DNA of 40,698 nt from the IMG/VR virus record IMGVR_UViG_3300034170_000007, positions 1 to 40,698 of that record, one strand, 5' to 3'. Position numbers and translations under genes: made by a program. Below are positions 1 through 40,698 of this stretch, piece after piece. Within the stretch, counting starts at the first letter, position 1. Every line of letters begins with the position of its first letter. The notes below the pieces were generated by a model. The model did no database searches and was not told the DNA's origin. It saw nothing but the letters and a program-made list of their open reading frames with translations. Source of the stretch: a virus.

Positions 1-268
1 GTGAGAGAGTAACATACATTGTCGCCCCTTTGGTTGATAGTCCCTGCTCCAGGCATTTCCCCAACGAATTAAGTTCGGCATGTACAACCTCGGGATTCCC
101 GTCAGGTGAGAATTCCCATTCATTAGGCCCACCACTTGCATGCCCGTTGAATCCACCCGACACGACTCCTGACGCCAGTACGAGAGCACAGCCCACATGT
201 GTGCGGGGGCAATGAGATTCATTTGCGTAGGCTTCCGCTGTTGCCATGTGCATTTTGTCATATTTCAC
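1..268 (-). CDS. Deoxycytidylate (dCMP) deaminase, 3' end cut off by window
   Basis: Converts dCMP to dUMP, feeding thymidylate synthesis in the phage nucleotide pool. The visible 89 residues show the zinc-dependent cytidine/dCMP deaminase fold: CPRTHVGCALV (residues 20-30), GGFNG (38-42) and the catalytic H-A-E at 63-65 (His zinc ligand, Glu proton shuttle), then KGATMYVTLS, which in this family directly precedes the zinc-binding C-x-x-C. That second cysteine motif lies outside the window. I chose the GTG at 268 because a GAGAGG ribosome site lies 6 bases upstream and the resulting start (MKYDKMHMA) matches the usual family N-terminus; an ATG at 253 is the alternative. It overlaps the preceding gene by 11 bases and is the last visible gene of the leftward operon. 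Confidence 0.88.
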   Translation of the reverse strand, partial: MKYDKMHMATAEAYANESHCPRTHVGCALVLASGVVSGGFNGHASGGPNEWEFSPDGNPEVVHAELNSLGKCLEQGLSTKGATMYVTLS

Positions 269-461
269 ACCTAACCTCTCTCCATCCAAATTTTTCTTGG
301 TATTCTTGGAGGGATAAATTACAAAGACTCTCCCTCCAAGACAGTAGATAGACTGGCCTGTAAAGGACAGAATATACCTCTCCATCCCAGCCACCCAACT
401 TCTCGCGTGGCTTCTCTTTATATGCACACCAAGTGCCGCACGGGTGTTGGGCGATCCACAT
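258..461 (-). CDS. Hypothetical protein, 67 aa
   Basis: Unrecognised small protein with a high Trp/Tyr/Cys content (starts MWIAQHPCGTWCAYKEKP). Its ATG overlaps the TGA of the upstream gene (TGATG) and its own end overlaps the deaminase gene, so it looks translationally coupled inside the operon. The tight coupling is the main reason to accept it. No membrane segment or known motif is seen. Confidence 0.6.
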   Translation of the reverse strand: MWIAQHPCGTWCAYKEKPREKLGGWDGEVYSVLYRPVYLLSWRESLCNLSLQEYQEKFGWREVRCEI

Positions 462-688
462 CAGACGTACACCAAGACTTTGACTTCGTACTCGTCACCA
501 CAATCATCCTGGGCTTCGCACTCATGGTCCCAAATATTATCTGGGTCTTCTGTGCTTTGGAAGACTACAGCAACCCCACGAATATCGTTGTAACCATTAC
601 CCTCTTGATCACGTGATGCCATTACTGAAAAGTCTCCATGTTCAGCAATAGCTGTTGACAATTGTGCGATAAGTTGACTAGCTTTCAT
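461..688 (-). CDS. Hypothetical acidic protein, 75 aa
   Basis: Small protein with an N-terminal amphipathic stretch (MKASQLIAQLSTAIAEHGD) and an acidic C-terminal half. The pattern 'LIAQLSTAIAEHGDFSVM' resembles short phage proteins annotated only as hypothetical. The ATG overlaps the upstream stop (ATGA) and has a GGAGAGGA ribosome site upstream. No function can be assigned. Confidence 0.75.
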   Translation of the reverse strand: MKASQLIAQLSTAIAEHGDFSVMASRDQEGNGYNDIRGVAVVFQSTEDPDNIWDHECEAQDDCGDEYEVKVLVYV

Positions 689-1029
689 CGTTTTTGTCCT
701 CTCCGAGTTGCGGTTCCGAAGGCAGGCTTGCTGTCTTCACCAAGTGGTTTGCCCTTCTGTAGGCGGCTCGTATTTACAGAGTATCGACCCTTTCCGTACT
801 CGCTGTCAATCCAATCTTGAGCCACCTGCCGCTTCGCAGTGTGCACAAACACGTAGTTCCCGGCTGCGTCTTTGATAAAGAATGTGGCAGGAGGGATAAA
901 CTCCCAAGCGGCGAACTCAGCGTAGCTTACAAGGGTAATCTTCTGCTTGTCAACCCTATAAGCCTTATAAATGTTCTCCTTGGCGTGCATGGCCTCAACA
1001 ACTTGATCCATCAGACTAGCTTTACTCAT
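685..1029 (-). CDS. Hypothetical protein, 114 aa
   Basis: Unrecognised protein with a basic C-terminus (ends TATRRGQKR). The open frame extends 13 codons further upstream, but the ATG at 1029 (MSKASLMDQ) sits 5 bases behind a strong GGAGGG site and is the better start. A terminator-like hairpin at 1049-1080 separates it from the ClpP-like gene, so its transcription would depend on read-through or a local promoter that I could not identify. Its 3' end overlaps the next gene by 4 bases. Confidence 0.75.
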   Translation of the reverse strand: MSKASLMDQVVEAMHAKENIYKAYRVDKQKITLVSYAEFAAWEFIPPATFFIKDAAGNYVFVHTAKRQVAQDWIDSEYGKGRYSVNTSRLQKGKPLGEDSKPAFGTATRRGQKR

Positions 1030-1048
1030 AAACCCTCCAAGCAGACAT

Positions 1049-1080
1049 AAAAATGGCCGGCTGTCCAAAGGACGACCGGC
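1049..1080 (-). terminator. Intrinsic terminator after the ClpP-like gene
   Basis: Read leftward, GCCGGTCGTCC-TTT-GGACAGCCGGC forms a hairpin with one internal mismatch pair (1056-1080), followed by CATTTTTA with five consecutive U. It lies 15 bases beyond the stop codon of the ClpP-like gene and inside the operon, so it may attenuate rather than end transcription. Confidence 0.65.
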
Positions 1081-1094
1081 TCATGGGGTGAATC

Positions 1095-1706
1095 TTACTT
1101 AACGAAGTCAGGTGTGTCAAGACCTTCTTCTGACTCTCTTGCGTAGGCTTCACGAAGCGCTTCACGGTACTCAGAGAAGGCCGTCAGTCGGTCTGCCAGC
1201 TCGTCTCCCTCAAAGTACAACTCCTTTCCATCAATCACACGCTCAATCTCTTCCTCAGAAAGGAAACCAGCATAGGTTGAACGTACAAAACGAGCAATCA
1301 TTTTGTCGTTGTGATCAACGTTTGCCTTAACGTGAGGAGCGATACCAGCGTAGCCATAGCTAGCTGTGTGTACCATGAAAGATGACATTTCGTCAATCTC
1401 CCATTCGTCGCACGCAAGTGCGATTGCTGTAGCAGCACTAGCACACGTTGGTCCGATGTAAGCAACTGTGTGGGCTGCTGTACTGGTGATAGCACGACAG
1501 ATTAAATGTCCTGTGTCCAAACTACCACCCGGAGAAACAATCTCGATATTAATCACGTCACGCTCGCCAGCGGCAGCAAAGAGTTGAAACTCTTCTTCGA
1601 AGTCATCAGGTTCTGTGATTGCACGAGCTAGTCTTAGTCTATACTCGTTTACAACGTGCTGGTTAACCATAATGCGGTTAGGTTTATTTCCAATTTCCTC
1701 ACTCAT
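1095..1706 (-). CDS. ClpP-like serine protease
   Basis: A 203-residue protein of the ClpP/crotonase-fold protease superfamily. Visible hallmarks are the oxyanion strand VSPGGS (residues 58-63), a nucleophile region PTCASAAT with Ser90 as probable catalytic serine, and HTAS with His113; the 23-residue Ser-His spacing is close to the 25 of bacterial ClpP. The C-terminal segment with GKELYFEGDELADRL resembles the end of ClpP-like phage proteases, where the acidic residue of the triad lies upstream. The ATG at 1706 follows a GGGAGGG site; the frame is open further upstream, but that part lies within phoH. It overlaps phoH by 8 bases. The role in phage is unknown (turnover of host or phage proteins); a prohead protease is less likely because an XkdF-type one is encoded at 12.2 kb. 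Confidence 0.85.
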   Translation of the reverse strand: MSEEIGNKPNRIMVNQHVVNEYRLRLARAITEPDDFEEEFQLFAAAGERDVINIEIVSPGGSLDTGHLICRAITSTAAHTVAYIGPTCASAATAIALACDEWEIDEMSSFMVHTASYGYAGIAPHVKANVDHNDKMIARFVRSTYAGFLSEEEIERVIDGKELYFEGDELADRLTAFSEYREALREAYARESEEGLDTPDFVK

Positions 1707-2460
1707 GTTTCTTTCCCTCCCGTTCGTCCTTCTCAAATGCGATGATCCAATCCTTGCAGGCTTGGCTACGCTCGATGTCATTTACATGGTTGAAGTCGAT
1801 AAAACCAATTTCAAGATGTGAGTGGCGTGAAGCCATATCTGTCAGCATCTTTAAACCGCTGTGGGATTTAAGGGCACTTTGGCTAACATCACCAGAGATA
1901 ACCATCTTACAGTCCTTACCCTGGCGGGTAACAATGTTCTTGGCTTCCTCTTGGTTAATGTCTTCGCCTTCGTCAACAATAAAGAAACACTTCTCAGCAC
2001 TAAAACCTTTCAACACTTCAAGTGGCACATACTGAATGTTTCCATTTTCAATGGCTGTCTCAAGTCCGCCAGGCGTTAGGCGATCCTTCAAGATATTGAT
2101 TACTGGCATCAGCCACATCTCCATTTTCTCAAGTGCGCTCCCTTTGAACATCCCAAGACTCTTTGAGTTAGAAATGTTTGGACGCACGAATACAATCTTG
2201 TCGATTTCACCCTTAAGGTAAGCATCACACGCCATGACTGTTGGGATATACGTCTTAGACGTGCCCGCGTAGCCTGTGGCGATTGTTAGAGGGTTTTCGT
2301 TGATGCTCTGAATGTAGGCACGTTGCTTCTCGTTGCGAGGCGTCAGAGGCTTTGTGTTAGCTGCACGTTGTTCAACAAACTTAGACTGAACCTCACGTCC
2401 CTTTTCTTCCTTTACTTCCCAGCGTTTGCCGAGAACCTTTGCTTGGTTTCTTTTAGCCAT
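1699..2460 (-). CDS. phoH: PhoH-like ATPase
   Basis: A 253-residue P-loop ATPase of the PhoH family, the helicase-like ATPases common in phages whose role in infection is not settled. Walker A is GYAGTSKT at residues 63-70, with Ser where most members have Gly before the Lys-Thr pair. Walker B is FFIVDEGED around Asp163-Glu164, and the sensor-like VISGD and SGLKMLTDM motifs follow. The Lys/Arg-rich first 40 residues form an N-terminal extension. The ATG has a GGAGGTG ribosome site. It overlaps the ClpP-like gene downstream, suggesting coupled expression; a terminator-like hairpin lies directly upstream (2474-2494). Confidence 0.93.
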   Translation of the reverse strand: MAKRNQAKVLGKRWEVKEEKGREVQSKFVEQRAANTKPLTPRNEKQRAYIQSINENPLTIATGYAGTSKTYIPTVMACDAYLKGEIDKIVFVRPNISNSKSLGMFKGSALEKMEMWLMPVINILKDRLTPGGLETAIENGNIQYVPLEVLKGFSAEKCFFIVDEGEDINQEEAKNIVTRQGKDCKMVISGDVSQSALKSHSGLKMLTDMASRHSHLEIGFIDFNHVNDIERSQACKDWIIAFEKDEREGKKHE

Positions 2461-2473
2461 TATGCACCTCCAT

Positions 2474-2494
2474 GAAAATGGGGCCGAAGCCCCT
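2474..2494 (-). terminator. Terminator-like hairpin upstream of phoH
   Basis: Read leftward, GGGGC-TTCG-GCCCC (2493-2480) with a UUCG tetraloop is followed by ATTTTC. It sits between the preceding gene and the phoH ribosome site. The U-tract is only four bases, so partial termination, processing or 3'-end stabilisation is plausible. Confidence 0.55.
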
Positions 2495-2499
2495 GAAAA

Positions 2500-2844
2500 T
2501 CACTCTGCTTCTTCAGCCTCTGGAATCATAGCCATAAGAATTCGGATACGTTCATCGTGAACGGCCTCACTAACTTGGTGAGAGACGAAGATAACTTTGT
2601 TGAATTCTTCGCTTTTCATAATCTTGTCGACACGCTTGATTGTTGCGAAATCAACACTCTCCAAGAAAGCCTTACCGATAATCTCGGTGTAAGCATCAAG
2701 GTCAACCATCGCAAGAAGTTGCTCGGCCAGCTCTGGAGTAAGTGTGAGCCCTTGTGCATCTAGGATAGGGAAGAGTGCGTTACCAAGATCGTTCTTTGCA
2801 AACTCATAGAAGAATTCACGTTGGGCTTTTGTAAGTTTTGTCAT
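2500..2844 (-). CDS. Hypothetical helical protein, 114 aa
   Basis: Predicted to be almost wholly alpha-helical, with an acidic C-terminus (ends PEAEEAE). The arrangement of a helical N-terminus followed by 'IGKAFLESVDFATIKRVDKIMKSEEF' loosely recalls DUF2059-like proteins, but I do not consider this an identification. It starts 3 bases after the portal-like gene stops, with a TTAGGAG ribosome site inside that gene's end. Confidence 0.8.
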   Translation of the reverse strand: MTKLTKAQREFFYEFAKNDLGNALFPILDAQGLTLTPELAEQLLAMVDLDAYTEIIGKAFLESVDFATIKRVDKIMKSEEFNKVIFVSHQVSEAVHDERIRILMAMIPEAEEAE

Positions 2845-2846
2845 AA

Positions 2847-3041
2847 TCAGTCTCCTAAAAGTTCAATGTCGAAAAGTCGTTCACGTGTCTCAGGGTCGCG
2901 TTCAGATGGCATAATAAGTCCACTCCGCTGCCCAGTTTGTATCTCTTTAATCAAATTTTTGTAGTGCTCGAAGACTTCTTTATCTTCTTCACTCGCGTCT
3001 TTACGCAAGTATCTAGCTGGCATTCGCAGTATAAGCAACAT
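2847..3041 (-). CDS. Portal-derived mini-protein, 64 aa
   Basis: This small gene encodes a divergent copy of portal protein residues 253-309 (gene at 10707-12176). Aligned by eye without gaps, about 29 of 59 positions are identical, including ARY/PRY, KDAS/EDAS, FEHYKN/FEYYKN, SGLIMP/SGLILP, and DPETRERLF/DPESRQPLF. The DNA has diverged, so the duplication is old and the frame has been kept. The ATG overlaps the upstream stop (TAATG) and carries a strong GGAGGTGA ribosome site, so translation is likely. It contains only the region around one portal helix-loop segment and cannot be a portal by itself. Binding to portal rings as a regulator is conceivable, but that is inference. Confidence 0.85.
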   Translation of the reverse strand: MLLILRMPARYLRKDASEEDKEVFEHYKNLIKEIQTGQRSGLIMPSERDPETRERLFDIELLGD

Positions 3042-3463
3042 TATTCACCTCCAATCTCTTCGATAGTCTGTTCTGCTTTTAGGGCTTTCTTTGCAGGAGC
3101 CTTCTTAGCTGGCTTGGTATCCTCTACATGGACCTTCTGACGCATCTGGATACTCTTGAAGCTGCGTTCATCGAAGAAGTGTGCACCGTGTAGGTCAAAC
3201 TCATACCCAGCCTCTACGAAGCTCTCAAGCAGCTTTAGGAAGGCCATTGCCTCGTAGTGTTCAACACGTCCATTCGTGTCAGCAGGGATTTCAACCAGAC
3301 CGCCACGAGCTTCTTTGAACAACCTCACCTGATGGTGATACGCACCGAAGAATGGAACACCCTCGTTTGTGTTACGGACTGCGTACCCTTCAGATAATTT
3401 TTCACAAACTGTATTGACGAAACCGATAGGGTTGTGGTCAACTACATCAACAAATTCTACCAC
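3041..3463 (-). CDS. Hypothetical protein, 140 aa, first gene of the leftward operon
   Basis: Unrecognised protein with a globular N-terminal part and a Lys/Ala-rich tail (KPAKKAPAKKALKAEQ, near residues 119-134) that resembles nucleic-acid-binding tails. The open frame continues upstream to an ATG at 3598, but the sigma70-like promoter at 3496-3523 lies inside that extension. A GTG at 3463 has an AAGGAG site 6 bases upstream, so I take GTG-3463 as the start. Its stop overlaps the portal-like gene. Confidence 0.75.
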   Translation of the reverse strand: MVEFVDVVDHNPIGFVNTVCEKLSEGYAVRNTNEGVPFFGAYHHQVRLFKEARGGLVEIPADTNGRVEHYEAMAFLKLLESFVEAGYEFDLHGAHFFDERSFKSIQMRQKVHVEDTKPAKKAPAKKALKAEQTIEEIGGE

Positions 3464-3495
3464 CTTGTTCTCCTTGTGTTCTTGAATAAGTTCTG

Positions 3496-3523
3496 ATAGT
3501 ATCACGGTATCTCCAATTGTCAA
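3496..3523 (-). promoter_or_regulatory. Sigma70-like promoter, leftward operon
   Basis: Read leftward: TTGACA (3523-3518), 16-base spacer, TACTAT (3501-3496). It matches the TTGACA-N16-TAnnnT pattern seen at several places in this phage and is placed to transcribe the whole leftward operon from 3463. It lies back to back with the rightward promoter at 3537. Confidence 0.7.
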
Positions 3524-3536
3524 GCTATGATTTATA

Positions 3537-3565
3537 TTGACTTTCGGAGTTTGTGGTGGTAGGAT
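3537..3565 (+). promoter_or_regulatory. Sigma70-like promoter in front of structured leader RNA copy 1
   Basis: TTGACT, 17-base spacer, TAGGAT. The predicted transcript start is only a few bases before the first conserved block of the structured RNA (GGAGAGA at 3578). Copy 2 has a promoter in the same place, which supports this weaker match. Confidence 0.55.
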
Positions 3566-3577
3566 GTAAAAGCTGAT

Positions 3578-3861
3578 GGAGAGAAATGTCGAATGCACTC
3601 ACCGGCCATCAGGATCAAGCCTATGAAGAGGAAGCTACTGGGCAAGCTGAGTTCTAATCTGATTAAAGCGTAGCGACGACACCGAAAGGTGGAATGATCA
3701 GAATCTGACGCACCCGCGTCTCCAGCCTGTGCTGGCCGAATGCAATCTCAATCTACGAGGTGCAGGGAAGATAGAACCAAGGAAGGTCTAGGCGACTAAT
3801 AATCGTATGGCTTTCCTTGGGACAGTTCTATCTTCCGATACAAAACTCATCTACGAGATAG
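3578..3861 (+). ncRNA. Structured leader RNA, copy 1 (family with copy at 35571)
   Basis: A roughly 284-base non-coding element related to 35571-35850. Shared blocks in order are GGAGAGA-ATGTCG, CTCACCGGCC (3598), ATGAAGAGGA-GCT (3623), AGCGA, GAATC/CAATCT, CCGA-TGC-ATCTCAAT, AGGCGA...TCGTATGGC and AAACTCAT. Between them lie stems that differ from copy 2 but still pair: CACC-GAAA-GGTG (3680-3691), GACGC-ACCC-GCGTC (3707-3720), CCAGC-CTGT-GCTGG (3722-3735), and a 15-bp bipartite stem, GATAGAAC/GTTCTATC plus CAAGGAA/TTCCTTG (3770-3832). TCTACGAG occurs twice (3752, 3850). The GTAT of the last loop could pair with ATAC downstream (pseudoknot). The element starts at a predicted promoter and leads toward the gene at 3955. 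I do not recognise the family. Confidence 0.75.
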
Positions 3862-3954
3862 ATCAAGAGCATATAACAAACACATACAACCATACTTAAC
3901 ATACTAATACTTAAGGAGATTGTGTGAAATAATACTTTACAGAAGGAACATAAT

Positions 3955-4152
3955 ATGAGTCGATGCAAGTGCTGCGACGTACCACTGAGTAATAATGACA
4001 GTCCTGCGTGGAATAAGCTGGCGAATAAAGAGGAAGACCTCTGTAGCTGGTGCAGGAATCTTGTGTATAATTCGTACACAGAGCGTGAGTACGTGTGCGG
4101 AAGGTATCCAGTTGATGGGTTGACTGGACCGACACCAGTACAAAGTCAATAA
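3955..4152 (+). CDS. Small CxxC zinc-binding protein, 65 aa
   Basis: The N-terminal half holds CKCC (residues 4-7) and CSWC (30-33), which together could bind one zinc ion in a treble-clef or ribbon-like finger; the C-terminal part is unstructured-looking. The ATG has an AGAAGGA site 6 bases upstream. It is the first gene behind structured leader RNA copy 1, with a 93-base AT-rich gap in between that contains an additional AAGGAG followed by a two-codon GTG frame. Function unknown. Confidence 0.78.
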   Translation: MSRCKCCDVPLSNNDSPAWNKLANKEEDLCSWCRNLVYNSYTEREYVCGRYPVDGLTGPTPVQSQ

Positions 4153-4178
4153 AATATAAAATAAACCCGATAAAGGGG

Positions 4179-4206
4179 TTGACATACTGTGCAATCATGA
4201 TAGAAT
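4179..4206 (+). promoter_or_regulatory. Sigma70-like promoter upstream of the tRNA region
   Basis: TTGACA, 16-base spacer, TAGAAT: a near-consensus promoter and the same layout as those at 9114, 37693 and 38743. It would transcribe the gene at 4319 and the first tRNAs. Confidence 0.8.
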
Positions 4207-4239
4207 AACTGTACTTAGGCACTAAAGCCATACAAGTTA

Positions 4240-4296
4240 TGTGAGTGGAGCATACCTGTTTCCTCCTCCTTTCGGGTTGTAAGTCTACCACTCACA
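4240..4296 (+). promoter_or_regulatory. Stem-loop leader
   Basis: A perfect 9-bp stem, TGTGAGTGG/CCACTCACA, closes a 39-base loop that contains CCTCCTCC and a TTTCGGGTTG stretch. It lies about 30 bases behind the promoter at 4179 and ends 22 bases before the ATG at 4319. The loop's CCTCC could pair with ribosome-binding sequences, so a translational control role is possible; a simple mRNA-stabilising hairpin is equally possible. Confidence 0.5.
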
Positions 4297-4318
4297 CCTA
4301 TTTAGAATGGAGAATGCG

Positions 4319-4639
4319 ATGGAACAGAAAAATAAAGGTGGTCGTCCTACGAAGGCAGAAGTCGCTGCCCGTGGAATCACAAAGACAGAACTAGAAACAG
4401 GGTTGAAAATCCTCAAAAGAATTTTTGGATCAGCTCTTGACACAATGATTGAAATAAGCGACAATGCTGAACTTGGAATAAAAGACAGATTCAAGATGAA
4501 ACAAGAGTTGGTGAATATGTACATCAACCTAGTCAAGTCTGATCAGGCTCTTAAGATACAGCTAAGTAAAGGTACTGATGGCGAAATTGATGAACCTACT
4601 GACAAGCCTTTGGCACCAGTATTCAATTTCGCAAAGTAA
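4319..4639 (+). CDS. Putative small terminase subunit or DNA-binding protein, 106 aa
   Basis: The N-terminus carries a basic GGRPTKAEVAARG segment typical of phage small terminase and related HTH proteins, followed by a long helical body (ETGLKILKRIF...DRFKMKQELVNMYINLVKSDQ) of the kind that oligomerises in TerS. No other TerS candidate lies near the large subunit at 9228, though the tRNA array separates the two. ATG-4319 is preferred to ATG-4307 because GGAG lies 6 bases upstream of the former. The identification is tentative. Confidence 0.5.
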   Translation: MEQKNKGGRPTKAEVAARGITKTELETGLKILKRIFGSALDTMIEISDNAELGIKDRFKMKQELVNMYINLVKSDQALKIQLSKGTDGEIDEPTDKPLAPVFNFAK

Positions 4640-4645
4640 AGATAT

Positions 4646-4722
4646 GAGACGTTGGCCGACCGGCGCTAGGCAACAGGCTTTTAACCTGTATTAACTTGGT
4701 TCGATTCCAAGGCGTTTCACCA
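4646..4722 (+). tRNA. tRNA-Lys(TTT)
   Basis: Acceptor GAGACGT pairs with GCGTTTC (two G-U pairs). D stem GCC/GGC, anticodon stem ACAGG/CCTGT with loop CTTTTAA, and T arm CTTGG-TTCGATT-CCAAG. CCA is encoded. Confidence 0.93.
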
Positions 4723-4727
4723 AATAC

Positions 4728-4817
4728 AGCGGATTGGCAGAGAGGCTTAATGCAACGCTTTGCTAAAGCGTCGGCCCAGAAATGGGTCCGTAGGTTCGAA
4801 TCCTACATCCGCTACCA
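4728..4817 (+). tRNA. tRNA-Ser(GCT)
   Basis: Acceptor AGCGGAT/ATCCGCT, anticodon stem ACGCT/AGCGT with loop TTGCTAA. A long variable arm (class II) is present as expected for serine. T loop TTCGAAT; encoded CCA. Confidence 0.95.
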
Positions 4818-4821
4818 GAAT

Positions 4822-4921
4822 GACCGTGTCGCTCACGGTATGACAAACACTAGACAGTGAGGGTTCTGCTGTCTCTTCATGGAGTGGTATTGAGGCCACT
4901 CATTGGGGTAAGAGTCCCCAC
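4822..4921 (+). other. Inter-tRNA spacer with four consecutive hairpins
   Basis: Four perfect short stems follow one another: ACCGTG/CACGGT, GACAG/CTGTC, GAGTGG/CCACTC and TGGGG/CCCCA. It has no T-loop signature and no CCA, so it is not a normal tRNA. It may be a decayed tRNA, a processing signal or a small RNA. Confidence 0.5.
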
Positions 4922-4939
4922 AGGCAACCTCTAAATTTT

Positions 4940-5033
4940 GGGTAGTAATGCAGCGGGGTTGGTCCTGCGACTAGTCTTGAAAACTAGGTTCTGGCGTGAG
5001 CCGGATGGGGTTCGACTCCTCTGCTACCCGCCA
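4940..5033 (+). tRNA. tRNA-Ser(TGA)
   Basis: Acceptor GGGTAGT/GCTACCC, anticodon stem CTAGT/ACTAG with loop CTTGAAA. Long variable arm built on CTGGC/GCCGG, T loop TTCGACT, discriminator G, encoded CCA. Confidence 0.95.
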
Positions 5034-5041
5034 AATATAAA

Positions 5042-5117
5042 GGGTCTGAAGCATTGACGGTTGATGCAATCGGCTCATAACCGATAGAAGAGGGATCGTA
5101 ACCCTACAGACCCACCA
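5042..5117 (+). tRNA. tRNA-Met(CAT), or Ile2 if lysidine-modified
   Basis: Acceptor GGGTCTG/CAGACCC, D arm GCAT/ATGC, anticodon stem ATCGG/CCGAT with loop CTCATAA. T loop ATCGTAA departs from consensus. Elongator Met and AUA-reading Ile2 cannot be told apart here. Confidence 0.9.
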
Positions 5118-5120
5118 AAT

Positions 5121-5205
5121 GCCTGTATGGTGGAATTGGTATACACAGCGTTCTTAAACAGCGCCGCCCTCGGGATTGTGGGATCGTGGCCCACTACAGG
5201 CACCA
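5121..5205 (+). tRNA. tRNA-Leu(TAA)
   Basis: Acceptor GCCTGTA/TACAGGC, anticodon stem GCGTT/AGCGC with loop CTTAAAC. Class II variable arm CGCCCTCGGGATTG, T arm with loop ATCGTGG (consensus TTC replaced by ATC, as in tRNA-Leu(TAG) at 8236). Encoded CCA. Confidence 0.93.
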
Positions 5206-5213
5206 AAATACAA

Positions 5214-5287
5214 GCATCATTAGTTCAATGGGAGAACGCCATCCTTACAAGGTGGCTACGGTGGTTCGATTCCATCATGATGCACCA
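5214..5287 (+). tRNA. tRNA-Val(TAC)
   Basis: Acceptor GCATCAT/ATGATGC, D stem GTTC/GAAC, anticodon stem CCATC/GGTGG with loop CTTACAA. T loop TTCGATT; encoded CCA. Confidence 0.95.
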
Positions 5288-5299
5288 AACATCACAAAG

Positions 5300-5340
5300 T
5301 AGCAGCACTCGGGTTCGACTCCCGCCCGCAGCCCTCGGAG
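5300..5340 (+). pseudogene. tRNA 3'-half remnant
   Basis: CGGG-TTCGACT-CCCG is a good T arm followed by CCCGCAG, but no matching acceptor 5' strand, D arm or anticodon arm lies upstream, where tRNA-Val ends at 5287. It reads as the 3' part of a tRNA whose 5' part was lost. The remaining sequence to 5380 shows nothing further that I can identify. Confidence 0.5.
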
Positions 5341-5387
5341 GGACCGTGAAAGGTGGTTCATAAAGTGTGTGAAACGTGACTAGAGAG

Positions 5388-5417
5388 TTGACAAAGGACG
5401 GCCGTCTGGAGTAGACT
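5388..5417 (+). promoter_or_regulatory. Possible promoter before tRNA-Gln
   Basis: TTGACA, 18-base spacer, TAGACT. The spacing is longer than in the other promoters here, and the flanks (GAGAGT/ACTCTC) could also pair, so this is a weaker candidate. Confidence 0.4.
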
Positions 5418-5432
5418 CTCGGTACTAATTAT

Positions 5433-5507
5433 GGCCGGTTGGCGAAGTGGGAACGCAGCGAGCTTTGACCTCGTTATGAGGAGGTTCGATCCCTCCACCG
5501 GACGCCA
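5433..5507 (+). tRNA. tRNA-Gln(TTG)
   Basis: Acceptor GGCCGGT/ACCGGAC with one mismatch at pair 2-71, D stem GCG/CGC, anticodon stem GCGAG/CTCGT with loop CTTTGAC. Discriminator G as expected for glutamine; encoded CCA. Confidence 0.92.
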
Positions 5508-5525
5508 AACATTGAAGGAGATACA

Positions 5526-6083
5526 ATGATTTATCTTAAGTGGTTTGTACTGGCTATCTTGGATTTACTGCTGACACTCACTGTATTGGTTGCCGCACCT
5601 ATCATTGCACTCTTCACAAGGGAACAGGCTTATGGAAAGCCTGAGTATACTTGGGGCTGGCTGTGGGGCACATACGACAACCCACCTCAAGGTGACGAAG
5701 GTTATGTAGCTAAGCGTGCAATGTTCTTAAACGCGACAACAGGGATCAAAGGTTATGTGAACCGTGTAATGTGGATGTTCAGAAACCCTCTTTATGGGTT
5801 CTCTCGACGTGCAGCATTGTCTTACAGAGACACATACACAATCGTAACAACTGGAAATCCTGATATCAGCGACAAGTACAAGATTCCAGGAAGTATGACA
5901 ACAAAACTGTATGACGGCAAGAAGCTTATCGGCTTTGAGTACTACCTTATCAAGCCTTGGTCTGAGACAAAAGACCTTCGTATGAGACTCGGATGGAAGA
6001 TCACAACAGAGAAGTTTGCCTTAAACGGTTTCGCTCCTCTGGTTGTTACTGCCAATCCGCTTGATGGCTACGGTAATGACTGA
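5526..6083 (+). CDS. Membrane-anchored phage protein, 185 aa
   Basis: One strongly hydrophobic N-terminal segment (about residues 3-30) anchors the protein in the inner membrane. The remaining 150 residues are soluble, with conserved-looking aromatic blocks (YTWGWLWGTYDNP, RNPLYGFSRR, GFEYYLIKPW). Proteins of this pattern occur as uncharacterised membrane proteins in several large phages. The gene has a GAAGGAGA ribosome site and lies inside the tRNA array, 18 bases after tRNA-Gln, so it is probably transcribed together with the tRNAs. Function unknown. Confidence 0.88.
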   Translation: MIYLKWFVLAILDLLLTLTVLVAAPIIALFTREQAYGKPEYTWGWLWGTYDNPPQGDEGYVAKRAMFLNATTGIKGYVNRVMWMFRNPLYGFSRRAALSYRDTYTIVTTGNPDISDKYKIPGSMTTKLYDGKKLIGFEYYLIKPWSETKDLRMRLGWKITTEKFALNGFAPLVVTANPLDGYGND

Positions 6084-6141
6084 CAGAATACTCCTGAAGC
6101 TTCAAGCGCCTTGGGAATATGTCGTATAACCAACATACGAC

Positions 6142-6170
6142 TTGACGCTCAGGAGACAGCGTGCTATAAA
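6142..6170 (+). promoter_or_regulatory. Promoter before tRNA-Trp
   Basis: TTGACG, 17-base spacer, TATAAA. A 7-bp stem GGAGACA/TGTCTCC (6151-6177) overlaps the spacer and start region, so the transcript may begin in a hairpin. A second hairpin, GTCGTAT/ATACGAC, lies just upstream. Confidence 0.6.
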
Positions 6171-6187
6171 TGTCTCCCACGAATTAA

Positions 6188-6262
6188 GGGTCTTGATTGT
6201 GATAGCAGCATGCTGGCCTCCAAAGCCATGCGGACTGGGAGCGTAACCTAGATGGCCCGCCA
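6188..6262 (+). tRNA. tRNA-Trp(CCA), divergent
   Basis: Acceptor GGGTCTT pairs with ATGGCCC except at one position. Anticodon loop CTCCAAA on a TGGC/GCCA stem, discriminator G (usual for Trp), encoded CCA. The D loop lacks a clear GG, and the T loop reads AGCGTAA instead of TTCGAAT, so scanners may score it poorly and its activity is less certain than its neighbours'. Confidence 0.7.
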
Positions 6263-6268
6263 AACAAT

Positions 6269-6343
6269 GCTGGTATGGTGTATTGGATGCACAAGGGTCT
6301 TCTAAGCCCTCAAGGGTTGGTTCGAATCCAACTACCAGCACCA
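6269..6343 (+). tRNA. tRNA-Arg(TCT)
   Basis: Acceptor GCTGGTA/TACCAGC, D stem GTGT/GCAC, anticodon stem AGGGT/GCCCT with loop CTTCTAA. T arm GTTGG-TTCGAAT-CCAAC; encoded CCA. It reads AGA/AGG. Confidence 0.95.
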
Positions 6344-6370
6344 TATGTGCAAATAGTTTTAAATAAACGC

Positions 6371-6399
6371 TTGACAGATTAGATTTGTCGTGTTTTAAT
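6371..6399 (+). promoter_or_regulatory. Sigma70-like promoter
   Basis: TTGACA, 17-base spacer, TTTAAT, placed to transcribe the 40-codon gene at 6434 and tRNA-Glu onward. Confidence 0.65.
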
Positions 6400-6433
6400 A
6401 CTCATATGAATCAGACATTAAGGAGAGATACAG

Positions 6434-6556
6434 ATGGCAAAGTATTACGATGCAACTAAAGAACACGCTCCGGTTGACAAGACACGCTTGAAAGACAGCA
6501 AAGGTCGTCACCCAAACAAGAATAAACAGGGCAAGCCACCAAGCGTGGTAAGCTAA
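6434..6556 (+). CDS. Small basic protein, 40 aa
   Basis: ATG with an AGGAGAGA site 6-8 bases upstream opens a 40-codon frame (MAKYYDATKEHAPVDKT...KPPSVVS) rich in Lys, Arg and Pro and without hydrophobic segments. It lies behind its own promoter between tRNA genes. It looks unstructured and nucleic-acid-binding in charge only; no function is known. Confidence 0.7.
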   Translation: MAKYYDATKEHAPVDKTRLKDSKGRHPNKNKQGKPPSVVS

Positions 6557-6598
6557 ATGAGACAAGAAATTGATCTTGGCTTAGTATAAAGATTTAAT

Positions 6599-6675
6599 GC
6601 ACCACTCGTCTACGAGGTTTAGGATATGAGGTTTTCACCCTCATGAACGGGGTTCGAGTCCCCGGTGGTGTACCA
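6599..6675 (+). tRNA. tRNA-Glu(TTC)
   Basis: Acceptor GCACCAC/GTGGTGT, D region CGTCTACGAGGTTTAGGAT as in bacterial tRNA-Glu, anticodon stem TGAGG/CCTCA with loop TTTTCAC. T arm CGGGG-TTCGAGT-CCCCG; encoded CCA. Confidence 0.94.
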
Positions 6676-6678
6676 TAT

Positions 6679-6784
6679 TTGAATGATAAATACGTCCAGC
6701 TAATCGGCGGAAGGAACAACTCAACAGCCCATTGAAATAGATGGTATTGAGCCTAAGATGAAAGTCACCGATATTCATTCAAAG
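6679..6784 (+). other. Stem-enclosed inter-tRNA spacer with possible promoter
   Basis: TTTGAATGA near 6679 pairs perfectly with TCATTCAAA ending near 6784 and would close the whole spacer. Inside, TTGAAA (6732) and TAAGAT (6754), 16 bases apart, make a weak promoter for tRNA-Asp. No gene is seen. Confidence 0.4.
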
Positions 6785-6790
6785 CTACAT

Positions 6791-6866
6791 GGCTTATGTT
6801 TCCTCTGGGAAGGAAGGCACACTGTCTATGTGTCAGTTGAGGGTTCGAATCCCTTATAGGTCGCCA
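6791..6866 (+). tRNA. tRNA-Asp(GTC)
   Basis: Acceptor GGCTTAT/ATAGGTC (two G-U pairs), D stem TTCC/GGAA, anticodon stem GCACA/TGTGT with loop CTGTCTA. Discriminator G, as expected for Asp; encoded CCA. Confidence 0.88.
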
Positions 6867-6870
6867 ATTT

Positions 6871-6944
6871 GCCCTTTTAGTATATTGGTATTACTCGGCC
6901 TTTGTAACGCTGAAAACGCAGTTCGATTCTGTGATGGGGCACCA
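6871..6944 (+). tRNA. tRNA-Thr(TGT)
   Basis: Acceptor GCCCTTT/ATGGGGC with one mismatch, anticodon loop TTTGTAA on a CGGCC/CGCTG stem with one mismatch, T arm with loop TTCGATT. Encoded CCA. Confidence 0.85.
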
Positions 6945-6947
6945 AAT

Positions 6948-6976
6948 TTGACAGCACTAACGCCTTATGGTATTGT
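6948..6976 (+). promoter_or_regulatory. Promoter before tRNA-Arg(ACG)
   Basis: TTGACA, 17-base spacer, TATTGT, starting 4 bases after tRNA-Thr. Downstream, an 8-bp stem TATCAGGT/ACCTGATA (about 7000-7034) precedes the next tRNA. Confidence 0.55.
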
Positions 6977-7043
6977 CCGTCACTTAGCTAGGCTTGGCTT
7001 ATCAGGTAGAAGCCCGTACCTCCAAAACCTGATATAAATTTAA

Positions 7044-7117
7044 AGTCGCTTGGCCGATTGGATAGGCTCAGGTCTACGAAGCCTGCTAGAGTGGTTCGAC
7101 TCCACTAGTGACTACCA
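7044..7117 (+). tRNA. tRNA-Arg(ACG)
   Basis: Acceptor AGTCGCT/AGTGACT, D stem GCC/GGC, anticodon stem CAGGT/GCCTG with loop CTACGAA. T arm AGTGG-TTCGACT-CCACT; encoded CCA. An A34 suggests inosine modification by host TadA to read CGN codons. Confidence 0.95.
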
Positions 7118-7230
7118 AATTATAGAATGCCTATGTAGATAGCAACGTCCTAGGTACTGTTGTTACATACAGAAGCTGTTTCTCGCCGGGGTGTAACCAT
7201 AGGGTGTTATCTATGGGTATCAAGATTAAT
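7118..7230 (+). other. Unassigned structured inter-tRNA spacer
   Basis: 113 bases without a gene or recognisable tRNA. Stems that can form include CCTATG/CATAGG (ends of the spacer), CAAC/GTTG and CCATAG/CTATGG; some are mutually exclusive. No T-loop signature is present. Confidence 0.35.
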
Positions 7231-7304
7231 TGCTCGTTAGCATAGTGGTAATGCAGTCGGCTGATAACCGTCTTAGGGGTGTTCAATTCACTCACGAGCA
7301 ACCA
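7231..7304 (+). tRNA. tRNA-Ile(GAT)
   Basis: Acceptor TGCTCGT/ACGAGCA, D stem GCAT/ATGC, anticodon loop CTGATAA on GTCGG/CCGTC (one mismatch). T arm GGGTG-TTCAATT-CACTC; encoded CCA. Confidence 0.92.
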
Positions 7305-7352
7305 AATTCTGCGTAAACCAGAAACAAGATTCCTTTTACGGCTTTTAGAAGG

Positions 7353-7421
7353 GATCGGGAAACAAAGGGGTAAGAACTTTAGCGAGTTCGAATGTCTCAG
7401 ACTAAGCCGTTGAAAGACAAC
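7353..7421 (+). pseudogene. Decayed tRNA-like element
   Basis: A perfect 7-bp acceptor-like stem, ACGGCTT/AAGCCGT, encloses about 57 bases with an AAAG/CTTT hairpin and a T-loop-like GAGTTCGAATGTCTC. There is no CCA (TGA follows), and neither a 5-bp T stem nor a standard anticodon loop, so it is probably a dead tRNA gene. Confidence 0.45.
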
Positions 7422-7435
7422 GCGAATACTACAGA

Positions 7436-7511
7436 TGCGGTCAGGTGAACTGGTGGACACAGCAGCCTCATAAGCTGAATAAGGTGAGTTCGATTCTCAC
7501 GTCCGCAACCA
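7436..7511 (+). tRNA. tRNA with CAT anticodon (Met, fMet-like or Ile2)
   Basis: Acceptor TGCGGTC/GTCCGCA with one mismatch, D stem GTG/CAC, anticodon loop CTCATAA on GCAGC/GCTGA, T arm GTGAG-TTCGATT-CTCAC. Ends CGCAACCA like initiator tRNAs and has a weak U1-A72 first pair, but it lacks the three G-C pairs next to the anticodon loop that mark fMet. Second CAT tRNA of the array. Confidence 0.88.
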
Positions 7512-7651
7512 AATTTGATGCGCCACAGCACGGAGACATTAGTCTTATAGGCATGATGAAAAACGGTCATGACATCAAATCAAACACCGTGCTCCCCACG
7601 GGTACAGCCAGATAGAGTGTGCTGTATAAATATAGTCTCTATCAGAATTAT
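7512..7651 (+). other. Structured spacer with acceptor-like stem
   Basis: AGCACGG pairs with CCGTGCT across about 55 bases that contain AGAC/GTCT and CATGA/TCATG hairpins, a tRNA-like outline without a T arm. A second part has TACAGC/GCTGTA interleaved with GATAGAG/CTCTATC (pseudoknot-capable). No gene seen. Confidence 0.4.
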
Positions 7652-7728
7652 AGGTAATGATCTCACCGGGCGTGGGTCGCTGGCTGTTAACCAGCAGATG
7701 GGAGGTTCGAGTCCTCTATTACCTGCCA
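7652..7728 (+). tRNA. tRNA-Asn(GTT)
   Basis: Acceptor AGGTAAT/ATTACCT, D stem CTCA/TGGG, anticodon stem GCTGG/CCAGC with loop CTGTTAA. Discriminator G, T loop TTCGAGT, encoded CCA. Confidence 0.95.
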
Positions 7729-7734
7729 AACAAA

Positions 7735-7823
7735 GCGTCGTGATTTATGGGGACTGGGATTCCCGCTGGGCTGTAAACCCGGTGTCCAAGACTGCGTGGT
7801 TCGATTCCGACCATGACGCACCA
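7735..7823 (+). tRNA. tRNA-Tyr(GTA)
   Basis: Acceptor GCGTCGT/ATGACGC, anticodon stem CTGGG/CCCGG with loop CTGTAAA, and a long variable arm as expected for bacterial tRNA-Tyr. T loop TTCGATT; encoded CCA. Confidence 0.94.
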
Positions 7824-7844
7824 ATTAAGATGTAGAAGATTTAA

Positions 7845-7918
7845 CTAGATGAAGCGTTACGGTAGCGTACTGGCTTTGGAAGCCTGTGGCGGTGGTTCGA
7901 CTCCACCCATCTAGACCA
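7845..7918 (+). tRNA. tRNA-Pro(TGG)
   Basis: Acceptor CTAGATG/CATCTAG, anticodon loop TTTGGAA on CTGGC/GCCTG (one mismatch), T arm GGTGG-TTCGACT-CCACC. Encoded CCA. Confidence 0.92.
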
Positions 7919-7922
7919 ATTT

Positions 7923-7996
7923 GGGCTTGTGGTAAAACGGGAATACGCGGTCTTTGCAAGTCCGAGTTCAGGGTTCGACTCCCTGCTGGTCCACCA
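7923..7996 (+). tRNA. tRNA-Ala(TGC)
   Basis: Acceptor GGGCTTG/CTGGTCC with G-U pairs and one mismatch, D stem GTA/TAC, anticodon loop TTTGCAA on CGGTC/GTCCG (one mismatch), T arm CAGGG-TTCGACT-CCCTG. Encoded CCA. Confidence 0.88.
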
Positions 7997-8013
7997 AATA
8001 AGGAGTGCTTAAT

Positions 8014-8169
8014 ATGAGAGTCCGAGTAAAACAAACCAAGAAGAAGTTTGCTATGATGCCATGCGGGTGTTGTGAGAGGGTTTATTACAAGGAGAAGAGT
8101 CTGGATAAGCAGACCCTCAAAGAAGCACTTGAAGAAATAAGCAATACGCTTGACTGTGACGTCGTGTAG
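8014..8169 (+). CDS. Small CxCC protein, 51 aa, overlaps tRNA-His
   Basis: ATG with an AAGGAG site opens a 51-codon frame with a very basic N-terminus (MRVRVKQTKKKF), a PCGCCE cluster at residues 16-21 and a helical C-terminal half that ends CDVV. Part of a zinc or metal site is possible, but only three or four cysteines are present. The last 14 bases of the gene, including its TAG stop, are the first 14 bases of tRNA-His, so transcript processing at the tRNA 5' end would remove the stop codon from the mRNA. Confidence 0.7.
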   Translation: MRVRVKQTKKKFAMMPCGCCERVYYKEKSLDKQTLKEALEEISNTLDCDVV

Positions 8170-8229
8170 TCTGGGACTACCTTCCGGTTGTGACCCGGTT
8201 GTTAGAGATCGAAACTCTGCGTCACCCCA
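8156..8229 (+). tRNA. tRNA-His(GTG)
   Basis: Acceptor GTGACGT/GCGTCAC, D stem GTAG/CTAC, anticodon stem TCCGG/CCGGT with loop TTGTGAC. Discriminator C73 as needed for HisRS; the base before position 1 is T rather than the encoded G-1 usual in bacteria. Encoded CCA. The 5' end overlaps the gene at 8014. Confidence 0.92.
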
Positions 8230-8235
8230 AATTAT

Positions 8236-8320
8236 GGGCCAGTGGTGGAACTGGTATACACAGCAGTCTTAGAAACTGCCGCCGAAAGGATTGAGGGATC
8301 GTGACCCTCTTGGCCCACCA
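8236..8320 (+). tRNA. tRNA-Leu(TAG)
   Basis: Acceptor GGGCCAG/TTGGCCC, D region GTGGAACTGGTATACAC nearly identical to tRNA-Leu(TAA) at 5121, anticodon stem GCAGT/ACTGC with loop CTTAGAA. Class II variable arm, encoded CCA. The two Leu tRNAs look like duplicates. Confidence 0.95.
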
Positions 8321-8326
8321 AATTAT

Positions 8327-8402
8327 GTCCTTCTTGCCTGAGCGGCTAGGGTGCTGATTGCAAACCAGTAATAGATCGGTTCAACTCCGATAGAAGGCTC
8401 CA
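8327..8402 (+). tRNA. tRNA-Cys(GCA), irregular acceptor
   Basis: Anticodon loop TTGCAAA on GCTGA/CCAGT, T arm ATCGG-TTCAACT-CCGAT, discriminator T and encoded CCA fit tRNA-Cys. The acceptor pairs as CCTTCT/AGAAGG with a bulged T near the 5' end, so the 5' boundary is uncertain by a base. Confidence 0.82.
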
Positions 8403-8407
8403 AACAT

Positions 8408-8483
8408 GCGTGATTCGTATAGAGGTCTAATACTCTCGGCTTCCACCCGAGTAACCAGGGTTCGACTCCCTGATCCCGCACCA
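8408..8483 (+). tRNA. tRNA-Gly(TCC)
   Basis: Acceptor GCGTGAT/ATCCCGC with one mismatch, D stem GTAT/ATAC, anticodon stem CTCGG/CCGAG with loop CTTCCAC. T arm CAGGG-TTCGACT-CCCTG; encoded CCA. Confidence 0.92.
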
Positions 8484-8485
8484 AT

Positions 8486-8558
8486 TTTGAAGATGGTGGT
8501 TAAATCCCAACCCCAAGCGGTTAAATGCACCGGCTTGCGATTCAGTGAGAGTATCTTC
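8486..8558 (+). other. tRNA-sized element without T arm or CCA
   Basis: An 8-bp stem, TTGAAGAT/ATCTTCAA, encloses a TGG/CCA and a CAAGC/GCTTG hairpin. The size and outline recall a tRNA, but the T-loop motif and CCA are missing. Decayed tRNA or unrelated small RNA. Confidence 0.4.
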
Positions 8559-8568
8559 AATCTCTTTT

Positions 8569-8644
8569 GCATTCTAAGCTAACTAGGTAGAAGCACTGGC
8601 TTGAAACCCCAGATGACGTGGATCGATACCACGAGAATGCACCA
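8569..8644 (+). tRNA. tRNA-Phe(GAA)
   Basis: Acceptor GCATTCT/AGAATGC, D stem GCT/AGC, anticodon loop TTGAAAC on CTGGC/CCCAG (one mismatch), T arm CGTGG-ATCGATA-CCACG. Encoded CCA. Last tRNA of the array. Confidence 0.9.
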
Positions 8645-8657
8645 ATAAAATTAGTCA

Positions 8658-8725
8658 CATGTTGGTTCGATTCCAACCTCAGCGCCCTGGTGCGTTAGAG
8701 TAGCATTGATGGTTCATGCAGGCTA
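8658..8725 (+). pseudogene. Scrambled tRNA fragments
   Basis: A good T arm (GTTGG-TTCGATT-CCAAC) is followed, not preceded, by a D-arm-like GCAT-TGATGGTTC-ATGC that is nearly identical to the D arm of the tRNA-Met at 5042. No anticodon arm is present. It reads as juxtaposed pieces of lost tRNA genes. Confidence 0.5.
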
Positions 8726-8794
8726 ACCAAACACAGACAACTGACCCACCCTTACATAGCTGCGTGCTATCATCTCAGTCTGTCTTGTCAGATT

Positions 8795-8820
8795 ACCCTC
8801 CCAGTGAGGGTTTTCCTGTT
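8795..8820 (+). terminator. Intrinsic terminator at end of tRNA region
   Basis: ACCCTC-CCAGT-GAGGGT followed by TTTCCTGTTT. It separates the tRNA array from the structural module. Confidence 0.8.
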
Positions 8821-8859
8821 TCTGCCATTCCGGCACAATAAAACACAAGAGGAATAAAA

Positions 8860-9081
8860 ATGCTTTCTATTGACGACCAATACAAACTTGTTGCAAAGCT
8901 TGGCCTTATTGAAGGCATCAAAGCTGGTGCATTCGCTGACTCAACAGCTAGCAAAGCCGCTCTAGCAGCACTAGTCGCTGTAACATCCCCAAACGCTACT
9001 GACCTTCCAACAGCTCTGACTCTTGTAAATGAAATCAAGACTAAGTTGAATGCTGTTATCGCAGCTCTAAAAACTGCTTGA
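8860..9081 (+). CDS. Head-fibre-like or small structural protein, 73 aa
   Basis: A 73-residue helical protein. The C-terminal pattern (DLPTALTLVNEIKTKLNAVIAALKTA) resembles the conserved end of phage head-fibre/head-associated proteins, in which '-D-x-x-x-x-V-N-x-L-x-x-x-L-N-x-x-I-x-A-L' recurs. The position immediately upstream of the terminase, behind a terminator, fits a structural gene. Its stop codon lies within the -35 element of a promoter (9078) for the terminase operon. Identification is tentative. Confidence 0.6.
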   Translation: MLSIDDQYKLVAKLGLIEGIKAGAFADSTASKAALAALVAVTSPNATDLPTALTLVNEIKTKLNAVIAALKTA

Positions 9082-9107
9082 CATGTATTTTCAATAAATG
9101 TTATGCT
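9078..9107 (+). promoter_or_regulatory. Upstream promoter of structural operon
   Basis: TTGACA, then TTATGC after 17 bases or TATGCT after 18. Its -35 overlaps the stop codon of the preceding gene. It is in tandem with the better promoter at 9114. Confidence 0.5.
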
Positions 9108-9113
9108 TAGGGG

Positions 9114-9141
9114 TTGACAACTGTCAATTCCAATGTACAAT
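9114..9141 (+). promoter_or_regulatory. Main promoter of structural (terminase) operon
   Basis: TTGACA, 16-base spacer, TACAAT: the best sigma70-like match in the window. No other promoter this strong is seen until the lysis genes are passed, so it may drive a long late transcript. Confidence 0.82.
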
Positions 9142-9150
9142 AACATACAT

Positions 9151-9203
9151 AGAGGGCAATCCTCTAGCAGGAAACAGGGATGTGGCTTCGGCCACGCCCT
9201 TTA
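9151..9203 (+). promoter_or_regulatory. Two-hairpin leader before terminase (possible attenuator)
   Basis: AGAGG-GCAAT-CCTCT (9151-9165) is followed by AGGG-AT-GTGGC-TTCG-GCCAC-G-CCCT and TTTAATTT (9176-9207). The second hairpin has the form of an intrinsic terminator located between promoter and first gene, which suggests attenuation or an mRNA 5' stabiliser. Confidence 0.5.
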
Positions 9204-9227
9204 ATTTCATTAAAATGAGGACAGGCA

Positions 9228-10697
9228 ATGGCTGACGATATGGTCTTTGACTTGGACCCTAACGTTATCGGGCCAAAGTCGAAAAAGCAATATGACTTCA
9301 TGCACAGCGAAGCAGACATCACCGTGTTCGGTGGAGCGGCTGGAGCTGGCAAGAGTTATCTGGGTGTTATGGACTTCCTTAAACATATCCAGTATCCAAA
9401 TTTCCGTGGTTGTATGGTAAGACGTACAACTCCACAGTTGAAAGGTCCAGGCGGTCTCCAAGAGAAAGCAGAAGAACTTTTCAGACTGATCGATCCAAAG
9501 GTAAGATGGCGTGATAAAGAACACCACTTCCTCTTCTCTAACGGAGCTAAGATTTACCTCCGTCACTTTGAAAACCCTAAAGACACTGAGAACTTCCAAG
9601 GCTGGGAAGTAAACCACTTCCTTGTGGACGAAGGCCAGCAATTCGAAGAGATGATGGTTGAATACTTAACCTCTCGTATGCGTAACCCAAAGTGTCCAGA
9701 AGTTAAACCTCACATGAAGATCACTTGCAACCCTGACTACGGTTCGTTCCTTCGTCATTGGTTAGAATGGTGGCTAGACCCAGACACTGGAATCCCTATT
9801 CCAGAGCGTGATGGAGTTGTCCGCTACTTCCTAAAGCTAGATGGTAAGATGGTTTGGGGCTCTTCTAAGGCAGAGTTGATTGAGAAGTACGGTAAGCCAA
9901 ACTTATCCGCTGATCATAAAAACCAAGTTAAACCGCTCAGCTTCAAATTCATTGCAGCCAACGTTTACGACAACCCAGTACTTTGTAATGCACAACCAGA
10001 ATATGTTGGTTGGCTAGAAGGCTTGGGTCGTGTTGAGAAAGAACGTCTACTTTATGGTAGCTGGCTGGCACGTGCTGAGGGTACTGGTTACTTCAAATCT
10101 CAATGGTGCAACATGGTAACTCAACGTGACATTGCTTCTGTGAAGCGTGTACGTGCATGGGATATCAGTGGCTCCGTTCCCTCTGAAACCAATCGTAACC
10201 CTGACTGGACTGCTGGAGTTCTAATGAGCCGCAGTAAATTGGGAACCTATACAGTTGAAGATGTTGTTCGTGATCGTCGCCGTCATGGTGGTGTGTTTGA
10301 ACTCATTCTGGAAACTGCAAGGCACGATGGTGATGACGTTCAAATTATCATTCCTTGTGACCCTGGTGCTGCCGGTAAGGCTTACGCTGCTCAACTCATT
10401 CGTGACTTGGCAGATCATGGGTTCTACGCAAGAATGAAACAAACAAACAAATCGAAGGTGACTCGGTTCGCCCCGTTTGCTGCTATTGCAGAAGCTGGTA
10501 GTGTGGAGATTATCGAGGCTGACTGGACTAAAGACTTTCTGTTGGAACTTGAACGTTTCGACGGTAGCAAGAATATTAAGGATGACCAAGTGGACGCCAC
10601 ATCTGATGCCTTCCACGCACTATCATCTGAACAATACTTGCCTGACTTCTCTCTTCCAGTAATGACCCAGACAAACCCTTTCGCATTTTATAGATAA
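9228..10697 (+). CDS. terL: Terminase large subunit
   Basis: The DNA-packaging motor: an N-terminal ATPase and a C-terminal RNase H-like nuclease that cuts concatemers at the portal. Of 489 residues, Walker A is GGAAGAGKS (35-43), Walker B is HFLVDEGQQF (Asp134-Glu135), a coupling motif KITCNP follows at about 164-169, and nuclease acidic residues are visible in RAWDIS (Asp312), PCDPGAAGK (Asp378) and KDDQVDATSDAF (Asp452/453/456/460). The length is usual for the family. ATG with a GAGGACAG site; the portal gene follows after 9 bases. Confidence 0.97.
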   Translation: MADDMVFDLDPNVIGPKSKKQYDFMHSEADITVFGGAAGAGKSYLGVMDFLKHIQYPNFRGCMVRRTTPQLKGPGGLQEKAEELFRLIDPKVRWRDKEHHFLFSNGAKIYLRHFENPKDTENFQGWEVNHFLVDEGQQFEEMMVEYLTSRMRNPKCPEVKPHMKITCNPDYGSFLRHWLEWWLDPDTGIPIPERDGVVRYFLKLDGKMVWGSSKAELIEKYGKPNLSADHKNQVKPLSFKFIAANVYDNPVLCNAQPEYVGWLEGLGRVEKERLLYGSWLARAEGTGYFKSQWCNMVTQRDIASVKRVRAWDISGSVPSETNRNPDWTAGVLMSRSKLGTYTVEDVVRDRRRHGGVFELILETARHDGDDVQIIIPCDPGAAGKAYAAQLIRDLADHGFYARMKQTNKSKVTRFAPFAAIAEAGSVEIIEADWTKDFLLELERFDGSKNIKDDQVDATSDAFHALSSEQYLPDFSLPVMTQTNPFAFYR

Positions 10698-10706
10698 GGA
10701 GCAATA

Positions 10707-12176
10707 ATGGCTAAGCGCAGTAAAGTTGAAAAAGTAGCCACTCCTATCCCAAGACTACGACTTGGTGAAATTGGGTCAGTTGGCCTAAGACAGTACAATG
10801 GTACTATCGCTGAGGAAATGAGACGTGAGTTACGTTTCCCAGAAGCATGCCGTACATATCGAACAATGGGACAGGACGCTACAATCCGCTCTGCAATCTC
10901 CCTGGTCGAGATGATGATCAGCCGAGTTGAGTGGACAATTGATCTTGGCATCGAACCTGATGAAGCTATGAAAGCTCGTGGAAAATTCTTAGAAGAAGTT
11001 AAGGATGACATGGAGCATAGCTTCGAAGACTTCATTCGTGAAGTTACAAGTATGTACACATACGGGTTCTGTGTTAACGAGAAAGTGTATCGTCGCAGGA
11101 CGTTTGAGTCTGGCTCCTCGTACAACGACAACAAGATTGGTATCAGAAAGCTCCCTGTTCGCTCTCAGGACACGATCTTCCGCTGGGTATATAGCGATGA
11201 CGGTAGAGACCTAATCGGCCTTGAGCAGAATCTGGCGGGCATTCAGGGTGGTGAGCGTTACGCTAACATCATCAGCCTTGGCAGCAATGGCCTAGTTCCA
11301 ATCCCTCGTAAGAAGTTCATGCTGTTCCGTGTAGACGCTAAGAGAGACAACCCAGAAGGCAATAGCCCTCTACGTGGTTGCTACAACGCTTGGCTATTCC
11401 GTAGACAGATTGAAGAACAAGAATCGATTGGTATCACACGTGATATGAACGGTATGCCAACCTTGTATCTTCCACCACGTTATATGAGTGAAGACGCATC
11501 TGATAGTGAGAAGGCAATCTTCGAATACTACAAGAACGTTATCCGAAACATCCAAATGAACGAGCAGTCTGGTTTGATCTTGCCACAGGCATTTGACCCA
11601 GAGAGCCGTCAACCACTCTTCAAGTTTGAACTGACTTCCACTCAAGGTGGGAAGATGTACGACACTGACACAATCATCAAGCGTTGGGACAACAAAATCC
11701 TAATGGTGCTGTTTGCTGACATGTTGAAGATGGGTCAGGATCAAGTAGGTTCCTACTCCCTAGCTGGTGCAAAAACAAACATTATGGCGATGGCTATTGA
11801 AGCCAGACTTAGAGAAATTCAAGACGTTCTCAACAACGACCTAGTTCCACAACTGTTCGCACTTAACGGTGAAGCTGCTCCTAGTAAGCAACTGCCTAAG
11901 TTCAAATATGGCGACCTAGACGAAGTTGACTTGGACGAATTCTCTAAAGCAATTCAACGTATGGGTAGTGTTGGTGGCATTGAACTTGACCGTGATATGG
12001 CTAACAAAATCCGAGAGGCTTTAAACGTTACACCTAAGAAAGCTGATGAACCAGTTGACAAAGAAGAAATCATGGGTGGCGATAGCCAGTCTGGTGACGG
12101 AATGGCTGCTGGTGGTGGCAATGGTGCTAGCAAGACTGCCTCTACACGTGATAACGCTGCCGCAAACAACGCATAA
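10707..12176 (+). CDS. Portal protein
   Basis: The dodecameric ring at the capsid vertex through which DNA passes. The 489-residue protein lies directly after the terminase. Typical features are a helical N-terminal part (DATIRSAISLVEMMISRVEW), a region with EIFRW/DTIFRWVYSD, 'PRKKFMLFRVDAKRDNPEGNSPLRGCYNAWLF' split by loops, and a Gly/Ala/Asn-rich C-terminal tail. Residues 253-309 are the source or relative of the separate mini-gene at 2847-3041. AAGGAG ribosome site. Confidence 0.94.
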   Translation: MAKRSKVEKVATPIPRLRLGEIGSVGLRQYNGTIAEEMRRELRFPEACRTYRTMGQDATIRSAISLVEMMISRVEWTIDLGIEPDEAMKARGKFLEEVKDDMEHSFEDFIREVTSMYTYGFCVNEKVYRRRTFESGSSYNDNKIGIRKLPVRSQDTIFRWVYSDDGRDLIGLEQNLAGIQGGERYANIISLGSNGLVPIPRKKFMLFRVDAKRDNPEGNSPLRGCYNAWLFRRQIEEQESIGITRDMNGMPTLYLPPRYMSEDASDSEKAIFEYYKNVIRNIQMNEQSGLILPQAFDPESRQPLFKFELTSTQGGKMYDTDTIIKRWDNKILMVLFADMLKMGQDQVGSYSLAGAKTNIMAMAIEARLREIQDVLNNDLVPQLFALNGEAAPSKQLPKFKYGDLDEVDLDEFSKAIQRMGSVGGIELDRDMANKIREALNVTPKKADEPVDKEEIMGGDSQSGDGMAAGGGNGASKTASTRDNAAANNA

Positions 12177-12185
12177 GGAGTTACC

Positions 12186-12683
12186 ATGAGCCTTAAAAGT
12201 ATCAAGGAAGCACTTACCAATGCAATCACAAATGTACTCGTAAAATCGTTTGGAGACACCTCTCAGGAATCAAAGCCTGAAGTTGTCTCTGAGCAGATGG
12301 TGAGTTATGAGATTGTATACGAGCCTCTAGTTAAAGATGCTCATGGAGAGTGGATGTCTGAGGAAACTCTGCAACTAGCTTGCGAGAACTTCAACGCCAA
12401 CCTCCAGAAAGGTATTGTGCAGCCAAACTTGTTCCACATGAAAAACACAGACACATTCACAATTGAAGACACTTGGATTCAAAAGGAATTTGATGTTGTT
12501 GTTGATGGGACAGGTGAAAAGATTAAAGCTGGGGCTTGGATTTGTAAGATCAAGTATCACGATGAAGACCTGTGGACTCTCAAGAAAGAGGGAGTTATCG
12601 GAGGTGTAAGTATCGGTGGTAAAGGTTCTATCAATAAAGAGACTGGCGAAATTACTAATGTAACATTTGACGGAGAAGATTGA
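12186..12683 (+). CDS. Prohead protease, XkdF-like (peptidase S78-type)
   Basis: Matures the capsid and cleaves scaffold. The 165-residue protein shows the XkdF/S78_2 pattern: GEWMSEETLQLACENF (54-69), the probable catalytic His84 in NLFHMK, an acidic TIEDTWI segment, GAWICKIKYHDEDLW (116-130), and GGVSIGG with Ser142 as probable nucleophile. The scaffold gene follows with a TGATG overlap. It is preceded by the portal gene as in other phages with this protease. Confidence 0.87.
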   Translation: MSLKSIKEALTNAITNVLVKSFGDTSQESKPEVVSEQMVSYEIVYEPLVKDAHGEWMSEETLQLACENFNANLQKGIVQPNLFHMKNTDTFTIEDTWIQKEFDVVVDGTGEKIKAGAWICKIKYHDEDLWTLKKEGVIGGVSIGGKGSINKETGEITNVTFDGED

Positions 12684-13642
12684 TGGGACTTGTAATCAAA
12701 TCTGAAGACGACGATAAAGTCACACCGCATCTGGCAATGACACACAATGAACTGCAAGGTGGTGCGGCCAATGGTCGTAACATCTCTCTGTTGATGAAAA
12801 GTGCTGAAATGTCCGAAGCGATTGAAAAAGCTCTTGAAGGTCTTGGCCTTAAGGGTGATGTTGTGAAAGCCGCCTACTACGGCCAGATTCGTAGCGTATT
12901 GCAAACTGCCGTAACTGAACAGTTCGGTGGGGACGATTGGGACGACTGGAGTTATGTAGAAGACTTTGACGATTCTAATGTTGTGTTCTGTACATGTGAT
13001 GGCTTGTTCATTACTAGCTATCAGATCAGCGACAATGGAACAGTTGCAACACTTGGCGATGAAGCCACTCCTGTTACAGCTTCTGTAACATACACAGAAA
13101 CAAATGGCGACATTATGTTGTCTGATGATGCAGAGGATAAACTTGAAGAGGGTGTCTATACACTTGTCAAGTCCTGCACAACAAATCCTTCCACTGTTGA
13201 ACACTTGAAGAAGATGTTCGAACACAAACAATCCGAGGTCATTAAAATGCAAGAAGAAATCACCAAGGCAGTTGACGCTGCTGTTGCTCTAGAGAAAGCG
13301 GCATTCGCTGAACAAGCCGTTCTATTGAAAGCTGCCACTGATAAACTAGCTGAATTTGAAGCTGCTGCTGTAGCTGCAAAAGTTGAAGTTCGTAAATCTG
13401 ATCTGACCGCTGCAAAAGTACCTGCTGACAAACTGGAAGCTGTTCTTAAATCTCTGTCTGCACTAGATGATGAATCTTTTGCAATGCAGGTTGATCTTTT
13501 GAAAGCAATGTCTTCTGCTGTTGACAGTTCAGATTTGATGCAAGAAACAGGTGTTCAAGGTACTGGTGATGCCAGTGCAGAAGAAGAAGACCGCACAACC
13601 GCAATCCTGAAAGCTAAGTACGCCCCAAAAGCTGCTAAGTAA
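12683..13642 (+). CDS. Capsid scaffold / assembly protein
   Basis: A 319-residue protein between protease and capsid genes. Its N-terminal third is globular and acidic (GGDDWDDWSYVEDFDDS); the central part (about 185-260) is a long coiled coil rich in Ala, Glu and Lys, as in scaffolds; the C-terminus (TTAILKAKYAPKAAK) is basic, as expected for the capsid-binding helix. ATG-12683 overlaps the protease stop, and GGAG lies 7 bases upstream. Confidence 0.82.
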   Translation: MGLVIKSEDDDKVTPHLAMTHNELQGGAANGRNISLLMKSAEMSEAIEKALEGLGLKGDVVKAAYYGQIRSVLQTAVTEQFGGDDWDDWSYVEDFDDSNVVFCTCDGLFITSYQISDNGTVATLGDEATPVTASVTYTETNGDIMLSDDAEDKLEEGVYTLVKSCTTNPSTVEHLKKMFEHKQSEVIKMQEEITKAVDAAVALEKAAFAEQAVLLKAATDKLAEFEAAAVAAKVEVRKSDLTAAKVPADKLEAVLKSLSALDDESFAMQVDLLKAMSSAVDSSDLMQETGVQGTGDASAEEEDRTTAILKAKYAPKAAK

Positions 13643-13668
13643 TACAACTCTAATAGGAGATTCAAACA

Positions 13669-14055
13669 ATGGCACAATACGCTGCTGATGTACAACGTCT
13701 AAGTAACTGGCTCTTCTTCGAAGCGTTCCCAGGAACTGGCGTAACACGTGAAGTTCTGGCTAAGTCTGCCGTGAACGCAACCATCACTGGTTCTGTTCTT
13801 GACAGCACTGGTAAGCTTGTAGTTGCTGCAACTCTGGCCGATGCTACTTACATTCTGATTGACGACCTGACCCGTCCAGCCGCTGCTGAATACTCAAGCG
13901 TGTTGGTGCTGGCTCGTGGTATGGCAAAAGTTGGTAAAGCTGCACTTGTATTTGGTTCTGATGTAACAACTGACGTTCAACGCAAGACGGCCACTGATAA
14001 ACTGGCTCTGAAGAATATCTTCGCAGTTGATCAACTTACCTACAACAACGTTTAA
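13669..14055 (+). CDS. Head decoration protein (lambda gpD-type)
   Basis: Position immediately before the E-type major capsid gene, length (128 residues) and content (mostly short beta strands, small residues, no charge clusters) match head-stabilising decoration proteins. The block LIDDLTRPAAAEYSSVLVLARGMAKV resembles the conserved gpD core. Strong TAGGAG site. Confidence 0.8.
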   Translation: MAQYAADVQRLSNWLFFEAFPGTGVTREVLAKSAVNATITGSVLDSTGKLVVAATLADATYILIDDLTRPAAAEYSSVLVLARGMAKVGKAALVFGSDVTTDVQRKTATDKLALKNIFAVDQLTYNNV

Positions 14056-14067
14056 TAGGAGGACATA

Positions 14068-15126
14068 ATGTCTAACCAAGTACAACTAGCTAAACAGGCT
14101 GTCCGTAGTTTCGGTAACAACAACTACGAGTACACCGACCTGTCGGCTCCGCTGATGATTGTTCCTAACGACTGGTTCCTTGGAGAACAACTGGGTCTCT
14201 TCACAAAAGAAACTATCAGCCAAGAAACAGTTACAATCGAAGAAATCACAACTGGTTACGGTCTGATCAAAGACGTACACCGTGGTGCACGTCACCAAGT
14301 GATCAGCGACCCTACTCGCAAAATGCAAGCCTTCGCGGTTCCTCACTTCACCCTAGACGCCTCGATCACTCCACGTGATATCCAAGGTAAGCGTGCTTTC
14401 GGTGTTGACCAACTGGAAACCATTGCTGCCGTGCGTGCACGTAAGCTGGAAGTTCTGCGTAAGAGCTGGGCTGCAACACACGAAGCTGCTGTATGGCACA
14501 CCATCACAACTGGTACTGCCTACGCTCCAAACGGAAACGTTACATACGACTGGTACACTCAGTTCGGTGCAACACGTACCATTATCGACTTCGCTCTGAA
14601 CACACCTACTACTGACATCATCGTCAAGACAGAAGAAGTGTTCGCTGCAATGCAAGACAACGCTCACGATGGTAACATCTACGGCGAAATCTGGGCTGTT
14701 GCATCGCCAGAGTTCTTCCAGAAGCTGACCTCTCACCCAAGCGTTAAAGCGCTCTGGATGGCGTATAGCCAGTCTCCACAAATCCTTCGTGATCGTATGA
14801 AGGCCCAAGGCTACGACGCTCGTTACCGTGAATTCACCATCGGTAACATCACCTACATCGAATACCGTGGTATCGATCCAGAAGGCAACCGTTTCATTCC
14901 AGCCGGAGAAGTTTACTTCCTGCCTGCGGATATGGGTGCTGACAACTTCGTTCAATACTTCGGTCCAGCGGATCACTTTGACTACGTTAACACACAAGGT
15001 CAAGAGCTGTACGCATTCGAGTTCGGTGACAACCGTGGTCAGATGATCGAAATCCAAACAGAGTCCAACTTCCTGAACGTGCTTCGCCGTCCACAGTTGG
15101 TAATCAAAGGCATCGTTGGTGCCTAA
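14068..15126 (+). CDS. Major capsid protein (lambda gpE family)
   Basis: 352 residues with the Phage_cap_E pattern: PLMIVPNDWFLGEQLGLF near the N-terminus, TVTIEEITTGYGLIKDVHRGA (around residues 54-74), FAVPHFTLDASITPRDIQGKRAFG, and a C-terminal GPADHFDYVNTQGQELYAFEF region ending in a beta-rich segment. It has an HK97-like fold in the family. AGGAGG site; a strong terminator follows, which may set high capsid mRNA levels. Codon use (many C-ending codons, few rare Arg codons) is typical of a highly expressed gene. Confidence 0.95.
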   Translation: MSNQVQLAKQAVRSFGNNNYEYTDLSAPLMIVPNDWFLGEQLGLFTKETISQETVTIEEITTGYGLIKDVHRGARHQVISDPTRKMQAFAVPHFTLDASITPRDIQGKRAFGVDQLETIAAVRARKLEVLRKSWAATHEAAVWHTITTGTAYAPNGNVTYDWYTQFGATRTIIDFALNTPTTDIIVKTEEVFAAMQDNAHDGNIYGEIWAVASPEFFQKLTSHPSVKALWMAYSQSPQILRDRMKAQGYDARYREFTIGNITYIEYRGIDPEGNRFIPAGEVYFLPADMGADNFVQYFGPADHFDYVNTQGQELYAFEFGDNRGQMIEIQTESNFLNVLRRPQLVIKGIVGA

Positions 15127-15133
15127 TTGAAAT

Positions 15134-15161
15134 AGGGCGGGCGTTCTGCTCGCCCTTTTCT
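15134..15161 (+). terminator. Intrinsic terminator after capsid gene
   Basis: AGGGCG-GGCGTTCTGCT-CGCCCT followed by TTTCTTGCTT. It probably terminates only partially, because the downstream neck and tail genes lack an evident promoter of their own. Confidence 0.8.
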
Positions 15162-15179
15162 TGCTTAGGAGTCTGACAA

Positions 15180-15662
15180 ATGCCTTATACGAATAATCCA
15201 GCTAACAGTGCCACAGACCGCGTTCGTTTGAACGTTGGTGATATTTGGCCTGATATGGAGTTCCTGCATGATGAAGACTACAGATACTTTATCGACAAGT
15301 ATAATGGAAATGAGAATAGGGCCACGTTAGACGTTGCTCGATCAATCTTGTTTTCACTAGCTAGATACACCCGTGAAAGAACAGGTGATATTGAAGTATA
15401 CGGTGGAGATATTTATAACAACTACTACAAAGCATTGGAACTTCTTCTGAAAGATCCAAATGCGGCGATCAGTCTTGCTATGCCATATGCTGGCGGTATC
15501 GATAGAATCGACATGCACAAAAATAGACTTGACCGTAATAATAACTCTGTTCTTATTCCGACACAACGTCCACAGTTCATGCTTGGGTGCGGCAACTGGC
15601 AGTACAACTACGACCTACTATACAACTGTGGGGTTGGTGCTGGTCATGGCTTTGCATATTAA
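15180..15662 (+). CDS. Head completion / head-tail adaptor protein, 160 aa
   Basis: First gene after the capsid, where phages place the adaptor that docks on the portal. The N-terminal half is helical (ATDRVRLNVGDIWPDMEFLHDEDYRYF; YNGNENRATLDVARSILFSLARYT), with the 'D-x-x-R-x-N-x-G-D' opening common to head-tail connector gp6/gp15-like proteins. The Asn/Tyr-rich C-terminus is unusual. AGGAG site. Confidence 0.72.
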   Translation: MPYTNNPANSATDRVRLNVGDIWPDMEFLHDEDYRYFIDKYNGNENRATLDVARSILFSLARYTRERTGDIEVYGGDIYNNYYKALELLLKDPNAAISLAMPYAGGIDRIDMHKNRLDRNNNSVLIPTQRPQFMLGCGNWQYNYDLLYNCGVGAGHGFAY

Positions 15663-16107
15663 GTATGAAAGTAAGATCCCAGCCCTCTTAAAGAGGCTGG
15701 ACAAATTACAAGGTACTGAAGTTGAGGTTGGGTTCTTTGAAGAAGACCGATACGGCCCAGAGAACGATAACCTACCAGTGGCAACTGTCGCTGCGTATAA
15801 TGAGTTCGGTACTATACACAACCCACAAAGACCTTTCATGTCTGATGCCTTCACTGACACAATGTCTCAGAACAAGATGGCAAGTTTAATGAGTGAAGTT
15901 TTCTGCGGAGCTATTAAGAATGGGATGGCTACCAAGAGACTTCTAAATGTCCTTGGTAGGATCACTGGCGAGCTTATTGAAATCAGTATTCAGCAATACG
16001 CTGCAACTGGTGGAAACTCTCCAGCAACAATTAAGGCCAAAGGAAGAGATACACCACTTATTGACACAGGCAAAATGATTGAGTCTGTGAGGTTCCAAAT
16101 TAACTGA
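15646..16107 (+). CDS. Neck / tail-completion protein (HK97 gp10-like), 153 aa
   Basis: The block VEVGFFEEDRYG...VATVAAYNEFGTIHNPQRPFMSDAF is the hallmark of virion-morphogenesis proteins of the HK97 gp10/minor-tail type, in which '-V-A-x-x-N-E-F-G-T-x-x-x-P-x-R-P-F-' is conserved. The ATG at 15646 overlaps the previous gene by 17 bases; the open frame extends upstream only inside that gene. Confidence 0.8.
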   Translation: MALHIKYESKIPALLKRLDKLQGTEVEVGFFEEDRYGPENDNLPVATVAAYNEFGTIHNPQRPFMSDAFTDTMSQNKMASLMSEVFCGAIKNGMATKRLLNVLGRITGELIEISIQQYAATGGNSPATIKAKGRDTPLIDTGKMIESVRFQIN

Positions 16108-16119
16108 TAGGAGTCAAAA

Positions 16120-16488
16120 ATGCTAAATCCGCCACTGCTCCTAACAGGGCACACAACTCTTGATATCATCAGGAGAGAGTCAGACACACTATTCAGAGGT
16201 CGCCCACAGCCGGGTGCTGAGACTGTAGTTCAAGTTGTCTGTAACGTGCAACCCATTTTAAAATCAACAGACACAATGTTGCTTCCAGAAGCTGACAGGT
16301 CAAAAGCAGCCTTGAAAGTTTACACTAAGGGTGCTGCCATGAGACAGAGAAAAGAGGGTCCATCTGGATACGCCGCTGACAGGTTTTACTGGAAGGGCGA
16401 CTTGTTTGAAGTTATGAAAGTCATCGACTACGAGATGGGTGTGTTAAATCACTATAAAGCCATCTGCATGAGAGTTGAACTTACATGA
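16120..16488 (+). CDS. Head-tail joining protein (stopper-like), 122 aa
   Basis: A beta-rich protein of the size of head-closure proteins, in the expected position between the gp10-like gene and the neck terminator. KVYTKGAAMRQRKEGPSGYAADRFYWKGDLFEVMKV recalls the 'd-x-x-x-W-x-G-x-x-y-x-V' core of stopper proteins. Starts after a TAGGAG site; its stop overlaps the next start (ATGA). Confidence 0.68.
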   Translation: MLNPPLLLTGHTTLDIIRRESDTLFRGRPQPGAETVVQVVCNVQPILKSTDTMLLPEADRSKAALKVYTKGAAMRQRKEGPSGYAADRFYWKGDLFEVMKVIDYEMGVLNHYKAICMRVELT

Positions 16489-17051
16489 ATATATATCAAG
16501 ACCTTGAGAACTCTCTCTATAATATTGTTGAAGGTCTTCACCCAGAGTGGACAACGATCTTCGCTTACACAAACGCATCTGAGCCTTCCAGCCCTTATCT
16601 AGCGATTGACGTTAGGAAGATATCTCAGACTGGCAGTGAGTACAGTTCAACCCCAACTGTCGGGGCTGATGGAGTTAAGTTGATTCAAACGACATACCAA
16701 AACTATGTCACTGATGTTAGGTTTGAGTTTATTGGAAAGTATGATGACCAAACCTCTGTAGCAGATATGGCCCATGCGCTCCAACTAGAACTTAGATCGG
16801 ACAAAGGTTACGACTTGCAGAGAGAGAACAGGCTATCGCTATTTCACCTCACATCGTTGAGAAGACTCCCTCTGAGACGCGAGACTGAGATGTACATGAT
16901 CTACCAACTTGATGTTGACTTCGCCTATATGGGCATGGTGACAACAGAACAAGACTACGCCGCAGGTCTTCAAGGTGGCGGATTCTACCACGATGCAAAC
17001 AGGCCACCAGACTATGTTCTGGAAACCGAATTTGAAATCAACTACCCTTAA
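16485..17051 (+). CDS. Neck terminator protein, 188 aa
   Basis: Resembles the phage neck-terminator (LIC_12616-like) family: an N-terminal helix (YQDLENSLYNIVEGL), PSSPYLAIDVRKI, then a beta strand pair separated by a variable loop and a helix AHALQLELRS, ending VDFAYMGMVTTEQDY. It would cap the tail tube before head joining. Direct overlap with the upstream gene and position before the sheath support this. Confidence 0.75.
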   Translation: MNIYQDLENSLYNIVEGLHPEWTTIFAYTNASEPSSPYLAIDVRKISQTGSEYSSTPTVGADGVKLIQTTYQNYVTDVRFEFIGKYDDQTSVADMAHALQLELRSDKGYDLQRENRLSLFHLTSLRRLPLRRETEMYMIYQLDVDFAYMGMVTTEQDYAAGLQGGGFYHDANRPPDYVLETEFEINYP

Positions 17052-17065
17052 TCAGGAGAAAACGT

Positions 17066-18349
17066 ATGACCGTTCTTACGGATATTATCGAAATCAACAT
17101 CAGCCGCGAAACTGCTGCTGTTGCCCAAACCAACTTCAACGTGCCCCTGTTCGTTTCCGCTCACACAAAGTTTGCTGAAAGAGCACGCTCGTACTCAAGC
17201 CTTGCCGCTGTTGGTGAAGACTTCGAACCTACTGACAGTGCTTACATTGCTGCTCAGAAGCTGTTCGGACAAACCTTGACTCCAGCTCGTATTGTGATTG
17301 GTCGTCGTCTGGTTCCTAGTTCCACAGTAAACATCACAGCCTCTGCTGTTGGTACTTACACTCTGACAGTCAACACAATCCCGTTTACATTCGTTGCAAC
17401 TGGCACACCAACTACAGAAACAATTGCTGCTGGCCTGAAGACAGCTTACGATGTAACACCTATTACAGACGTAACTCTTACAGACAACAGTGACGGTACT
17501 CTGACTGTGGCATCCACTGTAGGATACGCACTGGCTGTTACTCCTAACATGACACAGGCCAACTCTCCATCTACAGAGTCGTGGGTTACTACAGTAAACG
17601 CGATCACAGTAGTTGACAACACTTGGTACGCTCTCATGATTGAGTCTCACTCTGAAAGTGACGTGCTGACTGTTGCTGCTCAGATTGAAGGGATGAAGAA
17701 AGTCTTCGCTACATCTTCGCAGTCTCTGGACGTGCTTACAACTGGTACAACAGACGCATTCGCTAAGCTTAAAGACCTTGGCTACCAGCGTACATTTGGT
17801 ATCTACTCTGCAACCGCAGACACTGAATTCCCAGAAGCTGCTTGGGTTGGCTACCAACTTCAAGAACAACCGGGTTCCAACACCTGGGCGTACAAAGCTC
17901 TGTCTGGTGTCACTGTTAGCGTTCTGAGCGATACAGAATCGACAAACGTGCACAACAAGAGTGCCACAACATACGAAACCGTTGGTGGCCTAAGAAGCAC
18001 AATCGGAGCGAAGATGTTCGGTGGTGAGTGGATCGACGTTATGATCTTTGTTGACTGGCTAGAACAGCGTATGAAGGAACGTCTGTGGAGCCGTATGGCG
18101 AACAGCAAGAAAATCCCTTACACATCTGCTGGTACTGCCATTATCGAAGCTGAGATTCGTGCACAGCTCAATGACGGTATTCGTGTTGGTGGTCTGGCTA
18201 ACAGTCCTTCCCCAACTGTATCCGTTCCTGACGTGCTGTCTGTTTCACAAGTTGCACGTGCTAACCGTATCTTCGAAGGCATTACATTCGAAGCGCGTCT
18301 GGCTGGAGCTATCCACTTCGTCAAAATCGCAGGGACTGTAACCGTTTAA
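17066..18349 (+). CDS. Tail sheath protein (DUF3383 family)
   Basis: 427 residues; the N-terminal ISRETAAVAQTNFNVPLFVSAH and the following ...AAQKLFGQTLTPARIVIGRR block match the DUF3383 sheath-like family of contractile phages. The middle part (residues about 90-170) has two Thr-rich beta repeats typical of surface-exposed domains. The C-terminal half (KMFGGEWIDVMIFVDWLEQRMKE; RANRIFEGITFEARLAGAIHFVKI) is the conserved sheath core that interlocks neighbouring subunits. It defines the phage as myovirus-type. CAGGAG site. Confidence 0.9.
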   Translation: MTVLTDIIEINISRETAAVAQTNFNVPLFVSAHTKFAERARSYSSLAAVGEDFEPTDSAYIAAQKLFGQTLTPARIVIGRRLVPSSTVNITASAVGTYTLTVNTIPFTFVATGTPTTETIAAGLKTAYDVTPITDVTLTDNSDGTLTVASTVGYALAVTPNMTQANSPSTESWVTTVNAITVVDNTWYALMIESHSESDVLTVAAQIEGMKKVFATSSQSLDVLTTGTTDAFAKLKDLGYQRTFGIYSATADTEFPEAAWVGYQLQEQPGSNTWAYKALSGVTVSVLSDTESTNVHNKSATTYETVGGLRSTIGAKMFGGEWIDVMIFVDWLEQRMKERLWSRMANSKKIPYTSAGTAIIEAEIRAQLNDGIRVGGLANSPSPTVSVPDVLSVSQVARANRIFEGITFEARLAGAIHFVKIAGTVTV

Positions 18350-18381
18350 TACGGTTACACCCTTATAACAGGAGATAAACA

Positions 18382-18906
18382 ATGTCTACACAACGTCTTG
18401 CTACCTTTGCTCCGAATGATGTGAGTGTAATTATCACTCAATCTAGCACTGGTATCTCCCACCTAGTAAGTGGATACTCTGAGGACTCCATCGTAAACAT
18501 CGAATGGACCAGCCCTCGTTATGCACTATACACTGGTGCTGACAACACAGGTACACGTGTCTTCAACGCAAGTAACTCTGCTACCCTGACACTGAGCCTA
18601 CAACAAACTTCTGCATCTAACGATGTACTGTCTCAGCTTTTTGCAAACGATGGTCGTAACACTGATGGTCTATTCTCTGTTCAAGTGAAAGACTCGTCTG
18701 GCCGTTCGATTTACTTCTCTGACGACGCTTACATTGGTGCACGTCCTAATGCTGGTTTCTCTAACAGCATGCAGACACGTGACTGGGCTATTCAAGCGTT
18801 CAACCTTGCCGGTTACGCGGGTGGTAACGCAATCGTAACACCAGAAGATCAAGGAACAATCGAAACCCTTGGTGGCACTCTAGCTGCTAAGTGGCTTCAA
18901 TCGTAA
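18382..18906 (+). CDS. Tail tube protein (DUF3277 family), paralogue 1
   Basis: First of three related genes. The 174-residue beta-sandwich protein carries the DUF3277 pattern: (F/Y)-x-P-x-D-V-x-V-x-I near the start, G-Y-S/A-E-x-S/T-x-V-x-I, S-A-T-L-T-L-S-L-Q-Q-T-S-x-S-N-D, then FSVQVKDSSGRS and a C-terminal R-x-W-x-I/F strand. It follows the sheath and is followed by a strong terminator, so it is the likely major tube subunit, expressed highest of the three. Confidence 0.87.
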   Translation: MSTQRLATFAPNDVSVIITQSSTGISHLVSGYSEDSIVNIEWTSPRYALYTGADNTGTRVFNASNSATLTLSLQQTSASNDVLSQLFANDGRNTDGLFSVQVKDSSGRSIYFSDDAYIGARPNAGFSNSMQTRDWAIQAFNLAGYAGGNAIVTPEDQGTIETLGGTLAAKWLQS

Positions 18907-18916
18907 TACATTCGTT

Positions 18917-18952
18917 AAGGGGCTTCCATTCGTGGCGGCCCCTTTTCTTTTT
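18917..18952 (+). terminator. Intrinsic terminator after first tube gene
   Basis: AAGGGGC...GCCCCTT stem with a 14-base loop (TTCCATTCGTGGCG), followed by TTCTTTTT. The next gene starts 14 bases on, so termination is probably partial. Confidence 0.8.
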
Positions 18953-18965
18953 ATGGAGGCACTGA

Positions 18966-19469
18966 ATGTCTAGTCTACGCAGTTATTCCCCAAGTGATGT
19001 AACAATTACTGTCGCAGGTTTGTACTCTGTTACAGGCTATGCAGAAGGTACATTCGTAAAGATCACGAAGGACACACAACAAATTAGTACAATACGAGCT
19101 ATGGATGGAACAGTATCTCGTATTAAATCTCCAGACACTGGATGGAAAATAGAACTGACATTGGCTCAGTCTTCCAGTGGAAACGACATTCTGTCTACGC
19201 TATGGAACGTTGACAAAGTTACTGGTATGGGAAAATTCCCACTCATGATTAAAGATGGAAGCGGAAGCACTATGTTCATGGCGGCGTCTGCCTGGATTGA
19301 GGATATTCCAGATATCGTATTCTCGAATCAATTGGAGACACGTACTTGGGGCTTCAGAGCTACAGACGTGATTGCAAACATTGGTGGCAACGGAGATGGA
19401 GACTTGAGTTCTATTCTAGGTCTAAGTTCCTCTGTGCTGTCGATCCTAAAAAACTTCACAACAATTTAA
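18966..19469 (+). CDS. Tail tube-like protein (DUF3277), paralogue 2
   Basis: 167 residues with the same plan as its neighbours: YSPSDVTITVAGLYSVTGYAEG split into beta strands, KIELTLAQSSSGNDILSTLW, PLMIKDGSGSTMF, and a RTWGF strand. Related to paralogue 1 and 3 at perhaps a quarter to a third of residues by eye. It may form a special ring at a tube end or a minor tube component. TGGAGG site. Confidence 0.82.
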   Translation: MSSLRSYSPSDVTITVAGLYSVTGYAEGTFVKITKDTQQISTIRAMDGTVSRIKSPDTGWKIELTLAQSSSGNDILSTLWNVDKVTGMGKFPLMIKDGSGSTMFMAASAWIEDIPDIVFSNQLETRTWGFRATDVIANIGGNGDGDLSSILGLSSSVLSILKNFTTI

Positions 19470-19478
19470 GGAGCTTTT

Positions 19479-20012
19479 ATGTCTGGTAGCGTATTGACGT
19501 ATGACCCAAGCAGTGTTATCATCAGTGTTGCAGGTTGGATTGTACCCGGAGTTGTGAGCGTCTCTCTCAACTGGAAGTCAGAGGTATTTTCTGTTAGAAA
19601 GGGTATTCGTGGAATCCATACTAGAATCTACAACCCTGACAGACAAGCTACCCTTGTTCTGGAAATCTTACCAACCTCTATCGCGAATGACGTGTTCACA
19701 AGTATTGTACTTCAAGACGCTAACTCTCATGCGGGTCTTCTCGACCCTGTTATGCTTAAAGACTCTTCTGGTACATCACGCTTTACAACAAGTCAGGCGT
19801 ATATCCACACATTCCCAGATTTGACATTCAACGCTGATGGTATCACCACACGTAAATGGGAAATAGAAATCCTGTCCTTTGTTTCCGGGTCCGGTAACAT
19901 TGGGGGCAACGCCTCTAACGGTGTTGATATTAACGACATTCTATCTGGTGCACTGTCAAGCGCTAAAGGTCTTGCAGAAGACGGACTGGCAGCAGTATCC
20001 AGCTACTTTTAA
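19479..20012 (+). CDS. Tail tube-like protein (DUF3277), paralogue 3
   Basis: 177 residues; YDPSSVIISVAGW, FSVRKGIRGIHTRIYNPDRQATLVLEILPTS split over two strands, SIANDV, PVMLKDSSGTSRF, and RKWEIEI match the other two tube genes block by block. The C-terminal Gly/Ser/Ala-rich tail is specific to this copy. TAAGGAG site; spaced 9 bases after paralogue 2. Confidence 0.82.
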   Translation: MSGSVLTYDPSSVIISVAGWIVPGVVSVSLNWKSEVFSVRKGIRGIHTRIYNPDRQATLVLEILPTSIANDVFTSIVLQDANSHAGLLDPVMLKDSSGTSRFTTSQAYIHTFPDLTFNADGITTRKWEIEILSFVSGSGNIGGNASNGVDINDILSGALSSAKGLAEDGLAAVSSYF

Positions 20013-20027
20013 TTCAAGGAGTACATA

Positions 20028-20390
20028 ATGGCTATTCAACAAAAAGAAGTGACAATTAACGGCGAAGTTTTCTTGCTGACTCAACTGCCAGGTATGACTG
20101 GTTTGAAGCTTGGTAAGCAGCTTATCAAGACTCTTGGCCCGTCCCTGGCAGTGATGCAGGGTGAGGGAGCGTCAGTAGGTGCAGCTCTTAACGTCCTGTT
20201 CGAAAACCTTGATGACAATGCAGAAGCACTGATCATCGCACTCGTATCTGGTGCAACCAAGGGCAACATGGCTATCAACTTCAACATGGAGTTTGCTGGT
20301 CAGTACGATAAACTCTTCCTGCTTGTTAAAGAGATTGTGGAGTTTAACTACGGATCGGTTTTTCAGATGCTAGGTTCCGGCGTCCTGTAA
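20028..20390 (+). CDS. Tail assembly chaperone (G-type)
   Basis: 120 residues in the position of the tape-measure chaperone, directly before the tape measure. The N-terminus (KEVTINGEVFLLTQLPGMTGLKLGKQL) and the C-terminal MEFAGQYDKLFLLVKEIVEFNYGSVF are typical of this family in contractile phages. The -1 frame is open from 20348 across its stop to 20632, so a frameshifted longer product (GT-type) is likely. Confidence 0.82.
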   Translation: MAIQQKEVTINGEVFLLTQLPGMTGLKLGKQLIKTLGPSLAVMQGEGASVGAALNVLFENLDDNAEALIIALVSGATKGNMAINFNMEFAGQYDKLFLLVKEIVEFNYGSVFQMLGSGVL

Positions 20391-20632
20391 ACTCTAACGC
20401 GGAGCCACAGACAACCCACCCTCGCCTGAAAAGGGTTGAGGCTGGGTATACTCAAGACTGGGAAATCTTCAGGATCATGACAAGTGAGATTAAAGGTTTA
20501 CCGAGTTATATTGAGTTGCAAACTGTCTGCAACGTAGAGGACATTTACAATATTCTTGAAATGCTTGACGCAAAGTCTGAAATGGACGAAGTGGCACGTA
20601 TACAACAAGCCCAGCAAGCTCAGAACAAATAA
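20348..20632 (+). CDS. Probable -1 frameshift extension of tail chaperone (T-type)
   Basis: The -1 frame relative to the upstream chaperone is open from 20348 and overlaps its last 43 bases. A shift at G-GTT-TTT (20357-20363) would join them: the A-site TTT re-pairs perfectly, while the P-site GTT re-pairs with GGT imperfectly. The extension (about 90 residues) ends in a helical Gln-rich QQAQQAQNK. Most tailed phages produce a minor fused chaperone this way. A separate start at ATG-20477 with a weak AGGA site is the alternative. Confidence 0.65.
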   Translation, partial: LRIGFSDARFRRPVNSNAEPQTTHPRLKRVEAGYTQDWEIFRIMTSEIKGLPSYIELQTVCNVEDIYNILEMLDAKSEMDEVARIQQAQQAQNK

Positions 20633-20645
20633 ATAGTGAGGCCGT

Positions 20646-23000
20646 ATGCTACAAGAGGAAATTGCTCGCCTAACGGGTAAACTTGTATTCCAAGTTGACA
20701 ACCGTCCACTGGCTACCTTTGAAAAGAAACTCAGCGGCGTAATGAGCATGCTGAAAGAGTTCCAAGGTATCGCCAACAAGAAATTTACAGTTAAGGTTGC
20801 TCTTGATAGCAGATCACTTCGCAGCCAGATTGAGAAAGCGACTAAGACAAAGATCAGTCTTAGCAACGTTGATATTTCTCAAGAGGCTTTGCATACCCAA
20901 AGTAAGAGAATTCAAGAGTACCTTAACAGAACTACAATCAACCTTAACAATGTAAGGATTGATATTAGCAAGCTGGTTGAACAGAAGAGGTTTGTAAAAA
21001 CACTTCTTGGTCAGATGACTATCGACGTTCCTGCTAAGATCGGTCTTACACAGATGGAAGCTGAACTCAAAAGAGACTTAAAAACAATCTCTGAGAGAAA
21101 CCCGCTAAAAATCAAAGTTGACCTGAACAACAACAATCTTGCAATCAAACTACGCCGTGCAATGATTGAAGCACAGAAGCGTATGGGCGAGTTGAAGATT
21201 CGTGTTGCTAACCCACAGGTACAGTTGAAGATTGACAAACAACACCTTATCGAAGAGATTCGTGCAGCCTTAGCTAGCTCTGAGTTTAAGATTAGAGTTG
21301 GGGCGACAAGATCATCTTCTGACTATAATAGAAGAGATGGACAACGCCACTCTGGACGCAGCCCTATAGATCGTGGGCTAAGTTCTGCCATGGGATTCGC
21401 AAGAGGAGCCCTACCGGGCCTTGGAGCAGCTTTCGCTTTCAGTAAGATGAACGACATCAACCAGAAGGTTACTGCTGCTACAAACAGCTTAGAGGCCGTA
21501 TCTGGAAGTGAAGCAAACTTCAAGTCTAACGATAATTACCTGAAGAACCTGACAAGAGAGATGGGACTGAACTACAGAGATGTAGCCCCACAGTTCTCAA
21601 GTATCTACCAAGCTGCCTCTCCTAAAATTGGAGTAAAAGGCACTCAGGATATGTTCCGTGGTATTATGCAGTATGGTACTGTTCACGGGCTCAGCAAAGA
21701 GTCTATGAAGGGTAGCATGGTGGCGTTAAGCCAAATGTTTGGTAAGGGTAAGATTCAGTCAGAAGAAGCTCGTCAACAGTTCTCTGAAAGAATGCCTAAT
21801 GGTATGGCAATGTTGGCTCAGGCCGCGTTCGATACAAAACAGATTAAAACAAACTCTGTCGCTGCGTTTGGCGATCTTATGCAGAAAGGTACGGCTGATC
21901 CTAACATAATCCTCCCACAACTCGCAAAGAACATGAAGATTGCTTCTGAGGCAAATGATGCCTATAAGAAGTCTCTTGATACGACACGAGTTGCACAGGG
22001 CAGAATGAACACAGAGTTTGAAGCCTCTGTAGTACTCTTCGCCAAAGGCGGGTTTGACAAAGGCATGGGCCACTTCTTCAATACACTGGGAGAAAGCATG
22101 AGAGATGCTGCCCCACTTATTGAAGCTCTTGGTGGTGCCTTTGAGATACTGATCATGCCGATCAACTCTGTGATCAAACTCATTGGTGCTTTAGGTGCGG
22201 CCTGGCCTGATATCGCAGCTACCTTTGGACTCACAAGCAAGGAGCTTGCTACTCTTGCCATTGGTATTGGAGTGTTCATGCTTCCATTTGGTGGTTTGAT
22301 CGTATCACTAGGTCTTGCTGCAATTGCATTTGATGATCTTGTCACTTATATGAGAGGCGGGGATTCTGTATTCGGTGATTGGGTTAAGAACACCAAAGGT
22401 GCACAGGATGCGATTGACTCTATCAACCAGTCGATGGACGGACTAAAACAGGCTTGGTCTGATCTTAAAGAGACGTTCAAAGACAGTGGAAACCCTTTCA
22501 AAGATTGGAGCATCGACTCCGTTCTTATTGATAACCTTAAGTATATCAGTACACTTATTAATAGCCTTTCTGCAACCATCAGAGCCTTCGCTTTAATTAA
22601 AGAGGGTAGGTATGCTGATGCTGCTAAGAGTGTTGGTGGTGGACTAGCTGATGTAGTTACAAACAACCCTGGAGTAAACTTATACAAAAAGATTCCTGAG
22701 TTTTACTCTGGAGTAGTAGGGGATGTTGCGGGCGCTGGTAAAGACTGGCTTCAAAACTACAGGTCTGGTCATGAGGGTATGCCTACTCCTGGCACATCTA
22801 TGATGCCCATGCAGGGCCAAGAGGCTGGACAGACTCAACAGACTATCAACCTTGGAGGCTTGACCATCAACGCTCAAACATCAGATGGCACTGACCCAAG
22901 AGCTGCTGCTGAGAAACTTGCACCACACATCCAAGAACTTACACGCTCTGCTCTTCGTGATGCACTTGGAGCTGTAAGAGCACAACAAGCTGAGAGGTAA
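20646..23000 (+). CDS. Tape measure protein
   Basis: 784 residues. Sets tail length and is ejected with the DNA. The first 220 residues are helical with repeated 'K-x-x-I/L' amphipathic segments, a central domain (about 290-430: QKVTAATNSLEAVSGSEANF, YLKNLTREMGLNYRDVAPQF, GIMQYGTVHGLSKESMKG, MVALSQMFGKGKIQSEEARQQF) corresponds to the tape-measure domain found in many phages, and two hydrophobic stretches (about 489-515 and 533-563) could enter the host membrane. At about 0.15 nm per residue the tail would be near 115 nm. GTGAGG site. Confidence 0.92.
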   Translation: MLQEEIARLTGKLVFQVDNRPLATFEKKLSGVMSMLKEFQGIANKKFTVKVALDSRSLRSQIEKATKTKISLSNVDISQEALHTQSKRIQEYLNRTTINLNNVRIDISKLVEQKRFVKTLLGQMTIDVPAKIGLTQMEAELKRDLKTISERNPLKIKVDLNNNNLAIKLRRAMIEAQKRMGELKIRVANPQVQLKIDKQHLIEEIRAALASSEFKIRVGATRSSSDYNRRDGQRHSGRSPIDRGLSSAMGFARGALPGLGAAFAFSKMNDINQKVTAATNSLEAVSGSEANFKSNDNYLKNLTREMGLNYRDVAPQFSSIYQAASPKIGVKGTQDMFRGIMQYGTVHGLSKESMKGSMVALSQMFGKGKIQSEEARQQFSERMPNGMAMLAQAAFDTKQIKTNSVAAFGDLMQKGTADPNIILPQLAKNMKIASEANDAYKKSLDTTRVAQGRMNTEFEASVVLFAKGGFDKGMGHFFNTLGESMRDAAPLIEALGGAFEILIMPINSVIKLIGALGAAWPDIAATFGLTSKELATLAIGIGVFMLPFGGLIVSLGLAAIAFDDLVTYMRGGDSVFGDWVKNTKGAQDAIDSINQSMDGLKQAWSDLKETFKDSGNPFKDWSIDSVLIDNLKYISTLINSLSATIRAFALIKEGRYADAAKSVGGGLADVVTNNPGVNLYKKIPEFYSGVVGDVAGAGKDWLQNYRSGHEGMPTPGTSMMPMQGQEAGQTQQTINLGGLTINAQTSDGTDPRAAAEKLAPHIQELTRSALRDALGAVRAQQAER

Positions 23001-23002
23001 TA

Positions 23003-23767
23003 ATGGCTATCGTACTCCGTAGAGCGAACGGTGACATTATCTGGTTTGACGCGATCACAGAGTACAATACAACGTACTCTGCCTCTGTAACTAAACATCC
23101 CGTCGCTACAGGCGGGTATGTTGCAGACCACGTAACAACAGATAACGTTGTCCTTCAGATTAGTGGCATCTTCTCCGACGCTGACTTCAACCTATCAAGG
23201 CAACTTGTAGAGGTTAGGAGTGCAGATGGTACGGCGTTGACGCCAAACAAACAGTTTCAGAATAACACTCAAACTGTGTACCCAGTTACAATCACAGACA
23301 CAGGTAGTATCAACAAGTACCTACCTGAAGTCATTGCACAGTTCACAAAAGACAGTATCCCTACTGCGTATGTAACCCCGCAAGATAAGGCTAAAGCAGC
23401 CTTGGTTGTTAAATCTGATCTTATCAAGATGTGGAAAGATCGTGAGGAGTTTCAAGTTCTCGATATTTCTGGTAACAACGTAGCAGAAGAATTCAGCCCT
23501 TGTGTGTTTACTAACGTATCATTCAGAGAGGACGAATCAACTGGAGAGGGTGTCTTCCCTGTAATGACTATCGAACAAGTAGTGTTTACAGACGTTAAAG
23601 AGATTAGCGTAAAGATTAAAACTTCGAACAAAGGTAGAAAGTCTGGAACAGCCACAACAAAGCCTGTTGAAGTTCCACCAGACAACGAAGTAAAGTCTTT
23701 TACAAAACTGTCAGCAAGTGAGCTTAAGAGCACCACTACAACTACGACCACTACAACAGGAGGCTGA
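23003..23767 (+). CDS. Baseplate protein, Dit/DUF6046-like, 254 aa
   Basis: First baseplate gene after the tape measure. The N-terminal half (WFDAITEYNTTYSASVTKHPVATGGYVADHVTTDN split over strands) has the 'K-x-P-V-x-x-G-x-x-x-x-D-H-V' pattern of the Dit-like N-domain that forms the hub ring at the tail tip. DREEFQVLDISGNNVAEEFSPCVF is characteristic of the following strands. It ends in nine consecutive Thr and two Gly, encoded by varied ACN codons, so it is not a simple DNA slippage tract. Confidence 0.75.
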   Translation: MAIVLRRANGDIIWFDAITEYNTTYSASVTKHPVATGGYVADHVTTDNVVLQISGIFSDADFNLSRQLVEVRSADGTALTPNKQFQNNTQTVYPVTITDTGSINKYLPEVIAQFTKDSIPTAYVTPQDKAKAALVVKSDLIKMWKDREEFQVLDISGNNVAEEFSPCVFTNVSFREDESTGEGVFPVMTIEQVVFTDVKEISVKIKTSNKGRKSGTATTKPVEVPPDNEVKSFTKLSASELKSTTTTTTTTTGG

Positions 23768-23769
23768 TA

Positions 23770-24111
23770 ATGGCAGCTACAATCAATATTGAAATGCCTC
23801 TGTACTCTGACTTGAAGTATCGTTATGGTATTGCATTAGAAGGAGTCTCTTGGCAGTTTACATTCTACTGGAATGATCGCTGCTCACAGTGGCAGTTCGA
23901 TCTAAGACAGGAGGACCAGACACCAATTCTCCTTGGCTACGCTTTAGTGCCCCAGTATCCTATGTGCGTAGACTACAACTTAGAAGACTATGGACTAACA
24001 GGGTACTTTGTCTTGTTGCCGATTAACGCAACAATCTCAAGTAAAATAACAGAAGGCTCCAGCATTATGCCTGAGTTCTTCTCACTTTTCTATGTATACA
24101 ACACGGAGTAA
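23770..24111 (+). CDS. Baseplate plug-like protein, 113 aa
   Basis: A beta-rich small protein with a YRYGIALEGVSWQFTFYWNDRCSQWQFDL block resembling the baseplate plug of the Pam3 gp18 type found between the Dit-like and hub genes. It would close the hub from inside. AGGAGG site within the preceding gene's end. Confidence 0.7.
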   Translation: MAATINIEMPLYSDLKYRYGIALEGVSWQFTFYWNDRCSQWQFDLRQEDQTPILLGYALVPQYPMCVDYNLEDYGLTGYFVLLPINATISSKITEGSSIMPEFFSLFYVYNTE

Positions 24112-24116
24112 TATTT

Positions 24117-25040
24117 ATGGCTCAGAAGGATAGAGTATTCTCCATAAAGATTGGAGACTACAAAACAGGTAATGGGATTCTTATCGAGAACCCAAAAATC
24201 AACAGTGACGGAACCTCTAGTAACAACCCTTGGGAAATTACATTCGATGTTTCGAAGAGTTCAGACAACAAGAGAAACAATGGAAACTCTACAACAGTCG
24301 AAATCTACAACCTATCCGATGACCAAATTAAACTCCTTGAGAGTGATTACCTTGAGTTGGAATTCTCTGTCGGTTATAAGTCAACCGGCTCGCATGTACT
24401 TGCTATTGGAAACGTGACGGAGTTTTCCACTGTTAAGAGTGGGAATGATTATGTCACCCAGCTTAGAATTGGTGAAGGCTATACTGCACTTAACCACCAG
24501 ACTCTTGCGTCTGTAGTGAGCCCTGGAAAGAAGGTGTCTGATGTTCTTGAAGAGATTCGACAGCAGATGCCAGGTGTTGCCAGAGGAGCCTATACAGGCA
24601 CAAACTTGAACAACCCTATTGTGTTTGGCTGGAGACTTAAGGGCAGTCCACGTGAAATGCTTATGAAGCTCTGTGAGGCGAATAACCTTGAGTATAATAT
24701 AAACTCTGGTGTGCTTAACGTTTCAGAAGAGAACGGTTTGCTGTCAAAGGACAGGACGCTCGCACCAGTGTTGAGCCCTTCCACTGGCTTGATTGACCTC
24801 CCATTCCACACAACTGACACAGGAAGGAAGCCAAAGGGAGACAAGAGACGTAGAAGAGGTGTTCAATTCAAAGCCCTTCTCAACACAGACATTGTGCCAG
24901 GAAAGATTGTTAAGCTTGAATCAAAGTGGATTACAGGCTTCTACAGAGTAAACACTGCAAGATTCTCTGGCGATACTCGCGGGAACCCTTGGTATGTTGA
25001 GTGCTTCTGTTCTGAGATTGCAGCGGAGGAACTTGTATGA
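24117..25040 (+). CDS. Baseplate hub protein, 307 aa
   Basis: Comparable to Mu gp44/P2 gpD-like hub subunits by position (before the spike) and domain style: an N-terminal beta barrel (DRVFSIKIGDYKTGNGILIENPKI), a second domain with VSDVLEEIRQQMPG, and a LysM-like RLKGSPREMLMKLCEANNLEYNINSGVLNV segment, then a C-terminal beta domain (VQFKALLNTDIVPGKIVKLES). It overlaps the spike gene by 4 bases. Confidence 0.8.
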   Translation: MAQKDRVFSIKIGDYKTGNGILIENPKINSDGTSSNNPWEITFDVSKSSDNKRNNGNSTTVEIYNLSDDQIKLLESDYLELEFSVGYKSTGSHVLAIGNVTEFSTVKSGNDYVTQLRIGEGYTALNHQTLASVVSPGKKVSDVLEEIRQQMPGVARGAYTGTNLNNPIVFGWRLKGSPREMLMKLCEANNLEYNINSGVLNVSEENGLLSKDRTLAPVLSPSTGLIDLPFHTTDTGRKPKGDKRRRRGVQFKALLNTDIVPGKIVKLESKWITGFYRVNTARFSGDTRGNPWYVECFCSEIAAEELV

Positions 25041-25801
25041 TTTTTGAGGATTTTACTGATATTGTTAGAACACAGTTCAGGATTGACATGGCTGAGGTGC
25101 ACACAGCATTGCCATGTAAAGTTGTTAACGTTTACAACGACAATATGCAACAGAAGGTTGATGTAATCCCATCTGTTAACCGTCTCCTTAAATCTGGAGA
25201 AGGCGACCCAGCAATGCAGATTCTTGGCGTTCCAGTTATCTTTCCGGGTAGCTCTGCTTCTTTGATCAGCTTCCCGATCAATGTTGGAGATACTGTCTTG
25301 TGTATCTTTGCTCAGTCTTCTACTGACAACTTTAAGATTGGTAATGGTGAGCCAACAACTGCCAACGACATGAGAATGTTCAGCGACCAAGATGCTATAG
25401 CAATTCCTGGGCTGTTCCCTTTTGGTAAGAGCTTAAACAACCCTGCCGTCCGTAAGTTTCCAATGACTGCAAACAGAGACTTGTGTATCGCACATAACAT
25501 TGCTTCTGGTACAGAGGTTAATATCATCCTAAAACAGAACGGTGAGCTTGTGATTAACACAGCAGAGACAGTTACAGTAAATTGTAAGACTGGTGTGATG
25601 AACGCAACTGAGTCCTATACGATAAATACACCAACACTGAATATAAACGCTGGTACAACAAACTGGACTGGCAACATTATCCACAGCGGAAATTACACAA
25701 TGACCGGACAAGCTCGCTTCAATGGGCGTCTATTCGACACCCACACACACGCTGGCGTTACTCCGGGTAGTGGTACTTCTGGCGCTGTCAACGGAGTTTA
25801 A
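25037..25801 (+). CDS. Baseplate central spike (gpV-like)
   Basis: 254 residues. The N-terminal OB-fold domain (ALPCKVVNVYNDNMQQKVDVIPSV) and GVPVIFPGSSASLISFPINVGDTVLCIF match the Gp138_N/gpV class. The C-terminal third is a Thr/Asn-rich triple-beta-helix pattern (VTVNCKTGVMNATESYTINTPTLNINAG) ending in DTHTHAGVTPGSGTSG, the H-x-H tip that binds iron in phage membrane-piercing spikes. GGAGG site. Confidence 0.9.
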   Translation: MIFEDFTDIVRTQFRIDMAEVHTALPCKVVNVYNDNMQQKVDVIPSVNRLLKSGEGDPAMQILGVPVIFPGSSASLISFPINVGDTVLCIFAQSSTDNFKIGNGEPTTANDMRMFSDQDAIAIPGLFPFGKSLNNPAVRKFPMTANRDLCIAHNIASGTEVNIILKQNGELVINTAETVTVNCKTGVMNATESYTINTPTLNINAGTTNWTGNIIHSGNYTMTGQARFNGRLFDTHTHAGVTPGSGTSGAVNGV

Positions 25802-25802
25802 T

Positions 25803-26171
25803 ATGGACTTGCTTATCGACGCTACAACTGGCGACCTGTCTTTTACAAATGGTTCTTGCCCTGTAACCCAACTTCAAGCAGACGTTGTAGCTCAGCGTCT
25901 GCGTATCGCACTCTACACATTTTATGGTGAGTGGTTCTTGGACTCCACAATTGGTGTCCCATACATGCAGCAAGTCTTCTCTAAAGTTCGTAAGAAGAGC
26001 ACTATCGATTTGATCTTCCAAGGAATTATTATTGCTGACGAGGGTGTTCTAGAGCTTGTTACATTTATTTCGGAGATTGACACTTTACGTGGGTACGTCC
26101 TTACATTCTCTGTGAGAGTGGCCGACAACTCAACATCTCTACCAATCACAATTTCTCTTGGAGGTAATTAA
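25803..26171 (+). CDS. Baseplate wedge protein, gp25/gpW-like, 122 aa
   Basis: The pattern LRIALYTFYGEWFLDSTIGVPYMQQVFSK followed by EGVLELVTFISEIDTLRGYVLTFSVRV is diagnostic of the gp25/DUF2634-like wedge family that links hub and sheath. The ATG at 25803 (GGAGTTTAAT upstream) starts in the spike gene's end region. The next gene starts one base into the stop codon. Confidence 0.88.
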   Translation: MDLLIDATTGDLSFTNGSCPVTQLQADVVAQRLRIALYTFYGEWFLDSTIGVPYMQQVFSKVRKKSTIDLIFQGIIIADEGVLELVTFISEIDTLRGYVLTFSVRVADNSTSLPITISLGGN

Positions 26172-27628
26172 TGGCCGGTGTATCTCGCCAAGGTCTTGAA
26201 ATCAAAACACTAGACGATGTTTTGACAGACTATAAAACAAACGCTGCATCCATCTTCTCCGACCTTGTTGCCGCAGGTGACGTTGTTGACACAGGTAGTG
26301 GAAGTGCCCTTGGTCGTATGATTGGGGTTATCGCCCCTGCTGAAGCATCGCTGTGGGAAGCTCTACAACAAGTATTCAACAGCTTTAACCCAGCTACTGC
26401 TATCGGTGTGTCTCTTGATAACATCGTAGCTCTGAGCGGTATCACAAGGCTTCCGGCTCAGTCTACTAGAGCACAAGTTTTGCTTGAAGGTGATCTGAAC
26501 ATAATTGTCAGCTCTCCACAAGGTAAGGCTTATAGCTCAAGTACCCAACGTGTATTTAGTATCTTGAACCCAGTAACACTCAACCTCTCGGCTGCATCAG
26601 GAATTGGAGTTTACCCTACAAGTGTTTCTAATAGCACTGCGTACAGATTCAGCTACAGCACGGACGGAGTTAACTTTCTGGATGCTGTGTACACATCTCC
26701 ATCGTCTGGAACTACAGCCCAAATCATTTTGGACGGAGTTCAACAAAAAGTTGAAGATTTGTTCACAAGTACCTTTACAACCTATCAATCTAATGGTAGA
26801 CTGTATATTGTTAGGACTGATCCGTTCCAAGTGGCTGACTTCTCAACAAGTGTTGGACTATCGGTTCAGAAGGTTAGAAAACTTGGCATCGCAGTTGACG
26901 ATGTTGTTGGTGGCTTCCCACAGGAAGCTCTATCAATCGATACAATCTCTGTACCAATCTCTGGCTGGGACTCGGTAATAAACCCTGTAGAGGCCACAAC
27001 AGGCCGTCTCACAGAGACCGACGAAGAGCTACGTGAAAGGTTCAGAAACAGTAAGTTCTTCCAGTCCCAGAATATCATTGAATCTCTACTAGACGCCTTG
27101 AAGAACGTGTCTGGTGTCTCCGATGTTGTGGTTTATGAAAACGATACTGCTGTTGTTAACTCCCTTGGAGTACCAGCCCACAGCTTCCTGCCAATCGTCC
27201 TTGGTGGACTTCCTTCTGAAATTGCCGCCGCAATCTGGGAAAATAAGCCAACAGGCATCCCTTCTGTAGGCGACACAACTGTACAGGTAGCAGACAGCCA
27301 AGGTTTACTGCATAGCATTTCGTATAAGCAGCCGACTGAAGTTCCGGTCTATGTGACAATGAGTGTCACCGACCAAGGCACAATGCCTGGTGATGCTGCT
27401 GCACAAATAAGACAGAAACTTGCTGACTACTCTGATGCAAACTTGTTCATTGGTGATGACGTGATCTACTCTAGATTATATACTCCAATCAACAGTATCG
27501 CAGGTTTCGCCGTAAACTCTCTTACAATCGGAACAAGCCCAAGCCCTACAGGAATGTCAAACATTGTTGTAAACTTCGATCAAGTTGCAACAATCTCGGC
27601 TGAAAATATCATAGTAACAGTAGCGTAA
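26171..27628 (+). CDS. Baseplate J-like wedge protein
   Basis: 485 residues similar in plan to Mu gp47/P2 gpJ: the N-terminal TLDDVLTDYKTNAASIF, a conserved GRMIGVIAPAEASLWEALQQVFNSFNPATAIGVSLDNIVALSGITR region (split by variable loops), RLTETDEELRERFRNSKF and the C-terminal PVYVTMSVT...ARQ/AQIRQKLADY part. It forms the outer baseplate wedge with the gp25-like protein. GGAGG site. Confidence 0.93.
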   Translation: MAGVSRQGLEIKTLDDVLTDYKTNAASIFSDLVAAGDVVDTGSGSALGRMIGVIAPAEASLWEALQQVFNSFNPATAIGVSLDNIVALSGITRLPAQSTRAQVLLEGDLNIIVSSPQGKAYSSSTQRVFSILNPVTLNLSAASGIGVYPTSVSNSTAYRFSYSTDGVNFLDAVYTSPSSGTTAQIILDGVQQKVEDLFTSTFTTYQSNGRLYIVRTDPFQVADFSTSVGLSVQKVRKLGIAVDDVVGGFPQEALSIDTISVPISGWDSVINPVEATTGRLTETDEELRERFRNSKFFQSQNIIESLLDALKNVSGVSDVVVYENDTAVVNSLGVPAHSFLPIVLGGLPSEIAAAIWENKPTGIPSVGDTTVQVADSQGLLHSISYKQPTEVPVYVTMSVTDQGTMPGDAAAQIRQKLADYSDANLFIGDDVIYSRLYTPINSIAGFAVNSLTIGTSPSPTGMSNIVVNFDQVATISAENIIVTVA

Positions 27629-27639
27629 ACGGAGGATTT

Positions 27640-28374
27640 ATGTCTGATCTAAATCCATTTGAAAGTGTAGAGTTCCTGAATGTGGCACGTTCTCGTGTCA
27701 CTGAACAGTTCAAGGATAAAAGAGTCTACGACAAGTATTTACAGATGCTGCTTAGTGGCAAAGTTGAACTACAAAATGTCATAAAAGATACAATGCAGCT
27801 ACGCTCTATCGACACTGCTGTTGGGGTTCAGTTGGATGTTATTGGTGAAATTGTAGGTAGACCTCGTGGACTAGTAACATCTGAAATCTTCACCTACTTC
27901 GGTTTTGACGGAGCCATGCAAGCTGACTCGTTCTCCTCAACCACAGACCCAACTGTTGGTGGACAGTGGTATAGCCTGAACGCTCCAGTTGGTATTAGCC
28001 GTGAACCGTCAGATGACGAATACAGGTTGATACTAAAAGCCAAGATTATCAAGAATAGAACAATGGCAAGGCCAGAGGATGTTATCGCGGCCTACAAGTT
28101 TCTATTTGGTGCATCACAAGTGACAATCGACGAATCTTCGCCCGCTGAAGTTCGTATCGGGATTGGTAAAATCTTGAACAACGTAGAGCGAGGACTTCTG
28201 TTCGACCTTGGTGGTGCAGGTCAACTATTACCAAAACCTGCTGGCGTTAGCTACTCCTACACAGAGTTCCAAGCAGGCAGGGTATTTGCTACAGATGGAT
28301 TTCCCGGTGCTATTGGTACTGGTGATCTGAATGATCCATCTGTCGGTGGATTCCTATCTAACCTAATTTCATAA
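27640..28374 (+). CDS. Baseplate protein, DUF2612/gpI-like
   Basis: 244 residues following the J-like gene. IDTAVGVQLDVIGEIVGRPRG and SDDEYRLILKAKIIKNRTMARPEDVIAAYKFLFGA are the two conserved DUF2612 blocks. It connects the wedge with the tail fibres. GGAGG site. Confidence 0.9.
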   Translation: MSDLNPFESVEFLNVARSRVTEQFKDKRVYDKYLQMLLSGKVELQNVIKDTMQLRSIDTAVGVQLDVIGEIVGRPRGLVTSEIFTYFGFDGAMQADSFSSTTDPTVGGQWYSLNAPVGISREPSDDEYRLILKAKIIKNRTMARPEDVIAAYKFLFGASQVTIDESSPAEVRIGIGKILNNVERGLLFDLGGAGQLLPKPAGVSYSYTEFQAGRVFATDGFPGAIGTGDLNDPSVGGFLSNLIS

Positions 28375-28384
28375 AGGAACTAAA

Positions 28385-30220
28385 ATGGCTGACATTATTA
28401 AATATGACATGACAGATATTTGGGCCACAGCCGGTGACGTTGTAGCTCCAGACTCTGCAAAGATCAAAGCTGGCTGGGGAGTTGAAGTTGTCCCACGTCA
28501 GTGGTGGAACTGGTTTGAGAATAGACAAGACCAAAACATCGCGTACATGCTTCAAAAAGGCTTCCCAGAGTGGGACGCAACAACTGAGTACATCATTAAC
28601 AAGAGCTATGTACAGCGTAACGGTATTGTGTACAAAGCCACAGCAACGACAACTGGGGTTGATCCTACAGGATTGGTAAGCTGGATTCGCGTATTTGCAG
28701 ACTACTCCGTGGCCTCTAACGCTTTCGGTAGTATGTCTCCAACAACAGACAATATTCCGTACTTCACATCGACCACTACGGCTGGTCAATTTCCATCGAC
28801 AGTGTACGGTCGTGGAGTGTCTAATCTGGCGGATATAGGTGCGGCTCTTACCTACTTTGGAGCACAAGCTGCGAACGTCAATTTAACAGCCCTATCTTCT
28901 GTAACTGGTGTTGCAAACGGACTTCCATACTTCAATGGTGGGTCAACAATGACCACAACAACATTGACAGCTTTTGGTCGTAGCTTAATTGACGATTCGG
29001 ATGCTACCACAGCACGAGCTACAATTGGTCTTGATCAAGTTACAAACACATCAGATGCAAACAAGCCAGTATCTACAGCCCAACAAGCAGCGCTTAACCT
29101 AAAAGCCAACGCTGCTGTTCAAGTACAGGCTGGGGCAGGGCTAGCTGGTGGTGGAGCTTTGACTGGAAACGTCGCGGTGAGTATCGCCAACAACATGATT
29201 CCAGCTACAGCACAACAGATGAACCAATCTCTAGATACTTACCAGACTCCTGGCTTCTACTACCAGCCACAAAACGCCAGTGCACTTCTTTCTAACAACT
29301 ATCCAATTCAACTAGCTGGTGCACTTGTTGTGACAACTTCTGCTGGTGTTGTACAAGAGTATACGACATACGGAGTTAACTGTCGTAAATTTATTCGCGG
29401 CTTCTACTCCACTTGGAGTCCTTGGGTGGAAGTATTTACGAGCCTCAACCAACTAGCACTAGGTACAACTGCGGTTAACGCTAGATCAGTTCTCGGACTC
29501 AGCTACCCAGCTACGGCAGATATAACAGGAAGTGGGCTTGTGGCTTTGGGCACCTCTCCAGCCTTTAGTGGCGTGCCAACTGCTCCAACGGCAGCGAACG
29601 GAACTTCAAGCACACAGATCGCAACTACAGCTTTTGTTATCAATAACGCCACGTCTAACCCTCCTGGGACTATCCTGGCCTACGCAGGTACAACAGTTCC
29701 AACTGGTTATCTGTTGGCTAACGGCGCCCTTTTAAACAGAGTAAACTGGGCACCACTCTTTGCTGCTATTGGAACCACATACGGGTCTACTGACTCAACA
29801 AACTTCGCCATTCCTGACCTACGCGGTGAATTTCTTCGTGGTCTCGACAATGGTCGTGGTGTTGACTCTGGTCGTGGTCTTGGTACATTCCAAGTGTCTC
29901 AACTTGGGTCACACGATCACATATTTACTGGTAGCGCACTTCCAGTTCACACACACACGTCTACAACTGACACAACTGGCGACCACGTACACACAATGTA
30001 TATGAGCGGTACAAACACATCCTACGGATTCCAAGGTACAGGTAGTGGTACTGGTGCGTATAAGCCAACAACTTCTGCTGGTGCTCACTCTCACGTAGTT
30101 ACTGTTAGTAGTAACAGCGCTGGTACTCCAAGTGGCACAATCAGTGCATCAGGTGGTACAACTAACAGCTCTGAAACTCGTGGTCGTAACGTTGCAGTTC
30201 AATTCTTGATTAAATACTAA
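28385..30220 (+). CDS. Tail fibre 1, tail-collar type
   Basis: 611 residues. The N-terminus (IWATAGDVVAPDSAKIKAGW...NWFENRQDQNIAYMLQKGFPEWD) is shared with tail fibre 2 and should bind the baseplate. The central part is Thr/Ala-rich with short repeats. A tail-collar domain begins near residue 426 (PPGTILAYAGTTVPTGYLLANGA, FAIPDLRGEFLRG). The distal His-rich segment (SHDHIF, VHTHTS, DHVHTM, AHSHVV) fits metal-bound trimer needles. C-terminal FLIKY is typical for collar fibres. A chaperone gene follows. Confidence 0.9.
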   Translation: MADIIKYDMTDIWATAGDVVAPDSAKIKAGWGVEVVPRQWWNWFENRQDQNIAYMLQKGFPEWDATTEYIINKSYVQRNGIVYKATATTTGVDPTGLVSWIRVFADYSVASNAFGSMSPTTDNIPYFTSTTTAGQFPSTVYGRGVSNLADIGAALTYFGAQAANVNLTALSSVTGVANGLPYFNGGSTMTTTTLTAFGRSLIDDSDATTARATIGLDQVTNTSDANKPVSTAQQAALNLKANAAVQVQAGAGLAGGGALTGNVAVSIANNMIPATAQQMNQSLDTYQTPGFYYQPQNASALLSNNYPIQLAGALVVTTSAGVVQEYTTYGVNCRKFIRGFYSTWSPWVEVFTSLNQLALGTTAVNARSVLGLSYPATADITGSGLVALGTSPAFSGVPTAPTAANGTSSTQIATTAFVINNATSNPPGTILAYAGTTVPTGYLLANGALLNRVNWAPLFAAIGTTYGSTDSTNFAIPDLRGEFLRGLDNGRGVDSGRGLGTFQVSQLGSHDHIFTGSALPVHTHTSTTDTTGDHVHTMYMSGTNTSYGFQGTGSGTGAYKPTTSAGAHSHVVTVSSNSAGTPSGTISASGGTTNSSETRGRNVAVQFLIKY

Positions 30221-30230
30221 GGAGATTACC

Positions 30231-30653
30231 TTGAAACAAGTATATCAATACGCTGAAAATGGAGTCTTCCTTGGTACAGACCAAGCTCAAGAGAGTCCGC
30301 TAGAGCCTGGAGTATTCCTACTTCCAAGAAACTCTACTCTCACTGCCCCACCTAAAATCCAAGAAGGTTTCTTCCTTGTCTGGGTTGAAGACGCTGGGAA
30401 GTGGGAGATTCTCCCTGATGTGCAACTGCCCGCAGATACTGAGTCCCCTGTGCTTGATACAAGCCAGGGGGAGAGGGTCTGGCGTAACTCAGAGCTGGCA
30501 CGTGCCGACATAGAGCTTAATAAGGCTCAGGATGGTGATGGTGTGAGCACTGTCAAGGCTTGGAGAGAATACCGAAAGGCTTTAAGAGCCTACCCTAACA
30601 CAGAAGGGTTCCCTAACTCAGAGCTGCGTCCAACTGCACCGGACGTAGTGTAA
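30231..30653 (+). CDS. Tail fibre assembly chaperone
   Basis: 140 residues of the lambda Tfa/T4 gp38-like family: PPKIQEGFFLVWVEDAGKWEILPD (P-x-x-x-x-G-F-x-x-V-W), then RNSELARADIELNKAQDGD and the C-terminal WREYRKALRAYP block. Starts with TTG behind AAGGAG. Lies between both fibre genes. Confidence 0.9.
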   Translation: MKQVYQYAENGVFLGTDQAQESPLEPGVFLLPRNSTLTAPPKIQEGFFLVWVEDAGKWEILPDVQLPADTESPVLDTSQGERVWRNSELARADIELNKAQDGDGVSTVKAWREYRKALRAYPNTEGFPNSELRPTAPDVV

Positions 30654-30669
30654 TAATTCGGAGAAATTA

Positions 30670-32115
30670 ATGGCTAATATTACAAAACCAACTGGTCTAA
30701 GTAACATCTGGGCTGATGGTGGTACAAAGATTGACCCAGGTTCCTCGAAAGTTAATATCGGGTGGGTTGTACAACTCCCCCCATATGAATATCAGAACTG
30801 GGTTGATAACCGACAAGACCAAGCCATCGCACACTTTAGCCAACACGGGGTAGCAGAGTGGGATGGTGGTACTGAGTATCAGGGTCTCCTAAGTTACACG
30901 CAAGGTTCCGATGGGATCATTTATAAATGTATCCAGACCAACATAAACAAAGATCCATCAAACACACTAAACAACCAATACTGGGCTGTTGCGTTCGAAA
31001 CTTATGGAAGTGTGGCGGCTGTTCAAGCTCAGCTTAACACACACATCACAAACTACCAAACTCTTTCGGGTATTGGTAATATTCCAGCAGCTAGAGCTAG
31101 CTTATCAGTCTACTCAAAGACTGAAAGTGACACAAGATTCGCCAGCCTCAACGGTAACGCTACACAAGTGTTTGCTGTTGGTCCGGCTACTCAGCCAGAG
31201 CACGCAGTTCGTCTCGGGCAGGTTGGAAGTCTGTTGTCTCAGGCTACAGAGTCAAGCCTTGGAGTTGTTAAACTTGCAACAAATGGTCTTACTGAGACCG
31301 GAGACGATGACTTAACTGCCATCACACCACTGAAAGCTTCAACTGTGTACCTCAAGAAGTCTGGAAACCTTGCAGGTCTCGCTAACGTTGCAACCGCACG
31401 TGCGAACCTTGGACTTGGTACTGCATCCACGCAGAACATTGCAGCGTTTTTACAGTCCTCAAACAACTTGTCTGAAGTAGCTAATAAGAGTCTTGCACGC
31501 AGTAACTTGGGCCTCACCTCTACTGCTACACAGCCAGAGACCTACTTCCTTAGAGCCGCAAGCAACCTAAGCGAACTAGCAAACGTATCTACCGCTAGGT
31601 CTAATTTAGGTCTAACATCTACCGCTGTTACTCCAATTACGTCTATACTTCAGGTAGGAAACAACCTGAGTGACCTGTCTAGTGCAACCCAGGCTAGAAC
31701 AAATCTGGGACTGGCTGACACAGCGACTATGAGTTCTACTACATTTCTTGCAAGAGCTAGTAACCTTGGAGACCTTCCTAATGTTCAGACAGCAAGAAAC
31801 AACTTGGGGCTTGGTGGGCTTGCAACTCAAAGTGCTTATGGAATCAATGGTCCTGACCTTACATTCCTAAACAACTGGGATACCGCTGGAGGTGCCACAG
31901 TACTTCCAAACGGATTAAAAATCCAGTGGGGTGTTGTACAGGCTGGTGGTGGAGTGACTTTTAGAGTTCCATTCACAACATCATACTCAGTAACTTGCCA
32001 ACATGGTCCAGGCGCACTTGGCGCCCCAGGGAGCGGAATCTCAAGTAAAAGCTTGACAGGCTTCTCACTAGGGTACGGAACTGGTGGGTATATGTGGACA
32101 GCAATCGGAGTTTAA
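30670..32115 (+). CDS. Tail fibre 2, repeat-containing
   Basis: 481 residues. The N-terminal 70 are related to fibre 1. The shaft (about 230-385) contains five copies of a roughly 31-residue repeat with the core N-L-x-x-L-x-x-x-x-x-A-R-x-N-L-G-L. The C-terminus (NGLKIQWGVVQAGGGVTFRVPF...TGGYMWTAIGV) is the gp53/H-type receptor-binding tip found in many fibres (K-I-Q-W-G opening). It lacks its own dedicated chaperone downstream. GGAGAAA site. Confidence 0.9.
   Translation: MANITKPTGLSNIWADGGTKIDPGSSKVNIGWVVQLPPYEYQNWVDNRQDQAIAHFSQHGVAEWDGGTEYQGLLSYTQGSDGIIYKCIQTNINKDPSNTLNNQYWAVAFETYGSVAAVQAQLNTHITNYQTLSGIGNIPAARASLSVYSKTESDTRFASLNGNATQVFAVGPATQPEHAVRLGQVGSLLSQATESSLGVVKLATNGLTETGDDDLTAITPLKASTVYLKKSGNLAGLANVATARANLGLGTASTQNIAAFLQSSNNLSEVANKSLARSNLGLTSTATQPETYFLRAASNLSELANVSTARSNLGLTSTAVTPITSILQVGNNLSDLSSATQARTNLGLADTATMSSTTFLARASNLGDLPNVQTARNNLGLGGLATQSAYGINGPDLTFLNNWDTAGGATVLPNGLKIQWGVVQAGGGVTFRVPFTTSYSVTCQHGPGALGAPGSGISSKSLTGFSLGYGTGGYMWTAIGV
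31363..31818 (+). repeat. Five tandem shaft repeats in fibre 2
   Basis: Units begin NLAGLANVATARANLGLG, NLSEVANKSLARSNLGLT, NLSELANVSTARSNLGLT, NLSDLSSATQARTNLGLA and NLGDLPNVQTARNNLGLG, spaced 30-33 codons. An incomplete sixth (SGIGNIPAARASLSV) lies upstream. The DNA has diverged, so the units are selected at protein level. Confidence 0.85.
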
Positions 32116-32118
32116 ACT

Positions 32119-32673
32119 ATGAGCGTAAAACAGAGACTGGCAGCCGCAGGGCTGTCAGCTTCTCTTGTTCTTGCCGGGGGCACTTTAATAGCCCCTTGGG
32201 AAGGAAAAGAGAATGCAGCGTACAAGGATATTGTTGGAGTATGGACACAGTGCTACGGAAACACAAACAACGTAGATAGGAATAAGCCCAAGACCGACGA
32301 CCAATGTACTGATGAACTAGCTAAAGAGCTTGTTAACTACAACGCGAAGATGAAGAAGTATGTGCATGTTCCTATGACCACTGGTCAAGAGGCAGCCTTC
32401 ACTTCATTCGTATACAACGTTGGAGAGGGTACATGGCAAAGAGGCACTCCTCTTAAACTATTGAACAGTGGAAAGTACACAGAAGCTTGTCAGTACTTAA
32501 TGAGATACAACAAGGCGGGTGGTAAGTCTGTTGCAGGTCTTACAAACAGAAGAAAGGCAGAGATGGAGGTTTGTCTCGGAAACAACAAACAAGCCATTGA
32601 CGAAGCGAACAGGATTTTCGAATCGTATAAAGATGGCGACTATATCGACATTATGTCGGGAGGTAAGCTGTGA
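32119..32673 (+). CDS. SAR endolysin (GH24 lysozyme)
   Basis: Cleaves peptidoglycan. Of 184 residues, the first 24 form a weakly hydrophobic Ala/Gly/Ser-rich signal-anchor-release segment; the GH24 triad Glu28, Asp37, Thr43 keeps the E-8-D-5-T spacing in a WEG...YKDIVGVWTQCYG context as in P1 Lyz/R21. Cys45 and other cysteines could give the usual disulfide switching of SAR enzymes. GGAGTTT site; start of the lysis cassette. Confidence 0.93.
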   Translation: MSVKQRLAAAGLSASLVLAGGTLIAPWEGKENAAYKDIVGVWTQCYGNTNNVDRNKPKTDDQCTDELAKELVNYNAKMKKYVHVPMTTGQEAAFTSFVYNVGEGTWQRGTPLKLLNSGKYTEACQYLMRYNKAGGKSVAGLTNRRKAEMEVCLGNNKQAIDEANRIFESYKDGDYIDIMSGGKL

Positions 32674-32900
32674 GTATAAAAACACACCTAAAGCATAACT
32701 ACAAAACCTACATCATGGCAACTAATGCAATGATTGCAGTAGCTACAGCGGCTTTTGCAGTTCTAGGTATTTTCTCTGGCTCACTTACAACTCCAGTTCT
32801 TGTTGGAAACGCCGCAGTCTTCGGAGTAATCTGGGCTGTTGGTAAGTTTGGAAATGAGCAACTTGAGGATATGGAGCACGAGGATCACTGTCATGCTTAA
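32670..32900 (+). CDS. Holin candidate, 76 aa
   Basis: Two hydrophobic segments (about residues 16-36 and 42-58) separated by a short turn and followed by a charged, His-rich C-terminus: the outline of a class II (pin)holin, which would be the usual partner of a SAR endolysin. The start is GTG with a GGAGGT site inside the endolysin end; the two genes overlap by 4 bases. Confidence 0.72.
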   Translation: MSIKTHLKHNYKTYIMATNAMIAVATAAFAVLGIFSGSLTTPVLVGNAAVFGVIWAVGKFGNEQLEDMEHEDHCHA

Positions 32901-33315
32901 CTACTTGATCGGCATTCTGCTCGCCATTACAGTTGCCTGTGGTGGGTTCGCCTACTACGAGTACAACCAAGTGCAGAGACTGTCTGTTGAGGTTGGTACT
33001 TATAAGAGTGCCGCCGCCGCAAACCTGAAAGCCAAAGAAGACTCGGATGCTTCTTGTTTAGTCACAGTAGACACCCTGAATGGATACTACAATCGAAAGG
33101 CTGAAACTGAGGCTGTCTCTAAAGCTATCCAAAGCTCGATTGACAGCTTGCCAACCCTGACTATCAAGGAGAAAGCTAATGAAGCTCCTACAAAGAGCCA
33201 GACACCTTCTACAAGGTACTCTGATGATGATCGTCTTAGCCCTGACCTTATGCGCTTGCTCGACAACGCGTACTGTAACGGTAGAGAAGACGATTGTACT
33301 TCGCCCACCAAGTGA
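32893..33315 (+). CDS. Rz: Inner-membrane spanin (Rz)
   Basis: 140 residues: one N-terminal membrane anchor (MLNYLIGILLAITVACGGF), then a periplasmic helical region (QVQRLSVEVGTYKSAAAANLKAKEDSD) and a Pro/Asp-rich C-terminal part, as in Rz i-spanins. An Rz1 gene is embedded in the +1 frame. It overlaps the holin gene by 8 bases. The frame extends upstream inside the holin gene, but the ATG at 32893 directly precedes the anchor. Confidence 0.85.
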   Translation: MLNYLIGILLAITVACGGFAYYEYNQVQRLSVEVGTYKSAAAANLKAKEDSDASCLVTVDTLNGYYNRKAETEAVSKAIQSSIDSLPTLTIKEKANEAPTKSQTPSTRYSDDDRLSPDLMRLLDNAYCNGREDDCTSPTK

Positions 33316-33493
33316 GTATTTGGTGACATGTATACCTGAACGTGTTAAGGAAGACACAGTTCGTGCGTTGGCTCACGCTTATGTGACCAACACAACCGAA
33401 GTATGGACTTGCAATAACAGAATCCAGTCCTATAAAGAGTGGCTGGAGCGACAGGAGAAGATTTATGGCGACGGCAACAGCCACAGCAAATGA
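33179..33493 (+). CDS. Rz1: Outer-membrane lipoprotein spanin (Rz1), partly embedded in Rz
   Basis: 104 residues with a hydrophobic signal (TLMMIVLALTLCACS) and a lipobox L-C-A-C, giving a lipoprotein of about 80 residues with Pro at PPSE. The start has AAGGAG 7 bases upstream. 137 bases overlap Rz in another frame, then it extends past the Rz stop. It is longer than lambda Rz1 and retains three cysteines after the lipobox. Confidence 0.87.
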   Translation: MKLLQRARHLLQGTLMMIVLALTLCACSTTRTVTVEKTIVLRPPSEYLVTCIPERVKEDTVRALAHAYVTNTTEVWTCNNRIQSYKEWLERQEKIYGDGNSHSK

Positions 33494-33767
33494 TATGCTC
33501 AAATCTGTTTTGAGCTACATTGCAGGCGCACTGCTTATGGTCGTAATGGCGGTTGTTGGTTTCCAGCAACAGCAGATTGGAAAGCTTGACGATAAGATTT
33601 ACACTCTTCAGGCAACGACTGTAACAGAAGATAAACTTAACACAGCAATTAATAGACTCTCTGTAGAGATTGACACTAAGATTAGTGGTATCAAGAACGA
33701 GCAGCAAATCACGAACAAGTGGCTTGAGCGAGTTGTTCTAGACAGAGGGGCATCTGGAAGAAAGTAA
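33465..33767 (+). CDS. Small membrane protein with coiled coil, 100 aa
   Basis: A single membrane segment (about 17-33, VLSYIAGALLMVVMAVVGF) followed by a heptad-rich soluble part (QQQQIGKLDDKIYTL; LNTAINRLSVEIDTKI). The type is seen in antiholin/accessory lysis or superinfection-control proteins. AGGAG site in the overlap with Rz1 (29 bases). Lysis-associated by position only. Confidence 0.72.
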   Translation: MATATATANDMLKSVLSYIAGALLMVVMAVVGFQQQQIGKLDDKIYTLQATTVTEDKLNTAINRLSVEIDTKISGIKNEQQITNKWLERVVLDRGASGRK

Positions 33768-33777
33768 GGGGAACTTT

Positions 33778-34101
33778 ATGGCAAGGAATACAGATTGGAC
33801 GTTGGTATCTGCTGTTGGCGCCCTTCTGATTGCCCTCCTTGTTTGCATTTGTCTTCTGGCTTTCCCCTCATACAACAATAAAACAAGCCAGATGGAATTA
33901 GAGGTAGCGAAACAGGACTACCAAAGACAGTTGATGGCTATCGACAGGAAGTACGAAACAAAGATCAACAACCTCCAAGAGCAGATAAGTGCTCTGCAAT
34001 TCGTAGGAAACAAGCGCTATGAGTTGATGGATGATGACGTTAAAAGGAATAAACGTGATATTGATGACCTTAGAGAAAGAATGAAGGCCCGTACTCGGTA
34101 G
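33778..34101 (+). CDS. Small membrane protein with coiled coil, 107 aa
   Basis: Same layout as its upstream neighbour: one transmembrane helix (residues about 9-30) and a charged coiled coil to the end (METEVAKQDYQRQLMA-type heptads, C-terminal RERMKARTR). Its last codons form the left arm of the terminator. Possibly an interacting pair with the preceding protein. Confidence 0.72.
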   Translation: MARNTDWTLVSAVGALLIALLVCICLLAFPSYNNKTSQMELEVAKQDYQRQLMAIDRKYETKINNLQEQISALQFVGNKRYELMDDDVKRNKRDIDDLRERMKARTR

Positions 34102-34118
34102 AGTCGGGCCTTTTGTTT
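34084..34118 (+). terminator. Strong terminator at end of late operon
   Basis: AAGGCCCG-TACTC-GGTA-GAGT-CGGGCCTT followed by TTGTTTG. The stem overlaps the last codons of the 33778 gene. The inverted repeat with A-rich left flank may also act for the converging leftward genes. Confidence 0.88.
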
Positions 34119-34128
34119 GTCTACAACT

Positions 34129-34317
34129 TTACTTCCAGCGGCTTACATAAGTCTGCTTGCCACAACTTGGGCAGGTGATGCGATACCAACTATCCCCTCC
34201 ACCCCCATAATCTCTGGAGAAGCCTTCTGTGATGTCATGATATCCGTACTCAAGTTTTGCTTGACAGGTCTGACATACACACTGTTTAGTTGCAGCTTGT
34301 TCAACTACACGTACCAT
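34129..34317 (-). CDS. Zinc-finger protein, 62 aa
   Basis: Two CxxC pairs, CQTC (residues 15-18) and CPSC (49-52), frame a beta-rich centre (KLEYGYHDITEGF, SWYRITC), the outline of a zinc ribbon. AAGGAGGAA site in the ligase end; co-transcribed with the RNA ligase upstream. The gene ends 11 bases from the converging terminator. Confidence 0.82.
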   Translation of the reverse strand: MVRVVEQAATKQCVCQTCQAKLEYGYHDITEGFSRDYGGGGDSWYRITCPSCGKQTYVSRWK

Positions 34318-34318
34318 T

Positions 34319-35467
34319 TTATTCCTCCTTCAGCAAGTATGCGTTGCTGATAGCTTTGAACGAGAAGTCACGCTTAGTGCTCTTGTAGACGAAGCCTTCA
34401 CGGAACTTACCTTTGACGCCACTTGGACCTTCAGCACGAAGCAGAAGCTCAGCAACAGTCGGAGCTTTGAGCACGCCAGTGTAATTGACTGGGACGTGTT
34501 TAACACCCTGGTCAGTACAGAATTTGATGCGTTCAGCAGGAAGCATGTAGCGCTGTTCATCAATCAGGAAAACGTCGTAGCAGAAGAATGTGTTATTGTC
34601 CAGACCTTCAAAGTTCTTCTGGATAGACGGACCACACATTTCACCCTGAATGGCGATGTTACGGCCATCACGGCGAATAGCTTCAATCAGTCCAGCTTCT
34701 GTCACCATCTGAGTGAAGGCATTGTCGTCCTTCTTGATCACACGCTCCCACTTGCAGCGATGTACAGCCATGCCGCGATTCCACCACTGATCAAACCAGC
34801 TACGAATAGTAGAAACCAGAGAACGTTTTTCGTCCTCCATCCGAAAGCCCACGTTACGGCTAGCCACACCAGCCACCCCGTCACGAACAAACGCAGTGAG
34901 AGAGCTTCCGTCCAGCTTAAAAGATTCTTCAAATTCTTCTCCATCGGCCACAGCCTTCAAGTATAGGTTAGTGATGTTCTGTACGCGAGTCTGATCAGTC
35001 TTTGGTACAAACTTAGGGAAACCCAATGCAGACTTACCAGTCTTGACGCCAGTGCCACCAGTGTTATTCATGCTGGCTTCTTCAGCCTTCTCATACTTGA
35101 CAACACCCAAGAAGTCTGTCATGTCATAGCCAACCTCTGCGTTAAGGCCAGTTACAGACAATGGGATCAAGTAGCCTTGAGAAAGTTGCTTACGCAGCTT
35201 CATGGTTTTTACACGAGCGTGGGTACGTCCATCTACGTTGTGGAGCAGTTTAGAACTCCAGTTGGCTGCATCAGCGAAATAAGGACGCTCTGTGTCTAGC
35301 AGAGAATCTACCTCAAAATATACAGCTTTGGTGAGTGCGGGCTCGTACAAACCCTTCTGCACGACCACCTGCCAGCCGCCAATGAGAGCTAGCTCAATGC
35401 GGTCAGCACCTTCAATAGGAAGCAGTTGATCGATCAGTACGATACGAGCGAGGGAACGTTCAGCCAT
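34319..35467 (-). CDS. RNA ligase, DRB0094 (Rnl5-like) family
   Basis: ATP-dependent ligase that seals RNA nicks. Of 382 residues, the N-terminal 170 form the OB-fold-like extension of this family; then come motif I FKLDGSS with nucleophile Lys184, motif Ia/III regions (NVGFRMEDE; AIQGEMCGP at 272-280), motif IV REGFVYKS (356-363) and motif V SFKAISN with Lys371. The ATG at 35467 has AAGGAG upstream; the frame extends past the promoter and is not used. A tRNA- or RNA-repair role fits a phage with many tRNAs, by inference. Own promoter at 35499-35526. Confidence 0.9.
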   Translation of the reverse strand: MAERSLARIVLIDQLLPIEGADRIELALIGGWQVVVQKGLYEPALTKAVYFEVDSLLDTERPYFADAANWSSKLLHNVDGRTHARVKTMKLRKQLSQGYLIPLSVTGLNAEVGYDMTDFLGVVKYEKAEEASMNNTGGTGVKTGKSALGFPKFVPKTDQTRVQNITNLYLKAVADGEEFEESFKLDGSSLTAFVRDGVAGVASRNVGFRMEDEKRSLVSTIRSWFDQWWNRGMAVHRCKWERVIKKDDNAFTQMVTEAGLIEAIRRDGRNIAIQGEMCGPSIQKNFEGLDNNTFFCYDVFLIDEQRYMLPAERIKFCTDQGVKHVPVNYTGVLKAPTVAELLLRAEGPSGVKGKFREGFVYKSTKRDFSFKAISNAYLLKEE

Positions 35468-35498
35468 TTTTAAATCTCCTTGTGTTTTGATGTGGTGG

Positions 35499-35526
35499 AG
35501 TCTACAGGATGTTGGAATCGTGTCAA
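35499..35526 (-). promoter_or_regulatory. Promoter of the RNA ligase operon
   Basis: Read leftward: TTGACA (35526-35521), 16-base spacer, TAGACT (35504-35499). The -35 lies 4 bases from the -35 of the divergent rightward promoter. Confidence 0.8.
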
Positions 35527-35530
35527 CCAC

Positions 35531-35558
35531 TTGACAGAAAAACTTTTCATGGTAATCT
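35531..35558 (+). promoter_or_regulatory. Promoter in front of structured leader RNA copy 2
   Basis: TTGACA, 16-base spacer, TAATCT. The predicted start is about 6-12 bases upstream of the first conserved RNA block. Confidence 0.7.
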
Positions 35559-35570
35559 GCACACATCGCA

Positions 35571-35850
35571 GGAGAGACATGTCGGGCGAAAGCCTCCCTC
35601 ACCGGCCTGCGGGAGTACACCCCATGAAGAGGATGCTGTAGGGGTCACTGAGGTTGAATGAGAGAACAGTGCAGCGATGACCTCTGTAGAGGGAAGGCTC
35701 TCAATCTATAGCGTCCCATGACGCCGACTTGCGATCTCAATTTTGGATAGCAAAGGATAAACCTCAAGGCATGTCGAGGCGATTCAGTTCGTATGGCAAG
35801 CCTTGGGATAGGTTTATCTCGACAATACGAAACTCATTTTGGATAGGAGC
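35571..35850 (+). ncRNA. Structured leader RNA, copy 2 (family with copy at 3578)
   Basis: Carries the same ordered blocks as copy 1: GGAGAGA-ATGTCG, CTCACCGGCC (35598), ATGAAGAGGA-GCT (35624), AGCGA, CAATCT, CCGA-TTGC-ATCTCAAT, AGGCGA...TCGTATGGC and AAACTCAT. Its stems have other sequences yet remain paired: CACTG/CAGTG, CCTC-TGTA-GAGG (35681-35692), GCGTC-CCAT-GACGC (35711-35724), GATAAACCT/AGGTTTATC with CAAGGC/GCCTTG (35756-35818). TTTTGGATAG occurs twice (35741, 35837), where copy 1 has TCTACGAG twice. TTCGTAT of the loop pairs with ATACGAA downstream. The last repeat runs into the ribosome site of the DUF4326 gene, so the RNA could control its translation. Confidence 0.78.
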
Positions 35851-35856
35851 GAAGAT

Positions 35857-36159
35857 ATGTGTCAAGTGGTAAATAGGAACCACATGTCTGTGAACATGAA
35901 TGATCCTGACATTGTGTATATAGGAAGGGGCAGCATCTGGGGCAATCCTTTCCACATAGGTGGCTCTGGCAGACGTACTCGTGAACAGGTGATAGAAATG
36001 TACAGAAAATATCTGTGGGAGCGCCTACGTGTTGGGTATTTCACACTTGATATGCTGAAAGCTCTTGACGGGAAGCGACTTGCTTGCTATTGTGCTCCCA
36101 AGCAATGTCATGGCGACATTATAAAACGAGCCGTCCAGTGGGCGAAGGAGCAACAGTGA
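35857..36159 (+). CDS. DUF4326 protein, 100 aa
   Basis: The pattern DIVYIGRGSIWGNPF, TREQVIEMYRKYL and LDGKRLACYCAPKQCHGDII is the DUF4326 family in full; these small proteins have a Cys/His cluster and unknown biochemical role. ATG-35857 follows AGGAG inside the end of leader RNA copy 2. An earlier in-frame ATG at 35839 lies within the RNA repeat and has no ribosome site. The stop overlaps the next start. Confidence 0.9.
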   Translation: MCQVVNRNHMSVNMNDPDIVYIGRGSIWGNPFHIGGSGRRTREQVIEMYRKYLWERLRVGYFTLDMLKALDGKRLACYCAPKQCHGDIIKRAVQWAKEQQ

Positions 36160-36284
36160 AAAACTTCGTACTGACAACCCTATTATGTACATGCCTTCTC
36201 TTAGGCTGTACTGAGAAAGACAGCTCTGATGGTCACAACAAGACCCTCGGCGACTATATCATTGAAGACCTTATGGACGACTGA
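36156..36284 (+). CDS. Small lipoprotein, 42 aa
   Basis: GTG start with AAGGAG, overlapping the DUF4326 stop. A short basic N-terminus, a hydrophobic segment (FVLTTLLCTCLL) and the lipobox L-L-G-C predict lipid modification at Cys18; the mature part is only about 25 acidic residues. Such tiny phage lipoproteins often act in superinfection exclusion, but that is inference. Confidence 0.75.
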   Translation: MKNFVLTTLLCTCLLLGCTEKDSSDGHNKTLGDYIIEDLMDD

Positions 36285-36286
36285 CA

Positions 36287-36499
36287 ATGAGATTTACAAT
36301 GGGTTTAGCTGTATTTGCTTTCACCATGTTTGGTTCTATGTTCTTTGTGATGGGCAGTCACTTTGACGCAGAGAAAATGGCTTGCATTAGGGCTGGTGGT
36401 GATGGTAAGATTATCCACAGTGAACTTGGGATGCCAATCGGATACAAGTGTATGAGAATGCACTTAGTCATGAAATATAAAAATGGAGAGTACAGATGA
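36287..36499 (+). CDS. Small membrane or exported protein, 70 aa
   Basis: N-terminal hydrophobic segment (MGLAVFAFTMFGSMFFVMG, residues 5-23) and a soluble remainder with two cysteines (MACIRAGGDGK; GYKCMRM). Starts 2 bases after the lipoprotein stop and overlaps the next gene by 4 bases. Confidence 0.72.
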   Translation: MRFTMGLAVFAFTMFGSMFFVMGSHFDAEKMACIRAGGDGKIIHSELGMPIGYKCMRMHLVMKYKNGEYR

Positions 36500-36690
36500 A
36501 CAATGAGCTAATGGCAGCATTTAAGTCGTTGCGGGTTTCTGAGCGAACAACTGTACTACAAGACCTGGGCTATAGCATGCACCCAGCAGTCCATGAAACT
36601 GGTGCAGAGTTCGCCACACGTGTCCTACGTCAAGTGAGTAGTGATGGAGTTGTACGCGAGCTTGAGAACGCTATGCGGAGGTTTCAGTAG
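36496..36690 (+). CDS. Hypothetical protein, 64 aa
   Basis: Soluble, predicted helical (LMAAFKSLRVSERTTVLQDLGY; VVRELENAMRRF). The ATG has GGAGAG upstream inside the preceding gene. No function recognised. Confidence 0.72.
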   Translation: MNNELMAAFKSLRVSERTTVLQDLGYSMHPAVHETGAEFATRVLRQVSSDGVVRELENAMRRFQ

Positions 36691-37046
36691 TGGAGCATAG
36701 ATTCGAGATTGACCACACACGGAATATCGACCCATGGGCACGTACAGACTTCATTATGGCTGAACCGAAAGTGATAGCTGTTGACTTCGATGAAACGATC
36801 AGCGACAATGAGAGTGCTTGGCTTCAAGTGATGTTACTGCTTGAGCGTCAGGGATACCATGTAGTTGTCTGTACATGGAGAAAACCTGAGACGTACCCAG
36901 AAGATTTACAATTTCTGGTTGACAAGGGCTTCAAGGTGTATTACACTTCAGGTCAAGCAAAACAAACATACATGGAAAAGCAGGGTGTGAAAGTCTCCAT
37001 CTGGATTGACGATAACCCTTTCTCTATCCTGAACAGCGCCAATTAG
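36690..37046 (+). CDS. HAD-superfamily phosphatase-like protein, 118 aa
   Basis: Motif I D-F-D-E-T at residues 32-36 (nucleophile Asp32, acid Asp34), motif II T62 in VVVCTWR, Lys91 as possible motif III, and motif IV IWIDDNP (Asp107-Asp108). It is short and cap-less, as in small phage HAD proteins acting on nucleotides or polynucleotide ends. GTG start with GGAGG, overlapping the previous stop by one base. Substrate unknown; a 3'-phosphatase partner of the RNA ligase is possible but unproven. Confidence 0.83.
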   Translation: MEHRFEIDHTRNIDPWARTDFIMAEPKVIAVDFDETISDNESAWLQVMLLLERQGYHVVVCTWRKPETYPEDLQFLVDKGFKVYYTSGQAKQTYMEKQGVKVSIWIDDNPFSILNSAN

Positions 37047-37054
37047 GAGGCTTT

Positions 37055-37453
37055 ATGTACGGTGCAATTCATCTTGACGAACTGATAAACTGCGGTGATG
37101 TAAACCTTGTGAAGGAGTTCTTCGGTGACTCTAGCTGGCGAATCCTGCCACTAGATGCTAGGCCAGAAGACAAGTTTGTTGCTGAGATGGTATTCGGGAG
37201 CCTGGATCACGATATGTTCCCAGGCAGTACTGTGGCCCACGGCCATATCTACAATGACTCTCGTGGCATCTTTCGTGACGGGGATCGGGTTCGTACATCT
37301 GTTGTGAAGCAGATCGTTGAGATCGGTGGAGAGCTGTACATCGAAACCCGTAACACAATGTACAAACTGATTGAGGCTCCTGCACGTCAGTCACCTATTC
37401 GCATTGACACAATCATGCGTGATCATGACGAGCGTGGTTTTCAACCTAAATAA
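37055..37453 (+). CDS. Hypothetical protein, 132 aa
   Basis: Unrecognised soluble protein, acidic N-terminal half with a basic-acidic C-terminus (RIDTIMRDHDERGFQPK). The middle (RDGDRVRTSVVKQIVEIGGELYIETRNTMYKL) looks like a small SH3-like beta barrel. TTAGGAGG site. Confidence 0.75.
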   Translation: MYGAIHLDELINCGDVNLVKEFFGDSSWRILPLDARPEDKFVAEMVFGSLDHDMFPGSTVAHGHIYNDSRGIFRDGDRVRTSVVKQIVEIGGELYIETRNTMYKLIEAPARQSPIRIDTIMRDHDERGFQPK

Positions 37454-37466
37454 GTGAGGTGTTTAA

Positions 37467-37706
37467 ATGTCTAAAGGTCTTGAGTACCAATTCTGCACTG
37501 GTTGGGAAAGCTGGGATGAGGTAGACACCTTCTGCCTTCAGTTCACTGAGGCGAGACTTCGTCCTGAAATTGCGGCTATTGTTGGTTGGGACGTTGCTGA
37601 AGTCATGGCGATTGACTGTTCTAGCAATATTATATCGTTTTACTTGGCAGACGGTAGTGAGCAAGAATACCCGTTTACTGCACAATTAGTGGTTGACAAG
37701 GCGTAA
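37467..37706 (+). CDS. Hypothetical acidic protein, 79 aa
   Basis: Unrecognised; Trp/Asp-rich and soluble (CTGWESWDEVDTFCL...). GTGAGG site. A promoter for the next gene lies at its 3' end. Confidence 0.75.
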   Translation: MSKGLEYQFCTGWESWDEVDTFCLQFTEARLRPEIAAIVGWDVAEVMAIDCSSNIISFYLADGSEQEYPFTAQLVVDKA

Positions 37707-37720
37707 AAACCTGTTACAAT
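37693..37720 (+). promoter_or_regulatory. Sigma70-like promoter
   Basis: TTGACA, 16-base spacer, TACAAT; drives the gene at 37753. Confidence 0.82.
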
Positions 37721-37752
37721 GACCAAATCAAATATCAAAGGAGAGAATCAAA

Positions 37753-38370
37753 ATGGCACAGATTTCAATTACACGCGCTTTGGCTGAAGTAAAATCCCTG
37801 AATGACCGTATCGAGAAAGCCACTCGACAAGGCGTCTTCATAACTGTTACTGTTGGTGGCAAGACCACTAATGGCGTTGCACTTCAGGACGCTAAGAACC
37901 AGTTGACGTCAAACCTTCAATCGATTCAAGACCTGATTGCTCGTCGCCAAGCAGTCAAGACTGCAATTATCCGTTCGAACTCTGTGGCTACTGTCACGAT
38001 CAACGGTAAAGAGCTTACTGTGGCTGAGGCCATTGAGCGTAAAGGCTCCATCGATAAAGAGCGTGCTCTGATGGCTGTCATGCAGCAGCAACTGGGTCAG
38101 GCACGATCAGTCGTAGAACGTAACAACGTTCAGATGCAAGGCCGTATCGACACAATGCTCCAGGCTGCTGTTGGTAAGGAGCGTAAGGCTACCGAAGAAG
38201 AACTGGAAGCCATCAGCAAACCGTACACTGCTTCTAACGTCACTGCCACACTGGACCCTAACGGGCTGGAAGCCGTGATCGCTAAGCTTGAGGCTGAAAT
38301 CAACGGCTTCTTGTTTGAGGTTGATTTCGCTCTGTCTGAGGCTAACGCCAAGACTCTGATCGAGGCGTAA
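37753..38370 (+). CDS. Coiled-coil protein, 205 aa
   Basis: Mostly helical protein (SITRALAEVKSLNDRIEKATRQG; LQDAKNQLTSNLQSIQDLIARR; DKERALMAVMQQQLGQARSVVERNNVQ) with an intervening small beta unit (VATVTINGKELTVAEAIERKG). Similar proteins occur in many phages as hypothetical, sometimes abundant, proteins. It has its own near-consensus promoter, a GGAGAG site and well-biased codons, which suggests high expression. Role unknown. Confidence 0.82.
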   Translation: MAQISITRALAEVKSLNDRIEKATRQGVFITVTVGGKTTNGVALQDAKNQLTSNLQSIQDLIARRQAVKTAIIRSNSVATVTINGKELTVAEAIERKGSIDKERALMAVMQQQLGQARSVVERNNVQMQGRIDTMLQAAVGKERKATEEELEAISKPYTASNVTATLDPNGLEAVIAKLEAEINGFLFEVDFALSEANAKTLIEA

Positions 38371-38740
38371 CAAAAGTTTACTCATGCTGCGACGAATTGC
38401 CTAAATTCACGCAACCCATTCCTCGGGGGTATATCCGGGGAGCCTATTAAGAATGGTATTCTAATCAAATCTAAGCATAGATTGCGGGTCGTTGTACCCG
38501 CTACGCATTGACTAAGATCAAAGTTCAAATAGGAAAGCTGCAAAGCTAAAAGATTAAGGGCTTTAGAGCCATCTCAACCTTTTAAAGCTTTAACCAGTAT
38601 CGATACAAAGCTTCTCCAAATCTTGGATACACGTTGAGACGTATCTGCGTGACGGACGCTGGCAATGCACCGAGCTGTCGTTAGCATGAACCCCATTAAA
38701 GCCCTGAGCCTAAACAGCTTGGGGCTTTTCTCATTTCAGG
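38371..38740 (+). ncRNA. Structured non-coding stretch with terminator (candidate small RNA)
   Basis: About 370 bases without a convincing ORF in this otherwise packed region. Perfect or near-perfect stems succeed one another: CCATTC/GAATGG around a GC-rich inner hairpin, AATCTA-AGCA-TAGATT, GCGGGT-CGTTGT-ACCCGC, AGCT-GCAA-AGCT, CCAA-ATC-TTGG, GATAC/GTATC and GCGT/ACGC, and an intrinsic terminator ends it. It could be a stable RNA cut from the 3' end of the upstream mRNA. It shows no match to the leader RNA family at 3578/35571 and no tRNA or tmRNA signature. Confidence 0.55.
38698..38738 (+). terminator. Intrinsic terminator
   Basis: AAAGCCC...GGGCTTT stem with an inner AGC/GCT pairing and TTCTCATTTC downstream. 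It ends the 37.7-38.7 kb transcript immediately before the next promoter. Confidence 0.78.
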
Positions 38741-38742
38741 GG

Positions 38743-38770
38743 TTGACAAAGGGTGTGGATAGTGTAGAAT
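38743..38770 (+). promoter_or_regulatory. Sigma70-like promoter
   Basis: TTGACA, 16-base spacer, TAGAAT; transcribes the small-gene operon leading into the primase-helicase. Confidence 0.82.
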
Positions 38771-38800
38771 CGCCCCATAGACAAACAACGGAGAGTCACC

Positions 38801-38890
38801 ATGTACTTCAAATGTAAGAAATGCGGAACGTCTGGGTTTGCATGCTTCGGACCTGCAACCGTATGTCCATTTTGCAGGGAGCCTTTGTAA
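38801..38890 (+). CDS. Mini zinc ribbon, 29 aa
   Basis: A 29-codon gene with CKKC (5-8) and CPFC (22-25) separated by 13 residues, a complete minimal rubredoxin-like zinc ribbon. It stands directly behind a promoter with GGAGAG 7 bases upstream, and its stop overlaps the next ATG (TAATG). Confidence 0.75.
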   Translation: MYFKCKKCGTSGFACFGPATVCPFCREPL

Positions 38891-39237
38891 TGAAAACGTT
38901 CAATAACAAGCTTGAAATTGGTCAACCTGCCATGATAATCAATACTCGGTTGCCAGAAAATCGATACCTAGTAGGTGGAGTGGTGACTGTAGAGGAGTTT
39001 GTATCAGTTGGTGACGACATCTCCAAGTACTACGAACTTTCTGGGGGTTCCACGCTGAACCCAAACAAGCACCCTGGTATTGTCGTGGTAAGTGGTTGTA
39101 AGCTCACAGGTAAGAGTGCGAATGGTTCGGTATCTATGATCCCTGGTTACGCACTCTTCGGTGCTAAAAACCTGATGCCACTGCCACCGCTTGAAGAGAA
39201 AGAAATCCAAAAAGAAAGGGAGCTTGAGTTCTCATGA
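38890..39237 (+). CDS. Hypothetical protein, 115 aa
   Basis: Soluble beta-rich protein (MKTFNNKLEIGQPAMIINTRLPENR start; LVGGVVTVEEFV; GIVVVSGCKL). ATG-38890 is preferred to an upstream in-frame ATG that lies inside the zinc-ribbon gene. The family resembles small phage proteins with an SH3-like fold, without assigned role. Ends with a charged helix. Confidence 0.75.
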   Translation: MKTFNNKLEIGQPAMIINTRLPENRYLVGGVVTVEEFVSVGDDISKYYELSGGSTLNPNKHPGIVVVSGCKLTGKSANGSVSMIPGYALFGAKNLMPLPPLEEKEIQKERELEFS

Positions 39238-39452
39238 TCACTGAACATCAGATGTTTGACATGCTTGATGAATTGGAGCGGCGAGTGGGAGTGCGTGACT
39301 CCTCACAGAGTGTACGTCTACAAGAAGCTAAGGGTCCACACGGGACAGTCTACATCGTACACATTGAGAACGCTCTGATGCACGATCAGTACGAAATCGA
39401 TGCAGTGACCAAATCCTGGATTCGTAAGATTATTGTACCGGAGCCGGTATGA
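39234..39452 (+). CDS. Hypothetical protein, 72 aa
   Basis: Unrecognised; N-terminal helix (MFDMLDELERRVGVRD) and a short beta segment (GTVYIVHIENALM). ATGA overlaps at both ends show it is part of the coupled operon. Confidence 0.72.
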   Translation: MITEHQMFDMLDELERRVGVRDSSQSVRLQEAKGPHGTVYIVHIENALMHDQYEIDAVTKSWIRKIIVPEPV

Positions 39453-39565
39453 TCCCAAGAAATCCCTTGGCAGGTCCGAACAGACGTGTTAATGTACCGA
39501 AGGTAGAACGTGACCGTACAAAGTATCGTCGAAAACGAAAGCATAAAAGGAGAGAAGAATCATGA
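39449..39565 (+). CDS. Very basic mini-protein, 38 aa
   Basis: An ATG overlapping the preceding stop (ATGA) opens 38 codons with a strongly Arg/Lys-rich C-terminal half (RTKYRRKRKHKRREES). Its stop overlaps the next ATG, and the next gene's ribosome site (AAAAGGAGA) is encoded in its Lys-Arg stretch. Probably a nucleic-acid-binding peptide, or partly a spacer ORF. Confidence 0.6.
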   Translation: MIPRNPLAGPNRRVNVPKVERDRTKYRRKRKHKRREES

Positions 39566-39744
39566 AATTTGACATTGGTGATCGTGTGACTATTATCGGG
39601 GAAGATTTGACAGGCTGGGTTGGAACTGTGAAGAAGTTGTTCTCGGCTGGCAGTAAACCAGCTTACTCCGTCGACCTCGATGAAGGTGGCGGAGTTGATA
39701 TGAGTGGCTTGTATTTCGAAGAACACGAACTGGAGAAAATCTGA
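39562..39744 (+). CDS. SH3/KOW-like protein, 60 aa
   Basis: MKFDIGDRVTIIGEDLTGWVGTV with a following YSVDLDEGGGV strand looks like a small KOW/SH3-type beta barrel. Strong AAAGGAGAG site. Function unknown. Confidence 0.75.
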   Translation: MKFDIGDRVTIIGEDLTGWVGTVKKLFSAGSKPAYSVDLDEGGGVDMSGLYFEEHELEKI

Positions 39745-40076
39745 TGACACTTCTGCCACCAACACTGAATGGCAACATCATCACTGTAAATCTGGAAGGT
39801 CTGCACAATGTGTTTGCACTTGTTCAGCAAGGCTCCTGTAAGCAGTTCTCAGTCGTTCCAGGCGCGGTAGGGTATCTGTTGTCAACTCCAGTGACAGAGG
39901 CGTTCCAAGAGCGTTTCATGGGGATGGTTCATGGAGCTAGAGCACGCGCGTCTGAAAAGCCTGATCCAAAACCACCAACTGGGGGTGGCAGTCCTGATGG
40001 AACTCCGCCAGGAGGAGGCACACCGGGCAGTACGTCTGTGTGGAAACAAACTTACACGGAGGCAAGAGCAGCATGA
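39744..40076 (+). CDS. Hypothetical protein with Pro/Gly tail, 110 aa
   Basis: An N-terminal globular domain of about 70 residues and a disordered Pro/Gly/Thr-rich tail (KPPTGGGSPDGTPPGGGTPG, residues 76-95). Starts at the last base of the preceding stop. Unrecognised. Confidence 0.72.
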   Translation: MTLLPPTLNGNIITVNLEGLHNVFALVQQGSCKQFSVVPGAVGYLLSTPVTEAFQERFMGMVHGARARASEKPDPKPPTGGGSPDGTPPGGGTPGSTSVWKQTYTEARAA

Positions 40077-40264
40077 AGGTTTTAATTATTATTAAACACT
40101 CAAATGGCTACGCTAATAGCAGCGCCCAAGTGTCCATCACAAGCCAGGTTTTAGAGTTTGACAGCTCAAGTGTTGCTGATCATGCTGTGGCCTGCTTGAA
40201 GGAGGAGTACAAGCAATACGTTGGACTGAGCATCTACGCAAGTAAAATAGAGGGGGTAGTTTGA
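40073..40264 (+). CDS. Hypothetical protein, 63 aa
   Basis: Small alpha/beta protein (MKVLIIIKHSNGY; DHAVACLKEEYKQY), ATGA overlap with the previous gene and GGAGG upstream. The frame is open for 11 more codons upstream without a ribosome site. Unrecognised; directly precedes the primase-helicase gene. Confidence 0.72.
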   Translation: MKVLIIIKHSNGYANSSAQVSITSQVLEFDSSSVADHAVACLKEEYKQYVGLSIYASKIEGVV

Positions 40265-40698
40265 CAAGTCTTGAAATTGCAGAGAAGTATGGGATCGACC
40301 TATACCACTATGGTAAGGTCGAGTGCCCTAAGTGTGCTGAGAAAGGCATGGACCGAAGTGGTGATAACCTAATGGTGTATGGCACAGATACTGATGGCCG
40401 TCACAAAGGTGCTCACTGCTTCGGTGGTTGTGGTGGTTTCACTATTCCGTCTGAGGAATGGCTGGAAGAAAATGGTGTGGTTGAAGAGCAGGAGTACAAT
40501 ATCGTGGGAGCAGAGTTTAACGAAGATATTCATAACAAGATGAAGGAAGTGACAACCCTTGATTCTAAAGGTTATCGCGGAATCAAGAAGGAGACGACTA
40601 GCTTCTTTGGTGTACGTCATGAAATCAACACATCAAGTGGTGATGTTGCTGTCCAGTACTACCCTTGCACAATGGAAGACGAAAACGATGCGGGGTTT
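40261..40698 (+). CDS. T7 gp4-like primase-helicase, 5' part (window ends inside)
   Basis: 146 codons visible. N-terminal zinc-binding domain of bacteriophage primase: CPKC (residues 22-25), GMDRSGDNL, then HCFGGCGGF providing the second ligand pair; followed by LDSKGYRGIKKETTSFFGVRHE, equivalent to the T7 gp4 segment after the zinc domain. The catalytic TOPRIM and helicase parts lie beyond the window. Start TTG-40261 has GAGGGGG upstream and overlaps the previous stop. Synthesises primers and unwinds DNA at the fork. Confidence 0.93.
   Translation, partial: MTSLEIAEKYGIDLYHYGKVECPKCAEKGMDRSGDNLMVYGTDTDGRHKGAHCFGGCGGFTIPSEEWLEENGVVEEQEYNIVGAEFNEDIHNKMKEVTTLDSKGYRGIKKETTSFFGVRHEINTSSGDVAVQYYPCTMEDENDAGF

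Follow-up and report, generated by a model that had tools for sequence, protein, structure and literature searches.

What does a phage gain from a free-standing gene for one segment of the portal protein? The question is raised by a 64-residue reading frame in the window, the whole 40,698-base virus record analysed here, whose structural region is nearest to that of the Otagovirus Pseudomonas phage PPSC2 (85.7% nucleotide identity). The first-pass annotation had read this frame as a functional gene copied from residues 253-309 of the phage's own portal. Our analysis places it instead in a previously unrecognised family of stand-alone portal clips, of which it is one member and not a private copy of the portal encoded beside it.

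A gene for the portal clip domain

The frame begins with ATG and runs unbroken, with the ribosome binding site GGAGGTG 4 bases 5' of the start codon (Table 1). It is packed into a minus-strand operon, in the order phrog_5019 gene, stand-alone clip, DUF7375, PhoH and ClpP, in which the TAA stop of the phrog_5019 gene and the clip-gene start have one A in common (TAATG) and the DUF7375 gene starts 2 bases after the clip-gene stop. This operon is oriented opposite to the terminase and portal genes and is read away from the tRNA genes and from the structural genes on the plus strand. The independent start, strong ribosome site, intact frame and outward-facing operon described in the first-pass annotation were all confirmed. 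About 20 tRNA genes lie at positions 4646-8668, between the PhoH operon and the terminase; an ARAGORN tmRNA call at 7901-8668 overlaps several of them and looks false, and Rfam adds a further tRNA at 8569-8641.

Table 1. Features of the window relevant to the stand-alone clip gene
Feature	Position	Strand	Basis or remark
Stand-alone portal clip-domain gene	2847..3041	-	64 aa; ORF list, BLASTP, PHROGs, AF2
Ribosome binding site GGAGGTG	3046..3052	-	From sequence
Upstream operon gene, phrog_5019	3041..3598	-	E 5.4e-49; start codon uncertain
Downstream operon gene, DUF7375 / phrog_5067	2500..2844	-	Pfam/PHROGs family matches
PhoH-like ATPase gene, same operon as stand-alone clip	1699..2460	-	Family matches
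ClpP-like protease gene	1095..1781	-	ORF as listed; real start probably ~1706
Terminase large subunit	9228..10697	+	Family matches
Portal protein, 489 aa	10707..12176	+	Family matches
Clip domain within portal, residues 253-309, counterpart of the stand-alone gene	11463..11633	+	BLASTP, Foldseek, VIA-align

By BLASTP, residues 5-61 of the product aligned with residues 253-309 of the window's own portal at 29/57 identical (51%) and 43/57 similar positions, with no gaps (E 1e-19), in line with the gapless match at about half of the positions reported at first. Portals in the phage collection were matched at up to 2e-14. The AlphaFold2 model, built from 21 rows comprising the window protein and IMG/VR stand-alone and portal segments, had a pLDDT of 89.5 and contained a strand (2-6), a helix (18-35), bridge residues 47 and 55 as a minimal middle strand, and a strand at 58-62. 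With this model the top four PDB matches in Foldseek were all portals, and VIA-align gave Z scores of 7.9, 7.7 and 7.7 over 62-64 residues, within chain residues 244-312 of the three best portals, including the Pakpunavirus P7-1 neck (11bp); since portal segments were in the input alignment, this fold match is not independent of the homology. In sequence searches the stand-alone clip profile landed on residues 248-305 of 11bp_A (E 1.5e-15), and hhalign related stand-alone and portal clips at 99.5%. No Pfam match was obtained for the 64-residue protein, which does not amount to a full Portal_Mu (PF06074) chain. For comparison, the available part of PMC12847820 describes the YonE clip, modelled as residues 270-325, as three strands and one helix joining two stem helices.

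Because model, structural comparisons and profile all land on portal clip residues, the gene encodes hardly more than the portal clip domain, and the segment that was to be mapped on a portal structure falls on that domain; homology and predicted fold together make this a strong family assignment. Across its full 64 residues the protein shares sequence and predicted fold with the clips of Pakpunavirus P7-1 (11bp), Bas63 (9mt4) and Sf14 (9c39). Unlike a portal protein it has no wing, stem or crown, is encoded separately outside the structural operon, and evolves fast.

Stand-alone clips in three phage groups

The gene is conserved in three phage groups. PPSC2 (orf164) and PHB09 (PHB09_023) carry it at the same spot in the same operon. 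In six other phages of this Otagovirus-like group (phiPsa374, KIL1, REC, UAVern, KoPa-4 and phiK7A1) the flanking genes are directly adjacent with nothing between them, and searches of these records found no stand-alone copy. The flanks are likewise without an insert at the PhoH locus of Pakpunavirus PaP1, and in all 6 IMG/VR loci retrieved with the DUF7375 gene; one of these six is apparently phiPsa374 again.

In Nankokuvirus (PAP-JP, PAK_P3, Ab03 and CHA_P1) the clip is a 91-residue protein encoded between SSB-like and exodeoxyribonuclease genes; a search with this form matched 277 records, 39 of them at 60% identity or more. The 73-residue Pakpunavirus form (PaP1_gp096) occupies the same SSB-exonuclease replication position and matched 125 records, 121 at that level. 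Even a profile built without Pakpunavirus rows recovered stand-alone copies in 7 of 28 records, namely PPSC2, PHB09, PAP-JP, PAK_P3, Ab03, CHA_P1 and PaP1 (E 6e-7). PHROGs splits these proteins into two families of unassigned function, phrog_12381 (Nankokuvirus gp55) and phrog_6983 (Pakpunavirus), whose profiles also reach the other stand-alone forms; that of phrog_12381 matches the proteins of the window (E 8.1e-12), PPSC2 (2.2e-8), PHB09 (0.001) and PAP-JP (7.4e-60). Unlike the window gene, phrog_12381 has extra N- and C-terminal tails and a replication-operon location, and phrog_6983 carries a 7-residue insert. BLAST-level similarity between the Pakpunavirus clip and portals is gone; hhalign placed it with other stand-alone clips at 95% versus 67% for portals, and its model, built without portal sequences, had a pLDDT of 65 and no portal among its matches.

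Frames were intact in all stand-alone copies read, and the copies in PPSC2, PHB09, Nankokuvirus and Pakpunavirus answer the first-pass question of whether related phages retain the fragment as a gene. The Pakpunavirus record ZCPS13 gave a match broken into two pieces, such as a frameshift or an error in sequencing would produce. When bacterial and archaeal genomes were scanned, the only relative was a portal frame of 495 residues on a MAG contig, and viral-contig scans gave no match, whether the query was the window protein or the phrog_5019 gene. It had been suggested as a counter-argument that the segment might be an independent domain family that entered both genes separately from other contexts; it does exist as a family, but as far as searched only in this phage's relatives. 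Searches of open-licence papers turned up no account of a stand-alone portal clip, and we regard the gene as a new case, in which one domain of the portal has become a gene of its own with a putative role.

Origin of the stand-alone clips

A tree of 36 rows was computed, omitting UAVern, LPML1 and KIL1 (intron-interrupted) and the G002 and G004 loci (contig ends); the core-column tree also left out PMW, FelixO1, L095 and four Pakpunavirus stand-alone rows. All stand-alone proteins, 10 in the 36-row tree, fell on one side of a branch with only moderate support (81/91 and 83/83); the 81/91 branch was present in 82% of bootstrap trees, and some branches are long. The first-pass idea of a copy made from this phage's own portal did not survive: the window protein groups with other stand-alone clips, and placing it with its own portal group, as a recent duplication would require, was rejected by the AU test (p 4.5e-5; 2.2e-4 on core columns). 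Grouping the three PhoH-locus proteins (PPSC2, PHB09 and window) with that portal group was rejected less strongly (p 0.0235; 0.058 on core columns), so an old origin of these clips from an Otagovirus-like portal is possible, and grouping the Nankokuvirus clip with its own portal was not rejected (p 0.077 on core columns).

Most simply, these trees would reflect an old detachment of a clip from a portal of this wider group of phages, after which the gene was inherited, lost or moved. A single origin is favoured but no more than that, since the alignment has only about 60 columns and some branches are long. The portal is universal in tailed phages, and for this reason we infer that the direction was from portal to stand-alone gene.

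Group I introns (Rfam RF00028) interrupt portal genes just 5' of the clip-coding segment in KIL1 and in IMG/VR contigs, near where the stand-alone homology begins (L071 2377-2692, L037 5713-5920, L078 19-320), and others lie near terminase genes (L071 696-918 and L034 2743-3001 were also located). A link between such introns and the origin of the stand-alone gene is possible.

Purifying selection and fast change

The stand-alone clip is under purifying selection. Its dN/dS was 0.09-0.44 in 24 of 25 pairs from two genera, the 25th pair having no synonymous change, and we conclude from these values that the protein is maintained. Together with the intact copies in other phages, they agree with the earlier view of diverged DNA in a fragment long kept.

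The family nevertheless changes fast. Between the window and PHB09 the stand-alone proteins are 41% identical (59% of positions differ), against portal clips 253-309 that are identical at 57/57 positions, terminases at 90% identity and the rest of the portal at 77-96%. In Nankokuvirus the clip gene had the highest dN among 12 neighbouring genes in four of five phage pairs and came second, behind gene 051, in PAK_P3/CHA_P1; in PAP-JP/CHA_P1 its nucleotide identity was 84%, compared with 87-100% for its neighbours. Pakpunavirus clips were 79-88% identical, with the SSB and exonuclease genes at 95-100%, but 5 of 14 neighbours (gp095, gp099, gp100, gp102 and gp103) were equally or more variable against at least one compared phage. 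Because of these neighbours speed alone does not indicate an arms race; fast change is a trait of the family and no proof of one. The gene just before the Nankokuvirus clip, gp54 (phrog_7018; L003 4764-4958, L021 5806-6000), is divergent in most pairs as well and may travel along as a cassette.

Expression and virion content

Since the gene lies outside the structural operon, the stand-alone clip is probably made apart from, and before, the portal. In PAK_P3, according to the available part of PMC4933390, middle transcripts come from two nucleic-acid-metabolism regions and structural genes are transcribed late; gp55 goes unnamed in that part, and its timing is read from gene position. The PAK_P3 proteins named outside the structural region in the accessible text of PMC4309531 are gp72, gp160 and gp166, gp55 not being among them. 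PaP1 gp096 is not among the 12 virion proteins of Table 4 in PMC3652863, which was available in part, although an 8 kDa product could escape a virion gel.

Possible roles of the free clip

The reading that we rank first, with a probability of about 0.38, is that the protein is a soluble mimic of the portal docking surface and serves as a decoy for immune sensors directed at the portal stem or clip. Lacking wing, stem and crown, the parts from which the portal ring is built, the clip alone (strand, helix, and loop or hairpin) would be a small soluble copy of the surface where terminase, neck proteins and portal-reading sensors dock. In a host sensor it would fill the site that binds clip or stem and would not offer the activating 12-fold ring or full portal monomer. 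The near-invariant portal clip presumably cannot easily mutate to escape, and a separate copy could keep pace with changing sensors by diverging, in agreement with its fast evolution. A phage-internal partner should hold the protein as steady as the portal clip, and this is not seen; a partner that lies outside the phage and itself changes is the better match. More doubtful is the broader proposal of a widespread counter-defence, in which a detached, immune-recognised part of an indispensable structural protein would blind portal-sensing immunity and leave the essential portal clip unchanged.

Portal-sensing defence systems in print number three. Going by the available parts of the sources, the portal clip/stem is contacted by SpbK (PMC11984713, PMC12847820), by Avs4, as told in PMC12847820, and by Swarozyc (PMC13174449). 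A small phage protein that disarms SpbK is also on record, Nip of phage Phi3T, and the comparison is one of function only: in the accessible text of PMC11984713 Nip binds the SpbK TIR domain and involves no clip mimicry, unlike the decoy proposed here. A phage answer that copies the sensed portal surface was not found in the open-licence literature. Against the decoy, a free clip might activate a sensor and not blind it, and the retention of the Pakpunavirus form (121 records at 60% identity or more) would be expected of a general role no less than of an optional counter-defence. We know of no sensor that reads the portals of these phages.

Control of packaging or assembly ranks second and is somewhat unlikely. 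The free clip might bind terminase or head-completion proteins of its own phage and delay their access to the portal until replication is well under way and procapsids have been assembled far enough, in keeping with the clip as docking site for terminase and tail machinery (available parts of PMC12847820 and PMC11984713), with the replication genes adjoining it in Nankokuvirus and Pakpunavirus, and with its non-detection in the PaP1 virion (PMC3652863, in part). Such a partner is hard to square with the PHB09 comparison, where portal clip (100%) and terminase (90%) hold steady and the stand-alone clip is at just 41%, or with phiPsa374 and REC, which have the same portal clip and no stand-alone copy. 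Third, and less probable, the clip fold may have been put to a new use unconnected with portal docking, through a different protein-protein contact, say within the replication complex or during takeover of the host. Two genera place the gene identically, between SSB-like and exonuclease genes, which would suit this, as would a Pakpunavirus form nearer to other stand-alone clips than to portals (hhalign, above); a core replication partner, however, should constrain the clip like the exonuclease and SSB genes, which are 95-100% identical where the clip is 75-96%.

Improbable, and fourth, is interference between phages, in which the fragment would poison a co-infecting phage's portal rings or its terminase docking. 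Some foreign portals (L078-L080) resemble the window protein slightly more closely (54-56% over 59 residues) than its own portal does (51%), and for that reason the protein need not harm the portal of its own phage; but the advantage is a few residues only, and the tree rejects membership of the protein in the L078-L080 portal group (AU p 0.029). A non-functional relic of portal duplication would account for a short gene that is patchy across Otagovirus-like phages and for the two-piece ZCPS13 match, yet we consider it very improbable given the intact frames in copies read, the dN/dS values of 0.09-0.44, the strong ribosome site with translational coupling and the retention in well over 100 GenBank records.

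If the decoy reading is true, it would explain the protection of a trigger that phages cannot mutate and give a function to phrog_12381 and phrog_6983, two families found in Pseudomonas phages in wide use. Should it fail, there are still about 160 GenBank records (121 plus 39, at 60% identity or more) with an unannotated or misnamed portal-clip gene, and the stand-alone gene is a natural, minimal clip usable for tests.

Labels at these loci also deserve attention. Several GenBank records name the Pakpunavirus stand-alone clip (L070 3995-4216) 'sigma factor for late transcription', a label that the family searches do not bear out, as PaP1_gp096 matches phrog_6983 alone in PHROGs and nothing in Pfam. 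In PPSC2 the gene labelled 'PhoH-like protein' (PPSC2_163; L001 4207-4569) is the DUF7375 gene, and the real PhoH homologue is the next gene, labelled Clp protease.

Follow-up and report, generated by a model that had tools for sequence, protein, structure and literature searches.

Genes and features of the locus

The window analysed here, the whole 40,698-nt stretch (40.7 kb) of the IMG/VR record IMGVR_UViG_3300034170_000007, is by BLAST a fragment of a Pseudomonas myophage near PPSC2, REC and the KIL phages. It carries two non-coding stretches with shared sequence blocks (copy 1 and copy 2), which were found where the original prediction had placed them and each of which leads, as it had said, into a small plus-strand gene. 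The main features are as follows.

3537–3565, plus strand: sigma-70 promoter of copy 1, TTGACT-17-TAGGAT, with the -10 box ending 7 nt before helix P1
3572–3857, plus strand: copy 1 RNA element, from the inferred transcription start to the end of repeat R2
3955–4152, plus strand: first gene after copy 1, encoding a 65 aa CxxC protein (phrog_10364; sub-threshold match to Zn_ribbon_2)
34319–35470, minus strand: divergent RNA ligase gene beside copy 2 (PF09414 with a PHA02142 OB domain)
35531–35558, plus strand: sigma-70 promoter of copy 2, TTGACA-16-TAATCT
about 35565–35843, plus strand: copy 2 RNA element
35857–36159, plus strand: first gene after copy 2, encoding a DUF4326 protein (E = 1.2e-22)

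The CxxC gene is followed by 21 predicted tRNA genes and then by all structural and lysis genes, everything from 3955 to 34101 lying on the plus strand; copy 2 heads the next plus-strand block. In PAK_P4 the block after copy 2 comprises primase/helicase, DNA polymerase and ribonucleotide reductase genes and several annotated terminators, and the terminator list published for JG004 includes intrinsic terminators inside these gene blocks (PMC3120641). The RNA ligase gene is also found beside copy 2 in KIL3, REC, PAK_P4, UAVern and Bitten; it is a neighbour of copy 2, and any link to the RNA would be putative. An ARAGORN tmRNA call at 7901–8668 (plus strand) overlaps several of the tRNAs, has no Rfam support and is probably false.

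Identification of a new RNA family

Copy 1 and copy 2 are members of one structured RNA family and can be aligned with each other across about 280 nt. Single-sequence folding of the two copies is weak (z = -2.9 and -1.1), so that the two of them alone prove little, and the claim had to rest on relatives. A distant BLAST search matched copy 1 in 181 phage records (180 of them Pseudomonas phages), many of them at two places, and copy 2 in 34 phage records. Pattern scans of IMG/VR added many more members, while the matches to the 3' anchor pattern were for the most part chance matches within genes. From these we assembled alignment A4 of 39 distinct sequences, which are related to each other and correspond to an effective number of about 17. 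Distant members were included in a whole-family alignment for the 5' domain only, and the E-values of the covariance model are rough.

A search with the Rfam 15 covariance models at gathering and relaxed thresholds gave no match, the best chance match being SCARNA18 (E = 0.2). The literature searched on PAK_P3, PAK_P4, JG004, the KIL phages, K5, Adele, phiPMW, put and Vandenendeviridae does not describe the element and reports instead 41-nt promoter repeats, other small RNAs and terminators. The original prediction, which did not recognise the family, had proposed to stand or fall by homologues in related phages, significant covariation and Rfam: homologues are many, covariation is strong (see below) and no Rfam match explains the element. 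The family of about 285-nt pseudoknotted leader RNAs is new and, in the literature searched, previously undescribed.

In several GenBank records annotated hypothetical proteins overlap the element; these are probably spurious calls:

L002, 2541–2624: KIL3_0035
L009, 1601–1831: 16Q_075c
L016, 1445–1780: hypothetical protein of Bitten
L143, 3822–4211: phiPMW gp181

One member, which has a TTGACT promoter and is accompanied by a CxxC gene, lies on a contig of a Thaumarchaeota MAG (JAHFOH010000003.1), which is probably a wrongly binned phage contig.

Fold and covariation

The structure was derived by hand and consists of 58 pairs in 12 helices, including pseudoknots. Its elements in copy 1, all on the plus strand, are listed below.

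3573–3612: P1 and P1a region (P1, 3573–3579/3606–3612; invariant P1a, 3581–3583/3598–3600)
3619–3621/3641–3643: P2, interleaved with P3 and thus forming a pseudoknot
3634–3638/3670–3674: P3, in a pseudoknot with P2
3646–3648/3667–3669: P3a, which stacks on P3 and is crossed by P4
3658–3663/3697–3702: P4, crossing P3a
3680–3683/3688–3691: P5 hairpin
3722–3735: P6 hairpin, with two-sided changes in all five pairs
3770–3832: long hairpin P8 (3770–3777/3825–3832, 3778–3782/3815–3819 and 3785–3787/3810–3812)
3793–3795/3803–3805: P9, apical on P8

In addition, a loose hairpin, P7, presents the repeat R1 described below. P1 is paired in 99.6% of cells and shows two-sided changes in six of its seven pairs. 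Its region holds the motif GAGANAUGUC...CUCACCG, in which GAGANAUGUC and CUCACCG form an invariant internal loop; P8 carries a second conserved internal loop, GUCUUAGGC/GUAUGGC. Many of the unpaired bases are invariant.

Counted on A4, 95.3% of the pair cells are paired, compared to 73.7% in shuffled and 35–43% in slid alignments. Two-sided changes occur at 45 of the 58 pairs, and there are 488 double-change cells (145.5 in shuffles). The covariation score is 0.584, compared to 0.182 for shuffled and 0.055–0.110 for slid alignments. Comparison of 39 distinct homologues puts the structure beyond doubt, which bears out the selection on a folded RNA that had been proposed from the two copies alone. 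P3 is confirmed independently, since it was left out of the covariance model and yet forms, with differing sequences, in most of the distant members. The double changes quoted in the original prediction are real, namely GATAGAAC/GTTCTATC versus GATAAACC/GGTTTATC in P8, CAAGG/CCTTG in P8b and CACC/GGTG versus CCTC/GAGG in P5, yet the hairpins concerned make up a minority of the structure; the pseudoknots, the alternative pairing, the direct repeats and the members in other phage lineages go beyond it.

A leader peptide with a Shine-Dalgarno sequence and an AUG after GGAGAGANAUG was considered and rejected: frames and lengths differ among members, and in L015 the frame stops after three codons. 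The GGAGAGANAUG motif is paired within P1 and P1a.

One strand with two alternative partners

The 5' strand of P8 (B) is complementary not only to the 3' strand (C) but also to two upstream segments (A1 and A2). The segments, all on the plus strand, are:

3651–3654: A1, alternative partner of B (3774–3777)
3703–3705: A2, alternative partner of B (3770–3772)
3770–3777: B, which forms the 5' side of P8 and is complementary to A1 and A2 as well
3825–3832: C, 3' side of P8, competing with A1 and A2 for B
35652–35655: A1 of copy 2 (GGTT)
35756–35763: B of copy 2, GATAAACC
35811–35818: C of copy 2, GGTTTATC

A1:B is paired in 95.9% of cells, with two-sided changes in three of four pairs, and A2:B in 98.3%. 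Taken jointly, the A1/A2:B pairings are formed in 97% of cells with 49 double-change cells (16.9 in shuffles) and are as consistent as B:C. Thus, two mutually exclusive structures share strand B, both of them covary, and the relation of B to two partners is shown by covariation. The A–B complementarity is kept in distant members, for example as GUCU/AGAC in L132 and GAGUC/GACUC in L121. A triplex reading of A, B and C was rejected in favour of alternative Watson-Crick pairing, since the strands are arranged antiparallel and include all four bases.

When copy 1 is truncated after B, the predicted fold contains A1:B, enclosing P4, P5, P6 and R1. By fold energy, in models that cannot represent pseudoknots, P8 dominates the full RNA in 35 of the 39 sequences and A1:B dominates the truncated RNA in just nine of the 39, so that this test of a switch is partly supportive. 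An order of folding from A:B to B:C, and its energetics, are thus no more than suggested.

Direct repeats that covary by identity

The element also contains a direct repeat, R1 and R2, all four instances of which in the window lie on the plus strand:

3751–3758: R1, ATCTACGA, a covarying direct repeat in hairpin P7
3849–3856: R2, ATCTACGA, the second member of the repeat
35740–35747: R1 of copy 2, ATTTTGGA
35836–35843: R2 of copy 2, ATTTTGGA, directly 5' of the Shine-Dalgarno sequence of the next gene

R1 lies in the loop of P7, and R2 directly follows P8. The identity of R1 and R2 spans exactly 8 nt in 35 of the 39 near members (shuffle mean 5.4), 9 nt in three copy-2 sequences of the PAK type and 9–16 nt in most distant members; in three of 11 distant members (L122, L140 and the Vibrio phage) the exact-match repeat is not above shuffles. 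The sequence of R itself is highly variable (ATCTACGA, AGCGTCAT, ATTTTGGA, ATCAGAAT and others), and R1 and R2 vary together by identity, flanking bases included. Within one phage, R of copy 1 is unlike R of copy 2, which makes a protein that reads R in trans unlikely. Among the aligned segments of the RNA and its flanks, none covaries as a complement of R, which leaves the DNA template (or antisense RNA) as its sole complement in cis. A resemblance of R to the D-arm of tmRNA or tRNA was dropped, being present in some members only.

In two members, L028 (8286–8446, minus strand) and L018 (1632–1786), the R1 hairpin is enlarged by inserted hairpins or repeated pieces of R; this suggests that the R1 loop tolerates growth while R is kept.

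Promoters, copy number and distribution

A sigma-70 promoter precedes the element in 37 of the 39 sequences, and its -10 box ends 7 (25 sequences), 8 (11) or 9 nt (one) before the first P1 pair. This spacing places the start of transcription, with high probability, at the first base of P1. Both stretches had been predicted to start a few bases after a promoter: the promoters are present, and the probable beginnings of the RNA, about 3572 and about 35565, lie a few bases before the positions that had been given. The two sequences without a sigma-70 promoter (L023 and L036) have TTCTAA-N10-ATTAG in common at the same place, which is perhaps a phage-specific promoter. In PAK_P4 a second sigma-70-like promoter (L021, 4335–4363) directly follows the copy-2 element.

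Each of the 20 near-complete relatives (92–102 kb) carries the element exactly twice, on one strand. The copy-1 and copy-2 sequences fall into two clades (support 100/100), in which only L036, a long branch, is misplaced; the two clades are old. No family member was found by the covariance model in PAK_P3, which belongs to a sister genus.

Outside this group, the element heads the primase/helicase block of phiPMW, behind a sigma-70 promoter. In Vibrio siphophages and metagenomic phages it precedes the terminase genes: in Vibrio phage MG592457/Vibrio breoganii phage 1.082.O it lies just before TerS and after Ref and RusA-type genes, in L139 it lies 5' of TerS and TerL, and in L138 NinG, MazG and helicase genes come first, in that order, then the element, then terminase and portal, with no Q-sized gene unaccounted for. 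In lambda-type phages, Q and its site sit between the ninR-like genes and terminase. In L122 and L123 the element is found among early genes, ahead of a helicase gene, and lacks a clear promoter immediately 5' of it. In the distant phages L138 (about 4760–4850) and L141 (about 5765–5850), a strong hairpin resembling an intrinsic terminator, with internal structure inside a long stem and a T-run after it, directly precedes the element.

Proposed function

Across lineages the transcription start and the position at the head of an operon stay constant, whereas the neighbouring genes differ; the parsimonious reading is therefore a cis-acting leader linked to transcription itself. By analogy with HK022 put, the element probably controls how far the host RNA polymerase reads; that it is a leader acting on this polymerase, put-like in its working and not homologous to put, is a tentative proposal, which we hold at somewhat less than an even chance. 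We infer the action on the polymerase, the order of folding and any role of R1 and R2. Transcription from the sigma-70 promoter would start at the first base of P1, and the 5' end would for this reason be locked into a stem. The nascent RNA would fold as the host RNA polymerase leaves the promoter, B pairing first with A1 and A2 and then being captured by C to form P8, which would amount to a built-in co-transcriptional rearrangement. The folded RNA may then modify or hold the elongating polymerase, and the modified polymerase would read through the long late or middle operon downstream.

Such a role fits the genomic positions, and the occurrence of the element at operon heads in unrelated gene orders argues for it. 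Terminator-like sites in the window are modestly above shuffles; as proof of antitermination this enrichment is weak and does not decide the matter. Against the proposal, a terminator at 8795 is followed by promoter-like sites at 9078–9141, and the structural genes could thus be independent of copy 1; the members in L122 and L123 are without a clear promoter; R1 and R2 have no obvious role in antitermination; and the relative K5 has been reported to have an RNA polymerase gene of its own (PMC5945682).

Alternatively, the element could be a regulatory leader resembling an attenuator or riboswitch, in which a ligand, a protein or phage development picks A:B or B:C and thereby adjusts how the first genes are transcribed or translated; we regard this as rather unlikely. 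The conserved bistable strand, the A1:B fold of the RNA truncated at B together with the dominance of P8 in most full-length RNAs, the many invariant unpaired bases and the abutment of R2 on the Shine-Dalgarno sequence in many copy-2 members are all consistent with it. However, no U-run or terminator follows P8, which disfavours a classical terminator riboswitch, and the start site is not consistently sequestered, so that the expression platform expected of a riboswitch or attenuator was not found. Moreover, the downstream genes vary (CxxC protein, DUF4326, helicase, terminase), the distance to the first gene differs between the copies, the gene after copy 1 beginning about 100 nt past R2, and few of the truncated RNAs favour A1:B.

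The two-partner strand and the repeats together could also belong to a new class of RNA device, in which the nascent leader switches from A:B to C:B while exchanging R1 for R2, with R either pairing with DNA at the polymerase in the course of transcription or supplying the successive substrates for an RNA reaction. We consider this an unlikely conjecture; neither use of repeats has a known precedent.

A stable non-coding RNA cut from the mRNA and acting in trans on polymerase, ribosome or RNA, its place at an operon head being incidental, appears quite unlikely. The 5' end locked in P1 and the large, intricate fold would suit such an RNA, and late small RNAs are abundant in the related phage PAK_P3 (PMC4933390), but the family is absent from PAK_P3, neither a terminator nor a processing site was found beyond R2, and R differs between the copies of one phage. 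Two copies are also retained at two operon heads, which suggests action in cis.

Self-processing by a ribozyme or splicing-like reaction, with R1 and R2 as alternative substrates presented to one core via A:B and C:B and the B-to-C segment excised or the RNA cut, would account for the identity covariation of the repeats and for an A1/A2–B–C relation that presents the stretches before R1 and before R2 alike. This reading is decidedly improbable: the RNA ligase gene that might be enlisted for it lies beside copy 2 and not beside copy 1, no R-complementary strand was found in cis, and no similarity to a known ribozyme was seen. Finally, a leader that guards the long mRNA from decay with no action on the polymerase agrees with the placement of P1 at the extreme 5' end of the transcript and is very improbable, as a simple hairpin would suffice and the pseudoknots, invariant loops, bistable strand and repeats would be left unexplained.

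In summary, a large structured RNA family is present and unannotated in well over a hundred sequenced phages, many of them P. aeruginosa phages of the PAK_P1 type. Should the element act on the host RNA polymerase, whole operons would be under the control of a protein-free RNA much more elaborate than HK022 put, employed also at the lambda-type Q position, and this could explain how long blocks are transcribed in phages that have few promoters and contain several internal terminators. The A/B/C switch and the repeats that covary by identity pose a clear and testable mechanistic puzzle.

Comparison with known systems

GOLLD and ROOL are likewise large, intricate, phage-borne RNAs near tRNA clusters; no Rfam model matched the present element at a useful score, and its position differs in being tied to a promoter. 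The sRNA1 and sRNA2 of PAK_P3 are also non-coding and encoded near tRNA genes in related Pseudomonas myophages, but they are free, late RNAs of about 80–135 nt. In lambda, qut is a short stretch of DNA recognised by a protein. Distant members of the family occupy the corresponding position, between ninR-like genes and terminase, whereas here the element is an RNA and no Q-sized gene was seen in L138.

In arrangement the element resembles putL and putR of HK022, which also occur as two copies per phage just after phage promoters and head long operons, in phages that use the host RNA polymerase. The two put sites follow the early promoters and act without protein over at least 10 kb (PMC9378689). 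A covariance-model search of HK022 gave no match (best 5.4 bits), and no sequence or fold is shared with put; given this and the mismatch in size and fold, the element is not a member of the put family. Whereas put is about 70 nt long and consists of two stem-loops (PMC9378689), the element described here is about 285 nt long and combines pseudoknots, a bistable strand and direct repeats.
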